Source: Hydrocarboniphaga daqingensis
GTDB lineage: Bacteria; Pseudomonadota; Gammaproteobacteria; Nevskiales; Nevskiaceae
Direction: 5' to 3'
Length of the DNA: 64,000 nt
Assembly (NCBI RefSeq): GCF_900129825.1
Contig: NZ_FQWZ01000001.1
Coordinates: forward strand, 186,001 to 250,000
Below, piece after piece: positions 1 to 64,000 of the stretch. The notes below the pieces were generated by a model, which was not told the origin of the DNA, searched no databases, and was given only the letters and a program-made list of their open reading frames with translations. The stretch's first letter is position 1; each line of letters begins with the position of its first letter. Made by a program: the position numbers and the translations under genes.

Positions 1-835
1 CGACCGCAGCGACGCATTGCGGATCGACCGGCGTGCCGATGGGCGAGCGCGTCGTGTAGGCGATCCGCAGGCGACCAGGGTCGCGCTGCATCGCATCGCG
101 ATACGGCTCGGCCGGCGGCGCGATGATGAAGGGCGCGCCGACGTCGGGGCCGGCGATCGCGTCGAGCATGGCCGCGCTGTCGCGCACGCTGCGGGTCAGC
201 ACATGTTCGCTGGAAGCGCCCTCCCAGACCTCGCCCTGCGACGGTCCCGCCGGCACGCGGCCGCGAGATGGACGCAGCCCGAACAGGCCACAGCAGGCCG
301 CCGGTATGCGAATCGAACCGCCACCGTCGCTGGCGCCGGCCATCGGCACGATGCCGGCTGCGACGGCAGCCGCCGCACCACCGGACGAGCCGCCTGGCGT
401 TCGTGACAGGTCCCAGGGATTGCGGCAGGGTCCGAACCGCTCCGGCTCCGTAATGCCCTTGAGCGCCAGCTCCGGCGTGCTGGTCTTGCCGAAAATGTTG
501 ACGCCGGCCGCGATGAAGCGCCGCGTCACCTCCGCATGCTCGTGTGCGACGTGGCCGCGCATCGCCCGCGACCCGAGCGTCGTCGCCACGCCTTGATACT
601 CCTGGCCGATGTCCTTGATCAGAAACGGCACGCCGGCAAACGGCCCGTCGAATCCGGCCTTCAAGTGGGCTTGCGCCTGCTCGGGCATCGGGATCGTGAC
701 GGCGTTGATGCGCGGATTGACTGCCGCACAGCGTGCCTGCGCGAGGGCCAGCAATTCGGCCGGCGTGACCTCGCCTTTGCGCACGCACTCAGCCAGGCCG
801 AGCGCATCGCGCGCGGCGTATTCGTCATGGTTCAT
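1..835 (-). CDS. Amidase (amidase signature family), N-terminal part, cut by window edge
   Basis: Read on the minus strand from an ATG at 835; the frame stays open to base 1, so about 278 N-terminal residues are present and the C-terminus lies outside the window. The amidase-signature catalytic elements are visible: a Lys in FLIKDIG (about residue 75), the Gly/Ser-rich GGSSGG stretch, and the cis-Ser in GGGSIRIP, the Ser-cisSer-Lys triad of the family. The family hydrolyses amide bonds; GatA, encoded at 20.2-21.6 kb, is a relative. This copy is away from gatB/gatC and its context gives no substrate, so it is probably a stand-alone amidase. Family assignment is firm, substrate unknown. Confidence 0.88.
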   Translation of the reverse strand, partial: MNHDEYAARDALGLAECVRKGEVTPAELLALAQARCAAVNPRINAVTIPMPEQAQAHLKAGFDGPFAGVPFLIKDIGQEYQGVATTLGSRAMRGHVAHEHAEVTRRFIAAGVNIFGKTSTPELALKGITEPERFGPCRNPWDLSRTPGGSSGGAAAAVAAGIVPMAGASDGGGSIRIPAACCGLFGLRPSRGRVPAGPSQGEVWEGASSEHVLTRSVRDSAAMLDAIAGPDVGAPFIIAPPAEPYRDAMQRDPGRLRIAYTTRSPIGTPVDPQCVAAV

Positions 836-897
836 GAGGCACCCGGCCGCGTCAGCGGCCCTATCGTGATCGTGATTGGAAGCGAGCGTGGATCGTG

Positions 898-2019
898 TCA
901 GCCGGCATCGCAAGCGGGACGCAGCGGCGGCGGCGGCGTGGCGTTGGCCGACGACAGCGCGTCCTGCAGCTTGATCCGCCCCAGCGCCGTGTTGTCGAGG
1001 CTGCCGACGACCAAGTAGTCGCCCTGCTCCTCGACGCTGGTGATGTAACCGTAGGCGTCGTCACCGTCGTAACGCAGATTCGCGACGATGCGACCGTCCA
1101 GATCGATACCGAGAATCTGTGCGACGCGCGCCGGGCGGGGTCGCAGCGCTTCGGGCAGACGCGCGACGATCTTGCGCAGCGCCGGATGCGGCAGCAGGCG
1201 ATCCAGCATCGGGTCGCGCGGCGAATAGATCGCCACCCAGAAGCGGTCGCGACCATTGAAGCTGAGGTTGTCGGGAAAGCCCGGAAGGCCGTCGACCAGC
1301 GTATCGCTCTGGCCGGCTTTCTCGCCCTTGAGCCAATAGCGCGTCAGCTTGTATTCCCAGGTTTCGGCGAACACCACATAGGCCTCGTCCGGACCGAGCG
1401 CGACGCCATTGGCAAAGGCACGATCCTGCATCAGCGTCTCGGCTTTGTTGGTCGCTACGTCGTAGCGCAGCAGCCGTCCGGTGCGGCCGTGTTCGAGCAG
1501 ATCTTCCATGTGCTGGCCGAAGCCGAAGCGGGCCGAGGCGTCGGTGAAATACACCATGCTGCCGTCGGCAGTGACCGTCACGTCGTCGGTGAAGCCGTAC
1601 GCGACGCCGTCAGCCCGGTCGCTGAGCGTGCGCAACTGGCCATCACTACCCAGCGACAGCAAGCCGCTGCGCGCATCGGCGATCAACAGGGCCCCATCGG
1701 ACGACACCGCCAGGCCCAGCGGCCGGCCGCCGCTGTTGTCGAGCAGCGTGCAGCTGCCGAAGTCGGCACTCAGGCGCAGCAGCCGGCCATCGCCCAGCCC
1801 GGCATAGATGCGGCCCTCGGTGTCGGCGGCAATGCCTTCGGGCCCTACGAAATCGGGCAAAACCGGTTCGATACGCTGGATGGCGCGCAGCGATGTCGGC
1901 GGTGGCAGGCTTGCAACCGGCGTCGGCGTCCACGCGACGGGCGCGATCGATACCGGCAACAGCAGCAGATAGCCGAGCAGCAACACCAGCACCACCAATG
2001 CGACTTTGAAGATCGACAT
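898..2019 (-). CDS. SMP-30/strictosidine synthase-like (APMAP-type) membrane-anchored beta-propeller protein
   Basis: 373 residues. The start is set by a strong AGGAGG ribosome-binding site just upstream of the ATG at 2019; an upstream in-frame ATG at 2100 has no such site. A single hydrophobic segment at residues 4-25 would anchor the protein in the inner membrane with the rest in the periplasm. The body shows six-bladed-propeller phrases of the SMP-30/gluconolactonase and strictosidine-synthase-like group (GPEGIA, GRPLGLAV, FANGVAL, LPGFPDNLS). Family members include lactonases, arylesterases and animal APMAP; the substrate here is unknown. It is divergent from the acyl-CoA synthetase gene. 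Confidence 0.8.
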   Translation of the reverse strand: MSIFKVALVVLVLLLGYLLLLPVSIAPVAWTPTPVASLPPPTSLRAIQRIEPVLPDFVGPEGIAADTEGRIYAGLGDGRLLRLSADFGSCTLLDNSGGRPLGLAVSSDGALLIADARSGLLSLGSDGQLRTLSDRADGVAYGFTDDVTVTADGSMVYFTDASARFGFGQHMEDLLEHGRTGRLLRYDVATNKAETLMQDRAFANGVALGPDEAYVVFAETWEYKLTRYWLKGEKAGQSDTLVDGLPGFPDNLSFNGRDRFWVAIYSPRDPMLDRLLPHPALRKIVARLPEALRPRPARVAQILGIDLDGRIVANLRYDGDDAYGYITSVEEQGDYLVVGSLDNTALGRIKLQDALSSANATPPPPLRPACDAG

Positions 2020-2097
2020 GCGATTGCCTCCTGCAATGAACCACGGTACCGCCATGTGCAGCCTGCTGATTCTGCGAGGCCAAGCCGATAGCGTCCA

Positions 2098-2112
2098 CAC
2101 ACCCGAGGTGTG
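2098..2112. promoter_or_regulatory. Short palindrome in a divergent intergenic region
   Basis: Perfect 6-bp arms (CACACC / GGTGTG) around a CGA spacer, lying between the divergent SMP-30-like and acyl-CoA synthetase genes (gap 2020-2194). It could be an operator for either gene, but a motif this short also arises by chance. No regulator gene is adjacent. Confidence 0.25.
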
Positions 2113-2194
2113 ACCCCAATCGGCAGCGACTGTCGCTAAGATGCATCAGGCCCGTCGAGGCCGTATGACACGCGACGCCACATGGAGGAGAACC

Positions 2195-3862
2195 ATGCAA
2201 GAGCAACGCAACCCGGTCCAGATGCTGGCGCACTGGGCGCAGACCAAGCCCGATGCGCCCTGGCTGTTCCAACCCGATGATGGCCAGTTCAAGCCGATCA
2301 CCTGGGCCCAGGCGTATGCACAAGTGCAGCGGATGGCATCGGCGCTGCGCGCGATGGGCCTTGCATCCGGTGCTCGCGTCGCGATCTCCGGACTCAACAC
2401 GGCGCACTGGTTCATGGCGGACCTTGCGATCGCGATGGCCGGCTACGTCAGCGTCGGCTTGTATCCCAAGCAACAGGCCGATCACGTCACCTACATCCTG
2501 GAGCACAGCGAGTCGCAAGTGCTGTTTCTCGGCCCGATGAGCGATGCCGAGGTCTTCGTTGCCGCGATACCGCCCGCCGTACGCACGATCCGCTTTCCCT
2601 ACGCGACAGCGCCACGTGGCGAGTTGGACTGGGATGCGCTGGTCGCGGCGCACCCGCCCTTCACCGCCTATCGCCCGCCAGCGCCGGACGAGTTGGCCAC
2701 GTTGGTCTACACCTCGGGCACCACCGGCAAGCCCAAGGGCGTGATGATCACGCAGCGCAACTGCCTGTACGCAACCGCCGGCGGGCTCAAGGCGATGCCG
2801 CCGGTCGGGACCGAGCGCTTGTTCTGCTATCTGCCGCTGGCGCACATGTTCGAGCGCGGCGCCGTCGAGCTGAGCAGCCTGTCGCTCGGCGCCGAAGTCT
2901 GGTTCCTCGAAAACATCGACAAGCTCGGCGAGCAGGTCGTGCAAGTGCAGCCGACGCGCTTCTGCGGCGTGCCGCTGGTCTACACGCGAATGCAGGCGGC
3001 GATCCTGAAGAAGCTGCCGCAAGCCAAGCTCGACCGGCTGCTGCGCATTCCACTGGTGTCGACGCTGATCAAACGCAAGATCCGGCACGGACTCGGGCTG
3101 TCACGAGCGCGCTACGTGATCGTCGGTGCCGCCCCGATGCCCGACGCACTGACGCACTGGTTCGCGCGGCTCGGCGTGACCATCCTGCAGGGCTACGGCA
3201 TGACTGAAAACTCGATCTACGCGACCTGCAACTTGCCGGGCGCCAATCGTATCGGCAGCGTCGGCCGCGAAATGCCCGGCGCCGGGCTGAAGATCTCGCC
3301 CGACGGTGAAATCCTGTTCAAGAGCGACGCCGTGATGGCCGGCTACTACAAGGACGCCGAGAAGACGCACGAAGCGTTCACGTCCGATGGCCACCTGCGC
3401 ACTGGCGACAAAGGCCGGATCGAAGACGGTTATCTGTACATCACCGGCCGAGTCAAAGACCTGTTCAAGACTGCCAAGGGCAAATACGTGTCGCCGGCAC
3501 CGATCGAGAGCGCGCTGGCGCGCAATCCGCTGCTCGACCAGCTGTGCTTCGTCGGCAACGGGTTGAACCAGCCGATCATGCTGGCGACGCTATCGGCCGG
3601 TGGACGCGAGTTGCCGCGCAGCGAGGTCGAATCCGCCCTGGTGGCCGACCTCGACGCGGTCAATGCCACGCTAGAGCCGCACGAGAAGATCGCCAAGATC
3701 GTCATCGTCCGCGACACCTGGGGCATCGACAACGGCATGACGACACCGACGATGAAGGTCAAGCGCAGCGAGGTGGAATCACGCTACCGCGAACTGCTGC
3801 AACGCGAAGCGGCCCACCGCAGCAAGATCGGCTGGGAAGTTGGGTCGACGCCGCAGGCCTGA
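2195..3862 (+). CDS. Long-chain acyl-CoA synthetase (AMP-dependent synthetase/ligase)
   Basis: 555 residues starting at the ATG at 2195, which follows GGAGGAG; the in-frame ATGs at 2141 and 2165 lack a comparable site. Adenylate-forming enzyme motifs: the phosphate-binding loop YTSGTTGKPKG near residue 171, GYGMTEN near residue 332, and TGD followed by GRVKDLFKTAKGKYVSP in the C-terminal hinge. The latter resembles eukaryotic-type ACSL/FadD15 enzymes. It would activate long-chain fatty acids to acyl-CoA with ATP, feeding beta-oxidation or lipid synthesis. It faces a hotdog thioesterase gene convergently. The general reaction is confident; chain-length preference cannot be read. Confidence 0.9.
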   Translation: MQEQRNPVQMLAHWAQTKPDAPWLFQPDDGQFKPITWAQAYAQVQRMASALRAMGLASGARVAISGLNTAHWFMADLAIAMAGYVSVGLYPKQQADHVTYILEHSESQVLFLGPMSDAEVFVAAIPPAVRTIRFPYATAPRGELDWDALVAAHPPFTAYRPPAPDELATLVYTSGTTGKPKGVMITQRNCLYATAGGLKAMPPVGTERLFCYLPLAHMFERGAVELSSLSLGAEVWFLENIDKLGEQVVQVQPTRFCGVPLVYTRMQAAILKKLPQAKLDRLLRIPLVSTLIKRKIRHGLGLSRARYVIVGAAPMPDALTHWFARLGVTILQGYGMTENSIYATCNLPGANRIGSVGREMPGAGLKISPDGEILFKSDAVMAGYYKDAEKTHEAFTSDGHLRTGDKGRIEDGYLYITGRVKDLFKTAKGKYVSPAPIESALARNPLLDQLCFVGNGLNQPIMLATLSAGGRELPRSEVESALVADLDAVNATLEPHEKIAKIVIVRDTWGIDNGMTTPTMKVKRSEVESRYRELLQREAAHRSKIGWEVGSTPQA

Positions 3863-3866
3863 CGGT

Positions 3867-3897
3867 CGTCGAGACGCCCAGCACGGGCGCATCGACG
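3867..3897. terminator. Candidate bidirectional terminator between convergent genes
   Basis: Hairpin with stems CGTCGA/TCGACG and CGCCC/GGGCG separated by a 2x2 internal loop and closed by AGCAC. It sits in the 41-bp gap between the acyl-CoA synthetase stop (3862) and the thioesterase stop (3904). There is no clear T-tract, so termination is inferred from position and fold. Confidence 0.4.
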
Positions 3898-3903
3898 CCA
3901 ACG

Positions 3904-4389
3904 TCAACGGCGCTTACGTTCCGCGTCGCGCCGGCGGATCCACAGCGTCTTGTTGACGCGGGCCACCAGCTTGCCTTCGGCGTTGCGGATTTCGACCGGA
4001 TACACCGGCTCGAACTTGCTGCCGTCGGCGGTCGCAGCGCGCACCTCGGCGACCTGCTCGGGCGTCAACGCGAACGTCGCGGTCACGGTGCCGACGCCAG
4101 GGCGCACGAAGTCGATGCTGGCAGCCTTGTCCCAGACCACGTAGTCGCGACCGAGCTGCGCGACCAGCATCAGCGCGTAGAACGGGTCGGTCATCGAATA
4201 CAGGCTGCCGCCGAAGTGCGTGTTGAACGCGTTGCCGTTGAGCCGATTGCGGCGCAGCTCGACGCGCACTTCGCTGAAATCATCGGCGACGTGCGTGACC
4301 CGCACGCCGGCACCGACATACGGCGGGTACAAACTCATCGCAACCTTGAACAGCCGCGCGTTGCGGAAGATCTGCTCGCGCAGGCTCAC
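3904..4389 (-). CDS. Hotdog-fold thioesterase-like protein (DUF4442 type)
   Basis: 161 residues, begun at a GTG (4389-4387) that overlaps the purU stop codon as GTGA, implying translational coupling to purU. The sequence has the DUF4442 hotdog pattern: NHFGGSLYSMTDPFYALML-like core (here NTHFGGSLYSMTD), then WDKAASIDFVRPG. The family is related to PaaI-type acyl-CoA thioesterases. It lies opposite an acyl-CoA synthetase, so an acyl-CoA substrate is plausible. The open frame runs far upstream into purU, but only this part has family-like sequence, which fixes the start. Confidence 0.78.
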   Translation of the reverse strand: MSLREQIFRNARLFKVAMSLYPPYVGAGVRVTHVADDFSEVRVELRRNRLNGNAFNTHFGGSLYSMTDPFYALMLVAQLGRDYVVWDKAASIDFVRPGVGTVTATFALTPEQVAEVRAATADGSKFEPVYPVEIRNAEGKLVARVNKTLWIRRRDAERKRR

Positions 4390-5255
4390 GAGAACACGAC
4401 CGTCTTGTTGCCGTCGACGATGATCCGGTCTTCGACGTGCCAGCGCACGGCACGCGCCAGCACCTGACGCTCCATGTCGCGGCCGAGCCGCTTGAGGTCG
4501 TCGATCGAATGACGGTGTGATACCCGAGCCGTGTCCTGCTCGATGATCGGGCCCTGGTCGAGCTCGGCGGTCACGTAGTGCGCGGTGGCGCCGATCAGCT
4601 TGACGCCGTGCTTGTAGGCCTGCTGATAAGGATCGCCGCCGGGGAATGCCGGCAGGAACGAGTGATGGATATTGATGATGCGGCTGGTGTAGTGCTGCAC
4701 GAAGTCGCCGGACAAGATGCGCATGTAGCGCGCCAGCACGACGAAGTCGGCCTTGCCGTCGAGCGCCGCGAGCATCTCCGATTCGGCTGCCTGCTGGGTC
4801 TCGGCTGAAAACGCGATGTGCTGGAACGGCACACCAAAGCCCTCGACCGCCTGCCGCAGATCGGGGTGGTTGGACACCACCAGCGGAATCTCGACCGGCA
4901 GCTCGCCGCGCGCATAGCGCCACAGCAGTTCGAGCAGCGCGTGGTCGTGGCGCGACACCAGGATCGCCATGCGCGGCTTGTCGGCGGCAAAGTTGATCCG
5001 CCAGTCCATGTCGAAGCGCTGTCCGACGACGTCACCGAATGCGCGCAGCAGCGCCTCGCGGCTGATGTCGAGATTTGGCGTCTGGAATTCGAGCCGCAGA
5101 AAGAACTTGCCGCCACTCGGGTCAGACGAGTGCTGGTCCAGCTCGGTGATGTTGACGCCGTGGTGGTACAGGAAGGTCGTCACCGCCGACACGATGCCCG
5201 GACGGTCCGGGCAGGTGACGAGCAGGCGCGCCGTGGTCTCAGGCTGGGTGGTCAC
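4386..5255 (-). CDS. purU: Formyltetrahydrofolate deformylase
   Basis: 289 residues, the usual length. An N-terminal ACT domain (VTCPDRPGIVSAVTTFLYHHG, residues 13-33) is followed by a formyltransferase-type catalytic domain with HHSFLPAFPGGDPYQQAY and the ATAHYV...LDQGPIIEQD segment containing the conserved Asn/His/Asp region. The enzyme hydrolyses 10-formyl-THF to formate and THF, supplying formate for PurT and balancing one-carbon pools. It is the first gene of a two-gene unit with the hotdog protein (4-nt overlap). purL lies 31 kb away and is not linked. Confidence 0.95.
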   Translation of the reverse strand: MTTQPETTARLLVTCPDRPGIVSAVTTFLYHHGVNITELDQHSSDPSGGKFFLRLEFQTPNLDISREALLRAFGDVVGQRFDMDWRINFAADKPRMAILVSRHDHALLELLWRYARGELPVEIPLVVSNHPDLRQAVEGFGVPFQHIAFSAETQQAAESEMLAALDGKADFVVLARYMRILSGDFVQHYTSRIINIHHSFLPAFPGGDPYQQAYKHGVKLIGATAHYVTAELDQGPIIEQDTARVSHRHSIDDLKRLGRDMERQVLARAVRWHVEDRIIVDGNKTVVFS

Positions 5256-5345
5256 GACGAATCATCGAGGTCACAAGGGGCGCGTATTGGACCGCCCGAG
5301 GCCGGTTTAGGCAAGCCGTCGGCGGCGGCCCTGCCCGCCGGATGG

Positions 5346-6665
5346 CTACAGCGCGGCCTTCAAGCGCGCGGCGTCCTCGGGAAACCAGGGGCCGTTGGCC
5401 TTCAGTGCCTCGGCGACCACGACGCGCGCGTCGGCGTCGCGCTTGAGCAGCTTGAGCGCCTTGACGCGCTGCTCGGCGACCTTGAGGCGGTTTTGGCCGT
5501 AGGCCTTGGCGCTGGCCTGCTCCAGATAGAGCAACGCGCGCGCAGCATCGCCGCGCTCCAGCAGATTGCGGCCATAGCGGAACGGGTACACGTAGTCGTC
5601 CGGATAAGCCGCAATCAGCTTCGGATACAGCGCATCGAGCGCGGCATTGTCCTTCAGCACTTCCAGAAACACGCGCCAGTTGTCGGCGGCATTGCGGTCG
5701 TCAGCGAGCTTGCCCTCGGCGCGCGCGGCGACCTGCGCCACGGCCTTGCGCAGCAAGGCGTCGCGCTCGGCGAACTGGCCCGTGCCTTCGTAGACGTCGG
5801 CCAGTGCCAGCACCACGCTGCGCTGATCGGCGCAGATCGCATTGCGGCTGCCGAATACGCGCTGATCCGCCAGCTGTTTCATCGGCGCGACCTGCGACTG
5901 AAACACCGCTTTACGCTGATCCTCGGGCAAGCCGTCGGTGCACACGGCCCAGCGATCGATCTCGTAAGGTCGCTCGCAGGACAGGTCGCCGGCGAACACC
6001 ACGGGCGCGATGCTCTGGCAAGCCGCGACATCGTTCGCCTTAGACGCCTTGAGCAGCTTGAGTCGCTGAATCAGCAATGCGACGGCCGGATCGGCGTCGT
6101 AACGCTTGCGGGCCTCGGTCGGCAGCGTCGCGTACCACGCCAATCCGCCGTCGTCGTAGCGCGCCCGGTAAACCGCCAGCGCTTCGCGCACGGCCTTGAG
6201 CGCCGTCGCACCGCTGCCGGCAGCGGCCGCCTTCAGATCGTCCAGCGTCGTGCTGCGCTTCAGGATCTGGTTGACCTGCGCATAGAACTCGTCAGGACGC
6301 TGCTCGGCCAGAATGCGGCCCAACTCGGCGCCGTCGGGCTTGAGGATCACATAGCTCGGCAGCGCCTTGACGCCCCACAGCGTTTTCCAATACGCGCCTT
6401 CGGGGCTGTCGGCGTCGAGTTCGACGACGACCGTGCGCTGCTCGATGTCATGCCACTTCGGGCCGACCAGTACATGCCGCGCCATGTAGTAGCAGCTGTA
6501 GCACCAGGGCGCCTGGAAATCGATCAGCACCGGCGCCTTGCGCTCGACTGCGGTCTTCAGCGCGGCGTCGAGTGTCGGCGTGTCGGGCTTGTCGGCGGCC
6601 TGGGCCGACACCGACAGCAGCAAACCGGACAACGGCAGCATCAAGCCACGCAGCAGTCGACGCAT
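5346..6665 (-). CDS. Secreted thioredoxin-fold protein with C-terminal helical repeats
   Basis: 439 residues with a signal peptide (residues 1-23, ending AQA). The first 130 residues form a thioredoxin-like domain: VLIDFQAPWCYSCYYM carries a CxxC of the form CYSC, and LPSYVIL supplies the cis-Pro loop. The remainder is rich in Ala/Leu helices suggestive of TPR-like repeats. It is likely a periplasmic thiol-disulfide protein acting on exported proteins. Its start is 14 nt from the stop of the next gene upstream (6680), so it probably belongs to the transcript that begins with the DUF1295 gene at 9326. The specific partner is unknown. Confidence 0.72.
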   Translation of the reverse strand: MRRLLRGLMLPLSGLLLSVSAQAADKPDTPTLDAALKTAVERKAPVLIDFQAPWCYSCYYMARHVLVGPKWHDIEQRTVVVELDADSPEGAYWKTLWGVKALPSYVILKPDGAELGRILAEQRPDEFYAQVNQILKRSTTLDDLKAAAAGSGATALKAVREALAVYRARYDDGGLAWYATLPTEARKRYDADPAVALLIQRLKLLKASKANDVAACQSIAPVVFAGDLSCERPYEIDRWAVCTDGLPEDQRKAVFQSQVAPMKQLADQRVFGSRNAICADQRSVVLALADVYEGTGQFAERDALLRKAVAQVAARAEGKLADDRNAADNWRVFLEVLKDNAALDALYPKLIAAYPDDYVYPFRYGRNLLERGDAARALLYLEQASAKAYGQNRLKVAEQRVKALKLLKRDADARVVVAEALKANGPWFPEDAARLKAAL

Positions 6666-6679
6666 CGCAGAGTTCCTTT

Positions 6680-7447
6680 CTAGCCAGCCGGCAGCGGGGG
6701 CAGCACCTTGGGCGCATCGGCCGGCGGCTGATCCGGGTAGATGATGCGCGCATTGTAGGCCTTGCCCGTCGCCGGATCATGGACGTTCGAGATCCCTCGA
6801 TATTCCAGCAGCTTCTTGGATTCGGCGTCGTACATCAGCTCCAGCGGCGACACCAGGTAACGCAGCAGCGAATCCGGCTCGATACGGAAGCGCACCGCCG
6901 TGCGGCCTTGGAACTGGCCGTCCTCAATGCGGCGCGCGCGGAACTTGTAGCGATCGAGATTGCCGGCCACGATGAAGTTGAAGGCCAACGTCTGGCCGCG
7001 CATAAGCTCGTCGAAATGTGCGACCAAGTAGCTATGAAAGCCACTGTCGCCCGCCGTCGTGTCGTCGCGTGGGACCGTCTTGGTTTGCGTCTTTCCTTCG
7101 ACCTGCTTGAGCAACTCGACCTTGTCGCCAGAAACGCCGGTGATCGATTCGACATAGCGCTCGGCCGGGATCTCGAACCGGTACCGCGGGATGTACAAGC
7201 TGGCCGAGAAATCCAGCGTCTTGTCACCGATCGGCTTGCCGTCGGGCGCAAAGAAGCGGATGCGGCCACTGACCCATTGCCCGCCTTTGTACACCTGCTC
7301 ATAAGTCTCGGTGTACAGATAACGGTTGGTCTTCAGATCGTAGGCGTGACCATAGAAGCGGCGCGTGCCGTCGGCAGGCTCGGCAGCAAGGGCACTGTGT
7401 GCGCTGCCGAGCAGGACCAGCAGCAGTGATGCAAGCGAGCGAATCAT
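6680..7447 (-). CDS. Secreted protein of unknown function in lipid-modification cluster
   Basis: 255 residues from an ATG overlapping the stop of the upstream methyltransferase (ATGA). A further in-frame ATG exists upstream (7492) but lies inside that gene. There is a clear signal peptide (IRSLASLLLVLLG...ALA). The mature part is beta-rich with many Tyr/Arg/Lys residues (RRFYGHAYDLKTNRYLYTE, YIPRYRFEIPAERYVES) and resembles lipid-binding or DUF3108-like periplasmic proteins, but I cannot name the family with confidence. Coupling to a CFA-like methyltransferase suggests a role in handling or sensing modified lipids. Confidence 0.6.
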   Translation of the reverse strand: MIRSLASLLLVLLGSAHSALAAEPADGTRRFYGHAYDLKTNRYLYTETYEQVYKGGQWVSGRIRFFAPDGKPIGDKTLDFSASLYIPRYRFEIPAERYVESITGVSGDKVELLKQVEGKTQTKTVPRDDTTAGDSGFHSYLVAHFDELMRGQTLAFNFIVAGNLDRYKFRARRIEDGQFQGRTAVRFRIEPDSLLRYLVSPLELMYDAESKKLLEYRGISNVHDPATGKAYNARIIYPDQPPADAPKVLPPLPAG

Positions 7448-8496
7448 CCGTGGCCTCCACGTTTGTCGAACAGGTAATGCGCAACGCCCCACTCGTTGCC
7501 GCCGGCATAGCCAAACAACTCGGCCACCGCCATGTAGAACATGCGCCAGCGCTGGAACCAGACCGCGCTGTCCTTGCCGTAGGTCGGTTCGAACACCTTG
7601 AGGATCTCAGCCTTCTTGGCGTCCATACCGGCCAGCCAGTGGTTCGAGGTCTTTTCGTAGTGCGTGCCGCTGACCCACCACTGACGCGTGACACGCAGGT
7701 GATCCTGGAAATTCAGCAGCAGGTTTTCGCTGGGCATCGTGCCGCCAGAGAAGAAGTACTGCGTCATCCAGTCGCTCGGCCCCTGCACTTCGAAGTGATA
7801 CGCCAGCAGCTTGTGGACGAAGATGTGCACGAACAACTTGCCGTCGTCCTTGAGCCAGCGCGAGATCTTGGCCAGCAACAGGCCGTAATTCTTCATGTGC
7901 TCGAACATCTCGATCGACATCACCCGATCGAAACCGGTGGCGACATCGGTGCCGTCGAAGTCAAACTCGACGATGTTGCCGGTCAGGATGCGAAGGTTGC
8001 CGAAGCCGCGCTCGCGAGCCCGCTGCTCGATGAACTGGCGCTGGCCGTGGCTGTTGGACAAGCCGACGATCTGCGAATTCGGATAACGCTCGGCCAGCCA
8101 CAGCGACAGCGAACCCCAGCCGCAACCGAGGTCCATGATGCGCATGCCGTCGCGCAAGCCGGCACGCTCGGCATACAGCTGGAACATCTGTTCTTCAGCC
8201 TGCGCCAGCGTCTCGTCGCCACGCGTGTACAGCGCACAGGAGTACTTCAGACGCGGCCCCAAGTGCAGATGGAAGAACTCGGCTGGCACCTCGTAGTGCT
8301 GGACGTTGGCGTCCTGGGTGTTGATCGCGATCGGGCTGCTACGCAGGTTGTCCAGAAAGGCGTTGAAGCGCTGCGACCGCGCCTCGCCGTCGCCGGCGGC
8401 CTCCTCCTTGAGTCGGACCGACATCAGCTGGCGCATGCCGAAGCGCGTCAGAGTGTCGGGTATCAGGCCGCGTTCGCAGAGTTCGATTACGTTCAT
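7444..8496 (-). CDS. Cyclopropane-fatty-acid-synthase-like SAM-dependent methyltransferase
   Basis: 350 residues, shorter than canonical Cfa (about 380-420). The SAM-binding motif I is MDLGCGWGSLSLWLAE (about residues 120-135), preceded by the CFA-type YSCALY segment and followed by SIEMFEHMKNY and the C-terminal FQRWRMF region. The family transfers a methyl(ene) group from SAM onto unsaturated fatty-acyl chains; this short subfamily also resembles plant coclaurine N-methyltransferase, so the substrate is uncertain. Lying between a DUF1295 gene and a secreted protein gene, a modified-fatty-acid pathway is the best inference. Confidence 0.82.
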   Translation of the reverse strand: MNVIELCERGLIPDTLTRFGMRQLMSVRLKEEAAGDGEARSQRFNAFLDNLRSSPIAINTQDANVQHYEVPAEFFHLHLGPRLKYSCALYTRGDETLAQAEEQMFQLYAERAGLRDGMRIMDLGCGWGSLSLWLAERYPNSQIVGLSNSHGQRQFIEQRARERGFGNLRILTGNIVEFDFDGTDVATGFDRVMSIEMFEHMKNYGLLLAKISRWLKDDGKLFVHIFVHKLLAYHFEVQGPSDWMTQYFFSGGTMPSENLLLNFQDHLRVTRQWWVSGTHYEKTSNHWLAGMDAKKAEILKVFEPTYGKDSAVWFQRWRMFYMAVAELFGYAGGNEWGVAHYLFDKRGGHG

Positions 8497-8531
8497 GTGG
8501 TTACTTTTGGTTCAGCCATGTGGCGAGGCAA

Positions 8532-9326
8532 TCAGCCGCGTTTGGGCGGCCAGGGAATCAGGGCACTGGTGGTGCGGATGTAGTCGGCGTAGCCAGGCTT
8601 GCGCTTGACCATCTCGGCTTCGAGCATCGGCACGCCGGACAGCTTCATCAGCAGCGCCGCCATCACCACGGGTGCCAGCAAGCTGACCCAACCGTAGGGT
8701 GCGCCGATGGCAAGTGGTACGTAGGCGGCCCAGTGCAGGCTTTCGAAGAAGTAGTTCGGGTGACGCGAGTAGCGCCACAGGCCGTCCTTGCAGACCAAGC
8801 CGCGATTGGCTGGGTTGCCGCGGAAGCGTTCCATCTGCGTATCGGCCAAGCCTTCACCGACCACCGATGCGACCCAGATCAGCAGCGCCAATGCCCACGC
8901 CCACGGTGGCGGCGCATCGTCGCGAAACGCGACCGGCAGAAATGCAAAGCTCGACAGCAGCAGCGTGAAGATGTTCTGGAACTGGAAGAACCAGAACATA
9001 TTGAAGTCGGCCCGCGGGCCCCACTCGCTGCGGAACTGCGCATAGCGCCAGTCTTCGGGCTTGTTCCAGTTGCGGATGAACAGGTGCGTACCGAGCCGCA
9101 AGCCCCAGACACCGCCCATCAACGCCAGCAGCAGGCGCAGCGCCGGCGGCGCATCGCCGAAAACGCCGTAGAACACGGCCAGCAAGCCCAGCGTCCAGGC
9201 CCAGATCGGGTCAACCAAGCCGGCATTGCGCAGCTTGAGCTGCACCAGCCAGGCCAGAGTCTTGGCGGCGATGACGATCAGCACCGCGATCCCGGCGGAT
9301 TGAAGCAACGTCAATTCCATTAACAT
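8532..9326 (-). CDS. DUF1295 integral membrane protein (steroid 5-alpha-reductase/ICMT-like)
   Basis: 264 residues with about six hydrophobic segments. The family hallmark GLWRYSRHPNYFFE occurs at about residues 184-197. DUF1295 proteins belong to the steroid-5-alpha-reductase/isoprenylcysteine-methyltransferase superfamily and often neighbour CFA-like methyltransferases, where they are suspected to act on acyl chains. Two ATGs are possible (9326 and 9320). The gap to the methyltransferase is 35 nt. Its start codon is only 28 nt from the divergent SET gene, so the promoters must overlap one another or the coding regions. Confidence 0.82.
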   Translation of the reverse strand: MLMELTLLQSAGIAVLIVIAAKTLAWLVQLKLRNAGLVDPIWAWTLGLLAVFYGVFGDAPPALRLLLALMGGVWGLRLGTHLFIRNWNKPEDWRYAQFRSEWGPRADFNMFWFFQFQNIFTLLLSSFAFLPVAFRDDAPPPWAWALALLIWVASVVGEGLADTQMERFRGNPANRGLVCKDGLWRYSRHPNYFFESLHWAAYVPLAIGAPYGWVSLLAPVVMAALLMKLSGVPMLEAEMVKRKPGYADYIRTTSALIPWPPKRG

Positions 9327-9354
9327 GTTTACTCTCTAGTTTTCGAGAAACAGC

Positions 9355-9819
9355 ATGGCAGTGTATGTGGCACCGGGCTTGGCCGGCACCGGCGTGTTTG
9401 CCGAGCGCGCCTACATCCGCGGCGAGGCCATCATGACGATCACCGGTGCGGTGCACAGCGGCGCCGAGCTGGACCGGATCGGCTATCGACCCGGCTACCC
9501 GCTCCAGGTCGGGCTCGATCGCTACATGGTCGTCGACGAGCCCTTCGTCTACTGCAACCATAGCTGCGACCCGAACGCCGGCATCACGCCCGACCTGCAA
9601 CTGGTCGCGGTTCGTGACATCGCCCCAGACGAGGAAATCTGCTTCGACTACTCGTCGACGATGCTGGAAGACCATTCGTGGTCGATGGAATGTGGATGCA
9701 GAGCCGCCAACTGTCGCGGTCGCGTCGAGGACTTCGACCGGCTGCCCCCGGCCGCGCAGCGCCACTTGCTGGAGCAGGTCGGCGTGATGCCATTCATCGT
9801 CGAAGCGCTGTCGCTGTGA
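9355..9819 (+). CDS. SET-domain protein, putative lysine methyltransferase (first of a pair)
   Basis: 154 residues consisting almost only of a SET domain. Visible motifs are the N-terminal GLAGTGVFAERAY strand, YCNHSCDPN (the SAM-binding NHS core), CFDYS with the catalytic-type Tyr, and a post-SET-like CGCRAANCRG Cys cluster that could bind zinc. SET proteins transfer methyl groups from SAM to lysine; targets of bacterial members are largely unknown. The next SET gene starts 10 nt downstream in the same direction. A third one lies at 46.6 kb. Confidence 0.85.
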   Translation: MAVYVAPGLAGTGVFAERAYIRGEAIMTITGAVHSGAELDRIGYRPGYPLQVGLDRYMVVDEPFVYCNHSCDPNAGITPDLQLVAVRDIAPDEEICFDYSSTMLEDHSWSMECGCRAANCRGRVEDFDRLPPAAQRHLLEQVGVMPFIVEALSL

Positions 9820-9829
9820 GCCCCAGCCG

Positions 9830-10222
9830 ATGATTCTGGTCGCACACTACGTCGATCGCAGCCCGATCGAAGGCTTGGGCTTGTACACGGCCACGGCACT
9901 GCGGGCCGGCGACCCGGTCTACGCCTATGACCCGCGCTTTGTCATTGTGTTGACCGACCACGAGGTCCGCTCGCTGCCCGAGCCGATGCGCGAGGCGGTG
10001 CTGCGCTACTCGTATCGCGGCCGCGGCGCGCAGCGGCTCAGCGGTGCGATGTATTACTGCGCCGACGATGCACGCTTCATGAATCACGCCGATCGCCCGA
10101 CGACGCTGTGGCGCGAGGACGATGGCGTTTATGTGGCAGCGACCGACTTGCCGGCCGGCAGCGAACTGACCTGCGACTACCGCGACTTCTGCGAACCCGA
10201 AGACTGCGAGTTCACGCTATAG
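9830..10222 (+). CDS. SET-domain protein, putative lysine methyltransferase (second of a pair)
   Basis: 130 residues. SET motifs: GLGLYTATAL at the N-terminus, FMNHADRPT in place of the usual NHSCxPN, and ELTCDYRDF with the conserved Tyr. It lacks the post-SET Cys cluster present in its neighbour. The SAM-binding Asn-His pair is kept but the following Ser and Cys are changed to Ala and Asp, so substrate binding may differ. It probably shares a transcript with the SET gene 10 nt upstream. Whether the two act together or on each other is unknown. Confidence 0.8.
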   Translation: MILVAHYVDRSPIEGLGLYTATALRAGDPVYAYDPRFVIVLTDHEVRSLPEPMREAVLRYSYRGRGAQRLSGAMYYCADDARFMNHADRPTTLWREDDGVYVAATDLPAGSELTCDYRDFCEPEDCEFTL

Positions 10223-10241
10223 CCGGACCGCCTGGCCGCGC

Positions 10242-11138
10242 TCAGTGACGGGTATCGTCGTCGGCCGGAGTGGTCTCGTCAGCGGCGCGAAACAGCTCAT
10301 GCGCCTCATGCGGCGTGAACACGTGCTCGCGGCCGCAGAACTCGCAGGTCACCGTCACGCGCTCCTGCTCGTCGAGAATGCTGTCGACTTCCTCGCGCCC
10401 GAGTGACAGCAGCATTCTCGAAATGCCGGCACGACTGCAACGGCATGCGACTTGGATCGGCCGAGGCGCAAACGTGACCACTTCCTCCTCGTGGAACAAG
10501 CGGCGCAGCACCGTGTGCGGGTCGGTATCGAGCAGTTCGTCGTGCTGCAGCGTCGCCGCCAGGATCTGCAGGTGTTCCCAGTCGGCCTGGGTGCCCTTGG
10601 CACTCTGCAGCGGCAGGCGCTGCAGCATGAAGCCGGCGAGGTGATCACCGCGAACCGCCAGCCGGATCAGCGTCGGCAGCTGTTCGGACTGCTCGAAGTA
10701 ACCCTCCAGCGCTTCGCCCAAGGACTCGCCCTGGATCGGCACCACGGCCTGGCTCGAGGGCACGCCCTCGTGACTCGGCTCTAGCGTCAGCGCCAGCAGG
10801 CCACCGGTCAGCATCTGTCGGAAGCGTCCGCCCAGCTCGCGCGGCGCCTTGGCCATCGCCCGCACGTTGAGGTGATGGTCGATCTGCGCCACCAGCAGCG
10901 TCATCGCGTCGGGGACTCCAGGGTCGGCCTGGAATTGCAGGTTGATCCGCCCCTCAAAGTTCAGATGCGTGGCCAGCAACGGCATCGCGGCCATCGCCTC
11001 GCCCAGCAGCCGGCCGAGATCGTCGGAGTAGCTGCGGTGACCCAGAAAGTCGGCAACACCGACGCGAATCTGCACGATGGCGCCATGCGCAACGTGGTTG
11101 CCGAACGTAAAGGCGAGCAGCGAATTGGGATTGTCCAT
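10242..11138 (-). CDS. hslO: Redox-regulated chaperone Hsp33
   Basis: 298 residues starting at the ATG at 11138. The frame is open further upstream, but that part is not Hsp33-like. The C-terminal redox switch is visible as CRCSR (CxC) and CEFCG (CxxC), which hold zinc when reduced and form disulfides on oxidation, activating holdase function. The N-terminal domain carries the GRLLGEAMAAMPLLATHL pattern typical of HslO. It is a cytosolic chaperone for oxidative and heat stress. It converges on the SET pair and is divergent from the first sulfotransferase gene. Confidence 0.95.
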   Translation of the reverse strand: MDNPNSLLAFTFGNHVAHGAIVQIRVGVADFLGHRSYSDDLGRLLGEAMAAMPLLATHLNFEGRINLQFQADPGVPDAMTLLVAQIDHHLNVRAMAKAPRELGGRFRQMLTGGLLALTLEPSHEGVPSSQAVVPIQGESLGEALEGYFEQSEQLPTLIRLAVRGDHLAGFMLQRLPLQSAKGTQADWEHLQILAATLQHDELLDTDPHTVLRRLFHEEEVVTFAPRPIQVACRCSRAGISRMLLSLGREEVDSILDEQERVTVTCEFCGREHVFTPHEAHELFRAADETTPADDDTRH

Positions 11139-11243
11139 GGCCGATTTTAACCGAGCGGCCGAAGCGGTGACCGAATCCGGGGGCTGGTTGGCCCCAAGCT
11201 TGCTGCAACGGCGGCACGCGCCCGAGCTCAAGCCGCAATCCAT

Positions 11244-12383
11244 ATGAAAACCATGCCAGCAACCAGCAGCAGCAGCCAACGCCTCGCTGCCCGGCCCGCG
11301 ATCGCCACGCAGTACACGAACTGGCTCGCCCGGCTAATGCTGTCGCGGATGTGGGAACGCCAGCACAACGTCGCGATGGACCCCCCTCGCCATATCAGCA
11401 CGACCACTCGCTGGCTCAGCAAAACATTGCTGCCGTCGCGGATCGACCGATCGGCCCCGATCAAGGCGCCGATCTTCATCCTCGGGACGCCGCGCTGCGG
11501 CTCGACGCTGCTGCAGGACCTGCTGTGCCGCCACGACCGTGTCGGCTACATCAACTACGGCATGGACCTGGTCCAGAATCCTGAGCTGTTCTATGCCGCA
11601 CACAAGCTGCGCACCACGCTCGGCCTCGACGTCAAAGGCGAGCGCTATCTACAAGACAGCATCATCGTCAACGGCGGCGCACCGGCCGAAGCGATGCGCT
11701 TTTGGGGCACCGCACTCAAACTCGACCCGCATGCGCTGACCTGGCCGCAGCGGCGCGCCAGTGACTTCAGCGCCGCCGAGATTGCCTTCGTGCAGGACAC
11801 GATTCGGCACGTGCTGTACTGCTTCCGCGACCAGGGCCGTGACCGCTTCCTGACCAAGTGCCCGGCGCTGCTGACGGAGCCGCTGCTGCTGCAGGACATC
11901 TTCCCGGACGCACGCTTCATTCATTTGGTACGCGATGGCCGCATGGTCGCCAACTCGCTGATCAAGCTCTACGACCTGCAGGTCGCGCAGGACATCGCGG
12001 TCGATCATCCGGTGTTTAAAACCGATCACTTCGTGCCGTATCCGCGCGTTCCCGGCCTGGAGGCGTGGATGAAGGAATACGGCCCGCGTGATCTGCGGAC
12101 GACCGCGCATATCTGGGATTCGGCGGTACGGTTCATCGGCTCGGTCCGCGGACAGCTACGGCACTTCCATGAGATCCGCTACGAAGACCTGTGCGCAGCA
12201 CCCGAGCAGCAACTCAACGAACTGCTCGATTTCTGCGAGCTGCCGCGTGCCGGCGCTGACAACACCGCGATGAAGGAGCGGCTGGGCCAGGTCGGCAGCG
12301 TGTCGCACGTGAACCACTACAGCGGCTTTGACGAGGTCGAGGCGATCGCTGCAGCCAGCTTGCATCAATACGGCTACATCTGA
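11244..12383 (+). CDS. Sulfotransferase family protein A
   Basis: 379 residues. The 5'-phosphosulfate-binding loop GTPRCGSTLLQ is at residues 81-91 and the 3'-phosphate-binding segment FIHLVRDGRMVANSL lies in the middle, both diagnostic of PAPS-dependent sulfotransferases. It is a close paralogue of sulfotransferase B (15186-16274): shared blocks include GERYL, EAMRFW, LLLQDIFPDARFIHLVRDGR, PYPRVPGLE and a YGYI C-terminus. It is convergent with the DarB-like ketosynthase gene and probably sulfates a small hydroxylated product of the neighbouring pathway. A shorter start at the ATG at 11253 is possible. Confidence 0.85.
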   Translation: MKTMPATSSSSQRLAARPAIATQYTNWLARLMLSRMWERQHNVAMDPPRHISTTTRWLSKTLLPSRIDRSAPIKAPIFILGTPRCGSTLLQDLLCRHDRVGYINYGMDLVQNPELFYAAHKLRTTLGLDVKGERYLQDSIIVNGGAPAEAMRFWGTALKLDPHALTWPQRRASDFSAAEIAFVQDTIRHVLYCFRDQGRDRFLTKCPALLTEPLLLQDIFPDARFIHLVRDGRMVANSLIKLYDLQVAQDIAVDHPVFKTDHFVPYPRVPGLEAWMKEYGPRDLRTTAHIWDSAVRFIGSVRGQLRHFHEIRYEDLCAAPEQQLNELLDFCELPRAGADNTAMKERLGQVGSVSHVNHYSGFDEVEAIAAASLHQYGYI

Positions 12384-12419
12384 ACCGCCGCCGTGCCCGC
12401 TGCGGAGCACGACGGCGGT
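12384..12419. terminator. Candidate bidirectional terminator
   Basis: Inverted repeat of 13-nt arms (12384-12396 and 12407-12419) with one mismatch and a 10-nt loop, filling the gap between the convergent sulfotransferase A and DarB-like ketosynthase genes. It is GC-rich without a clear T-tract. Confidence 0.5.
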
Positions 12420-12426
12420 CGCGGCT

Positions 12427-13572
12427 TCACACGACGGTCAAGGCCATGCCGGCAACCGTGAAGCGCCCGCTCTCCGGCACGGCACAGAAGATCTTCTGGC
12501 CCTTCTTCAACTTGCCGGAATGCAGTAACTCTTCGAGGATGATGTAGATCGAGGCAGAACCGACATTGCCCTTGTAGCTGAGATTGGTGAACCACTTTTC
12601 GTCGGGCACGTTGATGCCAGCAGCACGCATGCCTTCGTCGAGCCGTCCCTTGAAGTACATCGACGACAAATGCGGCAGGAACCAGTCGATCTGATCGAAG
12701 TCGACACCAAACTTGTCGCGCGCGATCTTCAGACCTTCGACGCCCACGCGCACCATATGTGCTTCGAGCGCGCGCACGTCCTGCTGCAGCATCAGATAGC
12801 CCTTGCGAACGACGTCGAACATGTCGGGCTCGTCGGTCCAATAAGACCAGCTGCCGTCCTTGTTCTTGTTGAGCCCGTTGTACATGCAGGTCGGCGTTTC
12901 GCCCGACCAGCACATCACGTCCAGCGCATCGATCCGCAAGCTCAAGCGATCGGGCCGCGGTGCCGCCTCCATCATCACGGCACCCGCGCCATCCGAGAGC
13001 ATCCAGCGAAGGAACTCCTTCTCGAAGCTGACCATCGGTGCGACTTGCCCGGGCTGCAGACCTTGGGTCATGCCGGTGAACACGTGCTTCATCATGAAGG
13101 CAGAGGCGCGCTCCGAGCCGGTGGCGACGAAGTTGTCGCGCAGGCCCAAGGCCATCGCCATCCAGCCGTACTTGAGCGCCGTCATGCCTGAAGCGCAGAC
13201 GCCGGCCGTCGACAGAATCTCGGCCGGTGCCATCGCCAGCTCACCCGCCACCATGTTCGAGTGCGATGGCAGCAATTGGTCCGGCGATGCCGACCCGCAA
13301 GCCAAGCCTTGCACCGCGGTCAGCGGCATGTCGAGGCGCTGACAAAGATCACGCACCGCTTCGGCCGTCAGCTGCGCATTGGTATGCGTACGTTCGCCCG
13401 TGGTCGGGTTCAGCGCGTAGTAGCGCTGCTTGATGCCGTTGTTCTGCAACACGAACAACTTGACCCGATTGGGCTGGTTGTCGATCTTGCCCAGCACGGC
13501 TTCGACCTGTTCGTTGGTCACCGGCGCGTTGGGCATGAAGCTACCGACGTCGGTGATGTATACGGTCTTCAT
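12427..13572 (-). CDS. DarB/StlD-like beta-ketoacyl synthase (KAS III fold)
   Basis: 381 residues. The thiolase-fold catalytic triad is readable: Cys126 in STAGVCASG, His301 in WFLPHLSS and Asn336 in KGNVGSAS. The N-terminus (VGSFMPNAPVTNEQVEAVLG...NNGIKQRYYAL) matches what I recall of the DarB/StlD ketosynthases, which condense two beta-ketoacyl units into cyclohexanedione precursors of dialkylresorcinols and stilbenes, rather than housekeeping FabH. It is the last gene of the minus-strand set sulfotransferase B - ACP - KAS II - this gene. A DarA-like partner lies at 51482-52414. The ketosynthase fold is certain; the DarB assignment is likely. Confidence 0.8.
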   Translation of the reverse strand: MKTVYITDVGSFMPNAPVTNEQVEAVLGKIDNQPNRVKLFVLQNNGIKQRYYALNPTTGERTHTNAQLTAEAVRDLCQRLDMPLTAVQGLACGSASPDQLLPSHSNMVAGELAMAPAEILSTAGVCASGMTALKYGWMAMALGLRDNFVATGSERASAFMMKHVFTGMTQGLQPGQVAPMVSFEKEFLRWMLSDGAGAVMMEAAPRPDRLSLRIDALDVMCWSGETPTCMYNGLNKNKDGSWSYWTDEPDMFDVVRKGYLMLQQDVRALEAHMVRVGVEGLKIARDKFGVDFDQIDWFLPHLSSMYFKGRLDEGMRAAGINVPDEKWFTNLSYKGNVGSASIYIILEELLHSGKLKKGQKIFCAVPESGRFTVAGMALTVV

Positions 13573-13652
13573 CTACACAGCACTCCTGCGGCGACGCAAA
13601 GCGCCGCCGTTAGTAAACGATGTCGGGGCAACAGACGACGCTTAGCCGCCGA

Positions 13653-14894
13653 TCAATGACGCTCCATCGAGCGCAGCGCCAAGATCGCATTGCAACCACC
13701 GAATCCAAAGGTGTTGGACAGCAAGGTGTTGATCTGCGCATCGCGCGCCGCATTGGGCACATAGTCGAGGTCGCAGGCCGGGTCTTTGTCGTGATAGTTG
13801 ATCGTCGGCGGCACGACACGATCCCGGATCGACAGGCAGGAGGCGACGAATTCAAGCGCGCCCGAAGCGCCCATCGAATGTCCCAGCATCGACTTGATCG
13901 AGCTCATCGGCACTTGATAGGCCAGATCGCCCATCACCTGCTTGACCGCCATCGTTTCCGTCGCATCGTTGGCCGAGGTCGCCGTACCGTGCGCATTGAT
14001 GTAATCGATCTGATCGGTGTTCAGACGGGCATCGGTCAAGGCTTTCTTGATGGCCTTGGCTTGGCCGTCCACGCTCGGACGAGTCGAGTGGAAACCGTCG
14101 TTGTTGTAGCCATAGCCGACCAACTCGCAGTAGATCTGCGCGCCGCGCTTGCGAGCGTGCTCGTACTCTTCGAGCACGACGACCGCTGCACCTTCTGCGA
14201 GCACCAAACCGTCGCGATCGCGTGCAAAAGGGCGCACTGCGGTATCGGGTGCCTCATTACGGGTCGACATCACGCGTAGCGCATTCCAGCCGCTGAAGAT
14301 ACCGTACGACAACGGGGCTTCCGTGCCGCCTGCCAGCATCGTCGTCGCGTAGCCGTGCTGGATCAGTCGCATCGCTTCGCCGATCGCATTGGATCCGGAC
14401 GAGCAGGCCGTGGAGATCGTCGAACTCGGGCCCCGGAACCGATGCTGGATGCAGATGTGCCCGGCCGCCGCGTTGAACATCGACAACGGCACCGTCAGCG
14501 GGCTGACGAAGCGCGGCCCCTTGGTGTGCAGCGACTTCTGCTGCTGGTCGATCGTCGTGATGCCGCCGATGCCAGTGCCCATGATGACGCCCGTCATGTC
14601 CTCATCGGACTCGCCTGCATCGGCGATACCGCTGTCAGCCACGGCTTCGGCCGATGCGGCCAAGGCCATCTGGCAGACACGATCGAGTCGCAGGGCGTCG
14701 GGATAGGTCAGCGTTGTGGGATCGAAGGTCTTGCACTGGCCGCCGATCCGCGTACGGAAGGGCGAGGCGTCGAACAGGTTGATCTCGCTGACGCCCGAGC
14801 GGCCATTGACGACACCGTCCCAGAAGCTCGCCTTGCCGACACCGAGCGGCGAAACAATGCCCAGGCCGGTGACGACGACCCTACGCCGTTCCAT
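13653..14894 (-). CDS. Beta-ketoacyl-ACP synthase II (FabF-like)
   Basis: 413 residues, standard FabF length. The condensing-enzyme triad is intact: Cys164 in STACSSGSN, His302 in NAHGTAT and His339 in SMLGHSMGASG. It elongates acyl-ACP with malonyl-ACP. Because it overlaps the adjacent ACP gene by 14 nt and sits in a secondary-lipid cluster, it is probably a dedicated chain-elongation enzyme rather than the housekeeping FabF. That would fit supplying the beta-ketoacyl or medium-chain substrates to the DarB-like synthase 80 nt downstream. Confidence 0.92.
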   Translation of the reverse strand: MERRRVVVTGLGIVSPLGVGKASFWDGVVNGRSGVSEINLFDASPFRTRIGGQCKTFDPTTLTYPDALRLDRVCQMALAASAEAVADSGIADAGESDEDMTGVIMGTGIGGITTIDQQQKSLHTKGPRFVSPLTVPLSMFNAAAGHICIQHRFRGPSSTISTACSSGSNAIGEAMRLIQHGYATTMLAGGTEAPLSYGIFSGWNALRVMSTRNEAPDTAVRPFARDRDGLVLAEGAAVVVLEEYEHARKRGAQIYCELVGYGYNNDGFHSTRPSVDGQAKAIKKALTDARLNTDQIDYINAHGTATSANDATETMAVKQVMGDLAYQVPMSSIKSMLGHSMGASGALEFVASCLSIRDRVVPPTINYHDKDPACDLDYVPNAARDAQINTLLSNTFGFGGCNAILALRSMERH

Positions 14895-15138
14895 TTTGAC
14901 TCACCTCGATGGCGTTCTTGACGATCCGCACGAGTCCGTCGAAGTCCGAGATCTTTTCGTTTTGCATATCCGGGAATGAGATGCCGAAATGCGTTTCGAT
15001 TTCGAACACCGTTTCCAGAAACTGCAGCGAGTCACCGCCCCAATCTTCAAGCTTGGAGCCCTTCTGCACGAGCGCCTTGTCGATCTTCATATTGTCAGAA
15101 AGGATCTGACGCAACTGCTCTTCGATCTCATCAAACAT
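14881..15138 (-). CDS. Acyl carrier protein of the sulfotransferase/ketosynthase cluster
   Basis: 85 residues, acidic and helical. The phosphopantetheine attachment serine is Ser37 in the motif GGDSLQF. The start is fixed by a strong GGAGGGTGG site 3 nt upstream; the same frame is open to 15339 but that extension is not ACP-like. Its 3' end overlaps the KAS II gene by 14 nt, indicating coupled translation, and it would carry the growing chain for that enzyme and the DarB-like synthase. It is DarC-like by context. Confidence 0.9.
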   Translation of the reverse strand: MFDEIEEQLRQILSDNMKIDKALVQKGSKLEDWGGDSLQFLETVFEIETHFGISFPDMQNEKISDFDGLVRIVKNAIEVSQNGTA

Positions 15139-15185
15139 GTCCACCCTCCATTGAATACAGCAATGAGCACGGCAATGCCGTCTCG

Positions 15186-16274
15186 CTAGTCGATGTAGCC
15201 ATACCGCCGCAGGCTGCCCCCTGCGATCGTCTCCACCACGTCGAATCCGGAATACTGATTCTGGTGCGCCACGACGCCGACTTGGCCGAGCTTGTCGTGG
15301 AACACTCGATGGCTCGCGTCGGGCATGTCGAGCCCGCAAAACTCAAGCAGTGCTGCAAGCTCGGTGCGTGGTGCCGCAACGAAGTCCTCGTAGCGCAGCT
15401 GATGGAAGTGCGGCAGATGCGGGCGAAACTCGTCGACCAGCTTGACCGACGAATCCCAGACGGTGGCCGTCACACGCAGATCGTCGACACCGTATTGCGC
15501 GATCGCCTGCTCCAAGCCGGGAACCCGCGGATACGGAATGAACGGCTTGGCGCGGAACAGCGGATGATCGACCTTGAGATCCTGCTCGCGCTGGCGCTGA
15601 TTGAGCTTGAGCAAAGAGTTGGCAACCATGCGGCCATCTCGTACGAGATGAATGAAGCGCGCGTCCGGGAAGATGTCCTGCAGCAGCAGCACTTCGGTCA
15701 GCAGCGCAGGGGACTTGTTCAGGAAGCGCATGCCGCGTCCGCCATTGAAGCAGGCGAGCACGTAGCGAATGGTGCGGCGGATCGAGTCGATCTGTTCGGG
15801 TTGAAAGTCGGCGATACGGCGCCGCGGCCACGTCAGCGCATAGGGATCGAGTTGCAACTGCTCCAACCAGAAGCGCATGGCCTCGGAGGGTGAATACGTA
15901 TCGACGAAAACGCTGTCCTTCAGGTAGCGCTCGCCGCGCACACTGAGGCCACTGTGGCGACTCATCCAGTCCACGGCCCGATACAGCGTGGGATCAACGA
16001 ATGAGCCCATTGCATGCGTGAAGTAGCCGATCGCCGGATGCGCCGACAACAAGTCCTGCAGCATCGTCGAGCCGCAGCGCGGTGTACCGATGATGAAGAT
16101 CGGCGCCTTGATCTCGACACCGTCGATGCGGGAGCGCAGCAGCGTCCGGCTCAGCAGCTTCATCACCGCGACGCGCGCCGGCGGCGCCGGCAACGTCACG
16201 ACGTGCTGGTTTTCCCATTGGTCAGCCAGCAAAAGCCTGGAGACCAGATTGCCGTACTGCGCGTCCGCGCCCAT
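15186..16274 (-). CDS. Sulfotransferase family protein B
   Basis: 362 residues from an ATG preceded by GGGAGGGCGG. The PAPS 5'-phosphosulfate loop GTPRCGSTMLQ is at residues 63-73 and the 3'-phosphate segment FIHLVRDGRMVANSLLKL follows. It is paralogous to sulfotransferase A along most of its length; both end in YGYI or YGYID. It is the first gene of the minus-strand operon, 47 nt upstream of the ACP, which ties sulfation to the ketosynthase pathway. Two paralogues suggest either two sulfation positions or a heterodimer. The acceptor is unknown. Confidence 0.87.
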   Translation of the reverse strand: MGADAQYGNLVSRLLLADQWENQHVVTLPAPPARVAVMKLLSRTLLRSRIDGVEIKAPIFIIGTPRCGSTMLQDLLSAHPAIGYFTHAMGSFVDPTLYRAVDWMSRHSGLSVRGERYLKDSVFVDTYSPSEAMRFWLEQLQLDPYALTWPRRRIADFQPEQIDSIRRTIRYVLACFNGGRGMRFLNKSPALLTEVLLLQDIFPDARFIHLVRDGRMVANSLLKLNQRQREQDLKVDHPLFRAKPFIPYPRVPGLEQAIAQYGVDDLRVTATVWDSSVKLVDEFRPHLPHFHQLRYEDFVAAPRTELAALLEFCGLDMPDASHRVFHDKLGQVGVVAHQNQYSGFDVVETIAGGSLRRYGYID

Positions 16275-16629
16275 CGTTTACCGCCCTCCCTAGCCCAAAT
16301 ACTGCCGCTTCGCCCGACCCGCCGAAGCACCCCGATATGACGCTCCAACCACCGTCCGCACTGCACTCGAACCGCAACCGCTGACAAAAACCTCAATTGA
16401 TAACGTGGCTTACCCCAGCACACGCCGCCATTCGGCAATTGGTTCTGTCGTTATGCCGGGACGATAAGCAATAGCTTTGCCATGCCGAGCCATGCACGCA
16501 CCGTTAGCCGATACCGATGCGTCGGCGGGTGCGGCGGGCCGTGAGCCAAGGCACGCAGATGGCGCGAATCTTGATTGCGCAGCGTTGGCGCAATGCGTCA
16601 GTGTCGGTTACGTCCACCAGGAGATCGCC
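16275..16629. promoter_or_regulatory. Divergent intergenic region with a palindrome (355 bp, no gene)
   Basis: This gap separates sulfotransferase B (minus) from the di-iron-like protein (plus) and must hold both promoters. It is less GC-rich than its neighbours around 16381-16480. A 7-bp inverted repeat ATTGCGC/GCGCAAT with a 7-nt spacer lies at 16574-16594, about 35 nt upstream of the plus-strand start, a reasonable place for an operator. An in-frame extension of the plus-strand gene to 16477 exists but has no ribosome-binding site. I see no convincing -35/-10 pair. Confidence 0.4.
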
Positions 16630-17532
16630 ATGTCGCTGCCCCCCAATACCGAGCAGGCCGAGTCCACGCGGGTGCTCGATTTTTCGATGCGCAACGTCCA
16701 GTTCGACGTGGCCAACTGCAATCCGGCCGCCTGGCACCCGGCAGGGCTGCACGTGACGCACTTTTTCAATGCGCTGTCGGTGCGCTTTCCTGAAGGCGAG
16801 AAGTTCTTCATCAACAGCGTGCGCCATTACCGTGAGCGGATCACCGATCCGGCGTTGCTGGCCGACATCGAAGCCTTCATCGGCCAGGAAGCAATGCACG
16901 GGCGCGCGCACCGCGGCCTCAATGGCGCGCTGGAGCGCGCCGGCTACGGTGCCGACAAGATGGAGCAAGAGCTCAAGGCCCAGATCAAGCGGATGAAGAT
17001 GCCGCCGCTGTTCCAACTCAGCGTGACCTGCGCCGCCGAGCACTTCACGGCGATCATGTCCGCCGTGGTCCTCGACACGCCGGAAATCCTCGACGGCGTC
17101 GACGCCGAACTGGCGGCGATGTGGCGCTGGCACGCGCTGGAAGAAACCGAACACAAGGCCGTGGCCTACGACGTGTTCATGTCGATGCGCAAAGGCCCGG
17201 TCAGCGGTTACCTACTGCGCTGCACGATGATGGTCCTGACCAGCTTGAGCTTCTGGCTCAACGCCTTGCGCAATCTGGTGCGGATGGTGCACCGCGACGG
17301 TGGCCTCGGCGACTTGCGCGGCTGGGGCCGGCTGGCGCGGTTTCTGTTCACGTCGCCCGGCCTGTTCTCGAAGATGTTCCGACCGTACATGGCCTACTTC
17401 AAGCCAGGCTTTCATCCTTGGCAGGGACCGCAGCCCGCCGCGTTCGAAGCGGTGCGTCGCGATGCCGACCTGCGCACCGCATCACAGCAGGCCGGGGCCT
17501 ACCCTGCGCCGACGCAAAAAGCCGCAGCCTGA
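16630..17532 (+). CDS. PF10118-type 'metal-dependent hydrolase' with di-iron-like ExxH motifs
   Basis: 300 residues, started at the ATG at 16630 behind AGGAG. It resembles the family annotated as predicted metal-dependent hydrolases. The visible metal ligands are E87-xx-H90 (EAMH), E137 next to H138 (AAEHF) and E172-xx-H175 (ETEH), with E55/E57 as a possible first carboxylate. That spacing is the E...ExxH...E...ExxH pattern of ferritin-like di-iron oxygenases, so an oxygenase or desaturase role should be considered beside hydrolysis. Its position between the sulfotransferase operon and the O-methyltransferase suggests it tailors the same product. Confidence 0.7.
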   Translation: MSLPPNTEQAESTRVLDFSMRNVQFDVANCNPAAWHPAGLHVTHFFNALSVRFPEGEKFFINSVRHYRERITDPALLADIEAFIGQEAMHGRAHRGLNGALERAGYGADKMEQELKAQIKRMKMPPLFQLSVTCAAEHFTAIMSAVVLDTPEILDGVDAELAAMWRWHALEETEHKAVAYDVFMSMRKGPVSGYLLRCTMMVLTSLSFWLNALRNLVRMVHRDGGLGDLRGWGRLARFLFTSPGLFSKMFRPYMAYFKPGFHPWQGPQPAAFEAVRRDADLRTASQQAGAYPAPTQKAAA

Positions 17533-17605
17533 CCCGCGGCACTCGGGCCTTTGGGGCGCACCGGAAAGCGCCCTCGCCCATCGTTCGTAGTCCTACCGGG
17601 GTTAT

Positions 17606-18640
17606 ATGGAAATTGTTCTGGCGGTACTCAAAAAGCTCAATCTGGTGCCAGTACCGCTGCTCGACGGGCAGATGCAGGTGGTCAAGGCACGAGCCTTGAT
17701 GGAGGCCAATCGGGCCGGTGTGTTCCATGCGATCGGCGACGGTCCTGAAGGGCTGACCGCCAGCGAATTGGCGAGCAAGCTGGAGTTCTCCGAAGAAGGC
17801 ATGGAGATCCTGCTCAAAGCGCTGGTCAGCATCAATTATCTGAAGGTCAAAAACGGTCGCTACACCAACGGCCGGTGGGTCAAGCACTGGATCCTCGACC
17901 CGAAGCACAGCTTGCACCACATGCTGATCCTGCAGATGTACACCTACAAACGCCTGGAAGGCCTCGGCGATAACCTGCGCTCCGGCCGCCCTGAAATGGA
18001 CTTTCATCAGGTCGACGTAGCGAACCCGACGGCGGCCGCCGCGCTGCAGGGCACGTACACCTACGGCATGCGCGAAGCCGCGCGCCTGATCATCCCCGAC
18101 CTGCTCAAGCGCGTGGATGTACCGGCCGGTGCCACGCGGATGCTGGACATCGGCGGCGCACATGGCGAGTACTGCCGTCAGTTCATGCGCAAGTTCCCGG
18201 GGCTGAAGGCGACCGTGCTCGACTTGGCCGGGCCTGTTGCCACCGCACAGAAGATCATGGACCGCGAAGGCAACGCCGACGGTCTCGAACTGCGCGTCGG
18301 CAACTGCCTGCAAGACGACCTCGGCACCGGCTGGGACGTGATCTTGCTCAGCAATATGGTCCATCTGTTCGATCCCGCGCAGAACCTGGGTCTGTTCCAA
18401 CGCTGCAAGGCTGCACTGAAACCGGGCGGCACGTTGTTGTGCGTCGATCAATTCGTCGGCATCAGCGGCCAACGCGATCGGATTTTTGCCGTCGTCTCAC
18501 TGAATTTCTTCAACGTCGGCGGCAAATCGTACGAAGCCACCCAGATGCGGCAGTTGCTGTCCGAGGCCGGCTTCGCGCGGGTCGACGTCAAGCCGCTGGG
18601 CTTACGCACGCCGGCCTCGTTGATCCAGGCCTACGCCTGA
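17606..18640 (+). CDS. SAM-dependent O-methyltransferase (family 2, with dimerisation domain)
   Basis: 344 residues. The N-terminal winged-helix dimerisation domain (residues about 25-90, TASELASKL...GMEILLKALVSINYL) precedes a Rossmann methyltransferase domain with motif I MLDIGGAHGEY (about residues 176-186) and the acidic VLDLAGPV segment. The layout matches plant-type O-methyltransferases and bacterial CrtF/TcmN-type enzymes that methylate phenolic or polyketide hydroxyls. It lies 73 nt after the di-iron-like gene and is followed by a strong hairpin, so the two probably form a short operon. The likely acceptor is a product of the KS/ACP cluster. Confidence 0.85.
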   Translation: MEIVLAVLKKLNLVPVPLLDGQMQVVKARALMEANRAGVFHAIGDGPEGLTASELASKLEFSEEGMEILLKALVSINYLKVKNGRYTNGRWVKHWILDPKHSLHHMLILQMYTYKRLEGLGDNLRSGRPEMDFHQVDVANPTAAAALQGTYTYGMREAARLIIPDLLKRVDVPAGATRMLDIGGAHGEYCRQFMRKFPGLKATVLDLAGPVATAQKIMDREGNADGLELRVGNCLQDDLGTGWDVILLSNMVHLFDPAQNLGLFQRCKAALKPGGTLLCVDQFVGISGQRDRIFAVVSLNFFNVGGKSYEATQMRQLLSEAGFARVDVKPLGLRTPASLIQAYA

Positions 18641-18646
18641 AACCAA

Positions 18647-18681
18647 GCGGCCCCGGCGCGAATGGATCGCGCCGGGGCCGC
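18647..18681. terminator. Strong bidirectional terminator hairpin
   Basis: Perfect 14-bp stem (18647-18660 with 18668-18681) and a 7-nt loop AATGGAT, located between the converging O-methyltransferase and gatB genes. There is no T-tract after it on the plus strand. Confidence 0.7.
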
Positions 18682-18707
18682 CGTCTAACCGACGCGTTGG
18701 GCTCGGC

Positions 18708-20156
18708 TCAGCCGGCGAGCTTTTCCTTCAGCAAGCGGTTCAGTGCCTCGGGATTGGCCTTACCCTGCGTGGCCTTCATCGCCTGGCCGACGAAGAAGCC
18801 GAACAGCTTGTCCTTGCCGCCGCGGTATTCGGCGAGCTGACCCGGATTCTTGGCGATGATCTCGTCGATCGCGGCCGCAATGGCCGACTCGTCGGTGATC
18901 TGCACCAAGCCCTTGGCCTTGATGATGTCGTCGGCACTGCCCTCGCCGGCAAACATCGCTTCGAACACTTCCTTGGCGATCTTGCCCGAGATGGTCTTGT
19001 CGGCGATCCGTGCAACCAGACCCGCCAGCGCCGCCGCGGATACCGGCGACGCTCCGATCTCCAAGCTCTGCTTGTTCAACAAGCCGAGCAAGTCACCGAT
19101 GACCCAGTTCGCGCAGATTTTGGGATCGCCGGCCGAGGTGCTGACCACGGTCTCGTAGTAGTCGGCCAGCGCTGCTTCGGCCGTCAGCACGCTGGCGTCG
19201 TACTTGGGCAGCCCGTACTGCTGCATGAAGCGGTTGCGCTTGGCTTCCGGCAGCTCCGGCATCGTCGCGCGGATCTTCTCGATGTCGTCGGTGGTGACGA
19301 CCACCGGCAGCAGGTCCGGGTCCGGAAAATAGCGGTAGTCGTTCGCGTTTTCCTTGCTACGCATCGAGCGCGTTTCGCCGGTGTCGGGATTGAACAGCCG
19401 CGTTTCCTGGACGATCACGCCGCCGGCTTCGATCACGCCGATCTGGCGCTCGATTTCATACTCGATCGCCTTTTCGACGTAGCGGAACGAGTTGACGTTC
19501 TTGGTTTCGGTGCGCGTACCGAACTTCTCGGTACCGCGGCGCCGGACCGAGACGTTGGCGTCGCAGCGGAACGAGCCTTCCTGCATGTTGCCGTCGCTGA
19601 CGCCGAGGTAGACGACCAGCTGATGCAGCTTCTTCAGGTACGCCACCGCTTCGGCGGCCGAGCGGATCTCGGGCTCGGACACGATTTCGATCAGCGGCGT
19701 GCCGGCACGATTGAGGTCGATGCCGGTAACGCCGACAAAGTTCTCGTGCAGCGACTTGCCGGCGTCTTCTTCCATGTGCGCGCGGGTGATGCCGATGGTC
19801 TTGGTGCTGCCGTCCGGCAGCTCGATGTCGAGCTTGCCGCCGGCGACGATCGGCAGCTCGTACTGCGTGATCTGATAGCCCTTGGGCAGGTCCGGATAGA
19901 AGTAGTGCTTGCGGTTGAACACGCTGCGCTGTGTGATCGTGGCGTCAATGGCCAGACCGAACTTGATCGCCATGCGCAGCGCATCGCCATTGAGCACCGG
20001 CAGCACACCCGGAAAGCCAAGCGTCACCGCATCGGCCTGCGTGTTCGGCTCCGCGCCATAGGCGGTCGCCGCGCCGGAAAAGATCTTCGATTTCGTCAGC
20101 AGCTGGCAATGCACTTCCAGACCGATGACGGCTTCCCATTCACCGTGTGTACTCAT
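18708..20156 (-). CDS. gatB: Asp-tRNA(Asn)/Glu-tRNA(Gln) amidotransferase subunit B
   Basis: 482 residues, full length. The N-terminus [13 protein letters not shown] and the segments [17 protein letters not shown]-like (here [14 protein letters not shown]) and [17 protein letters not shown] are classic GatB; the C-terminal GatB/YqeY domain is intact. GatB binds and activates the misacylated tRNA and transfers ammonia from GatA. Its ATG overlaps the gatA stop by one base (TAATG), so the two are translationally coupled. It is the last gene of a gatC-gatA-gatB operon on the minus strand. Confidence 0.97.
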
Positions 20157-21610
20157 TATTCAAAACCCTTCGGCAGCTGGCGGTGGAAGTCGGTGGCTTG
20201 CTGATACTGGTGCGCCGCGTTGAGCATCCGCGCTTCATCGAAGAAGTTGCCCATCAGCTGCATGCCGACCGGCAAGCCATCGACGAAGCCGCAGGACAGC
20301 GACATCGCCGGAATACCGGCCAGATTCGCGGCGATCGTGTAGATGTCGTTCAAGTACATCGCCACCGGATCATCGACATTGGTGCCGAGCTTGAACGCCA
20401 CGTCGGTCGCGGTCGGGCCCAGCAGCAAGTCGCAGGATTCGAAGGCGCGTTTGAAGTCGTCAAAGATCAGCCGCCGCACCTTCTGCGCCTGCAGATAATA
20501 GGCGTCGTAGTAGCCGTGGCTGAGCACGTAGGTGCCGATCATGATGCGGCGCTGCACTTCGGCGCCGAAGCCTTCGCCGCGGCTGCGCTTGTAGATTTCT
20601 TCGAGCGTGCGCGCCGACTCCGAGCGGTGACCGTAACGGACGCCGTCGAAGCGCGACAGGTTGGAGCTGGCCTCCGCCGGGGCCACCACGTAGTAGGTCG
20701 GCACCGACAGCGGCGAGTTCGGCAGCGACACTTCGGTAAACGTGGCACCGAGCGTCTTGAATACCTCGATCGCCTGCTCGATCCGCTGGCGCGACGACGG
20801 CGCCAGGCCGTCGGCGAAGTATTCCTTCGGCAAGCCGATGCGCAGCCCCTTGATCGGTCGGTCCAGCGCGGCGACGTAGTCGTCGACCGGGCGGTCGACG
20901 CTGGTCGAATCCCGCGGGTCGAAGCCCGACATTGCCTGCAGCACCACGGCTGCGTCTTCGGCCGAGCGGGCGACGACGCCGGCCTGGTCGAGGCTGGACG
21001 CGAACGCGATCATGCCGTAGCGCGACACGCGGCCGTAGGTCGGCTTGATGCCGGTCAGGTTGGTCAGCGCAGCGGGCTGACGGATCGAGCCGCCGGTGTC
21101 GGTGGCGGTGGCCACCGGCGCCAGACCGGCAGCAACCGCGGCGACCGAGCCGCCCGAGGACCCACCCGGCACCCGCTCAAGATCCCAAGGATTCTTGACC
21201 GCGCCATACCAGCTGGTTTCGTTGGACGAGCCCATCGCGAACTCGTCCATGTTGGCCTTGCCCAGCATCGGCATGCCGGCCGCGTCGAGTTTCTCGACGA
21301 TCGTGGCGTCATAGGGCGAAATGAAGCGGTCGAGCATCTTCGACGCGCACGAGGTGCGAACCCCGCGCGTGCAGAAAATATCCTTCTGTATCAACGGCAC
21401 ACCGGTCAGCGGGCCGGCGTTGCCAGCGGCAATCGCCGCGTCGGCGGCATCGGCCTGAGCCAGGGCGCGCTCGGCCGTGGTGGTGATCAGGCTGTTCAGC
21501 GAGGGCTCGTAACGGCTGATGCGCTCTAAATAGAACTGCGTCAGCTCGCGCGACGAGAACTGCTTGGCGCGCAGCCCCTCGGACAACTGTTTGATGCTCA
21601 GCTTGTGCAT
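20156..21610 (-). CDS. gatA: Asp-tRNA(Asn)/Glu-tRNA(Gln) amidotransferase subunit A
   Basis: 484 residues counted from the ATG at 21610 (MHKLSIKQL), the usual GatA start; ATGs at 21622 and 21634 are alternatives and no strong ribosome-binding site decides. Amidase-signature residues are present: Lys in [21 protein letters not shown], and the cis-Ser in DTGGSIRQP. GatA hydrolyses glutamine to give the ammonia channelled to GatB. gatC lies 96 nt upstream, gatB follows with 1-nt overlap. Presence of GatCAB implies indirect Gln-tRNA or Asn-tRNA synthesis in this organism. Confidence 0.97.
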
Positions 21611-21706
21611 GGGAAGACTCATGAATACGGGCAAAGCGCCGACACCAGGCCGGCAGCGGATCGCAACGGTCAGGCCTTGAAGACGCGCTGACCGACCGGA
21701 CCAGGG

Positions 21707-21994
21707 CTACTCGATCACCTTGGGGACCAGGTAGAGGCCGTTTTCGGTCGCGGGCGCGATCGCCTGAAACGCCTCGCGCAAATTGGGGGCCGTCACGGCG
21801 TCGAGCCTCAAGCGCTGATGCATGTCCAGCGGATGGGCCATCGGCGAGACATTGGCGGTGTCGGCGTTCGACAACTGGCCGACCATTGCCATGATGTTGG
21901 AAAGCTGGCGCGCGTAGGCGTCGGTCATCTCGGGCTTGAGTTCCAGCCGTGCGAGGTGGGCCACTTGGCGTATTTGGTCGGCGGTCAGGCTCAT
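21707..21994 (-). CDS. gatC: Asp-tRNA(Asn)/Glu-tRNA(Gln) amidotransferase subunit C
   Basis: 95 residues from the ATG at 21994; the frame extends upstream to 22135 but that part is not conserved. The GatC pattern (MSLTADQIRQVAHLARLEL, then MVGQLSNADTANVSPMAHPLDM and the C-terminal LVPKVIE) is clear. GatC stabilises the GatA-GatB complex. It heads the gatCAB operon and is divergent from mreB, an arrangement also known from Pseudomonas. Confidence 0.96.
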   Translation of the reverse strand: MSLTADQIRQVAHLARLELKPEMTDAYARQLSNIMAMVGQLSNADTANVSPMAHPLDMHQRLRLDAVTAPNLREAFQAIAPATENGLYLVPKVIE

Positions 21995-22005
21995 GGGCGA
22001 CAGGG

Positions 22006-23211
<1,206 letters not shown>

Positions 23212-23340
23212 GCGTCACGGCCGGTCGATTACGACCGGCAAGGCCTTGCTGGCCTAATGTGATTCTACTGTCGGACGGAGGCTGCCCCCGCCGCAGCGTC
23301 CGTGATATAACCTTGCAAATTGTTTCGGAAGGCGCGAGCT

Positions 23341-24324
23341 GTGAACACCTTGAGCGTCGACCATCGCGACCCTCTATTCCCTCGCGGCCCCGGTCTGGGA
23401 CTGCGCGCCGTTGCATTGCTGGCGATCTGCGGCGCCCTGATTTACTTCGACTTTCGTACACCCAAGCTGGAAGGCGTTCGTCAGACTCTGTCGTGGGCGC
23501 TATCGCCGGTGCTCTGGGTTGCCGCACTGCCCCAGGCGTTCGGCGATGCCAGCGACTACCTGACCAGCCGCGACCAACTCGCCGAAGAAAACCATCAGTT
23601 GCGTGACCGCCAACTGCAGCTGGAGGCCAAGCTGCAGAAGTTCGAAGCGCTGGAAGCCGAAAACCGGCGCATCCGCGAACTGCTGGCGTCGTCCAAGAAC
23701 CTGAATGAAAGCGTGCTGATCGCCGAGATCATTGCCGCCAACCAAGACCCGTATCGCCATCAAATCACGTTGAACAAGGGCGCGCGCGATCGCGTGTACC
23801 GCGGCCAGGCGCTGCTCGACGCCACCGGCGTGATGGGCCAGATCGTTCAGGTCAACCCGACGACGGCGGTCGCGCTGCTGATCACCGATCCCGACCACGG
23901 CATCCCGGTCGAGATCAATCGCACCGGCCTGCAAACGATCGCGCTGGGCGTCGGCGACGGCCAAGCCTTGCGCCTGCCGTTCCTGCCGGGCAACGCCGAT
24001 ATCCGTCAGGGCGACCTGCTGGTGTCGTCGGCGCTGGGAGGGCGCTTCCCAGCCGGGTATCCGGTCGCGCAGGTCTACGAGATAAAGCACAACCCCGGCG
24101 AACACTTTGCCGAGGCCCTGGCCTATCCGACCGCCAAGCTCAATCAGGGTCGGCAGGCGCTGCTGGTCTGGAGCGAGGACCACAGCAACGACGACGAAAG
24201 CCTGGTAACGCTGCCTGACGCCACCGCCGCTCCGGCCCCCGTGCCGGCGCCGGCCGTCGTGCCTACGAAGGACGCCAACCCCGCTGCGTCCGCGGCGCCG
24301 ACGGCGCCCGTGCGCAAGCCCTGA
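23341..24324 (+). CDS. mreC: Rod-shape-determining protein MreC
   Basis: 327 residues from a GTG at 23341 placed 8 nt after GGAAGG; the upstream ATG at 23320 has no ribosome-binding site. A single membrane segment (about residues 19-37, AVALLAICGALIYF) is followed by a coiled coil (LAEENHQLRDRQLQLEAKLQKFEALEAENRRIREL) and a beta-rich domain with GVMGQIVQVNPTTAVALLITDPDHGIPV. The C-terminus is a Pro/Ala-rich tail. MreC is a periplasmic scaffold that activates PBP2. It is 129 nt after mreB and 2 nt before mreD. Confidence 0.95.
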   Translation: MNTLSVDHRDPLFPRGPGLGLRAVALLAICGALIYFDFRTPKLEGVRQTLSWALSPVLWVAALPQAFGDASDYLTSRDQLAEENHQLRDRQLQLEAKLQKFEALEAENRRIRELLASSKNLNESVLIAEIIAANQDPYRHQITLNKGARDRVYRGQALLDATGVMGQIVQVNPTTAVALLITDPDHGIPVEINRTGLQTIALGVGDGQALRLPFLPGNADIRQGDLLVSSALGGRFPAGYPVAQVYEIKHNPGEHFAEALAYPTAKLNQGRQALLVWSEDHSNDDESLVTLPDATAAPAPVPAPAVVPTKDANPAASAAPTAPVRKP

Positions 24325-24326
24325 CG

Positions 24327-24812
24327 ATGCGGCGCGTGCCCCATCTGGCGTTCTGGATCAGCTTGTTCGTCGCGCTGTTCCTGCAGTTGGTGATGCTGCC
24401 CGACAGCATCGCCAACGTGCGGCCGCTGTGGATTCCGCTGGTGCTCGCGTTCTGGGCTTTGCAGGAGCCACGCGTGCCGGTGCTGCTGGCGTCATTCCTG
24501 TTCGGCATCATGCTCGACGTGTTGTTCGACTCGGTGCTCGGGCAGCATGCGCTGGCCTGCGTGCTGAGCACCTACATCGTGATCAAGCTTCGCGGACTGT
24601 TCATCTTGTTCCCGCTGTGGCAGTCGACGGTCGCGTTGCTGCCCGTTTGGGTCATCTACGCGTTCCTGATGTTCTGGATCGACGGCGTGGCCAAGCACCA
24701 AGCCGATGTGTGGCTGCGCTGGGTGCCGGTGGCGTCGACGACGATGTTCTGGCCGCTGGTCTATGTGGTCCTAGAGAGCCATCTGCGGCGCCGTCACCGC
24801 AGTCAGGAATAA
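24327..24812 (+). CDS. mreD: Rod-shape-determining protein MreD
   Basis: 161 residues with five hydrophobic segments, matching MreD size and topology. The segment FLFGIMLDVLFDSVLGQHALACVLSTYI is typical of the family. MreD is an inner-membrane partner of MreC in the elongasome. It sits directly between mreC (2-nt gap) and mrdA (9-nt gap), so identity rests on both sequence and position. Confidence 0.94.
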   Translation: MRRVPHLAFWISLFVALFLQLVMLPDSIANVRPLWIPLVLAFWALQEPRVPVLLASFLFGIMLDVLFDSVLGQHALACVLSTYIVIKLRGLFILFPLWQSTVALLPVWVIYAFLMFWIDGVAKHQADVWLRWVPVASTTMFWPLVYVVLESHLRRRHRSQE

Positions 24813-24821
24813 GTCCGGCGC

Positions 24822-26810
24822 ATGAGTCGCCACGACAAGATCAAGGATCTGCACCGCGAGAAGGAAACCTTTGCGGCGCGCACGATCGTGGCGGCCTGCG
24901 CCGCGCTGCTGATGGCCGCTCTGCTGAGCTTCCGGCTGTTCGACCTGCAGGTGCTCCAGCAGGCCTACTACGCCACTCGCGCCGACGAGAATCGCATGCG
25001 TCTGTCGGCCGTGGCGCCGGTGCGGGGCCTGATCTACGACCGCAACGGCGCGGTCATGGCCCAGAACACGCCAGCCTTCGTGCTGGAAGTCGTCCCCGAG
25101 GAAGTCAAAAAACTCGACGACACCTTGCAGCGCCTGTCCAAGCTGGTGCGGCTCGACGACATCGACATTGCCCGCTTCAAAGACCGCGTCCGCAAGACGC
25201 CGCGATACCGGGCGGTGCCGCTGCGCACCAATCTGAGCCTCGAAGAAGTCGCCAAATTCGAGATCAACCGCTACGACTTCGATGGCGTGGATGTCACGGC
25301 CGGCCTGACCCGCAGCTATCCGTTCGGCGACACCGCGGCGCACGTGATCGGCTATGTCGGTGGCATTACCGAGGATGAGCTGCGCAAGGCGCCCGAGCCG
25401 GCGTATCGCGGGCTGTCGCAAATCGGCAAGGTCGGCGTCGAAAAGTCGCACGAGGACCTGCTGCGCGGTGAGCCCGGCGCCAAGGTGATCGAGGCCAATG
25501 CCTACGGTCGTCCGCTGCGCGAACTGGACTATCAGCAGGGCAAGGCCGGGCGCAATCTGATTCTGACGCTCGACGCCAAGGTGCAGTTGGTCGCCGAGCA
25601 GGCACTGGGCGACTTCAACGGGTCGGTCGTCGCGATCAATCCGCAAAATGGCGAAATCATCGCGCTGGTATCCAAGCCCGGATTCAACCCGCATCTGTTC
25701 GGCGAAGGGATCGACAGCAAGACTTACAAGGCCTTGCTGGAAGACCCGAACCGGCCGCTGTACAACCGGGCGCTGCAAGGCACCTACCCGCCCGGCTCGA
25801 CGATCAAGCCGTTCATGGCACTGGCCGGCCTCGAATACGACATCGTCGACGGCAACCATCGCGAATTCTGCGGCGGCCAGATGTCGCTGCCGGGCTCGTC
25901 GCGCAAGTACCGCTGCTGGAAACGTCATGGCCACGGCTCGCTGGACATGGCCGACGCGGTCGCACGCAGCTGTGACATCTACTTCTACAACGTCGCGATC
26001 AATCTGGGCATCGACCGGATCTACACCTTCTTGGATCAGTTCGGCCTGGGGCGTTCGACCGAAGTCGATCTGCCGCTGGAAAAGAACGGCCTGCTGCCAT
26101 CACGCGAATGGAAGCGCCGCGTCCGCAAGGAAAGCTGGTATCCGGGGGAAACACTCAACGTCGGCATCGGCCAGGGCACGATGTCGGTCACGCCGATGCA
26201 GCTGGCGCAGATCACCGCGCGCATGGCGATGCGCGGCGAAGGCTTCAAGCCGCACTTGGTCAAAGCCACGCAGGACCCGCTGACGCTGGAAACCACCGAC
26301 GTGCCGCTGGAGCCGTTGCCGCCGATCCTCAACAAGCACAAGGCCGACTGGGAAACCGTGGTCGAGGCGATGCAGCGCGTCACGCAACTGCAGGGCGGCA
26401 CCGCGTTCACGACGTTCAAGGACGCGCCCTACACCGTCGCCGGCAAGACCGGCTCGGCCCAGGTCGCGGGCTTGAAGCAGGACGAGAAGGTGGCGCCGTC
26501 GCAGGAATCACTGCCACTGCATTTGCGCGACCATGCGCTGTTCGTCGCCTTCGCTCCGGCCGACAATCCGCAGATCGCGATCGGCTTGATCGCCGAGCAC
26601 GGCGGCCACGGCGCATCGGTCGCCGCCCCGGTCGCCCGACAGATGATGGATCAGTACCTACTTGGCGAGATTCGCTATCGCAAACCGGGCACGCCCGCGA
26701 CGGCACCGGCGGCACCGGTGCCCGCTGTGGCGCTGCCGCCGCAAGCAGCGCCGGCCGTCGATCCGGAAGATCCGGAAGCGCCCGATGTCCCCGATGCGGA
26801 GGCCCATTGA
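24822..26810 (+). CDS. mrdA: Penicillin-binding protein 2 (peptidoglycan D,D-transpeptidase)
   Basis: 662 residues. One N-terminal membrane helix (about 24-44) precedes the dimerisation domain (VRGLIYDRNGAVMAQN) and the transpeptidase domain with the active-site serine in PPGSTIKPF, the SCD motif (ARSCDIYFY) and KTGSAQV. It cross-links lateral-wall peptidoglycan together with RodA. The C-terminal about 60 residues form a Pro/Ala-rich, acidic extension beyond the usual length. The rodA start codon overlaps its stop codon. Confidence 0.97.
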   Translation: MSRHDKIKDLHREKETFAARTIVAACAALLMAALLSFRLFDLQVLQQAYYATRADENRMRLSAVAPVRGLIYDRNGAVMAQNTPAFVLEVVPEEVKKLDDTLQRLSKLVRLDDIDIARFKDRVRKTPRYRAVPLRTNLSLEEVAKFEINRYDFDGVDVTAGLTRSYPFGDTAAHVIGYVGGITEDELRKAPEPAYRGLSQIGKVGVEKSHEDLLRGEPGAKVIEANAYGRPLRELDYQQGKAGRNLILTLDAKVQLVAEQALGDFNGSVVAINPQNGEIIALVSKPGFNPHLFGEGIDSKTYKALLEDPNRPLYNRALQGTYPPGSTIKPFMALAGLEYDIVDGNHREFCGGQMSLPGSSRKYRCWKRHGHGSLDMADAVARSCDIYFYNVAINLGIDRIYTFLDQFGLGRSTEVDLPLEKNGLLPSREWKRRVRKESWYPGETLNVGIGQGTMSVTPMQLAQITARMAMRGEGFKPHLVKATQDPLTLETTDVPLEPLPPILNKHKADWETVVEAMQRVTQLQGGTAFTTFKDAPYTVAGKTGSAQVAGLKQDEKVAPSQESLPLHLRDHALFVAFAPADNPQIAIGLIAEHGGHGASVAAPVARQMMDQYLLGEIRYRKPGTPATAPAAPVPAVALPPQAAPAVDPEDPEAPDVPDAEAH

Positions 26811-27943
26811 ACCCGCTCTTTCAGCCGCTGACCTCATCACGCCCGCCGCAGCAAGGCCTGTCCGACTGGTTCGGCCGGCTGCATCTGGACCTGCTGCTGC
26901 TGCTGTTGCTGACCGGCGTGGGGGCGATTGGTCTGGTCGTGTTGTATTCAGCGTCGGGCCACTCGATGGCCACCGTGATCAACCAGGCTGAGCGCCTGCT
27001 GCTGGGACTGGGCGTGATGACGGTCGCCGCCCAAGCCACGCCCGAGATGTACCGCGCGATGGCGCCCTGGCTCTACGCCGTCACGACGTTGCTGCTGGTG
27101 GCCGTGCTGGTACTCGGGGACCACGCCAAGGGCGCGCAACGCTGGCTGGATTTCGGCGTGATCCGCTTCCAGCCGTCGGAGTTCATGAAGCTGGCGATGC
27201 CGCTGTGCGTGGCCAGCTTCCTGCACGGCCGTCCGCTGCCGCCGAGCCCATCGACGATCCTGATCACGCTGGCGTTGATCGGCACGCCGACGCTGCTGAT
27301 CGCCGTGCAGCCCGATCTCGGCACTGCCTTGCTGATCGTTGCCGCCGGCGGCTTTGCGCTGTACTTCGGCGGCTTGGGATATCGCTGGATTCTGGGAGCG
27401 GTGGTCGCGCTGGCCGCTGCGGCACCGATCCTCTGGACGCGACTGCATGACTATCAACGCCAGCGCGTACTGACGTTTCTCGACCCCGAGACCGATCCGC
27501 TCGGCACCGGCTACCACATCACCCAGAGCAAGATCGCGATCGGCTCCGGCGGTCTGTTCGGCAAGGGCTGGCTCAACGGCACCCAGGCCAAGCTCGACTT
27601 CCTGCCCGAGTCGCATACGGACTTCATCTTCGCCGTCTATTCCGAAGAACTCGGATTGATGGGCGTGCTGTTTCTGCTGGGCCTGTATCTGGCGATCGTC
27701 GGCCGCTGCCTGTACATCGCCGTGCGCGCTCAAGACACGTTCCAGCGACTGCTGGCCGGCGCGCTGGGCATGACGTTTTTCATCTACATCTTCATCAACA
27801 TGGGCATGGTCATCGGACTGATGCCCGTCGTTGGCGTGCCGCTGCCGCTGGTGAGTTATGGCGGCACCTCGATGGTGAGCCTGCTGGCCGGCTTCGGTAT
27901 GCTGATGTCGATTCAGACCCACCGAAAACTCTTGGCGAGCTGA
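26807..27943 (+). CDS. rodA: Rod-shape peptidoglycan glycosyltransferase RodA
   Basis: 378 residues from a TTG at 26807, inside the end of mrdA (4-nt overlap), with GGAGG 4 nt upstream; no ATG gives a full-length protein without reading deep into mrdA. There are about ten membrane segments. SEDS-family motifs are present: GAQRWLDFGVIRFQPSEFMKLAMPL, the ESHTDFIFAVYSEELG region and GVPLPLVSYGGTSM. RodA polymerises lipid II as partner of PBP2. Mature overlap with mrdA and mltB (1 nt) indicates coupled expression. Confidence 0.95.
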   Translation: MNPLFQPLTSSRPPQQGLSDWFGRLHLDLLLLLLLTGVGAIGLVVLYSASGHSMATVINQAERLLLGLGVMTVAAQATPEMYRAMAPWLYAVTTLLLVAVLVLGDHAKGAQRWLDFGVIRFQPSEFMKLAMPLCVASFLHGRPLPPSPSTILITLALIGTPTLLIAVQPDLGTALLIVAAGGFALYFGGLGYRWILGAVVALAAAAPILWTRLHDYQRQRVLTFLDPETDPLGTGYHITQSKIAIGSGGLFGKGWLNGTQAKLDFLPESHTDFIFAVYSEELGLMGVLFLLGLYLAIVGRCLYIAVRAQDTFQRLLAGALGMTFFIYIFINMGMVIGLMPVVGVPLPLVSYGGTSMVSLLAGFGMLMSIQTHRKLLAS

Positions 27944-28977
27944 TGCCCCTGATCGTCAGCAAAGCGATGCTCGCAACCGTGCTGCTGCTGACGGCAGGGA
28001 CGGCGATCGCCGATTATTCGGGCCATCCTCGTGCCGGCGAACTGCTGGCAACGCTGAAGCAGCAGTACGGCTTCGGCCCGGACGATCTGCAGACGGTGCG
28101 CGATGCGCTCGCCAGCGCCCAGACCGTACCCAGCCTGATCGAAGCCGAACAAAAAGCGCCGGAGCGCACAGAAACCTGGACCACCTACTCGGCCAAGCGA
28201 GTCGATGCACTGCGCATCCGCCGCGGCGGCCAGTTCATCGTCGACAACCGGGGGCTGCTGGACCGGGCGGAAGCGGAATACGGCGTGCCCGGATCGGTGA
28301 TCGCCGGCGTGCTGGGCCTCGAAACCAATTTCGGCCGCTTTACCGGCAACGCGCGCGTGCTCGACGCACTGGCCACTCAGGGTTTCGATCACCCGACGCG
28401 GACGCCGTTTTTCTATGCCGAACTGACCCAGTACTTCGTGTTCTGCCGCGAATTCGGGCTGGCGCCCACCGAGCTGAAAGGTTCCTACGCCGGGGCCATG
28501 GGCTGGGCCCAGTTCATGCCGAGCAACTATCGCCGTCTGGCCGTTGACTTCGACGGCGACGGCCGGCGCGATCTGTGGACGGCGGCCGATGCGATCGGCT
28601 CGATCGCGCATTACTTCACCGCCTACAAGCCCGAAACCCGCTGGCACCGAGGCGAACCGCTGATCGTACCGGCGCGGCGGCTGCGGCCGCTGGCCGACTC
28701 GCTGCAGCGCAACGGCAAAGCCGTTCAATATTCCGTCGAGCAGTTGCGCGCTGCGGGCGTCGAGCCCGCGGTTCGGCTCCCGCCGCAAATGATGGTCGGC
28801 TTGATCGAACTGCAGCTCGATCCCGGCGGCGCGGACGACAAGGAATACTGGATCGGCCTGCCGAATTTCTATTCGGTGATGAGCTACAACCCCCGCGTTT
28901 ATTACGCGATGACCGTCAGCCGTTTGGCCGCTGGGATGTCGGCTGAAGCGGCGAGACTTAGCGGAGACCCTCCATGA
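27943..28977 (+). CDS. mltB: Membrane-bound lytic murein transglycosylase B
   Basis: 344 residues with a signal peptide (residues 1-23, ending AIA); no lipobox Cys is seen, so the protein may be soluble in the periplasm rather than lipid-anchored. The catalytic Glu is in the motif GVLGLETNFGRFTG, followed by GSYAGAMGWAQFMPSNY and DFDGDGRRDLW, all typical of the MltB/slt35 family. It cleaves glycan strands leaving 1,6-anhydro-MurNAc. Its ATG overlaps the rodA stop (TGATG), and rlpA overlaps its own end by 4 nt. Confidence 0.94.
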   Translation: MPLIVSKAMLATVLLLTAGTAIADYSGHPRAGELLATLKQQYGFGPDDLQTVRDALASAQTVPSLIEAEQKAPERTETWTTYSAKRVDALRIRRGGQFIVDNRGLLDRAEAEYGVPGSVIAGVLGLETNFGRFTGNARVLDALATQGFDHPTRTPFFYAELTQYFVFCREFGLAPTELKGSYAGAMGWAQFMPSNYRRLAVDFDGDGRRDLWTAADAIGSIAHYFTAYKPETRWHRGEPLIVPARRLRPLADSLQRNGKAVQYSVEQLRAAGVEPAVRLPPQMMVGLIELQLDPGGADDKEYWIGLPNFYSVMSYNPRVYYAMTVSRLAAGMSAEAARLSGDPP

Positions 28978-29822
28978 TCGCACGCGGGCTAGGGATCAGC
29001 CTGTTACTGCTGACACTCGCTGCATGCACCGTCGGGCCGCCGCCCAAGGCGACACCGCGCGGTTCCTCACCGGTTCGGGTTGTCGTCACACCGGGCGCCG
29101 ACGGACCGCCGAAAGCCTCGGAGATACCGCCGAACCTGATGGATATTCCGGAGCCAGTGCCGCGCGCCGAACCCAAGAGCCCCTACGGCAATCCGCCCAG
29201 TTACACCGCTCTCGGCTCGACCTATCGGACGCTGGAATCGGCCCGGGGCTTCCGCGAAACCGGCCTGGCCTCTTGGTACGGCCGCAAGTTTCAAGGGCGC
29301 AAGACATCCAGCGGCGAACCGTTCGATATGTTCAAGTTGACGGCGGCGCACAAGACGCTGCCGCTGCCGACATTCGCGCGCGTCACCAACCTGAGCAATG
29401 GCCAGAGCATCGTCGTGCGTATCAATGATCGTGGGCCGTTTCACAGCTCGCGGATCATCGATCTGTCCTACGCAGCGGCGGCCAAGCTCGGCATGCTGGG
29501 TAATCCGGGCATGGTCGAAATCGAGGCGCTGACGCCCGGTGAAGAACTGCCGCCGCCGGGCAAGCTCGAACTGCCACGCCCGGCTCCCGCGCAGCCCGGC
29601 TATCTGCAGGTGGCGGCCTACTCCGACCCGATCAACGCGGTATCGCTGAAAGGCGAAATCACGCGGCTGGGCATCACCAATATCGAAATTCGTACCGGCA
29701 CGTTCAACGGCGATCCGATCCATCGGGTGCTGGTGGGTCCGTTTGCCGACAACGCGGCATTGGTTGACGTGCGCAATCGCTTGCTGGGCGCGGGCCTGGC
29801 AGCCGAAGCCGTCGGCCGCTGA
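28974..29822 (+). CDS. rlpA: Septal-ring lytic transglycosylase RlpA lipoprotein
   Basis: 282 residues. The signal peptide ends in the lipobox LAAC (Cys18), so the protein is lipidated. The double-psi beta-barrel domain (GLASWYGRKFQGRKTSSGEPFDMFKLTAAHKTLP...VRINDRGPF) carries the conserved His and Asp-Arg-Gly-Pro, and a C-terminal SPOR domain (residues about 208-280) binds denuded glycan. RlpA cleaves or binds denuded peptidoglycan. ATGA overlap with mltB supports one operon. Confidence 0.95.
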   Translation: MIARGLGISLLLLTLAACTVGPPPKATPRGSSPVRVVVTPGADGPPKASEIPPNLMDIPEPVPRAEPKSPYGNPPSYTALGSTYRTLESARGFRETGLASWYGRKFQGRKTSSGEPFDMFKLTAAHKTLPLPTFARVTNLSNGQSIVVRINDRGPFHSSRIIDLSYAAAAKLGMLGNPGMVEIEALTPGEELPPPGKLELPRPAPAQPGYLQVAAYSDPINAVSLKGEITRLGITNIEIRTGTFNGDPIHRVLVGPFADNAALVDVRNRLLGAGLAAEAVGR

Positions 29823-29891
29823 GCTAAACTCCCGCGCGCCCGCCCGCTCGCCGGGCGGTCATCGCGCTTCAACCGGAACCGTTTCTCGTCA

Positions 29892-31058
29892 ATGAAGACT
29901 CTCCTGAAAAGAACCGTATTTGTCGCTCTGCTGCTGAACTCGCTGCATGCGCACGGCCAGCTCGACAAGATTCCCGAACCGCCGTCGATCGATTCCAAGT
30001 CGTTCGCGCTGATCGACTTCGCCAGCGGCGATCTGCTCGCCGGCAAAGACCCGGATGCTCGCATTGAGCCGGCCAGCATCACCAAGGTGATGACCACATA
30101 CATCGCCTTCGACGAAATCAAGCGTGGACGGCTGCACTATGACGACGAAGCGCTGATCAGCGAAAAAGCCTGGAGGCAGGGCATCGACTCATCCGAATCG
30201 CGGATGTTTCTCGACGTCGGCAGCCGCGTGAAGATCATCGATCTGCTGCGCGGCATCATCATCGCGTCCGGCAATGACGCCAGCATCGCGCTGTCGGAAC
30301 ACATTGCCGGCAGCGAATCAGCGTTTGCAGAACTGATGAACCAGTACGCCGCCAAGCTGGGCATGAAGAACACGCATTTCGTCGATGCCAGCGGCCTGCC
30401 CGACCCGGACCACTACACGACGGCACGCGATCTGGCGATGCTGGGCCGGGCGCTGATCCGCGACTTTCCGGAGGACTACAAGATCTACTCCGAGCGCGAG
30501 TTCAAGTACAAAATCGCGCGCCCCCAGCAAAACCGCAACGGGCTGCTGGTCAAGGATTCATCGGTTGACGGCATCAAGACCGGCCACACCAATGCGGCCG
30601 GCTATTGCCTGCTGTCGTCGTCGGTGCGCAACGGCCGCCGTCTGATCTCGGCGGTCATGGGCGCCAAGACTTGGGCCTACCGCGAGCAGGCCAGCCTCGA
30701 ACTGCTGAACTACGGCTTCCGCTTCTACGAGATGGTGCCGCTGCTGGGCCCCGGCAAGCCGGTGGCGACGATCCCGGCCTACAAGGGTGAACAGGACAGC
30801 GTCCAGGTCGGCACCTTGCAGCCGGTATCGCTGAGCCTGCCGCGCGGCGCGAAGGACCGCGTGCAGATGGTGCCCCGCGTGACGACCCAAGCGGTCGCGC
30901 CGATCGAACCGGGCCAGGTGGTGGGAACGATCGCGATCAGCCTCGACGGCAAGCTGATTCGCCAGGAACCGCTGGTCGCGTTGACGGCCGTGCCGGAAGG
31001 CGGCTTGTTCACGCGGGCCGTGGACACGGTCCGCCTGTGGTGGGCGGGTGGCGAATAA
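29892..31058 (+). CDS. dacA: D-alanyl-D-alanine carboxypeptidase (PBP5/6 type)
   Basis: 388 residues with a signal peptide. The penicillin-binding motifs are complete: SITK (SxxK), SGN (SxN) and KTG in [17 protein letters not shown]-terminal beta domain and an amphipathic end ([11 protein letters not shown]) would attach it peripherally to the membrane, as in E. coli PBP5. It trims the terminal D-Ala of pentapeptides. The gene symbol follows the conserved order rlpA-dacA-lipB. It overlaps lipB by 11 nt. Confidence 0.93.
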
Positions 31059-31710
31059 CGCTGGCGACGGTGGCGCCCCGCAGCTGCGGGAACTGCCGGG
31101 TCTGACCGACTATGCGCTGAGTGCCGAGCAGATGCGCGGGTTCACCGAAACCCGCACCGCCGACACCGAAGACGAAATCTGGCTGCTGCAGCACCCGCCA
31201 GTGTTCACTCAAGGCCAGGCCGGACGCGACGAGCATCTGCTGATGCCGGGCGACATTCCCGTGGTGCGCAGCAATCGCGGCGGCCAAGTGACGTACCACG
31301 GCCCCGGGCAGATCGTCGCGTACTTGATGATCGACCTGCACCGCGCTGGCTATGGCATCCGCAGCCTGGTGACGCGGATCGAAGACGCGTTGATCACGAC
31401 GCTGGCCGGCTACGGCATCAGTGCCTATTCGGACCCGGATGCGCGCGGCGTCTATGTCGATATCGACGGCCGCCGGCACAAGATCGCCTCGCTGGGCCTG
31501 CGCGTCAGCCGCGGGTGCAGCTATCACGGCTTGGCATTGAACACCGACATGGATCTGGAACCGTTCACACGGATCAACCCCTGCGGTTACCAAGGTCTGC
31601 GCGTGACGCAGGTCCGGGACTTGGGCGGTCCATCACTGCCACAGGTTCAGGCGGATTTGGGGCGCCACCTCCAGCGAGCGGTGCGGATGCCGGCAGCGCC
31701 CCCTGCCTGA
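31048..31710 (+). CDS. lipB: Lipoyl(octanoyl) transferase
   Basis: 220 residues beginning at a GTG at 31048 inside dacA. LipB signatures: [16 protein letters not shown], the catalytic Lys in [21 protein letters not shown], and the acyl-accepting Cys in INPCGYQG. It moves octanoate from ACP to lipoyl domains of 2-oxoacid dehydrogenases. In E. coli a small regulator (YbeD) lies between dacA and lipB and lipA follows; here dacA and lipB overlap directly and lipA is not in the window. Confidence 0.94.
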
Positions 31711-31733
31711 GCGTCAACGGTGTCGACGCTCAG
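31707..31733. terminator. Bidirectional terminator spanning two stop codons
   Basis: Perfect 9-bp stem CTGAGCGTC/GACGCTCAG with a 9-nt loop. It covers both the lipB stop (31708-31710) and the stop of the converging lipoprotein gene (31730-31732). Confidence 0.5.
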
Positions 31734-31990
31734 TGCGCGACGATGATCGGCGGCAGCACGGTGGCCGGCAGCTTGCCGGCATCAATGCTGGTGTCGCAGC
31801 GTGGCGGATTGCTCGGTGGCTGGGGGCCCGGAGACTGCATATTGCGCGTGGTTTTGCAGCGCTTGGGCGCGCTCGCGTCGGACTGCGCCGGAGCCGCTGA
31901 CGGCGCCGACGCACAGCCGACCAGAGCGAGCATCAACAGGGCCGGCATCACGGCGGACAGAACGAATTGGCGCGTCGATGGAATTTGCAT
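31730..31990 (-). CDS. Small lipoprotein of unknown function
   Basis: 86 residues. A signal peptide (SAVMPALLMLALVGC) with a lipobox ending at Cys26 predicts a lipidated envelope protein. The mature part is Pro/Ala/Ser-rich and low in complexity, with two further cysteines (KRCK, PRCD) that could form a disulfide. It converges on lipB and is divergent from the Mla operon. No family is recognised; the lipobox and clean placement between genes support it being real. Confidence 0.65.
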   Translation of the reverse strand: MQIPSTRQFVLSAVMPALLMLALVGCASAPSAAPAQSDASAPKRCKTTRNMQSPGPQPPSNPPRCDTSIDAGKLPATVLPPIIVAH

Positions 31991-32098
31991 GAGAAATCGA
32001 GGTCCGACGGTGCGATATGAATCTCCCTACAATACGACGGACCGGGCCGATCCGCTCCATGCGCAACCGCTCACCGACTCCGGACGTAATGCCCGACC

Positions 32099-32932
32099 AT
32101 GACCTCGACCACTGAGACAACGGATGTCGCTTCGGACGTGCTCGTGCGCTGCCGCGGCCTGCACTTCCGGCAAGGCAACCGCGCCATCTACCAAGGCATT
32201 GACGTCGACATCCGTCGCGGCAAGGTCACGGCAATCCTCGGCCCTTCCGGCACCGGCAAGACGACGCTGCTGCGTCTGATCGGCGGCCAATGGCGGCCGA
32301 ACGCGGGCACGGTGGTCTTCGACGGCATCGATGTTCACAAGGCCGGCCGCAAAGCGCTCTACGACCTGCGCAAGCGCATGGGCATGCTGTTCCAGAACGG
32401 GGCGCTGCTGACCGACCTGACCGTCTTCGAGAACGTTGCCTACCCGATTCGCGAGCACGCTGAGCTGCCGGAGAGCATGGTGCGCGATCTGGTGCTGATG
32501 AAGCTGCAAGCCGTCGGTCTGCGCGGTGCGCGTGACTTGTACCCGGAGGAACTGTCGGGTGGCATGGCGCGGCGCGTGGCCCTGGCACGGGCCATCGCAC
32601 TCGATCCCGACATGGTCATGTACGACGAGCCGTTCACCGGTCAAGACCCGATCAGCATGGCCGTTTTGATCAAGCTGATCCGAACGCTCAATGAATCACT
32701 GGGTTTGACGTCGGTCGTCGTCAGTCACGACATCAAAGAAGTGCTGTCGATCGCCGACTACGCCTACGTGATCTCCGGCGGCAAGGTGCTGGGCGAAGGC
32801 ACGCCCGACCAGATCCGCAACAGCGAATCCGCCTTCGTCCGCCAGTTCCTCAACGGCGAACCCGACGGGCCGATCGCGTTCCACTACAAGGCAGCGCCGT
32901 ATGCGGACGATCTGCTTGGAGTTCGCTCATGA
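32099..32932 (+). CDS. mlaF: Phospholipid ABC transporter ATP-binding protein MlaF
   Basis: 277 residues. Walker [14 protein letters not shown]-loop in [14 protein letters not shown] signature [18 protein letters not shown] and Walker [14 protein letters not shown] are all present. The long [16 protein letters not shown] segment is typical of the MlaF/Ttg2A group. It powers phospholipid traffic between inner and outer membrane. A TACAAT hexamer at 32028-32033 is a possible -10 element for the operon. mlaE overlaps by 4 nt. Confidence 0.96.
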
Positions 32933-33696
32933 GCGGCCTGCTGCAAGTGCTGGGTAACTTCCTGTCGGGCCTCGGCCAGTCGGTGTTTTTCCTGCTGCAG
33001 ATTCTGCGCGTGACGCCGGCAGCGCTGCTGCAGCCCCGGCTGATCTCACGACAGCTGTACATGCTCGGCGTGCTGTCGATGATCATCATCGTGATCTCCG
33101 GCGTGTTCATCGGCATGGTGCTCGCGCTGCAGGGCTACCGGACGCTGGTGCGCTTCGGCGCCTCGGAGTCGCTCGGCGTGTTCGTCGCCCTGGTGATCAT
33201 CCGCGAACTGGGGCCGGTGGTCACCGCGCTGCTGTTCGCCGGTCGTGCTGGCTCGTCGCTGGCGGCCGAACTGGGGTTGATGCGCGCCACCGATCAGTTG
33301 TCGGCGATGGAGATGATGGCGGTTGATCCGATCCAGCGCGTGATCGCGCCGCGTTTCATCGCCGGCCTGATCGCGATGCCGCTGCTGTCGATGATCTTCG
33401 CCGTGATGGCGATCGGGGTTGCCGGCGGGCATGCGGTCGGCGTCGAACTGCTCGGCGTCGACGCCGGCAGCTACTGGTCGGCGATCCGCGGCTCGGTCGA
33501 GTTCGTCGACATCCGCGACAGCTTGATCAAGTCGCTGGTATTCGGCTTCGCCGTCAGCTGGATCGCCGTCTACCAGGGCTACACGGCCGCGCCAAACGCC
33601 GAGGGCGTGTCTCGCGCCACGACGTCGACGGTGGTGGTGTCCTCGCTGGCGATTCTGGCGCTGGACTTCGTGCTGACGGCATTCATGTTCAATTAA
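32929..33696 (+). CDS. mlaE: Phospholipid ABC transporter permease MlaE
   Basis: 255 residues with five to six membrane segments. The MlaE family core is visible: [43 protein letters not shown], then the [30 protein letters not shown] motif near the C-terminus. It forms the dimeric membrane part of the MlaFEDB complex. Its ATG overlaps the mlaF stop as ATGA; mlaD follows after 38 nt with its own ribosome-binding site. Confidence 0.96.
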
Positions 33697-33734
33697 TCGC
33701 CCGACTCCATCGTTGGGCTAGCGACAGGTAAATC

Positions 33735-34274
33735 ATGCAATCTCGTGCTCTGGAAATTCTGGTGGGCTTCTTCGTCTGCCTGGGCGTGGCAGCCGTCTTC
33801 GTGCTGACGTTCCGCGCCGCCAGCATCGACAACGTCGGCAAGGGCCCGGTCTACCGGGTCGTTGCCACGTTCGACAACATCGGCGGCCTCAAGCCCGGCG
33901 CTGCGGTGACGATGGCCGGCGTCAAGATCGGCCGCGTTCGCGAGATCAGGATCAATCAGGAAAGCTTTCAGGCCGACGTCAGCATCGACCTGTCGCAGCA
34001 GTTCAACAAGATTCCCGAGGATTCCAACGTCAAGATCCTGACCGCCGGCCTGCTCGGCGAGCAGTACATCGGCGTGGAACCGGGCGGCTCGGACGACGTG
34101 CTCAAGGACGGCAGCAAGATCATGCTGACGCAGAGCGCGCTGGTGCTGGAAAACTTGATCGGCCAGTTCCTGGCCAGTCAAGCCGGGCCCAAGGACGACA
34201 AATTGGCCGATGCCATCGGCAAACTGGCGGATTCGATCAAACCTGCCGAACCCGCCGCACCTGGAGTCAAATGA
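33735..34274 (+). CDS. mlaD: Mla system substrate-binding protein MlaD (MCE domain)
   Basis: 179 residues: an N-terminal membrane helix (about 7-25, LVGFFVCLGVAAVFVLTF) and one MCE domain with FDNIGGLKPGAAVTMAGVKIGRV and LGEQYIGVEPGG. MlaD forms the hexameric ring that passes phospholipid between MlaC and MlaE. The C-terminus has a helix that would line the pore, then a Lys/Asp-rich tail. The mlaC ATG overlaps its stop. Confidence 0.95.
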   Translation: MQSRALEILVGFFVCLGVAAVFVLTFRAASIDNVGKGPVYRVVATFDNIGGLKPGAAVTMAGVKIGRVREIRINQESFQADVSIDLSQQFNKIPEDSNVKILTAGLLGEQYIGVEPGGSDDVLKDGSKIMLTQSALVLENLIGQFLASQAGPKDDKLADAIGKLADSIKPAEPAAPGVK

Positions 34275-34927
34275 TGAAACGCTTTCTTTCTCGCAGCGCG
34301 GCTACGCTGGCCGCGGCCTTGATGGCGCTGGGTACGCTGGTCGCTTCCAACTCTGCACTGGCCGTCACACCGCCCGATGAAGTGGTTCGCAAAGCGTCCA
34401 GCGAGCTGCAGTCCGACATCAGCCAGAACGTCGAGAAGTATCAGAAGGACAAGGCTGCGTTCTACTCAATGGTGGACACGCGGATCCAGCAGTACTTCGA
34501 CACCCCCTACATCGCGCAGCTGATCTTGGCGCAGAACTGGAAGACGGCCACTGCCGATCAGCGCAAGCGCTTCGAGATCGCATTCAAGAACATGCTGATC
34601 CGCTCATACGCCGACGCGCTGCTGCAGTACCACGACAGCGTCAAGGCCGAGGTCAAAGCGGCGCAGATGGCCAGCGATGCGACCAAGGCAACGGTCAACT
34701 CCAGCCTGATGCGCAAGGACGGGCCGCCGATTCCGGTCGCGTTCGACATGCGCTTGAAGGATGACAGCTGGAAGGTCTACGACATCAAGGTCGAAAATAT
34801 CTCGCTGGTGACCAACTTCCGCAGCCAGGTGGCAGCTCAGGTCAAGGCAACCAGCATCGACGAAGTGATCACCAAGCTCGAAAGCGGTCAGCAGGTCGTC
34901 GCGCCGGTTCGCGGCAGCGCGAGCTAG
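34271..34927 (+). CDS. mlaC: Periplasmic phospholipid-binding protein MlaC
   Basis: 218 residues with a cleavable signal peptide (ending NSALA). Two adjacent ATGs (34271, 34274) are possible. The Ttg2D/MlaC fold is indicated by YFDTPYIAQLIL, the FKNMLIRSYADALLQY helix and the C-terminal DSWKVYDIKVENISLVTNFRSQ strand region. It shuttles phospholipid between the MlaA complex in the outer membrane and MlaFEDB in the inner membrane. Confidence 0.95.
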   Translation: MMKRFLSRSAATLAAALMALGTLVASNSALAVTPPDEVVRKASSELQSDISQNVEKYQKDKAAFYSMVDTRIQQYFDTPYIAQLILAQNWKTATADQRKRFEIAFKNMLIRSYADALLQYHDSVKAEVKAAQMASDATKATVNSSLMRKDGPPIPVAFDMRLKDDSWKVYDIKVENISLVTNFRSQVAAQVKATSIDEVITKLESGQQVVAPVRGSAS

Positions 34928-34932
34928 CCAAC

Positions 34933-35199
34933 GTGGCCACCGCAATCGACGGCGCGCTGACGTTCTCGACGCTGGGGCCGTATCTGCGCGACCTCCCCAG
35001 CGCCGCAGGCGAGACACTGGACTTGGCGCGCTGCAGCCGCATCGACAGCGCAGGCGCTGCCTACCTGCTGGAGCGGACGCGTCGTGCACGTGCTCGTGGT
35101 CTGACGCTGCGCATCATCAACGCCAATTCGCAGGTGCTGAACCTGCTGCGGTTTTTTCAGTTGGACGACGTTGTCACGGCGACCGCCGGCGCACATTAG
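34933..35199 (+). CDS. mlaB: STAS-domain protein MlaB
   Basis: 88 residues, a single STAS domain read from a GTG at 34933, 5 nt after the mlaC stop. The STAS pattern TLDLARCSRIDSAGAAYLLERTRRARARG includes the conserved DSAG with the regulatory serine position. MlaB binds MlaF and is needed for assembly and activity of the transporter. It directly precedes mlaA. Confidence 0.92.
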   Translation: MATAIDGALTFSTLGPYLRDLPSAAGETLDLARCSRIDSAGAAYLLERTRRARARGLTLRIINANSQVLNLLRFFQLDDVVTATAGAH

Positions 35200-35236
35200 A
35201 CCGCCGACAATGGCGGCTTCGATAGGGAGAGGGACA

Positions 35237-35986
35237 ATGGGCAGATTGTCGTGGGCTGCAGCGATGCTGCTGAGCTTGAGCGCGTGCGCGCACTCGCCCA
35301 GCTACGACCCTCAGGACCCGCTGGAGAAGGTCAACCGTCCGATCTTCGCGTTCAACCTGAAGGCCGACCAATACGTGTTGCGGCCGGTCGCCAGCGGTTA
35401 CGCCAAAGTGGTGCCGTCGCTGGCACGGCGCGGCGTCAGCAACTTCTTCGACAACCTGTTTTATCCGACGACAATCGTCAACGACGTGCTGCAGGCCAAG
35501 TTCGTCCAGGGCGGCAAGGACACGCTGCGCTTCGTGATGAACACGACGATCGGACTCGGCGGCGTTCTTGACGTCGCCACCGGTCAGGGCTTTCCGCGGC
35601 ACAACGAAGACCTCGGCCAGACGTTCGGTTACTGGGGCGTCGGCACCGGCTGGTATCTGATGCTGCCGCTGCTCGGGCCGACCACGAACCGCGACTTCGT
35701 CGGCCGCTTCGGCGACAACTGGACCGAGATTCTGCAGTACACCGATTCGGTCACGCTGGGCGAGCGCGGTGCTCTGCTCGGCCTGCAGTTGGTCGACTCG
35801 CGGTCGCGGCTGCTTGGGGCGGACCGAGCGCTGAACGATCAGCTCGATCAATACGTCTTCATTCGAACCGCTTATCTGGACCGTCGTCGCAACCTGGTAT
35901 TCGACGGCAACCCGCCGGAAGAAGATCTGGGCTTCGACGAGGACGACAGCGAGCCGGCGCCGGCCGCAAGCGCGCCATCGCCTTAG
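35237..35986 (+). CDS. mlaA: Outer-membrane lipoprotein MlaA (VacJ)
   Basis: 249 residues started at the ATG at 35237 behind GGGAGAGGG; a longer frame from 35171 is less likely. The signal peptide ends in the lipobox LSAC. MlaA motifs are DPLEKVNRPIFAFN, VSNFFDNLFYPTTIVNDVLQ and the FGYWGVGTGWYLMLPLLGPTTNRDFVG region. It removes misplaced phospholipid from the outer leaflet with a porin. The acidic C-terminal tail (EEDLGFDEDDSE) is notable. In E. coli this gene is unlinked from mlaFEDCB. Confidence 0.95.
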   Translation: MGRLSWAAAMLLSLSACAHSPSYDPQDPLEKVNRPIFAFNLKADQYVLRPVASGYAKVVPSLARRGVSNFFDNLFYPTTIVNDVLQAKFVQGGKDTLRFVMNTTIGLGGVLDVATGQGFPRHNEDLGQTFGYWGVGTGWYLMLPLLGPTTNRDFVGRFGDNWTEILQYTDSVTLGERGALLGLQLVDSRSRLLGADRALNDQLDQYVFIRTAYLDRRRNLVFDGNPPEEDLGFDEDDSEPAPAASAPSP

Positions 35987-36013
35987 CGCGCCGCGACTGC
36001 TCCCACCAGGACC

Positions 36014-36039
36014 CGAATCCCCGCGCCAGCGGGGATTCG
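36014..36039. terminator. Terminator between mlaA and purL
   Basis: Perfect 11-bp stem CGAATCCCCGC/GCGGGGATTCG with a 4-nt loop GCCA, between the converging mlaA and purL stops. The T-tract is weak on the plus strand. Confidence 0.65.
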
Positions 36040-36055
36040 TCGTTATGGACTGCGC

Positions 36056-39000
36056 TTAACCGACCCAGCGCCGCGCGTTCTGGAACATGCGGAACCACGG
36101 CGTCTTGTCGCCATGGGCCTGCGGCCAGTACGACCCGGTCACGCCATGGATCGTGCGCTCGGCGTGCGGCATCAGGATCGTGATGCGTCCATCGGCGTTG
36201 CAAACCGAGGTCAGACCGCCCGGCGAGCCGTTCGGATTGGCCGGGTACGTGGTCGCCGCGCGGCCGTGATTGTCGATGTAGCGCATCGCCACCTGACCCG
36301 CCGCCTGCAGCGCGGCCAAGTCGGTATCGCGATCGAACTCGGCGCGTCCCTCGCCATGGGCGATCGCGATCGGCAGCCGCGAGCCGGCCATGCCGGCAAA
36401 CAGCACCGAGCGGCTTTCGAGCACTTCGACCATGCCCCAGCGGGCTTCGAACTGCTCCGAGCGATTGCGCCGGAACGCAGGCCAGGCCGATGCGCCGGGC
36501 ACGATGTCCTTGAGCGCGGCAAACATCTGGCAGCCGTTGCAGACGCCAAGCGCGAACTTGGACGTGTCCGCCAGAAAGCCGGCGAACTGCTCACGGCCAC
36601 GCGCTGAAAACAGAATGGTCTTTGCCCAGCCCTGGCCAGCGCCGAGCACGTCGCCGTACGAGAACCCACCGCAGGCGGCCAGGCCGTTGAAACCGGCCAG
36701 CGCGACGCGCCCTTCGAGCACATCGGACATGTGCACGTCGACCGCTTCGAAGCCGGCGGCCTGGAACGCGTAGGCCATCTCGATATGGCCGTTGACGCCC
36801 TGCTCGCGCAGGATCGCAACCCGCGGACGTGCTGCGCCGACGATCGCTGGCGCAGCGTCCAGGCTGAAGCTCAGGTGCTCGCTCAAGCCAGGATCGGCTG
36901 GATCGGCCAACGATTCGAAGGCCTCGCGCGCGCAGTCGGGGTTGTCGCGCAGCGACGCGATCTGGTGGCTGGTCTCCGACCAGGTGCGCTGCAACTCGAC
37001 GCGGCCGACATCGAGCACGATGCGGCCACCGCTGCGGATTACCAGACGATCATCGTCCGACAGCGTGCCGATGTCGCAGGCCGTGACGCCGGCAGCGGTG
37101 GTCTTGGCGAGGATGCCGGCGACGTCGCTGCTGCGCACCTGCAGCACCAGGCCGAGTTCTTCGCTAAACAGCGCGGCCGCGGCGTCGGCAGCGGCCGGCA
37201 GTTCGATCTGCAGGCCGACATGGCCGGCAAAGCTCATTTCAGCCAGCGTCACGAACAAGCCGCCGTCACTGCGGTCGTGGCAGGCCAGCACCTGGCCTTT
37301 CTGGTTGAGCCATTGCAGCAGTGCGAACACGGTGCTGAGCTGCTCGGGATGATCGAGATCGGGCGGCGTGACGCCGAGTTCTCCGTAAACCTGGGCCAGT
37401 GCCGAGCCACCGAGACGGTTGCGGCCATTGCCGAGGTCAATCAGCAGCAGCCGCGTGTCGGTTCCGGCATCGCGGCGCAGTTGCGGCGTCAGCGTGCGGC
37501 GCACGTCGGCCACCGGCGCAAACGCGGAAATGATCGCGGACACCGGCGCGGTCTGCGTCTGCGCGCCCGCATCGTCGGTCCAGACCGACTTCATCGACAG
37601 CGAATCCTTGCCGACCGGGATCGCGATGCCCAGTGCCGGGCAGAGCTCGGCGCCGATCGCCTTGACCGCATCGAACAGCCGCGCATCCTCGTCGTGTTGG
37701 CCGCAGGCCGCCATCCAATTGGCCGACAGCCGGATATCGCCGATCCGCGCAATCGCGGCCGATGCGATGTTGGTGATCGCCTCGCCGACCGCCATCCGCG
37801 CCGACGCAGCGGCGTCGAGCAGCGCCAGCTGCGGGCGCTCACCCATTGCCATCGCTTCGCCGGTCACGGCCTCGAAGCCGGTAGCCGTGACCGCGCAGTT
37901 GGCGACCGGCACCTGCCAGGGGCCGACCATCTGGTCGCGCACCGACAGGCCGCCGACGGTGCGGTCGCCGATCGTGATCAGGAAGCTCTTGGAGGCGATC
38001 GTCGGCAGACGCAGCAGCCGCTGCGCGGCGTCGGCAAAATCGAGCCCCGCCGTATCGAACGGCCGCGTGACCGGCGCCTGACGCTGTGTGCTGCGCTGCA
38101 TCCGCGGCGGTTTACCGAGCAGCACCGGCATTGGCATGTCGACGGCCGGCGCCTCGCCGAGCGCGTCGTCGACGCGTAGCTGACGCTCGGCCGTCGCGAC
38201 ACCGACGACCGCGTACGGGCAGCGTTCGCGCTTGCAGGCCGCGTCCAGCATCGCCAGCCCGTCAGGCTTGAGCGCGATCACGTAGCGTTCCTGCGATTCG
38301 TTGCACCAGATTTCCATCGGCGACAGCGACGGGTCGGCACACAACACATCGCGCAACTGGAAACGGCCGCCGCGATCATCGGCGTGCACCAGTTCGGGCA
38401 GCGCGTTCGAGATACCGCCGGCGCCGACGTCGTGAATCGACAGGATCGGGTTGCCTTCACCGAGCGACCAGCAGGCGTCGATCACTTCCTGGCAGCGGCG
38501 CTCCAGCTCGGGGTTGGCGCGCTGTACGGACGCAAAGTCCAGCGCCTCGTGGCTGCTGCCGGTGGCCATCGAACTGGCAGCGCCGCCGCCCAGGCCGATC
38601 AACATCGCCGGGCCGCCGAGCACAACCAGTGGCGCGCCTTCGACGACTTCCTTCTTCAGCACGTTGCCAGCGCGGATGTTGCCGTAGCCGCCGGCAATCA
38701 TGATCGGCTTGTGATAGCCGCGGTTGCGTCCGTCCGGCGTGATCGCTTCGAACGTGCGGAAGTAGCCGTTGAGATTGGGCCGACCGAACTCGTTGTTGTA
38801 GGCCGCAGCGCCCAGCGGCGCGTCGATCATGATCTGCAGCGCCGAGGCCATCCGCGTCGGCCGCGACAGCGCGGCCTCCCAGGGCTGTTCATGGCCGGGG
38901 ATACGCAGGTTGGCAACGCTAAAGCCGGCCAGGCCCGCCTTGGGCCGCGAGCCGGTGCCGGTCGCCGCTTCGTCGCGAATCTCGCCGCCGGCGCCGGTGG

Positions 39001-39898
39001 CCGCGCCGGGATGTGGCGAGATGCCGGTCGGGTGGTTGTGCGTCTCCACCTTCATCAAGATGTGTACCGGCTCGTCGTGGCCGCGGTACACATGGTCGGC
39101 GTCGGCGAACAAGCGCATCGCCGCATGTCCTTCGATCACCGAGCTGTTGTCCGAATACGCCGACAGCACGCCTTGCGGCGCGGCGGCGTAGGTCATCTTG
39201 ATCATCTGGAACAGCGAATGCGGCTGCACCTCGCCGTCGACGGTGAACTCGGCGTTGAAGATCTTGTGCCGGCAGTGCTCCGAGTTGACCTGGGCGAACA
39301 TCATCAGCTCGGCATCGGTCGGGTTCTTCCCAGCCTGGCGGAAGTGCGTGGTCAGGTATTCGATTTCCTGCTCGCTCAGCGCGAGCCCCCAGTCGCGATT
39401 GGCAGCCGTCAGCGCTGCCCCGCCCTGGCCAAGTACGTCGACGGTCCGCAGCGGACGGCGCGGCGGCGTTGCGAACACCTGCTGCAGCGCCTCGGCCTCG
39501 GTCAGCACCGATTCCATCATCGGGTCATGCAGCAACGCGGTGGCGGCATCCGGCAACGCGTCGATGCCCTGAAACAGATAGGCGCGGCCGCGTTCGATCC
39601 GCCGTAGGCCATCCAACCCGCACACCCGGGCAATGTCGGTGGCCTTGGACGACCAGGGGGACAGGGTGCCGACGCGCGGGACGACGAAGCGGGTCAGCGC
39701 CGCGGCCGGAAAACTCGCCGGCCCTGGACCCACGAGCTGGCGCAGGTCGGACTCCGGGGTGTCACTGGCATCGACCAGATAGAAATCGAGGACTTCGAGC
39801 GAGGCCAAACCCGGTGCGAGCGGGCGTAGCGGCTCGAGCAGGCGTTGCAGACGAAAGGAAGAAAGACTTGCGGTGCCGGGCAATACGAGCAAGGGCAT
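36056..39898 (-). CDS. purL: Phosphoribosylformylglycinamidine synthase (single-chain)
   Basis: 1280 residues from the ATG at 39898; the frame is open to 39964 but that part is not conserved. It is the large single-chain form found in gamma- and betaproteobacteria: an N-terminal PurS-like region, a FGAM synthase core with LMKVETHNHPTGISPHPGAATGAGGEIRDE, and a C-terminal glutamine amidotransferase domain with the nucleophile in ALGVCNGCQM and the HGEGRAEF His. It catalyses the ATP- and glutamine-dependent conversion of FGAR to FGAM in purine synthesis. Confidence 0.97.
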   Translation of the reverse strand: MPLLVLPGTASLSSFRLQRLLEPLRPLAPGLASLEVLDFYLVDASDTPESDLRQLVGPGPASFPAAALTRFVVPRVGTLSPWSSKATDIARVCGLDGLRRIERGRAYLFQGIDALPDAATALLHDPMMESVLTEAEALQQVFATPPRRPLRTVDVLGQGGAALTAANRDWGLALSEQEIEYLTTHFRQAGKNPTDAELMMFAQVNSEHCRHKIFNAEFTVDGEVQPHSLFQMIKMTYAAAPQGVLSAYSDNSSVIEGHAAMRLFADADHVYRGHDEPVHILMKVETHNHPTGISPHPGAATGAGGEIRDEAATGTGSRPKAGLAGFSVANLRIPGHEQPWEAALSRPTRMASALQIMIDAPLGAAAYNNEFGRPNLNGYFRTFEAITPDGRNRGYHKPIMIAGGYGNIRAGNVLKKEVVEGAPLVVLGGPAMLIGLGGGAASSMATGSSHEALDFASVQRANPELERRCQEVIDACWSLGEGNPILSIHDVGAGGISNALPELVHADDRGGRFQLRDVLCADPSLSPMEIWCNESQERYVIALKPDGLAMLDAACKRERCPYAVVGVATAERQLRVDDALGEAPAVDMPMPVLLGKPPRMQRSTQRQAPVTRPFDTAGLDFADAAQRLLRLPTIASKSFLITIGDRTVGGLSVRDQMVGPWQVPVANCAVTATGFEAVTGEAMAMGERPQLALLDAAASARMAVGEAITNIASAAIARIGDIRLSANWMAACGQHDEDARLFDAVKAIGAELCPALGIAIPVGKDSLSMKSVWTDDAGAQTQTAPVSAIISAFAPVADVRRTLTPQLRRDAGTDTRLLLIDLGNGRNRLGGSALAQVYGELGVTPPDLDHPEQLSTVFALLQWLNQKGQVLACHDRSDGGLFVTLAEMSFAGHVGLQIELPAAADAAAALFSEELGLVLQVRSSDVAGILAKTTAAGVTACDIGTLSDDDRLVIRSGGRIVLDVGRVELQRTWSETSHQIASLRDNPDCAREAFESLADPADPGLSEHLSFSLDAAPAIVGAARPRVAILREQGVNGHIEMAYAFQAAGFEAVDVHMSDVLEGRVALAGFNGLAACGGFSYGDVLGAGQGWAKTILFSARGREQFAGFLADTSKFALGVCNGCQMFAALKDIVPGASAWPAFRRNRSEQFEARWGMVEVLESRSVLFAGMAGSRLPIAIAHGEGRAEFDRDTDLAALQAAGQVAMRYIDNHGRAATTYPANPNGSPGGLTSVCNADGRITILMPHAERTIHGVTGSYWPQAHGDKTPWFRMFQNARRWVG

Positions 39899-39985
39899 CG
39901 ACGATCCTGGTGCACAGGGGCGTTGCGGGGAAGACCGCCATTGTCTCATACCGCCGCCGCCCACCGCCGCTCGGGCACGACGCGC

Positions 39986-40756
39986 TCAGGCCGAAACGAC
40001 CTCGCGCCAGGCCAGCCCTTCGTCCTGATGAGCGCAGACAATCCAGCTGGCGTCGGAGTCCATCGCGTGATGGACGGCAGCCAGCGCCAGGTCGGGCCGG
40101 TTGTTGGTTTCAGACAAATGCGTCAGCACCAGATGCTGCAGCCGGCTGCAGTCGACAGCGCGCAACAACCCGGCCGACTGCTCGTTGTTCAGGTGTCCGA
40201 ATCCGCCGCCGACGCGCTGCTTGAGGCTGTACGGGTACGGTCCGGCGTCCAGCAGCGCGGCGTCGTGGTTGCATTCGAGCATCAAGGCGTCGCAGCCACT
40301 GAGCATCTGCTGCATGTGCGGCGTCACCGCGCCCGCGTCGGACAGGATGCCGACACGCAGGCCGCCGAACGCCAGCACGTACTGACAGGGCTCGCGCGCG
40401 TCATGCGGCACCGGATACGGCTGAATATCGAGGTCGCCGATACGCCAGCCGGCATGCGGGCTGAACTGATGCACCGACTCGACGCGACGGTCGCCCCATG
40501 CGCTGTAGGTGCCCGCCGTCATCCAGACGTCGATGCCGTGGCGCCGGGCGAGTCGCGCCACGCCGCCAAGGTGATCGCCATGCTCGTGAGTGACCAGGAT
40601 CGCCGCCAACGACGCAGGATCGATACCGAGGTTCTGCATCCGGGCTTCGGTGACGCCGAGATTGAAACCGCAGTCGATCAGCACCCGCGTGTTGCCCGCT
40701 TCGATCAGCGTGGCATTGCCCCGGCTGCCAGAGCCGAGCATCGCGAAGCGGATCAC
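39986..40756 (-). CDS. MBL-fold metallo-hydrolase (YycJ-like)
   Basis: 256 residues. The metallo-beta-lactamase metal motif THEHGDH lies near residue 58, with further His/Asp ligands downstream (LECNHD, LTHLSETN, VCAHQDEG). The N-terminal FAMLGSGSRGNATLIE is typical of the YycJ/WalJ-type phosphodiesterase or nuclease group. Substrates for these proteins include nucleic acids, so a DNA or RNA processing role is possible. It overlaps the DUF1820 gene by 4 nt and precedes purL by 88 nt. Confidence 0.85.
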   Translation of the reverse strand: MIRFAMLGSGSRGNATLIEAGNTRVLIDCGFNLGVTEARMQNLGIDPASLAAILVTHEHGDHLGGVARLARRHGIDVWMTAGTYSAWGDRRVESVHQFSPHAGWRIGDLDIQPYPVPHDAREPCQYVLAFGGLRVGILSDAGAVTPHMQQMLSGCDALMLECNHDAALLDAGPYPYSLKQRVGGGFGHLNNEQSAGLLRAVDCSRLQHLVLTHLSETNNRPDLALAAVHHAMDSDASWIVCAHQDEGLAWREVVSA

Positions 40757-41103
40757 CGGCGCGGCAGATCGGGGTTGGGGATCATCGGGAACGGCATCAC
40801 CTTCGACCCGCTACCCTCGCCGGCCGCCGCGCCGCCAGCGACGATTCGGGCCGTGCCCTGCTTGTTGACCTCGTCGATGCGGATCACCGCATGCAGCGGC
40901 ACGTAGAACCGCTCGACATTGTCGAATTCGGCCTTTAGCCGCTCTTCGCCTGGGTCGACGACGACGGTCGTGCGCTCGCCGAACACCAGTTTTTCGACTT
41001 CGACAAAGCCGGGCATGCCGCCGTGGCTGACCTGCCGGGCGTACACCTCGTAGACCTGTCCCTGATTGTGGAAGCTGATCCGATAGAGGCGCGTATGGGT
41101 CAT
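40753..41103 (-). CDS. DUF1820 family protein
   Basis: 116 residues. The conserved DUF1820 pattern is clear: LYRISFHNQGQVYEVYARQV, FVEVEKLVFGERTTVVVDP and the VIRIDEVNKQGTARI stretch. The family is widespread in gammaproteobacteria and its function is unknown. No signal or membrane segment is present, so it is likely cytosolic. The ATGA overlap with the downstream metallo-hydrolase suggests coupled translation. Confidence 0.85.
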   Translation of the reverse strand: MTHTRLYRISFHNQGQVYEVYARQVSHGGMPGFVEVEKLVFGERTTVVVDPGEERLKAEFDNVERFYVPLHAVIRIDEVNKQGTARIVAGGAAAGEGSGSKVMPFPMIPNPDLPRR

Positions 41104-41187
41104 GAAGCCGGGTTGGAGACGGGTGCGCCGCGATTATCCGGCGCGCTTCCGGGGCTCACAAGCACCGGCGCCCGACGTGCCGCACGC

Positions 41188-43152
41188 TTATGGGGGGACC
41201 TGACAACCGCGGATGCCTGGACCGCCTGGAATGCAGGTCTGGACCTTCAACGAGGGCCCGACTTCGATCGCGGTCATCTGCATCGTGGCCTGCCCAACTT
41301 CGACGCCGAGCGCGCGCAGCAGCGGATCGACCAGCGCATCGATCAACCCGCCGCCACCCACCAGCACCGGTTCCAAAATCGTCAGCAAGGAACTGGCGAG
41401 CGGATTGAGCAGCGCCGCGATCGGCAACACGCAGACATTGCCGAGCGACAGACAGGTATCACCACTGGCGGTGATCCTTGCCGTGTCCAGCAGCGACGCC
41501 ACCGTACTCGACAACAAATCGCGCGAGCCCAGCGTCTGCGGATTGCCATTGACCGGGCTCTGCGTCGTCCCTTGCGCTTGATACAGCGCCGGGCTGTTCC
41601 TGACCTTGATGAACTCGGTGACCGGTTCGGGAAACTCGACGAAGCCGGCGTTGCCGACACTGGAATCGACCGCGCGGGCCAAATTGAACTGCACCTTGGC
41701 CGACGCGACGCCGCCGAGCAGGTCGATACTGACCGAGGCCAGCGGCGACGGCGTGGTCAGCAGCGGCGGCGCCGCACTGGCATTGCCGGCGAACGTTCCG
41801 AGGCGAACGCGAGCCAGGCCGGTACTGGCGCTGAGTTCGGCCACCGGCGACGGACTGCCGATGCCAGGGCACTGCATACGGTCGAGCCGGACCGTCGACG
41901 GCAGGATTTGAATATCGGTGCCCAGCTTGACCGGCTGCATCTCAAGCCGGACCCGCGCCGCGAACAGTTGGTTGGCGATCTGCTGCAGCGGCTGCAGGAT
42001 GTCGAGACTCATGCGCGTCATCAGCGTGACCTCGGCCGTCGTGGCGGTAACGCCGGCATGGCCGCTGGCGGACCGGGCCGGTGCGCCGATGCTGAGGAAC
42101 ACATTGCTCGACACCACATTGGGCACGTTGACGGACAGCGGCAGCGGGATCGGTTTGACCGAGCCGTCTTCGCTGGCATTGGCGGCCACGCCCAGCGCGA
42201 CGATCAGGTCGAGCAGGTTAATGAACGGCACGTCGCCGGCCACCGTCGTCACCCCTTCCAGCAACGGCGCCAGCGGCACGGGATTCGAATTGCCGCTGGC
42301 GGCGGCGCCGAGGTCTTGCAGCAGCCTGGCAGTCGAGCCGCTGACGCGGTCACCCAGAGCACCCGACAAACCATTGAGCAGATCGGACAGGATCGGCGTC
42401 TGCGTGCTCAAGTCGAGTACGTCGGACAGATCTTTGGACTGGACACCGGCCGCGGTGGCCAGCTCGCCCAGCGACACCTTGACGCCGGCCAAGCCCTGAA
42501 AGCCCAGCGCACTGATGTTGATCGACGCATCACAAGCGGCCGAACCGGGATTCGGACACAGCAACCCCTCGAGCACGCCGTTGAGCAAGGCTGAGTTCTG
42601 CGTGTTCAGCGCCAGCAGCGTGGAGCCGACCGAGAACGTGCCGACCAGCGGCTGCTCGGCCGTCGCCGAGGCCTGCAAGGTGCCGCCGCCGGTCAGAAAG
42701 CCGATGAACGGCGTCGGCTGCGGACGGGTCAGGTTGACGCGAACGGCCCCGATACCCGGGTCATCGGTCGGCAGCGGCTCAAACACCATCACGCCATCGT
42801 CGGGCACCATTTTGCCCAGCTCGACCGCCGGAAACCCGTTGATTCCGGTCAGCATCGACAGCTGCCCGCCGTTGGCGACGAGGATGCTCTGAATCGCGGC
42901 GCTGACGTTGCTCAGCGTGGCGATCGAACCGTCGGCGCCGATGCCGGCGCAGCCACTGGCGACTTGTGCGCCCGACACGGCAGCCAGCGTCGCCAAGCGC
43001 TGCAGATCGCGCTGCGCGTGATACAGGCGACCGGTATCGATCGCAAGAAATGCGGCTGACAACAGGCCGACCAGAGCGACACCCACCCAGATCGCGACGG
43101 CGCCGGCCTGGCGCCGGGGTCGGCCCAATAGCTGTTGCATCCTGCCGCGCAT
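41188..43152 (-). CDS. Tad-domain (TadG-like) membrane-anchored protein
   Basis: 654 residues from the ATG at 43152, which is preceded by GGGAGG; an ATG at 43140 is an alternative. The N-terminus RQAGAVAIWVGVALVGLLSAAFLAIDTGRLYHAQRDLQRLATLAAVSGAQ is a typical Tad/TadG pseudopilin-like anchor. The remaining 580 residues are periplasmic or surface-exposed, rich in Leu/Gly/Ala/Ser, with no domain I recognise. No other tad or pilus gene is in the window. It follows an outer-membrane protein gene 101 nt upstream. Confidence 0.72.
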   Translation of the reverse strand: MRGRMQQLLGRPRRQAGAVAIWVGVALVGLLSAAFLAIDTGRLYHAQRDLQRLATLAAVSGAQVASGCAGIGADGSIATLSNVSAAIQSILVANGGQLSMLTGINGFPAVELGKMVPDDGVMVFEPLPTDDPGIGAVRVNLTRPQPTPFIGFLTGGGTLQASATAEQPLVGTFSVGSTLLALNTQNSALLNGVLEGLLCPNPGSAACDASINISALGFQGLAGVKVSLGELATAAGVQSKDLSDVLDLSTQTPILSDLLNGLSGALGDRVSGSTARLLQDLGAAASGNSNPVPLAPLLEGVTTVAGDVPFINLLDLIVALGVAANASEDGSVKPIPLPLSVNVPNVVSSNVFLSIGAPARSASGHAGVTATTAEVTLMTRMSLDILQPLQQIANQLFAARVRLEMQPVKLGTDIQILPSTVRLDRMQCPGIGSPSPVAELSASTGLARVRLGTFAGNASAAPPLLTTPSPLASVSIDLLGGVASAKVQFNLARAVDSSVGNAGFVEFPEPVTEFIKVRNSPALYQAQGTTQSPVNGNPQTLGSRDLLSSTVASLLDTARITASGDTCLSLGNVCVLPIAALLNPLASSLLTILEPVLVGGGGLIDALVDPLLRALGVEVGQATMQMTAIEVGPSLKVQTCIPGGPGIRGCQVPP

Positions 43153-43253
43153 GAAACCTCCCGTTAGCCCTGAAGGGCATTACGCTACAGAAGCCGGACC
43201 GACATTGCGCTGGCCCGTTGAGCGTCGGTTTTATGCCGACAGCCGCACCCGGC

Positions 43254-44198
43254 TCAATCGCCGAACCGCCAGACCAGCGACGAGGTCAGCCCGACGCGGG
43301 CACCGACCGCATATTCCGCCTGCAGCGTCCAGCGCGTACTGATGTCCCAATTGAAGCCGGCCAGGTAGCTCCAGTCGTCTTCGTTGGTCTGCGCCACCGA
43401 ATAATCCAGCACGATCGGATCGGGCACATTGTCGCGCGGCGCATTGATGTCGATCTGCTGCTGGTTGCGCAATTCGACCTGGCTGTCGACGAAGCTGGCG
43501 CCCGCATACAGCGCCAGTCGGCCGCTGGGTGACGGCGCCGAGCGCCAGCCGAGCCGGGGTGTCGCCGTAAAGGCTTGCACGTCGGTGTCCTGATCGCGGG
43601 CCTGGCTGTCGAGGTAGACCAAGCTCAAGGTCGCAAACCAGGGGCCGGCGGCATAGGCCAGCAAGGCGCCGCCACCGTAATTGGTGGCATCAGACTGCCG
43701 CTGGATGCGCCCGTCGAAACGACGATCGCAGAATGCGGGGCGATCGGGCGAAGCCGGATCGCTGCACGCCGTCGACCCGTAATAGGCCGCCACTTCATCA
43801 CCTTCCACGTGGAAATCCGCGGTCAGATCGTTGCTCGACTGACCCGCGAACGCGAACAGGTTCAGCACCGGCAGCAGCCAGACATCGGCTTTCAGCAGCA
43901 GCGTGCTGCTTTTCAGTTCGGAGGCGCCCAAATGCACCAGCGAGGTCGCATCCGCCGTGTTGCCGTTGGCCTGGACGCTGAGGTTGTCGAGCTGCAGGTC
44001 CTGACGTCCATCCATGTAAACCAGCCCGACACCCCAGGGCAGCGGCGTGATCTGGCCGCGCTGCTCGGCCAGCGCACGGCCGAACAGCGCGCCCGCGGCG
44101 TCGGCATCGACGGCGGCCAGCAGGAGCACCGCCGCCAGCCCGATCGACCGGCCGCGATGCCGCGCCACGCCCTGTGATTCACCGTTGATCGCGTTCAT
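43254..44198 (-). CDS. Predicted outer-membrane beta-barrel protein
   Basis: 314 residues from the ATG at 44198, which has an AGGA element upstream; longer frames run to 44405 but lack a signal at their N-terminus. A hydrophobic signal (IGLAAVLLLAAVDADA) is followed by alternating hydrophobic/polar strands with aromatic girdles (FATLSLVYLDSQ, LALYAGASFV, LQAEYAVGARVGLTSSLVWRF). Two Cys in the TACSDPASPDRPAFCDRR loop may pair. This fits an outer-membrane porin or channel; no specific family is recognised. Confidence 0.65.
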   Translation of the reverse strand: MNAINGESQGVARHRGRSIGLAAVLLLAAVDADAAGALFGRALAEQRGQITPLPWGVGLVYMDGRQDLQLDNLSVQANGNTADATSLVHLGASELKSSTLLLKADVWLLPVLNLFAFAGQSSNDLTADFHVEGDEVAAYYGSTACSDPASPDRPAFCDRRFDGRIQRQSDATNYGGGALLAYAAGPWFATLSLVYLDSQARDQDTDVQAFTATPRLGWRSAPSPSGRLALYAGASFVDSQVELRNQQQIDINAPRDNVPDPIVLDYSVAQTNEDDWSYLAGFNWDISTRWTLQAEYAVGARVGLTSSLVWRFGD

Positions 44199-44332
44199 GC
44201 TTTGAATCCTTTTAGGCATCGATAAGGCCCGCGTCCGATGCGGGCCTGGGGCGTATGCCATGCAGTGTCCGTACCGCTTGAGCCGAGCCTGGCGATGCGC
44301 CAGCATCGCGGGCTCCGCTCCGGACACCCCGA

Positions 44333-45148
44333 ATGACCCTGCCAGTTCCCGACACGATCCGGGCCGCCGATGGCGCCGAAGCACAGATCTACGCACAGGG
44401 CGCACACCTGATCCGCTGGCGTAGCGCCAGCGGCGCCGAGCCGCTGTTCCTGAGCCAGCGCTCGGCGTTCACGGCCGGTACTGCAATCCGCGGCGGGGTG
44501 CCGGTGATCTTTCCGCAGTTCGCGGCCGAAGGTCCTCTGACAAAGCACGGCTTCGCGCGCACCGCGGTCTGGCAGCGGCAGCCGGACAACGAGCCGGGCG
44601 CCGCCTGCTGGCAACTGCGCGACAGCGCGGCGACCCGCGCCGCCTGGCCTCATGCGTTTTGGTGCGAGTTGCGCTTGCGCATCGGCGGCGAGCGCTTGGA
44701 CGTCGCGCTGTCGGTCCACAATCCCGGCGATCAAGCGCTGCGCTTCACAGCCGCGCTGCACACGTATCTGCGCGTCGACGATATCGGGGCTGCCCGCCTG
44801 CACGGCTTGCAGCAGCATCGCTATCGCGACTCGGCGCACGGCGGGATCGAACGCGTGGATGCCGACGAATCGCTGGCGATCGTTGGCGAAGTCGACCGGA
44901 TCTACTTCGACACGCCGGCCGCCTTGCGGCTGAGCCAGCCCGGCGGCGCACTGCGTATCGAACAACAAGGGTTCTGCGACACCGTGGTCTGGAATCCGGG
45001 CCCGGCCAAGGGCGCCGCTCTGGCAGACCTGGAGCCGGATGGCGATCGGCACCTGCTGTGCGTCGAAGCTGCTGTCGTCGGACGACCGGTGTCGCTGGCG
45101 CCGGGTGCGCACTGGCAGGGTTCGCAGACGCTGATCATCGGCGGATGA
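44333..45148 (+). CDS. D-hexose-6-phosphate mutarotase (aldose 1-epimerase family, YeaD-like)
   Basis: 271 residues. The family pattern GTAIRGGVPVIFPQFA (about residues 50-65) and HGFAR, plus the C-terminal FCDTVVWNPGPAKGAALADLEPDGDRHLLCVEAA with the conserved Glu, identify a YeaD-type enzyme. It interconverts alpha and beta anomers of glucose-6-phosphate. Its stop overlaps the ATG of the flavodoxin gene (ATGA). It is divergent from the outer-membrane protein gene. Confidence 0.9.
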   Translation: MTLPVPDTIRAADGAEAQIYAQGAHLIRWRSASGAEPLFLSQRSAFTAGTAIRGGVPVIFPQFAAEGPLTKHGFARTAVWQRQPDNEPGAACWQLRDSAATRAAWPHAFWCELRLRIGGERLDVALSVHNPGDQALRFTAALHTYLRVDDIGAARLHGLQQHRYRDSAHGGIERVDADESLAIVGEVDRIYFDTPAALRLSQPGGALRIEQQGFCDTVVWNPGPAKGAALADLEPDGDRHLLCVEAAVVGRPVSLAPGAHWQGSQTLIIGG

Positions 45149-45603
45149 AACGACTGTTGGTGGTCTATGCCTCTCAGACCGGTCGAACGCGGCGGCTGGT
45201 CGATGCGGCGATGGCCGGTGCACGTGAAGGCGCGGACGACGTCCGCACCGATCTGCTGCATGGCTTGGATGCGGGCGTCGATGAGTTGATGGCCTGCGAC
45301 GGGCTGCTGATCGCCACGCCCGAAAACTTCGGCTACATGAGCGGTGCAATCAAAGACTTTCTCGACCGGACCTACTATCCCTGCGAAGGCCTGCGCCTGG
45401 GCCTGCCGTATGCGGTGATCGTCAGCGCCGGCAATGACGGCAGCGGCGCGGTGCGCAGCATCGAACGGATCGCAACCGGATTCGGCTGGAAGGCAGCGGC
45501 CGAGCCGTTGATCGTCGTCGGCGACCCCGGAACCGATGCGATCAGCCGCGCCGTCGTCATCGGGCAGACGCTGGCTGCCGGCCTGAGCTTGGGCGTTTTG
45601 TAG
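45145..45603 (+). CDS. Small flavodoxin-family protein
   Basis: 152 residues from the ATG at 45145 overlapping the mutarotase stop. The FMN phosphate-binding loop YASQTGRTRRLV (residues 7-18) and the ATPENFGYMSGAIKDFLDRTYY segment place it among NADPH-dependent FMN reductases or flavodoxins. An electron-transfer or quinone-reductase role is likely; the partner is unknown. It converges tightly (3 nt) on the LysR gene. Confidence 0.82.
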   Translation: MKRLLVVYASQTGRTRRLVDAAMAGAREGADDVRTDLLHGLDAGVDELMACDGLLIATPENFGYMSGAIKDFLDRTYYPCEGLRLGLPYAVIVSAGNDGSGAVRSIERIATGFGWKAAAEPLIVVGDPGTDAISRAVVIGQTLAAGLSLGVL

Positions 45604-45606
45604 CGA

Positions 45607-46497
45607 TCAGGCCGCGGGCGCCGGCGCCCAGACGTCGCGGATCACGCCGACCAGCGAACGGATAATCGGATCGTCGCTGCGTTCCTTGGCATGGATGAAC
45701 TGCAGGCGCGTGCGCAGCCGCACGTCGCCCCACAGCATGACTTCGCCGCTGCGCGCGCGCTCCATCGCTTTTTCCTCGCGCATCAACGCAATGCCCAGGC
45801 CCGCGATCGCCAGCGAACTGATCACGGCCTCATGGTCGGCTTCGACGATTCGCGACGGGCGCACGCCGTGCTGCTTGAACAAGCCGGCGATCAAATCGTG
45901 ATGCGTGCTGATCGGCGGCGGAATCACCCAAGGCTGCGTGGCGATCTCTTCGAAGCTGTTGGTCTTCAGACGATCTTTCCAGGCGCTGGGCACGACGACG
46001 CGGAACACCACTTCGCGCAGTTCGACCGAGACCACGTCGGGGTGCGACAGCTCGCCGTAGTAGAAGCTGGCGTCGAGGCCGCCGTCGCGGATCATCTCGA
46101 AAGCCTCGCCGGTCACGACGTGATGAAACTCGATTTCGACCAGCGGATAGCGGCTCATCGTGGCGCTCATGAACGGCGCCACGCGGATGAACTCGGGATC
46201 GGACACGGTACCGACGCGGACGATGCCGCCGATCTCGCCCTTGATCGCGCGCGCCTCATTGCGCATTGCTTGCGCCGCCGACAGCACTTTTTCGGCCATC
46301 GGCAGCAGGCGTCGGCCGGCCGCGGTCAGCATCATGCCGGCCGGCGTGCGCTCAAACAGTGGCGTGGCGAACGTGTCTTCCAGTGCGCGAATCTGCGCCG
46401 ACAACGCCGGCTGGCTGATGTGCAGCTTTTCGGCCGCCCGCGTCAGATGACGCATTTCGGCGACGGCAACAAAGCTTCTGAGCTGGTACAACTCCAT
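45607..46497 (-). CDS. LysR-family transcriptional regulator
   Basis: 296 residues. The N-terminal winged helix-turn-helix is typical (MELYQLRSFVAVAE, TRAAEKLHISQPALSAQIRALE) and a periplasmic-binding-like effector domain follows. It is divergent from the third SET gene with a 92-nt gap, so that gene or the nearby mutarotase-flavodoxin pair are its most plausible targets. LysR regulators often act on the divergent neighbour and on their own gene. The effector cannot be read. Confidence 0.92.
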   Translation of the reverse strand: MELYQLRSFVAVAEMRHLTRAAEKLHISQPALSAQIRALEDTFATPLFERTPAGMMLTAAGRRLLPMAEKVLSAAQAMRNEARAIKGEIGGIVRVGTVSDPEFIRVAPFMSATMSRYPLVEIEFHHVVTGEAFEMIRDGGLDASFYYGELSHPDVVSVELREVVFRVVVPSAWKDRLKTNSFEEIATQPWVIPPPISTHHDLIAGLFKQHGVRPSRIVEADHEAVISSLAIAGLGIALMREEKAMERARSGEVMLWGDVRLRTRLQFIHAKERSDDPIIRSLVGVIRDVWAPAPAA

Positions 46498-46589
46498 GGC
46501 TGTCTCGGATCGCCGGCAGGCGTGACGCGGTCAATGTCGAGCATTATGCCTGCGCCCGCGGCTTCCCCGCTGCCGGCCGGTCAAGCACA

Positions 46590-47102
46590 ATGACCGCTCA
46601 TACGACTGCCACGCCCATGACCCGCACGATCATCGCCCGCCGTTCCCCCATCCACGGCACCGGCGTGTTCGCCGCGCGCAAGATCAAGGCCGGCGACGAC
46701 GTCGTGCAGTACGAAGGCCGGTTGATCACGCATGCCTACGCCGACAAGCACTATGGTGACGGCGGCGAAACCGGCCACACGTTCCTGTTCACGCTCAACG
46801 ATCGCTACATCATCGACGCCAATGTCGGCGGCACCGATGCGCGCTGGATCAATCACAGCTGCGACCCGAACTGCCAGGCCGTGCTGTATGAAGATGACAA
46901 GGGCCGCAAAAAGAAGGACCGCGTCGTCATCGAAGCGCTGCGTGACATCGCGCGCGGCGAAGAACTGACCTACGACTACGGCATCACACTGGAAGTACGG
47001 CAAACGCCGCGCTTGAAGAAGATCTGGGAATGCCGTTGCGGCAGCCCGAAGTGCACCGGCACGATGCTCAAGTCCAAGCGTCGCGCCGCCGTCAAAGACT
47101 GA
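46590..47102 (+). CDS. SET-domain protein, putative lysine methyltransferase (third)
   Basis: 170 residues from the ATG at 46590; an ATG at 46617 would start directly at the SET domain. Motifs: SPIHGTGVFAARKI, WINHSCDPN (the NHSC core), ELTYDYG with the catalytic-type Tyr, and a post-SET CRCGSPKCTG zinc-binding cluster. The intact post-SET makes it closer to eukaryotic-type H3K4/H3K36-like enzymes than the other two SET proteins of the window. It carries a basic C-terminus (KSKRRAAVKD). The target is unknown; divergent LysR control is plausible. Confidence 0.85.
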   Translation: MTAHTTATPMTRTIIARRSPIHGTGVFAARKIKAGDDVVQYEGRLITHAYADKHYGDGGETGHTFLFTLNDRYIIDANVGGTDARWINHSCDPNCQAVLYEDDKGRKKKDRVVIEALRDIARGEELTYDYGITLEVRQTPRLKKIWECRCGSPKCTGTMLKSKRRAAVKD

Positions 47103-47120
47103 CGACGGCGCTTCGGCGCC

Positions 47121-48311
47121 TCACAGCATCTCGACGGCCACGGCGGTGCCTTCACCGCCGCCGATGCACAGCGTCGCCACGCCGCGCTGCAAACGGTGAC
47201 GGCGCAAGGCATGCAACAAGGTCACGATCACGCGCGCACCGCTGGCCCCGATCGGATGACCGAGCGCGCAAGCGCCGCCGTGCACGTTGACCTTGTCGTG
47301 GGCAATGCCCAGTTCGTGCATCGCCGCCATCGGCACCACGGCGAACGCCTCGTTGATCTCATACAGATCGACGTCGCCGGCCTGCCAGCCGATGCGGCCG
47401 AACAGTTTCTGCATCGCACCCACCGGCGCCGTCGTGAACCATGCCGGCTCCTGCGCGTGGCTTGAGTGGCCGAGCACGCGCGCCAGCGGCTTGATGCCCA
47501 GACTCGCCGCTCGACTCTGCCGCATCAGCACCAGTGCCGCCGCTCCGTCATTGATCGACGAGCTCGACGCGGCGGTGATCGTGCCGTCCTTCTTGAACGC
47601 CGGCTTCAAGCCGGGAATCTTGTCGAGCTTGATCTTGCCGGGACCCTCGTCAACGCTGACGACGATTTCGCCGCTGCGGTCACGCACCGTGACCGGCTCG
47701 ATCTCGTCGACGAAAGCGCCGTCACGTATTGCCGCCTGAGCGCGCTGCACCGAAGCGCTGGCGAATGCGTCCTGCGCGTCGCGACCGAACTGGTAACGAT
47801 CGGCACACAGTTCGCCGAAGGTGCCCATCGAGCGCCCGGCTTCGTACGCGTCTTCCAGACCGTCGAGCATCATGCTGTCGTAGATCTGCGCGTGGCCCAT
47901 CCGGTAGCCACCGCGACCCTTGCTCATCAAGTACGGCGCGGCGCTCATGTTTTCCATGCCGCCGACGACGACGATTTCGGCGCTGCCGGCGGCGATCGCG
48001 TCAACGCCAAGCATCAGCGCCTTCATGCCCGACCCACAGACCTTGCCCACCGTGGTGCACGGCGTGCCGTTCGGCAGCCCGGCTTTCAGCGCGGCTTGTC
48101 GTGCCGGTGCCTGGCCCAGGCCCGAGGTCAGCACGCAGCCCATCAGCACCTCGCTGACCGACTCCGGCGCCAGGCCCGCACGGCGCAGCGCGCCGCGGAT
48201 CGCCACGGCGCCCAGATCAGTGGCCGATACGTCTTTGAATGCGCCCTGAAACGCGCCCATCGGCGTGCGGGCGGCGGACACGATGACGACGGGATCGATA
48301 GCGGATGACAT
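47121..48311 (-). CDS. Acetyl-CoA C-acyltransferase (thiolase)
   Basis: 396 residues, standard thiolase length. The nucleophilic Cys lies in VGKVCGSGMKAL (about residue 90), the NEAFAV motif follows, and the C-terminal GGACALGHPIGASG and CIGGG motifs provide the His and second Cys. It either cleaves beta-ketoacyl-CoA in beta-oxidation or condenses acetyl-CoA. It is the last gene of a minus-strand series aldehyde dehydrogenase - ferredoxin - phosphotransferase - thiolase. Confidence 0.94.
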   Translation of the reverse strand: MSSAIDPVVIVSAARTPMGAFQGAFKDVSATDLGAVAIRGALRRAGLAPESVSEVLMGCVLTSGLGQAPARQAALKAGLPNGTPCTTVGKVCGSGMKALMLGVDAIAAGSAEIVVVGGMENMSAAPYLMSKGRGGYRMGHAQIYDSMMLDGLEDAYEAGRSMGTFGELCADRYQFGRDAQDAFASASVQRAQAAIRDGAFVDEIEPVTVRDRSGEIVVSVDEGPGKIKLDKIPGLKPAFKKDGTITAASSSSINDGAAALVLMRQSRAASLGIKPLARVLGHSSHAQEPAWFTTAPVGAMQKLFGRIGWQAGDVDLYEINEAFAVVPMAAMHELGIAHDKVNVHGGACALGHPIGASGARVIVTLLHALRRHRLQRGVATLCIGGGEGTAVAVEML

Positions 48312-48378
48312 CTGCAGCCTCTCTGGGTCGGATACGGATCGCGCGATTCAAGCCGATCGCGCGGCGTCGGATGCAAAA

Positions 48379-49407
48379 CTAAAGGCGGTCGATCAACTCG
48401 ACTGCGCGTTGCGAGAACACGCCGCCGAGGCGGCCGACCTGCTCGGCGTTGTCGGCCACTGCGATGCCCTGCTTGGCGCGCGCGGCGATGCCTTCGAAGA
48501 TCACGGCGATCCGGAACAGCGCAAACACGAAGTGGAAGGTCTGGATCGGCTCCTGCCGCTTCGATACGCGGTAGTAGTCGGCGATGTGCTCGGCTTCGGT
48601 CGGGATGCCGACCGAAGCCAGATCGAGTCCGCGCAAGCCGTAGTACTCCTCGCGCGCGGTGTGCCAGGCCACGCAGTGGTAAGCCAGGTCCGCCAGCGGG
48701 TGTCCCAGCGTCGACAGCTCCCAGTCGAGCACTGCGATCACGCGCGGCTCGGTCGGATGGAACATCAGGTTGCCGGCGCGATAGTCGCCGTGGGCGATAC
48801 CGCTGGCCTCGCTGTCGGGGATGTTGTCCGGCAGCCATTGCAGCAGCCGCTCCAGCGCCGCGTTGTCACGCACCTTGGTCTGCTGCCACTGCTTGCCCCA
48901 GCGGCCGATCTGCCGCTGGAAATAGTTGCCCGGCTTGCCGTAGTCGGCGAGGCCCACGGCGTCCACGTCGACGTTGTGCACGCGGGCCAGCGTCTCGGCC
49001 ATCGACCGATACATCGCGCGCCGCTCGGCCGGCGTCACACCCGGCAGCTCGTAGCTGGCAAACACGCGGCCTTCGAGGCATTCCATCAAGTAGAACGGCG
49101 TGCCGACGATGTCGCGGCCGGCATGGAACAGCAGCACTTCGGGCACCGGCACGTCGGTATCGCGCAGCGCCCGCATCACTTGAGCCTCGCGGTCCACCGC
49201 ATGCGCGCCGGGCAGGATGTCGGGGCCCGGCTGCTTGCGCAGCACCAGCTTGCGGTTGTCGAACGTGACGAAGAACGTCGGGTTGGACTGGCCGCCGCCG
49301 ATACGCTGCAAGCGCATCGGCCCGCTCAGGCCCGGCACGCTCTGGTGCAGAAACGCTTCGAGCGCCGCCGGCTCGAAACCCGGACCGCTCTGCTTGCTGC
49401 TGCTCAT
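48379..49407 (-). CDS. APH-family phosphotransferase (ACAD10/11 N-domain-like)
   Basis: 342 residues. The aminoglycoside-phosphotransferase fold signature is visible: the catalytic loop IAHGDYRAGNLMFHP with the HGD Asp, and the VLDWELSTLGHPLADLAY metal-binding DxE segment. In bacteria these enzymes accompany fatty-acid degradation genes and resemble the kinase domain of ACAD10/11, which phosphorylates 4-hydroxyacids so that they can be degraded. It lies between a ferredoxin and a thiolase, consistent with 4-hydroxyacyl catabolism; no acyl-CoA dehydrogenase is in the window. Not an antibiotic-resistance gene. Confidence 0.85.
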   Translation of the reverse strand: MSSSKQSGPGFEPAALEAFLHQSVPGLSGPMRLQRIGGGQSNPTFFVTFDNRKLVLRKQPGPDILPGAHAVDREAQVMRALRDTDVPVPEVLLFHAGRDIVGTPFYLMECLEGRVFASYELPGVTPAERRAMYRSMAETLARVHNVDVDAVGLADYGKPGNYFQRQIGRWGKQWQQTKVRDNAALERLLQWLPDNIPDSEASGIAHGDYRAGNLMFHPTEPRVIAVLDWELSTLGHPLADLAYHCVAWHTAREEYYGLRGLDLASVGIPTEAEHIADYYRVSKRQEPIQTFHFVFALFRIAVIFEGIAARAKQGIAVADNAEQVGRLGGVFSQRAVELIDRL

Positions 49408-49464
49408 CGTGTCTCCTCGATGCCGTTCTAATGGGTCTTGTAGTTGAGTCGGCGCGCCGCCGCT

Positions 49465-49785
49465 TTAGCCGGCCACGGCCGGCAGCTCGACGATCAGCCC
49501 GTCGAGCGCATCGACGATGGCGATCTGGCAGCTGAGCCGGCTGGTCGGCCGCCGGTCGATGACGCCTTCGAGCATCATGTCCTCGTCTTCTTCAGGCGGC
49601 GCCAGTTGCTCGGCCCAAGGCGACGGCACATACGCGTGGCAGGTCGCGCAGCTGCAGCAGCCACCGCAGTCGCCGGCAACGCCGGGCATCAAGTGATCGA
49701 CCGCGACTTGCATCAGCGTCTTGCCGACCGGCGCCTCGACGATGTGCCGGCGGCCGGCGGGGTCGACGAAAGTGATCGTGGGCAT
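49465..49785 (-). CDS. [2Fe-2S] ferredoxin (putidaredoxin/adrenodoxin type)
   Basis: 106 residues. The cluster-binding pattern C-x5-C-x2-C is read in DCGGCCSCATCHAYV, with the fourth ligand in RLSCQI. An extra Cys (CGGCC) next to the ligands is unusual. This type supplies electrons to cytochrome P450s or oxygenases; a matching FAD ferredoxin reductase is encoded at 59145-60419, but no P450 is in the window. It lies 57 nt upstream of the phosphotransferase gene. Confidence 0.92.
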   Translation of the reverse strand: MPTITFVDPAGRRHIVEAPVGKTLMQVAVDHLMPGVAGDCGGCCSCATCHAYVPSPWAEQLAPPEEDEDMMLEGVIDRRPTSRLSCQIAIVDALDGLIVELPAVAG

Positions 49786-49849
49786 GGCGGACGCGCGCTA
49801 GCGAATGACGAAGGGCCGGAGATTGTAGGCCAAGGCTGCCGCCCGCCCG

Positions 49850-51337
49850 TCACTGCCCGCCGAGGCAGACGTACTTGCGACTCAGGTATTCGTCCAAGCC
49901 ATAACGAGAACCTTCGGAGCCGAAGCCGCTTTCCTTGATGCCGCCAAACGGCGCGACTTCGGTCGAAATCAAGCCTTCGTTGACGCCGACGATGCCGTAT
50001 TCGAGCCGCTCGGTGACGCGCGTGATCCGGCCGATGTCGCGACTGTAGAAATACGCCGCCAGACCGAACTCGGTGTCGTTGGCCATCTGCACCGCTTGTT
50101 CTTCGGTTTCGAAGCGCGTCACCGGCGCCACCGGCCCGAAGGTTTCCTCGCGCAGCACGCGCATGCCCGGCTCGATGCCGGCGAGCACGGTCGGCGCGAA
50201 GAACGCGCCACGCGGCGGCAGCGGCGCGCCGCCGACGATCTGCCGCGCGCCCTTGGCCAGCGCATCGGCGACATGCCCACGCACCTTGTCCAGCGCACGG
50301 TCGTCGATCAGCGGGCCGATCTGCACGCCGGGATCCAGGCCGTTGCCGAGCTTCAGCGCGCCGACCGCTGCGGCCAGCGCTTCGACGAAGCGATCGTGGA
50401 TGCCGGCCTGCACCAGAATCCGGTTAGCGCAAACGCAGGTCTGGCCGGCGTTGCGGAACTTCGACGCCATGGCGCCGGCCACGGCCGCGTCGAGGTCGGC
50501 ATCGTCGAACACGATGAACGGTGCGTTGCCGCCCAGTTCCAGCGACAGCCGCTTGACCGTGCCGGCGCAGGCCGCCATCAGCTGCTTGCCCACTGCCGTC
50601 GACCCGGTAAACGACAGCTTGCGCACGATCGGGTTGCCGGTCAGCTCGGCGCCGATCGGGCGCGCATGGCCGGTGACCACGGCCAGCAGGCCGGGCGGCA
50701 CGCCGGCCTGCTCGGCCAGCACGGCCATCGCCAGCGCCGAAAACGGCGTCAGCTCCGACGGTTTGACGACGATCGCGCAGCCAGCGGCCAGCGCCGGTGC
50801 CACCTTGCGCGTAATCATCGCGGCCGGGAAGTTCCACGGCGTGATCGCCGCGCAGACACCGACCGGCTGTTTGAGCACGCTGATGCGCCGGTCACGGGTC
50901 GGCCCGGGAATCAGATCGCCATAGGCGCGCTTGGCCTCCTCGCCGAACCATTCGATGAACGACGCGGCGTAGCCGATCTCGCCGCGGCTCTCGGCCAGCG
51001 GCTTGCCCTGCTCGCGCGTCATGATCCGCGCCAGATCGTCCTGGTGGGTCAGCATCAGTTCAAACCAGCGCCTGAGCACGGTCGCGCGCTCCTTGGCGCT
51101 GCGCGCTGCCCAGGCTAGCTGCGCCGCTTGGGCCGCCTCAATCGCCCGACGGGTCTCGGCAGCGCCACAGGCCGGTACGCTGCCAACCACCTCTCCCGTC
51201 GCCGGGTCCGTGACCTGGATCGTCTCGCCAGCATCGGCGTCGCACCAGCGGCCGGCGACATAGGCCTGCCGGCGGACCAGATCGGGCCGCTGCAGGCCGT
51301 CAGCAATCGCGGTCGGCAACGGGGAACGGTCATCCAT
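49850..51337 (-). CDS. NAD(P)-dependent aldehyde dehydrogenase (succinate-semialdehyde dehydrogenase-like)
   Basis: 495 residues from the ATG at 51337 with AGGAG 7 nt upstream. Catalytic elements: TPWNFPAAMITRK cofactor region, LELGGNAPFIVF with the general-base Glu, and the nucleophile Cys in NAGQTCVCANR. The overall pattern (SKERATVLRRW, EEAKRAYGDLIPG) resembles GabD-type enzymes. It oxidises an aldehyde to a carboxylate; with 4-hydroxyacid and thiolase genes beside it, a semialdehyde from acid catabolism is a plausible substrate. Confidence 0.9.
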   Translation of the reverse strand: MDDRSPLPTAIADGLQRPDLVRRQAYVAGRWCDADAGETIQVTDPATGEVVGSVPACGAAETRRAIEAAQAAQLAWAARSAKERATVLRRWFELMLTHQDDLARIMTREQGKPLAESRGEIGYAASFIEWFGEEAKRAYGDLIPGPTRDRRISVLKQPVGVCAAITPWNFPAAMITRKVAPALAAGCAIVVKPSELTPFSALAMAVLAEQAGVPPGLLAVVTGHARPIGAELTGNPIVRKLSFTGSTAVGKQLMAACAGTVKRLSLELGGNAPFIVFDDADLDAAVAGAMASKFRNAGQTCVCANRILVQAGIHDRFVEALAAAVGALKLGNGLDPGVQIGPLIDDRALDKVRGHVADALAKGARQIVGGAPLPPRGAFFAPTVLAGIEPGMRVLREETFGPVAPVTRFETEEQAVQMANDTEFGLAAYFYSRDIGRITRVTERLEYGIVGVNEGLISTEVAPFGGIKESGFGSEGSRYGLDEYLSRKYVCLGGQ

Positions 51338-51481
51338 GGCGTGTCTCCTGCATATCAATGGTCCGGATGCCCCAGTTTAGAGCGGCACCGGTCCCGGACG
51401 TTCGATCCGGCTTTCAACACCAGAGCAGCCGCGTGCCGCTGCCTGCCACCCGCCGCGTCATTGGTACCGCTACAACGAGCC

Positions 51482-52414
51482 ATGAAGAACGTTCTGGTGC
51501 TGTATTACTCGCAGACCGGTCAGCTCGAACGCGTGCTGCGTTCGCTGATGCAGCCGTTTGAAGGCGATGCCGGGGTGCGCGTGCACTTTCAGCCGATCGT
51601 GCCCGAGCGGGTGTATCCGTTCCCGTGGCCGGTGGTCACGTTCTTCGACCAGTTTCCGGAATGCGTGCAGCTGGTACCGCCCGCCGTCGACCTGCCCGGC
51701 TTGGACGAAAGCATCGACTACGACCTGATCGTGCTCGGCTACCAGACCTGGTATCTGTCGCCGTCGCTGCCGGCGACCGGCCTGCTCAAGTCACGCTACG
51801 CGGCGCTGCTGCGCGACAAGCCGGTGGTCACCGTGATCGGCTGCCGCAACATGTGGTATCGCGGCCAGTTGGCCGTCCGCCAACTGATCGACGCGGCCGG
51901 CGGCCGCTTCGCGGGCATCTTCGTCCGCGAAGACCAGGGCACGCGCGCCGAAACCTTCATCACGGTGACCGTGTGGCTGCTGACCGGCCGCCGCGAAACC
52001 TGGAAAGGCGTGCTGTCGCCGGCCGGCGTGTCCGACGCGGCGATCGCCGACTCGGCGCGCTTCGGCCGACAACTGCTCGATGGCTTGCACGACGGGCGCA
52101 TCGACCGCGGACAGGCGGTGTTTGACGGCGCCGACAGCGCGCCGGTCGACCCGCATTACGTGCTGACCGAGGAAATCGGCTGGCGCGGCTTTCGGCTCGG
52201 GGCCGGCATCGTCCGCCTCGCCGGCGGGCCGGGCCGCTGGCAGCGCATACCGCTGCTGGGCTTGTTTGCCCTGTGCCTGGGTATCGGCATCGTCACGATC
52301 GTGCCGTTCGGGCTGGTCGCACTGGCGGTGTTCAAGCGTTCGGCGCGCTATCAGCGCTGGCTGGATCAACAAATCCGCTATCTGCAGGGCGACGACCTGC
52401 CGCGCGCCGGCTGA
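51482..52414 (+). CDS. DarA-like flavodoxin-fold protein (dialkylresorcinol condensing/aromatising enzyme type)
   Basis: 310 residues from the ATG at 51482. The N-terminal FMN loop YYSQTGQLERVL (residues 8-18) and the phrases VYPFPWPVVTFFDQFPECVQL, YDLIVLGYQTWYLSPSLP and VIGCRNMW (about residue 121) match what I recall of DarA, which aromatises the cyclohexanedione formed by DarB to a dialkylresorcinol. A C-terminal hydrophobic segment (about residues 258-284) would anchor it to the membrane. It is divergent from the aldehyde dehydrogenase and 38 kb from the DarB-like gene. Family recall is not checked by search. Confidence 0.68.
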   Translation: MKNVLVLYYSQTGQLERVLRSLMQPFEGDAGVRVHFQPIVPERVYPFPWPVVTFFDQFPECVQLVPPAVDLPGLDESIDYDLIVLGYQTWYLSPSLPATGLLKSRYAALLRDKPVVTVIGCRNMWYRGQLAVRQLIDAAGGRFAGIFVREDQGTRAETFITVTVWLLTGRRETWKGVLSPAGVSDAAIADSARFGRQLLDGLHDGRIDRGQAVFDGADSAPVDPHYVLTEEIGWRGFRLGAGIVRLAGGPGRWQRIPLLGLFALCLGIGIVTIVPFGLVALAVFKRSARYQRWLDQQIRYLQGDDLPRAG

Positions 52415-52481
52415 GCGCGCTTCAACGGGCGTCCGGGCTGCGCGTGGCAGAATCGCCGCGTCGATCCCCTTGGAGCCTTGC

Positions 52482-53612
52482 ATGATTCCGTCCCACGGCT
52501 ATGCCGCCAGCGCCGCCCGCGGCCCCTTGGCCCCGTTCAAGTTCGAGCGCCGCGATCCGGGTGCGCACGATGTCGTCATCGAGGCGCTGTACTGCGGCGT
52601 GTGTCATTCCGACCTGCATTCGGTCAACAACGACTGGGGTGGCAGTCGCTACCCGATCGTGCCGGGCCACGAGATCATCGGCCGCGTCACGTCGGTCGGC
52701 AGCGCGGTCAGCCAGTTCAAGGTCGGCGACCACGCCGGCATCGGCTGCCTGGTCGACAGCTGCCGCGAATGCGGCTCCTGCCACGCCGACGAAGAGCAGT
52801 ACTGCGAGCGCGGCGCCACCGGCACCTACAACAGCTACGAGCGCGGCACCCGCATCCCGACCTACGGCGGCTACTCGACCAACTACGTCGTCGCCGAGCG
52901 CTTCGCGCTGAAGATCCCGGCCGGCATGGACCTGGCCGCGACCGCGCCGCTGCTGTGCGCGGGCATCACCACGTACTCGCCGCTGCGGCACTGGAAGGTT
53001 GGCCCCGGCCAGCGCGTCGGCGTCGTCGGGCTCGGCGGGCTGGGCCACATGGCGGTCAAGATCGCGCACGCGATGGGCGCCGAAGTCACGCTGTTCAGCA
53101 CGTCGGAGAGCAAGCGACAGGACGCGATCCGCCTCGGTGCGACGCACGTGGTGCTGTCACGCGACGCCGACCAGATGAAGGCACAGGCCAACCGTTTCGA
53201 CTTCATTCTCGACACGGTATCGGCGCCGCACGACATCAATGGCTACCTGCGCCTGCTCAAGCGAGACGGCACGATGTGCCTGGTCGGCTTGCCCGAAACG
53301 CCGACGCCGATCGCCGCCGGCAATCTAGTGTTCGGCCGCAAGAGCCTGGCCGGTTCGCTGATCGGTGGCTTGGCGCAGACCCAGGAAATGCTCGACTTCT
53401 GCGCCGCGCACGGCATCGTGTCGGACATCGAGCTGATCCCGATCCAGCAGATCAACGAGGCCTATGCGCGGCTCGAAAAGGCCGACGTCAAATACCGCTT
53501 CGTGATCGATCTGGCGACGCTGAAGGCCTGCTCCGGCCGGCGCCGGCTCAGTCGAACACCACCACCTGGCGCACGGCCTCGCCGCGCGCCAGGCGGTCGA
53601 AGCCGGCGTTGA
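52482..53612 (+). CDS. Zinc-dependent alcohol dehydrogenase (CAD/YahK-like) with C-terminal extension
   Basis: 376 residues from an ATG behind TTGGAG. The catalytic zinc site starts at CGVCHSDLH, structural zinc cysteines lie in CRECGSCHADEEQYC, and the nucleotide-binding motif is GLGGLGHMAVKIAHAMG. The cinnamyl/aryl-alcohol dehydrogenase group uses NADP(H) on aldehydes. The family normally ends near YRFVIDLATL; here about 28 further Arg/Pro-rich residues run into the convergent gene, suggesting loss of the original stop. Confidence 0.88.
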   Translation: MIPSHGYAASAARGPLAPFKFERRDPGAHDVVIEALYCGVCHSDLHSVNNDWGGSRYPIVPGHEIIGRVTSVGSAVSQFKVGDHAGIGCLVDSCRECGSCHADEEQYCERGATGTYNSYERGTRIPTYGGYSTNYVVAERFALKIPAGMDLAATAPLLCAGITTYSPLRHWKVGPGQRVGVVGLGGLGHMAVKIAHAMGAEVTLFSTSESKRQDAIRLGATHVVLSRDADQMKAQANRFDFILDTVSAPHDINGYLRLLKRDGTMCLVGLPETPTPIAAGNLVFGRKSLAGSLIGGLAQTQEMLDFCAAHGIVSDIELIPIQQINEAYARLEKADVKYRFVIDLATLKACSGRRRLSRTPPPGARPRRAPGGRSRR

Positions 53613-54696
53613 TCTCGTCGAGCCTGAGCCGGTGCGTCAGCAGCCGGTCCACCGGCAGCAGCCCGGCGCGGTACATCGCCACAAAGCGCGGAATGTCGCG
53701 GCTCGGCACCGCCGAGCCCATGTAGGAGCCTTTGACGGTGCGTTCTTCGGCGACCAGGCTGACGGCCGGCACGGAGAACATCCGGCCCGGATGCGGCAGA
53801 CCGGCCGTCACCGTGGTGCCGCCGCGCCGCGTCGCCGCATAAGCCTGGCCCAGCACCACTTCGCTGCCAACGGTCTCGATCGTGGTCTGCGCGCCGCCGG
53901 CGGTGATCGCGCGGATCTGCGCCACCGCGTCTTCTCCGGCGGCGACGACATGCGTTGCGCCCAGTTCGCGCGCCAGCGCCAGCTTCGACGGCAGCACATC
54001 CACCGCGATCAGCGGATAAGCGCCGGCCGCGCGGGCGCCGAGCAGCGCCGCCAGCCCCACGCCGCCGAGGCCGAATACGGCAACGCTGTCGCCGGGCTGC
54101 ACGCGCGCGGTGTTCACCGCAGCGCCGACGCCGGTCATCACCGCGCAGCCGAACAAGGCGGCGATTTCGGCGGGTAGATCGGCATCGACTTTGACGGCCG
54201 AGCGCGCCGACACCACGGTGGCCTCGGCAAACGCGCTGACGCCGAGGTGGTGATGGGGTCGGCTGCCGGCGCCGGGCGCATCGGTCAGCTGCCAACGGCG
54301 TTCGCCGCCGAGCAGGCTGCCGGCCGTGTTGGCCGCCGCACCGGGCTCGCACAGCGCCGGCCGGCCGCTGGCGCAAGGCGCGCAGTGGCCGCAGGTCGGC
54401 ACGAACGAAAACACCACTTGGTCGCCGACCGCGAAGCCGTCGACGTCGGCCCCGATCGCGATGACGCGGCCGGCTGCCTCATGCCCGAGCACCATCGGCA
54501 GCGGCCGCGGACGCGAGCCGTCGATCACCGACAAGTCGGAATGGCACAAGCCGGCTGCGCCGACTTTGACCAGCAGTTCGCCGCGTCCCGGTGCGTCGAG
54601 TTGCAGCTGCCGCAAGCGCAGTGGCTGCGACTGCGCATACGGCGCTGGCAAGCCGACGTCGCTGAGCACGGCGGCGGTGACGGTGATCGACGTCAT
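53548..54696 (-). CDS. Zinc-dependent alcohol dehydrogenase (class III-like)
   Basis: 382 residues from the ATG at 54696, overlapping the thioesterase stop (ATGA). The catalytic zinc region is AAGLCHSDLSV with HEAAG, the structural zinc cysteines are in CGHCAPCASGRPALC, and GLGGVGLAALLGARAAG binds NAD. It oxidises alcohols to aldehydes. Coupled to a thioesterase and a histidine phosphatase, it is probably part of an alcohol or acyl-CoA catabolic operon that starts at the SDR gene. Its 3' end lies under the tail of the convergent CAD-type gene. Confidence 0.87.
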   Translation of the reverse strand: MTSITVTAAVLSDVGLPAPYAQSQPLRLRQLQLDAPGRGELLVKVGAAGLCHSDLSVIDGSRPRPLPMVLGHEAAGRVIAIGADVDGFAVGDQVVFSFVPTCGHCAPCASGRPALCEPGAAANTAGSLLGGERRWQLTDAPGAGSRPHHHLGVSAFAEATVVSARSAVKVDADLPAEIAALFGCAVMTGVGAAVNTARVQPGDSVAVFGLGGVGLAALLGARAAGAYPLIAVDVLPSKLALARELGATHVVAAGEDAVAQIRAITAGGAQTTIETVGSEVVLGQAYAATRRGGTTVTAGLPHPGRMFSVPAVSLVAEERTVKGSYMGSAVPSRDIPRFVAMYRAGLLPVDRLLTHRLRLDEINAGFDRLARGEAVRQVVVFD

Positions 54697-55193
54697 GGGG
54701 CAATCCTGGCGGGCGGCATCTGCAAGCGCCCGAGCGCCGTCCGCATCGGCTCGGGCAACGGAGTGGGACGGCGCTGCGCGCGGTCGACGAACACATGGAC
54801 GAACCAGCCTTCGGCAGCCGGCTCGACATCGCCTTCGCGGAACAGCGCGATCTCGTAGCGCACGCTGCTGCGACCCAGATGCGCCACGCGCAGCGCTGCG
54901 TCCACCGCATCCGGAAACGCCAGCGCCTTCAAGTAGCGGCAATGCGATTCGGCGCAAAAGCCGATCGTGTCGCCGTGGTGAATATCCAGGCCGCCCTCGC
55001 GGATCAGCCAAGTGTTGATCACCGTATCGAAGAAGCTGTAGTAGTCGATGTTGTTGACGTGGCCGTAGACGTCGTTGTCCTTCCAGCGCGTGCCGATTCG
55101 CTGGCAATAGGCGTACTGCTCGCGGCGCGTCGGCAGCGATGCGGGCGGCGGTGGCGAGGTGGCGGTATCGGTCACGGGACTCCTGGCGGCCAA
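54693..55193 (-). CDS. Hotdog acyl-CoA thioesterase (4-hydroxybenzoyl-CoA thioesterase-like)
   Basis: 166 residues. The hotdog helix motif TRWKDNDVYGHVNNIDYYSFFD contains the catalytic Asp of the 4HBT-I/YbgC group. It hydrolyses acyl-CoA thioesters to free acids. The N-terminal about 25 residues are a Pro-rich, low-complexity extension. Its end overlaps the alcohol dehydrogenase start by 4 nt and the histidine phosphatase ends 7 nt upstream, so these are co-expressed. Confidence 0.88.
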   Translation of the reverse strand: MAARSPVTDTATSPPPPASLPTRREQYAYCQRIGTRWKDNDVYGHVNNIDYYSFFDTVINTWLIREGGLDIHHGDTIGFCAESHCRYLKALAFPDAVDAALRVAHLGRSSVRYEIALFREGDVEPAAEGWFVHVFVDRAQRRPTPLPEPMRTALGRLQMPPARIAP

Positions 55194-55200
55194 GGGCGCG

Positions 55201-55896
55201 TCAGCGATAGGTGATCAGCTGCTTGTGGCGCTCGCCTTCGAAGTACGAGTGCTCGTTGAACGTCGACAGATACAAGCCGCGCTCGCTGTACAACACCTTG
55301 GTCAGCGAGGCGTTGGCGACGATACGGTTGATGCGCGCGGCATCGCGCTGCGGCACGCGCAGCAGGTCGGCCGTGACCACGGCCACCGGCCCGCCGGACG
55401 TGAACACCAGCGCGTTCTGCGACGGCGCCATCGATGCGGCCAGCGTGCGCAGCGCCGTGCTGACGCGGGCATTGAACGCTGGCCAGCTTTCGGCGTAGTC
55501 GGCGTCGTGGTCGCCGCCGATCCAGCGTTCGGTGGCGCGTTCGAACATCGTCTGGAACGCACGGCGCGGATCGGGCTCGTGCGCGAAGTGCGCCAGCCGC
55601 GTCGCCGGGTCACTGAGCCTCGGGTCGAAGCGCGCGATCATCTCGTCGTGGTCGTATTCCTTCCAGCCCGGCTGCTCGTCCCATACCGCGGGCAGGTCCA
55701 TCGCGGTCAGGCAGGCCTCGGCCGTCTGGCGGTGGCGTCGCATCGGGCCGCTGATCACGCGGTCGACGCGCAAGCCGCGCTGCTTGAGTGCGGCACCCAG
55801 GCGCGTCGCCTGCTCCACGCCGAGCGCGGACAGCGCGTCGTATTCGGCTGCACCGAACGAGGCTTGGCCGTGGCGCACCAGATAGATCGCGCCCAT
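55201..55896 (-). CDS. Histidine phosphatase family protein (phosphoglycerate mutase-like)
   Basis: 231 residues from the ATG at 55896, overlapping the SDR stop by one base (TGATG). The catalytic RHG is in YLVRHGQASFG (residues 5-15) and the second catalytic region is FTSGGPVAVVTADLL; note SGG in place of the more common HGG, so the second histidine may be missing. It resembles co-operonic phosphatases of acyl-CoA degradation clusters. The substrate is unknown. Confidence 0.84.
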   Translation of the reverse strand: MGAIYLVRHGQASFGAAEYDALSALGVEQATRLGAALKQRGLRVDRVISGPMRRHRQTAEACLTAMDLPAVWDEQPGWKEYDHDEMIARFDPRLSDPATRLAHFAHEPDPRRAFQTMFERATERWIGGDHDADYAESWPAFNARVSTALRTLAASMAPSQNALVFTSGGPVAVVTADLLRVPQRDAARINRIVANASLTKVLYSERGLYLSTFNEHSYFEGERHKQLITYR

Positions 55897-56651
55897 CAGG
55901 CCATCCTCGACACCACCGACAGCGGCAGCCGCTTGATCAGAAAGCCCATCAGCGTCCACGGCCAAGCCGGCACGTAGGCCTCGTCGGGCTCGCGCTCGAT
56001 CGCGCGCACCAACGCGCGGCAGCCGGTCACGGTGTCGACCATGAACGGGGTGTTCTTGACCTTGGCGTTGATCTCGCTGCGGATGTAGCCCGGATACACG
56101 GTCGATACCTTGATCGGGCTGCGACTCTTCAGCAGATCGGCGCGCAAGCCTTCCGACAGCGAGGCCAGCGCCGCCTTGGTCGCCGCATAGGTGGTCATGG
56201 CGCGCGGCATGCCGCGTAGCGCGCTCATCGACGAGATCGTCACCAGATGGCCGGCCCCCTGGTCGCGGAAGATCTCCATCGCCGCTTCGACCTGGGCCAG
56301 TGCAGCGACGAAGTTGGTCTGGGCGGTCTGCAGGTTGGCATTGAAGTGGCCAGTGCCCAGCGACGCCCCCTTGCCCATGCCGGCATTGACGACGACGCGG
56401 TCGAGCGTGCCGAACTCTTCGCGGAACTCGCGGAACACCGCGAACACTTGCGCATGGTCGTTGACGTCGAGCGCGCGCACGCTGACGTGGATGTGCGGGT
56501 AATGCGCCAGCAACTCGTCGCGCAGCGCGATCAACCGGTCGGTGCGTCGTGCGCACAACGCCAGATTGCGGCCTTGCTCGGCCCACAGGCGGGCCATGCC
56601 CTCGCCCAGTCCGGAGCTGGCGCCGGTGATCAGGATATTGCGTCGCGACAT
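55896..56651 (-). CDS. Short-chain dehydrogenase/reductase
   Basis: 251 residues from the ATG at 56651; the frame is open to 56843 but that part is not SDR-like. The cofactor motif TGASSGLGEGMA (residues 8-19), the NAG-like VVNAGMGKG and the catalytic YAATK (Tyr-xxx-Lys) with the upstream Ser in TISSMSALRG are all present. SDRs of this type reduce or oxidise ketones or alcohols with NADP(H). It is the first gene of the minus-strand series leading to the class III-like dehydrogenase. Confidence 0.92.
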   Translation of the reverse strand: MSRRNILITGASSGLGEGMARLWAEQGRNLALCARRTDRLIALRDELLAHYPHIHVSVRALDVNDHAQVFAVFREFREEFGTLDRVVVNAGMGKGASLGTGHFNANLQTAQTNFVAALAQVEAAMEIFRDQGAGHLVTISSMSALRGMPRAMTTYAATKAALASLSEGLRADLLKSRSPIKVSTVYPGYIRSEINAKVKNTPFMVDTVTGCRALVRAIEREPDEAYVPAWPWTLMGFLIKRLPLSVVSRMA

Positions 56652-56872
56652 CGAGGCGGCCTCGGCCTGCTTGGGGGCGCCAAGGTTATGCCTTTTGCCG
56701 CAATGCGACACGCCCCGCAGCTTGCCGCGCGCGCAAGCCGCCGCGCCATGTAAAATTCGCGCCCCGCCGCTGACGCCGCCGCCCTGGTCGGGCCGCGCTG
56801 CGCTGCGCACCCCGATTCGACCGCGCCTTGGCGCGTCTCGCACCGTCCACTTTCAGTCCAGATGAGGATTCC

Positions 56873-59047
56873 ATGACCACCCCGCGTACCCAGAAAGGCG
56901 GCCTTCAAGTCGCAACCGTTCTGAGCGACCTCATCGAGCAGCGCATCTTGCCCGGCACCGGCATCGAACCGGCGGCGTTCTGGGCCGGCTTCGAGCAGAT
57001 CACCAGCACCTTCGCGCCGCGCAACCGCGAACTGCTCGCCAAGCGCGACGCGATCCAGGCGCAGATCGATGCCTGGCACCGCAAGCAGGGCGGCCAGCAC
57101 GACGCAGCGGCCTACAAGCAGTTCCTCGGCGAGATCGGCTACCTGCTGCCCGAGCCGGCCGACTTCAAGGTGACCACGGCCAACGTCGACCCGGAAATCG
57201 CCGAGCAGTGTGGCCCGCAGCTGGTCGTGCCGGTGATGAATGCGCGCTACGCGCTCAACGCCGCCAACGCGCGCTGGGGTTCGCTGTATGACGCGTTGTA
57301 CGGCACTGACGCGATCCCGGAAACCGACGGCGCGGTCAAGGGCCCCGGCTACAACGAAGTGCGCGGCGCCAAGGTGATCGCCTGGGCCAAGCGCTTTCTG
57401 GACACGGCGGCGCCGCTGGCCAGCGGCAGCCATAAGGACGTCACCGGGTACGCGGTCGAAGGCGGCCAGCTGGTCGTCAGCCTCGGCGCCACCAAGACCG
57501 GCCTGAAGGCGCCGGCGCAGTTCGTCGGCTTCAGCGGCGATGCCGCCAAGCCCACCGGCGTGCTGCTGAAGAACAATGGCCTGCACGTCGAGATCGAAAT
57601 CGACCCGCGCCATGTGATCGGTGCCACCGACCCGGCCGGCGTCAAGGACGTGCTGCTGGAATCGGCGATCACCACGATCCAGGACTGCGAAGACTCGGTG
57701 GCCGCCGTCGATGCGGTCGACAAGGTCGTCGCGTATTCCAACTGGCTGGGCCTGATCCAGGGCGACCTGGCTGAAGTGCTGCACAAGGGCGGCAAAACGA
57801 TCACCCGTGCGCTGAACGCCGACCGCCAGTACACGGCCGCCGCCGGCGGCACGCTGACGCTGCCCGGCCGCAGCCTGCTGTTCGTCCGCAACGTCGGCCA
57901 TCTGATGACCAACCCGGCCGTGATCCTGGCCGACGGCCATGAGATTCCGGAAGGCATCCTCGACGGCATCGTCACCGTGCTGATTTCCTCGCACGACGTC
58001 GCCGGCCGCACGCGCTACCGCAACAGCAAGACCGGCAGCATCTACATCGTCAAGCCGAAGATGCACGGGCCGGAAGAAGTGCAGTTCGCCTGCGACTTGT
58101 TCGCCGCGATCGAAGACCTGGTCCGCCTGCCGCGCAACACGATCAAGATCGGCATCATGGACGAGGAGCGTCGCACCACGGTCAACCTCAAGGCGTGCAT
58201 CAAGGTCGCCGCCGAGCGCGTCGTGTTCATCAACACCGGCTTCCTGGACCGCACCGGCGACGAGCTGCACACGTCGATGGAAGCCGGCCCGATGGTGCGC
58301 AAGGCGGCGATGAAGCAGCAGCCGTGGATCGCCGCCTATGAGGACTGGAACGTCGACATCGGTCTGGCCTGCGGCCTGGCCGGCCGCGCGCAGATCGGCA
58401 AGGGCATGTGGGCGATGCCAGACCTGATGGCCGGCATGCTCGAACAGAAGATCGCGCATCCGAAGTCGGGCGCGACCACCGCGTGGACGCCGTCGCCGAC
58501 GGCCGCCACGTTGCACGCGACGCACTACCACCAGGTCAACGTGTTCGAGCGCCAGAAGGAGATCGCCACGCGCGCCCGCGCCAGCCTCGACGCGATCCTG
58601 ACGATCCCGCTGCTCGGCACGCAGAAGCTCAGTGCCGAAGAGATCCAGCAGGAACTCGACAACAACGCCCAGGGCATCCTCGGCTACGTCGTGCGCTGGA
58701 TCGACCAGGGCGTCGGCTGCTCCAAGGTGCCGGACATCAGCAACGTCGGCCTGATGGAAGACCGCGCGACGCTGCGCATCTCCAGCCAGCACATCGCCAA
58801 CTGGCTGCGTCATGGCCTGACCAGCGTCGAGCAGGTGACCGAGACGCTGAAGCGGATGGCCGCGATCGTCGACCAGCAGAACGCCGGCGACCCGGGCTAC
58901 AAGCCGATGGCGCCGGGCTTTGACGGCGTGGCGTTCCAGGCCGCCTGCGACCTGGTGTTCAAGGGTTGCGAGCAGCCCAACGGCTATACCGAGCCGTTGC
59001 TGCACCAGCGCCGTCAGGAAGCCAAGGCCAAGTACGGCCTGCAGTAA
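56873..59047 (+). CDS. glcB: Malate synthase G
   Basis: 724 residues, the size of isoform G, from an ATG behind GAGGAT. Characteristic segments include [70 protein letters not shown] with the acetyl-CoA site residues, and [15 protein letters not shown]. It condenses glyoxylate and acetyl-CoA to malate, completing the glyoxylate shunt used on fatty acids and acetate. It is divergent from the SDR gene and followed by a strong terminator. Confidence 0.97.
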
Positions 59048-59096
59048 GCCGCGAGTTCCTGCAGCGGCGCCAACGGCGCTGCTGCAGTCGCCGGAC

Positions 59097-59128
59097 AAAA
59101 CAAAGGCCGCGACAGCGGCCTTTGTTTT
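59097..59128. terminator. Bidirectional rho-independent terminator after glcB
   Basis: Perfect 14-bp stem (59097-59110 with 59115-59128), loop GACA, core AAAGGCCGC/GCGGCCTTT, followed by a T-run on the plus strand and by T/A on the minus strand. It separates glcB from the converging flavoprotein gene. Confidence 0.9.
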
Positions 59129-59144
59129 TGCAGCCGGCCTGGAA

Positions 59145-60419
59145 TCAGGCGGCGGGCGCCGTCGCCAGCAGGTCCTTCAGCGGCTTGGTTTCATCGGCCA
59201 GCACGGCCGGGTCGACCTTGATGCGGTCGCCGACCAGCTTCTTGGCGACCATGAACTCCTGCGGACGGCTGACCGAATCCGCGGCCAGCAGCGCGCCGTC
59301 CTTCAGGTACAGCGCCAGGAAGTTGCGCGCGGCTGGCGAACCACGCAGCACCACGGTGTCATAGCCCTGGTTCAAGCCCACCATCTGCAGCTTCAAGTCG
59401 TACTGGTCGGACCAGAACCACGGCACCGCGTTATACGGCTTGAGCTGGCCGACCAGCAGCGCCGCCGCGCTGCGCGCCTGCTCGAGTGCACTCGGCACCG
59501 ATTCGAGGCGGATGCGGCGGCCGGCATAGGCGCTCGGGTGGCTGCTGCAATCACCGATCGCGAGGATGTCCGGGTCCGAGGTGCGGCCGTATTCGTCAAC
59601 GGCGATGCCGTTGTCAATCGCAAGCCCGGCCGCTTCGGCCAGCTCCACGTTCGGGATCAGGCCGATGCCGACGATGACCACGTCGGCCGGAATCTTCAGG
59701 CCGTCACCGGCCAGCACCGTCGTGATCTTGCCGGCGGCGTCGAACTCGAAGCCGGTCAGCGCGGTGTTGACCAGAATCTTGACACCGGCCTCGGTGTGCA
59801 CGCGCGCGTAGAACTCCGACAGCTCCGGTGCCGTCACGCGCTGCAGCACGCGCGGCATCGCTTCGAGCACGGTGACGTCGATGCCCTTCTTGCGCGCCAC
59901 GGCGGCGACTTCCAGGCCGATGTAGCCGCCGCCGATGATCACCAGGCGGTTGCCGGCGACGAACTGCTCGCGCAGCGCATCGACATGGCCGATCGTGCGC
60001 AGGTAATGAAGGTTCGGCGCTTGGTGAATGCGCTCGTCGGGCAGCGTCAGCAGCCGCGGGCGGCCGCCGGTGGCCAGCACCAGCTTGCCGTAGCCGAGCG
60101 TGCGGCCATCGGCCGTGGTCACGGTCTTGGCGACACGGTCGATCGCCGTGACGCGGGTGTTGGGCAGGCAGCGGATGTTGGCGTTGTCGTAGGTTGCCGG
60201 CGCTTTGACGTGCAGGCGCTCATGGCTGATCTCGCCGCTGAGAAAGGCCTTGGACAGCGGCGGACGCTGATACGGCAGATGCGGCTCGTCGCCGGCGATC
60301 GTGATGTCGCCAACGTACTGGTTGACGCGCAGCGCCACGGCCATTTCACCGGCCGCATGGCCGGCGCCGACGATCAGTACCGATTCGGAGGAGGCAGCCG
60401 GGCTGGCCTGTTCAGTCAT
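59145..60419 (-). CDS. FAD-dependent ferredoxin/rubredoxin-reductase-like oxidoreductase
   Basis: 424 residues from the ATG at 60419, with GAG 10 nt upstream; a TTG at 60428 in frame is an alternative. FAD-binding motif IVGAGHAAGEMAVAL (the usual GxGxxG with AAG), NAD-binding GGGYIGLEVAAVARK and the DILAIGDCSSH FAD segment. It resembles putidaredoxin and biphenyl-dioxygenase ferredoxin reductases. It could reduce the [2Fe-2S] ferredoxin encoded at 49465-49785. Confidence 0.9.
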   Translation of the reverse strand: MTEQASPAASSESVLIVGAGHAAGEMAVALRVNQYVGDITIAGDEPHLPYQRPPLSKAFLSGEISHERLHVKAPATYDNANIRCLPNTRVTAIDRVAKTVTTADGRTLGYGKLVLATGGRPRLLTLPDERIHQAPNLHYLRTIGHVDALREQFVAGNRLVIIGGGYIGLEVAAVARKKGIDVTVLEAMPRVLQRVTAPELSEFYARVHTEAGVKILVNTALTGFEFDAAGKITTVLAGDGLKIPADVVIVGIGLIPNVELAEAAGLAIDNGIAVDEYGRTSDPDILAIGDCSSHPSAYAGRRIRLESVPSALEQARSAAALLVGQLKPYNAVPWFWSDQYDLKLQMVGLNQGYDTVVLRGSPAARNFLALYLKDGALLAADSVSRPQEFMVAKKLVGDRIKVDPAVLADETKPLKDLLATAPAA

Positions 60420-60576
60420 GTCGTGCAATCTCGCGGCGGGTTGGGAAAGGAGCGCAAGATTACGCGCTCGTTACCCCGCGTCTCAAACCCGCAAAAGGAC
60501 GATACCGGCGCCACGGTGCTGGCAAGCGGCCCCGGCGTAGACCCACAATCGCGGTTTGCCCGATGCAACGAGCCTG

Positions 60577-61476
60577 ATGATGAGCGACCCCTGCCCCGCC
60601 CCGACGCCCTCACTATGGGACGGTCGCGCGCTCGAAACGCTGCTGCCGCTGGTGACCATCGGCCCCGACCGCTACGCCAGCACGGCGTCGGACGACAACT
60701 TCAACCGCCGCTTGTACGGCGGCCAGCTGCTCGGCCAGGCGCTGCTGGCCGCCGCCCAGACCGTGCCCGAAGGCCGTCGCGCCCACATGCTGCAAGCCTG
60801 CTTTTTGCGCGGCGCGGCGATCGACCAACCGTTGCGGTTCGACGTGCAACGGCTGCTCGACGGCGGCCGCTATTCGTCGCGCCATGTCCGCGTCACGCAA
60901 GCCGCGCACGCGGTGCTGGACGCGCAAGTGTCGTTTCAGGTGCCCAGCGACCCGCCGCAGCACCGCCGCACCGACGGGCCGGACGACGTGCCCGGCCCCG
61001 AGCAGCTGCGCGACATGGTCGACTTGGTCCGCGACGGCCAACACGGATTCGAGTTGCGGATGGTGCCGCTGGTCGAAAAGCACTGCGTCGAAATGCGCCC
61101 GGTCGACCCCGAGCGCTTCGTATTCCAGGCCGACGCTTCGGCGCGCCAGCGGTTCTGGCTGAGGCTGCGCGACGGCCTGCCCGAGGCGCCGGCACTGCAC
61201 GATGCGGCGCTGGCCTATCTGTCGGACTTTCTGGTCACGTACTGCAGCTACAGCCCGTACACATCGATGGTCGACATGCGCGACTTCTACGTCGCCAGCC
61301 TGAACCACGGCCTGTGGTTCCACGAAAACCTGCGCTACGACGATTGGCTGCTATTCGACTGCCAGAGCCCGGCCACCGGCCACGGCCGCGGCTTTGCCGT
61401 CGTGCAGATCTACGACCGCCAGCGGCGCCTGGTGGCCACGGCCACGCAGCAATGCACGCTCGGCGAGCGACGCTGA
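60577..61476 (+). CDS. tesB: Acyl-CoA thioesterase II
   Basis: 299 residues from the ATG at 60577 (60580 also possible). TesB double-hotdog features: FNRRLYGGQLLGQALLAAAQTVP in the first domain and FLVTYCSYSPY...MRDFYVASLNHGLWFHENLRYDDWLLFDCQSPATGHGRG in the second, with the catalytic Asp in the D-x-S/T context. It cleaves medium- and long-chain acyl-CoAs. Its 3' end is followed by one copy of the repeat that marks the Fic insertion. Confidence 0.9.
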   Translation: MMSDPCPAPTPSLWDGRALETLLPLVTIGPDRYASTASDDNFNRRLYGGQLLGQALLAAAQTVPEGRRAHMLQACFLRGAAIDQPLRFDVQRLLDGGRYSSRHVRVTQAAHAVLDAQVSFQVPSDPPQHRRTDGPDDVPGPEQLRDMVDLVRDGQHGFELRMVPLVEKHCVEMRPVDPERFVFQADASARQRFWLRLRDGLPEAPALHDAALAYLSDFLVTYCSYSPYTSMVDMRDFYVASLNHGLWFHENLRYDDWLLFDCQSPATGHGRGFAVVQIYDRQRRLVATATQQCTLGERR

Positions 61477-61483
61477 GTCCCAC

Positions 61484-61509
61484 GCTTCAGAACCGTAGCT
61501 CGCTCTGCG
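61484..61509. repeat. Left copy of a 26-bp direct repeat (dinB 3'-end stub)
   Basis: Identical over 26 bp to 62795-62820. On the minus strand it spells the last codons and stop of dinB (SELRF then TGA), and adjacent bases on both sides remain partly similar. It lies immediately after tesB and looks like a leftover dinB end created by insertion of the Fic segment. Confidence 0.8.
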
Positions 61510-61562
61510 ACGGGAGCATGGTTCGCTAGCGCAGCGCTGGCATCGATCGCGAAACGGTCGAC

Positions 61563-61616
61563 GATCTATACATGAGGCATCCAATATGCATAGAAATAAG
61601 CCATGATCTATACATG
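61563..61616. repeat. Pair of 12-bp direct repeats upstream of the Fic gene
   Basis: GATCTATACATG occurs at 61563-61574 and 61605-61616, 42 bp apart start to start (about four helical turns), in a locally AT-rich stretch 30 nt upstream of the Fic ATG. This is a good place for a regulator or for an autoregulatory Fic C-terminal helix-turn-helix to bind. Confidence 0.5.
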
Positions 61617-61645
61617 TTGAACCGCCCGGCTGCGAAACCCGCCCC

Positions 61646-62746
61646 ATGAGACTCTCATTCGCGCCACCGCCGTTGGAAAGCCTGGACCCAGCGCGGTTCG
61701 AAAGTGCGGCCATTCTGAAAAAGCTGGTCGCCGCTCACCGGCGGCTGGCGGAGTTCAAAGGCGTGGCGGCCTCCATGCCGAACCAGGGTGTGTTGATCAG
61801 CACGCTGAGCCTGCAGGAAGCCAAGGACAGCTCCGAGATCGAAAACATCGTGACCACGCACGATGAGTTGTTCCGCGAAGCGGCAGACATCGATGCCGTC
61901 AACGCAAGCCCGGCCGCCAAGGAAGTGGCGCTCTACAGCCACGCGCTGCGCGTCGGCTTTCAATCGGTGGCGGCAACCGGCCTGCTGACCGGCAATCACA
62001 TTCTGGAGATTCAGGCGGCGCTCGAGAGAAACCGCCCCGGCTACAGAACGGTGCCGGGCACCACGCTCAAGGACCGAGGCACCGGTCGGGTGATCTATAC
62101 CCCGCCGACGCCGGACCTGCTGCCGGGCCTGATGTCCGACCTCGAACACTTCATCAACGACGACGGCCGCTACGCAGCCGACCCGCTAGTGAAGATGGCG
62201 CTGATCCACCATCAGTTCGAGAGCATCCATCCGTTCAATGACGGCAACGGTCGTACCGGCCGCATCGTTAATGTGCTGTATCTGGTCAAGATGGGGCTGC
62301 TGGATATTCCCGTGCTGTATCTGAGTCGCGCCATCGTCGGAACCAAGGCTGACTACTACCGTCTGCTGCAAAGCGTGCGTGACACCGGCGACTGGGAAAC
62401 CTGGGTGATGTATTTGCTTGATGCCGTCGAAAGCACCGCTGCCCAGGGCATCACGACGATCCAGGCCATCAAGGCACTGCTGCTGGACACCAAGCACCGC
62501 ATCCGCAGCCAGCACCGCTTCTACAGCCAAGACCTGATCAACAACCTGTTATCGCATCCGTACACCAAAATCGAGTTTCTGATGCGCGACTTGAAGGTGT
62601 CCCGCATCACGGCCACGCGCTATCTGGATCTGTTGGCGGCCGATGGTTTCCTGCGCAAACGCAAGATCGGGCGCAGCAACTACTACATCAACGATCCGCT
62701 GTTCCGCATTCTGACCGGCGAGGCCGCTCCGGCAGGCGAACGCTGA
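61646..62746 (+). CDS. Fic-domain protein (AMP-transferase type) with C-terminal winged helix
   Basis: 366 residues. The Fic active-site motif HPFNDGNGRTGR is complete at residues 195-206 and the catalytic His is His195. An N-terminal inhibitory motif of the (S/T)xxxE(G/N) type is seen as SSEIEN (residues 62-67), as in class II Fic proteins. The C-terminus (about 280-355, MRDLKVSRITATRYLDLLAADGFLRKRKIGRSNYY) is a winged helix-turn-helix. Fic enzymes transfer AMP to target proteins. It is flanked by dinB-end repeats, indicating acquisition. No separate antitoxin gene is visible. Confidence 0.92.
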   Translation: MRLSFAPPPLESLDPARFESAAILKKLVAAHRRLAEFKGVAASMPNQGVLISTLSLQEAKDSSEIENIVTTHDELFREAADIDAVNASPAAKEVALYSHALRVGFQSVAATGLLTGNHILEIQAALERNRPGYRTVPGTTLKDRGTGRVIYTPPTPDLLPGLMSDLEHFINDDGRYAADPLVKMALIHHQFESIHPFNDGNGRTGRIVNVLYLVKMGLLDIPVLYLSRAIVGTKADYYRLLQSVRDTGDWETWVMYLLDAVESTAAQGITTIQAIKALLLDTKHRIRSQHRFYSQDLINNLLSHPYTKIEFLMRDLKVSRITATRYLDLLAADGFLRKRKIGRSNYYINDPLFRILTGEAAPAGER

Positions 62747-62794
62747 CGCTCGCGACCCGGAACGACGCCGAGCCCATCGACAGCTGAGCCACGC

Positions 62795-62820
62795 GCTTCA
62801 GAACCGTAGCTCGCTCTGCG
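62795..62820. repeat. Right copy of the 26-bp direct repeat, inside the dinB 3' end
   Basis: Identical to 61484-61509. This copy is the genuine C-terminal coding end of dinB and its stop region, so the Fic-bearing segment of about 1.3 kb lies between two copies of the target. Confidence 0.8.
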
Positions 62821-63871
62821 GCTCGGCGACGGCATCCGGGTGGCCCGGATCGGTGAAGTTGCCGAGGCCGACTCCAACCAGTCGATAGCGGGTCTCGGGG
62901 TCCAGCTCGACGCGCTCACGCAGGTTCAGCGCGATATCGCGGAACGCGGCCAGTGTGTCGGGCGGCGTCGGTGGCGTGTGGCTGCGCGTCAGAATCCGGA
63001 AGTCGGCGGTCTTGAGCTTGAGCACAACGGTGCGACCGATCCGTGCGGTCTTGCGGGATGCCGCCCATGCCTTGTCGGCCAGCGCCTCGATATGCGGCGC
63101 CAGCTGCGACAGCGGCAGGTCCTCGCGAAACGTGTCTTCGGCCGACACCGACTGCGTGGGCCGATCGGGCTTGACCGTGCTGTGGTCGATGCCCTGCGAC
63201 AGCTGGTGCAGCCGCGCGCCGTAACGGCCGAAGCGTTGCTCCAGCTCGGCCAAGGGCACCCGTTGCAGGTCACCACAAGTAGCGACGCCGATCGCCGCCA
63301 GCCGCTCGCCGGTGACCTTGCCGACACCTGGCAAGCGCGTCACCGGCAGCGTCGGCATGAATGCATCGACCTCTTCGGGGCGGATCACGAACAGACCGTC
63401 GGGCTTGTTCCAGTCCGACGCGATCTTGGCCAGGAACTTGTTCGGCGCGACGCCCGCCGATGCGGTCAGCGACAGCTCGGTGCGGATCTGTTCGCGGATG
63501 GCCTTGGCGACGCGGGTCGCGGTTGGCAGGCCGGTCTTGTTATCGGTGACGTCCAGATACGCCTCGTCGAGCGACAAGGGCTCGACCAGGTCGGTATGCC
63601 GCAGCATGATCTCGCGCACCGCGCGTGATACCGCACGATAGCGGTTGAAGTCGGGCGCGACGAACACCGCATCGGGGCATAGGCGCTCGGCGCGCACGGC
63701 CGGCATCGCCGAGCGGATGCCGTAGCGCCGCGCCTCATAGGAGGCCGCGCAGACCACCGATCGCTGACCGCGCCACGCAACAACCACGGGCCGACCGCGC
63801 AGCTGCGGGTCGTCGCGCTGTTCCACCGATGCGTAGAACGCATCCATGTCGACATGGATGATCTTGCGCAC
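62798..63871 (-). CDS. dinB: DNA polymerase IV (Y-family)
   Basis: 357 residues from a GTG at 63871. The Y-family motifs are present: HVDMDAFYASVEQRDDP (with catalytic Asp), DEAYLDVTDNK with SLDEAYLD, and KFLAKIASDWNKPDG; the helix-hairpin-helix region PGVGKVTGERLAAIGV follows. It performs error-prone translesion synthesis. The last residues (SELRF) are duplicated at 61484-61509. It starts 15 nt after the stop of the upstream partial gene, so it may share its transcript. No LexA box was seen. Confidence 0.95.
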   Translation of the reverse strand: MRKIIHVDMDAFYASVEQRDDPQLRGRPVVVAWRGQRSVVCAASYEARRYGIRSAMPAVRAERLCPDAVFVAPDFNRYRAVSRAVREIMLRHTDLVEPLSLDEAYLDVTDNKTGLPTATRVAKAIREQIRTELSLTASAGVAPNKFLAKIASDWNKPDGLFVIRPEEVDAFMPTLPVTRLPGVGKVTGERLAAIGVATCGDLQRVPLAELEQRFGRYGARLHQLSQGIDHSTVKPDRPTQSVSAEDTFREDLPLSQLAPHIEALADKAWAASRKTARIGRTVVLKLKTADFRILTRSHTPPTPPDTLAAFRDIALNLRERVELDPETRYRLVGVGLGNFTDPGHPDAVAEPQSELRF

Positions 63872-63886
63872 GGCGATGCCGCGTCG

Positions 63887-64000
63887 CTACGGCGCCTTGG
63901 CCGCCGCGCGCGCGGCGATTGCAGCGCGCTGGATGCCGATCGGCAGCGCGTCGATGCGCTGCATCTCGGGGCTGGCGAACAGCTGCGGATTGTCCAGCCA
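63887..64000 (-). CDS. C-terminal fragment of an unidentified gene, cut by window edge
   Basis: Read on the minus strand from base 64000, an open frame encodes 37 residues (LDNPQLFASPEMQRIDALP, then an Ala-rich IAARAAAKAP end) and stops with TAG at 63889-63887. The 15-nt gap to the dinB GTG suggests a shared transcript. Too little remains to name the protein. Confidence 0.5.
   Translation of the reverse strand, partial: WLDNPQLFASPEMQRIDALPIGIQRAAIAARAAAKAP

Follow-up and report, generated by a model that had tools for sequence, protein, structure and literature searches.

A fic gene of the SoFic type in Hydrocarboniphaga daqingensis sits on the breakpoint of a reciprocal chromosome rearrangement, between a tesB-like gene and dinB, and is enclosed by a direct repeat of the dinB 3' end. 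The explanation that we favour, with confidence a little above even, is that the rearrangement came first and that fic, together with an operator of its own, was subsequently acquired at the tesB-dinB junction with duplication of the target. Each component of the locus is of a known kind, and its control sequences suggest that SoFic genes may regulate themselves. The sequence analysed, hereafter the window, is a stretch of 64,000 nt (C2:186001-250000, contig NZ_FQWZ01000001.1) of assembly GCF_900129825.1, a 3.79 Mb draft in 13 contigs that is 99.3% complete and is referred to here as G000. It was compared with the 57 other genomes of its family (58 with G000) and with the 85 genomes of its order, G000 included. 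The features of the locus are collected in Table 1.

Table 1. Features of the tesB-fic-dinB locus, in window coordinates
Feature	Position	Strand	Remarks
tesB-like acyl-CoA thioesterase	60580..61476	+	left border; Pfam PF02551/PF20789/PF13622
left repeat copy	61472..61509	-	includes the tesB stop and, a few bases on, a non-coding duplicate of the end of dinB; exact core of 27 nt at 61483-61509
spacer, 52 bases, origin unassigned	61510..61561	.	between left repeat and putative operator; not within the segment that is homologous, at the nucleotide level, to the closest relative of fic
putative operator (half-site array)	61562..61616	+	half-sites are given in the text
fic, SoFic-type class II Fic adenylyltransferase, 366 aa, C-terminal winged helix	61646..62746	+	
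36-base gap	62747..62782	.	fic stop to right repeat
right repeat copy	62783..62820	-	genuine dinB 3' end and bases past the stop; 27-nt exact core 62794-62820
dinB, DNA polymerase IV, intact	62798..63871	-	right border; NCBIfam NF002677 (PRK02406) 456.8 bits, cut-off 256

The first-pass annotation of the window had described a 26-bp exact repeat on either side of fic, encoding the last codons and stop of dinB, and the repeat is indeed present, its exact core being one base longer at 27 nt. The whole direct repeat covers 38 nt at 92% identity, with mismatches at three of the 11 bases that lie outside the core. No other exact direct repeat of at least 20 nt occurs in the 64-kb window, and the longest repeats in 20 simulated windows of the same dinucleotide make-up measured 16-18 nt as against 27 nt. 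Read on the minus strand, the repeat consists of the last six codons of dinB (QSELRF), its stop and a few of the bases that follow. The right copy belongs to dinB itself, which is left intact, and a non-coding fragment that comes straight after the tesB stop forms the left copy. When other copies were sought, as the annotation had advised, the 26-nt core was found twice in G000, with no third copy at up to three mismatches. The weaker similarity said to extend beyond the repeat was confirmed on one side and not on the other: next to the tesB stop, the 12 bases adjoining the core include 8 matches, a level reached at 285 of the 63,988 window positions, and a gapped test of flank similarity gave 65 of 3000 there and 2229 of 3000, that is no similarity, on the opposite side. 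The extension is weakly significant, and the duplication may span the tesB-dinB junction. Elsewhere in the window a ketoacyl-synthase gene and an ACP synthase III-like gene are enclosed by two oppositely oriented genes of the sulfotransferase family (11244-12383, plus strand, and 15186-16274, minus strand). These two genes give rise to inverted repeats, one of 239 nt (79%) and one of 68 nt (91%), through which the segment between them might invert.

The content of the insert agrees with the earlier description, there being one recognisable gene, fic, on the plus strand and an AT-rich stretch upstream of it (61562-61645, GC 0.49); five minus-strand ORFs that overlap fic or the insert ends match no Pfam family at E 0.01. 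The statement that no integrase or insertion sequence lies inside also holds, neither an integrase nor a transposase being found among the ORFs of at least 60 aa or the Pfam matches. An insertion sequence or transposon was rejected on the lack of a transposase and because none of the 25 inverted pairs shown (of 35) joins the insert ends. An integron cassette was likewise rejected, since 61400-62900 contains no RYYYAAC and one GTTRRRY (at 61616), and attC was not found.

The annotation had looked to related genomes for an empty tesB-dinB site with one copy of the repeat. None was found in the congeners examined, the closest of which has tesB next to YbhN and dinB next to a BON gene and RssA; nor is fic present between tesB and dinB throughout the relatives, the finding that had been named beforehand as contrary to an insertion. 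A pattern scan of contigs with a tesB protein matched 48 stretches, none of which was confirmed as a relative. On contig 75 of G001 the tesB orthologue (70% identical) is followed within ~11 bases by YbhN (LPG_synthase_TM), not by dinB, and on contig 105 dinB is followed by the BON gene and then by the patatin RssA, an order common to G001, G002 and G003. The tesB-dinB neighbourhood of G000 is thus the product of a rearrangement. In G000 tesB-fic-dinB is carried on contig 2, and the YbhN and RssA orthologues lie side by side on another contig, contig 6, at 187.0-187.9 and 188.1-189.0 kb. G001 proteins were mapped to the fetched stretches of G000, namely 166-344 kb of contig 2 and 178-198 kb of contig 6. 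From 4 to 91 kb, G001 contig 75 is colinear, with gaps, with G000 contig 2 from 172.6 to 247.5 kb, ending at tesB (placed by a separate search), and from 3 to 113 kb G001 contig 105 is colinear, again with gaps, with 304-248.8 kb of the same contig, ending at dinB; the largest gap is an unmatched segment of G001 contig 105 at 45.3-92.7 kb. The colinear blocks are of ~75 and ~55 kb, and both series jump to contig 6 exactly at tesB and dinB. The BON gene has best matches of 34-37% in G000 as against 61-62% in G001 and G002. It is on this reciprocal rearrangement breakpoint that fic sits. G000 represents the derived state, since the dinB-BON-RssA order is found in G002 as well as G003, and in G002 YbhN lies beside the reductase and aceB genes that in G000 precede tesB. 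A simple inversion was considered and rejected, the gene order of G002 not being what one inversion would start from, and as the contigs are in addition unplaced the event is claimed only as a reciprocal rearrangement. Between its two junctions there is short local similarity only (raw scores 21 and 19). Misassembly at the repeat might be suspected, G000 being a 13-contig draft known here from its contigs without reads, but it is very improbable, given that the junctions are reciprocal, mid-contig and gene-precise and that the repeat core occurs only twice in the genome.

The favoured sequence of events would begin with a large reciprocal rearrangement, visible in the comparison with congeners, that joined tesB to dinB and YbhN to RssA. 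The tesB-dinB junction would then have acquired one module, a SoFic gene with its own operator, and the insertion would have duplicated at least 27 bp, and possibly ~38 bp, of that junction, leaving dinB whole and a defunct duplicate of its end next to tesB. We infer that the mechanism was illegitimate recombination with a longish target duplication, as for restriction-modification (RM) genes, rather than the action of a self-mobile element. That the repeat continues, if weakly, into the tesB stop fits the duplication of a junction that already existed. No relative with an empty tesB-dinB junction was found, and fic may have arrived either with the rearrangement or after it. A rather unlikely variant is that one event did both, repair of the break that joined tesB to dinB having also captured fic, for example by a template switch from the dinB end to a fic fragment and back. 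That fic and its repeat lie precisely on the breakpoint, where the BON gene is missing, would suit such an event, as would the location of the fic gene of G071, in the trp genes, likewise at a point where identity to a congener changes. No evidence distinguishes one event from two steps, but the slight resemblance between the right copy and the tesB stop favours a tesB-dinB junction that was there beforehand.

The proposal that fic had been inserted stands in so far as the gene is accessory and patchy, being present in 15 of the 85 genomes of the order (G000 included, E 1e-60), and dinB is intact. It does not stand as regards the dinB end as a recurrent target: at 27 other dinB loci of the order, scanned up to ~9 kb downstream and less at contig ends, there was not one copy of the dinB end of at least 20 nt. 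Exact direct repeats of 39 nt and 37 nt, possibly dispersed repeats, were seen a few hundred bases past the dinB stop at two loci, L160 (G006) and L163 (G029). An exact core at the 3' end of a gene that is kept intact is the usual anatomy of site-specific islands, and the 27 nt of identity at the end of dinB could accordingly be read as the attL and attR of an island that has lost its integrase and most of its cargo. We regard such a relic as improbable: no integrase lies inside, the dinB end is duplicated at none of the 27 other loci, the 26-nt core is absent from all 57 other family genomes (at up to three mismatches) and gave no match in an exact IMG/VR scan, and 61461-61561 has no phage match at E 1. 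In the parts of the literature consulted, work tying dinB to an attachment site, a genomic island and an integrase is scarce. Nor was an exact direct repeat of more than 14 nt found across fic at any of 11 other fic loci scanned, which ties the repeat to this one insertion rather than to a mobile unit, and indicates that the mode is not a recurrent one. A repeat of 98 nt (70%) flanking fic in G014 (L113, G014:C16, 5134-5231 and 6709-6806) was rejected as a parallel case and left uncounted, being internal to a neighbouring gene and not at a 3' end. Of its two copies the right one falls within an NAD(P)H-binding-type gene (slightly under the Pfam cut-off), and across fic from it, adjacent to hsdM, stands a remnant of a related gene.

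The composition of fic sets it apart from its surroundings, with a GC content of 0.609 compared with 0.668-0.692 in five neighbours and a GC3 of 0.798 compared with 0.841-0.908. The codon-usage comparison that the annotation had suggested did not single it out, fic falling outside the 12 most deviant of the 44 window ORFs, some of them spurious, and since the codon bias is not strongly deviant it is GC that we cite as the sign of foreignness. The best relative of fic in the order (87% aa identity) is in another genus, in G071, where the adjoining trpG is 64% identical to that of G000, and nucleotide homology between the two fic genes is limited to 61562-62748, that is to the operator and the ORF. 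The G071 fic (L137, G071:C105, 2987-4730) sits between trpE and trpG, and across it the identity of the contig to the congener G070 switches from 85% on the trpE side to 65% on the trpG side. The contig may be recombinant, chimeric or misassembled, or a contaminant, and this doubt weakens the argument for transfer. About 80 bases before the G071 fic resemble, by eye, the tail of the gene that fic follows in G024 and G063; in G063 that gene has no Pfam domain at E 1e-10. Horizontal acquisition of fic is supported, with no donor assigned.

ORFs were listed around 12 other fic loci, and the neighbours were searched at five of these (G024, G063, G014, G076 and the second SoFic of G000). A DNA methylase is next to or near fic at all five, from which the window fic differs in standing alone. 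The second SoFic-type gene of G000 (L111, G000:C6:330000-339999; fic at C6:333877-334911) is 45% identical to the first and is flanked by an SNF2/helicase gene and an N6_N4 DNA methylase, and the array upstream of it differs (TCGACATG). In G002 (C1:1435977-1437059) and G045 (C4:96552-97610) fic has an in-frame stop codon, which suggests decay of this accessory gene in some lineages. SoFic-like genes are known on plasmids (262 records at E 1e-40), with a DNA methyltransferase beside fic in 4 of the 14 plasmid loci fetched. A further origin would be recombination, through the short homology, with incoming DNA that brought fic already attached to a dinB end; a crossover might need no more than 27 identical bases, and plasmids would be one conceivable vehicle. 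Such an origin is more improbable still than an island relic: no donor with fic joined to a dinB end was seen, dinB is listed beside fic in none of 13 annotated plasmid loci fetched, and dinB and fic (at least 60% identical) are on different contigs in all five other genomes in which both were located (G024, G014, G002, G018 and G035).

The product of fic contains, in order, the Pfam domains PF13784 (Fic_N), PF02661 (Fic) and PF21248 (SoFic-like_C), all above their gathering cut-offs. Residues 7-357 match the PADLOC SoFic model PDLC03963, which comes without a stated cut-off, at E 6.6e-113 and 375.7 bits, and residues 6-358 align with solved SoFic structures, the relatives being 3EQX, 3ZCN and 9TC4; for four solved SoFic entries numbered 9T.. 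no associated paper was found. The catalytic motif HPFx[D/E]GN[G/K]R is present as HPFNDGNGRTGR at residue 195, and the inhibitory-type motif SSEIEN at residue 62 fits [S/T]xxxE[G/N], which we take to be the class II inhibitory pattern. Against the NCBIfam SoFic equivalog NF046030 the product scores 342.8 bits, below the cut-off of 550, and it is therefore named a SoFic-type homologue and not an equivalog. To judge from its family alone, it is most likely a dormant AMPylating toxin that would be freed by phage infection.

Upstream of fic, half-sites alternate in orientation, with ATCTATACAT at 61564-61573, an inverted ATGCATAGAA at 61586-61595 and ATCTATACAT again at 61606-61615, the direct copies being 42 bases apart. 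The exact 11-mer ATCTATACATG occurs at only two places in 3.79 Mb, both of them upstream of fic; at one mismatch there are 11 further places, compared with 4 for a reversed-pattern control. Three 42-nt units stand in tandem upstream of fic in G014, and six loci (G000, G071, G024, G014, G045 and Azotobacter salinestris) show the 42-base direct spacing among their best-scoring sites. An array was scored as present when an inverted pair with a third half-site was equalled in no more than 10 of 200 dinucleotide shuffles (60 in a first run). On this basis 26 of 30 SoFic upstream regions passed, compared with 4 of 59 control windows drawn from these loci, and in 13 of the 30 no shuffle matched the array; G063, G002, G018 and Pontibacter do not beat the shuffles. 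Sixteen of the 30 loci are all the matches listed in the search of the order, including the window fic and the second SoFic of G000, and the other 14 are plasmid loci chosen from the 262 records, from Gammaproteobacteria, Alphaproteobacteria, Bacteroidota and one cyanobacterium; as related sequences are not independent, these figures are counts and not probabilities. The half-site varies by subfamily, being CTATACATG-like in close relatives, TCGACATG-like in a second SoFic group (L086, L069, L124) and TTTCTTTGCA in G045.

Conserved arrays upstream of SoFic genes predict self-repression through the C-terminal winged helix. We give an even chance to the proposal that SoFic-type Fics repress their own genes, the winged helix binding an alternating half-site array whose direct copies keep a 42-base spacing in several relatives and whose half-sites differ between subfamilies, and that operator and ORF are transferred as one unit, under control without a separate antitoxin. 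The window Fic would probably keep its own level low in this way, its winged helix being predicted to occupy the upstream array, and, if so, loss of DNA contact would couple transcriptional release to release of the toxin. It was suggested in 2009 that HTH domains fused to fic may regulate fic expression (PMC2686095), and a passage of a 2023 paper called DNA binding by SoFic undemonstrated (PMC10628234). Among the matches listed, the titles and opening lines of abstracts on Fic autoregulation and operators contain no report of such arrays. The arrays suggest how SoFic toxicity might be restrained in uninfected cells, and the suggestion can be tested directly.

The closest parallel to such control is CccR of Yersinia pseudotuberculosis, described as a Fic protein that carries an HTH at its C-terminus and, acting on inverted repeats, represses the promoter of its own gene (PMC9755527). 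As in CccR, the window gene encodes a Fic enzyme whose C-terminus has a DNA-binding domain, and inverted repeats lie in its promoter, but the CccR site consists of 10-bp inverted repeats with a 26-bp spacer, whereas the window fic has alternating putative half-sites of other sequence with direct copies 42 bases apart. Passages of the 2025 Sofic paper describe EcSofic as an AMPylase that is toxic, forms dimers and acts against phages, with the gene of a small antitoxin (AS1) downstream, call the mechanism of AS1 unknown and leave Sofic regulation partly open (PMC12249575). With S. oneidensis SoFic and EcSofic the window protein shares the Fic_N, Fic and winged-helix domains, the catalytic and inhibitory motifs and the PADLOC SoFic match; it differs in falling below the equivalog cut-off and in having no AS1-like gene downstream, the gap between the fic stop and the right repeat leaving no space for an antitoxin gene of that kind. 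With regard to the manner of insertion, Nobusato et al. in 2000 reportedly described "insertion with long target duplication" of RM genes. Such genes are stated, in portions of two papers, to insert with long target duplications and have been linked to inversions or translocations (PMC3031569, PMC1643837). The fic locus differs from these insertions in that a lone SoFic gene is concerned, the duplication is a short one of 27-38 bp, the site is a rearrangement breakpoint and no empty-site allele was found; it resembles them in that a defence-type gene without a recombinase is bounded by a direct repeat made from its target. A single defence gene that occupies a rearrangement breakpoint, shows a target duplication and has no recombinase would extend the insertion mode of RM genes to an AMPylating toxin.
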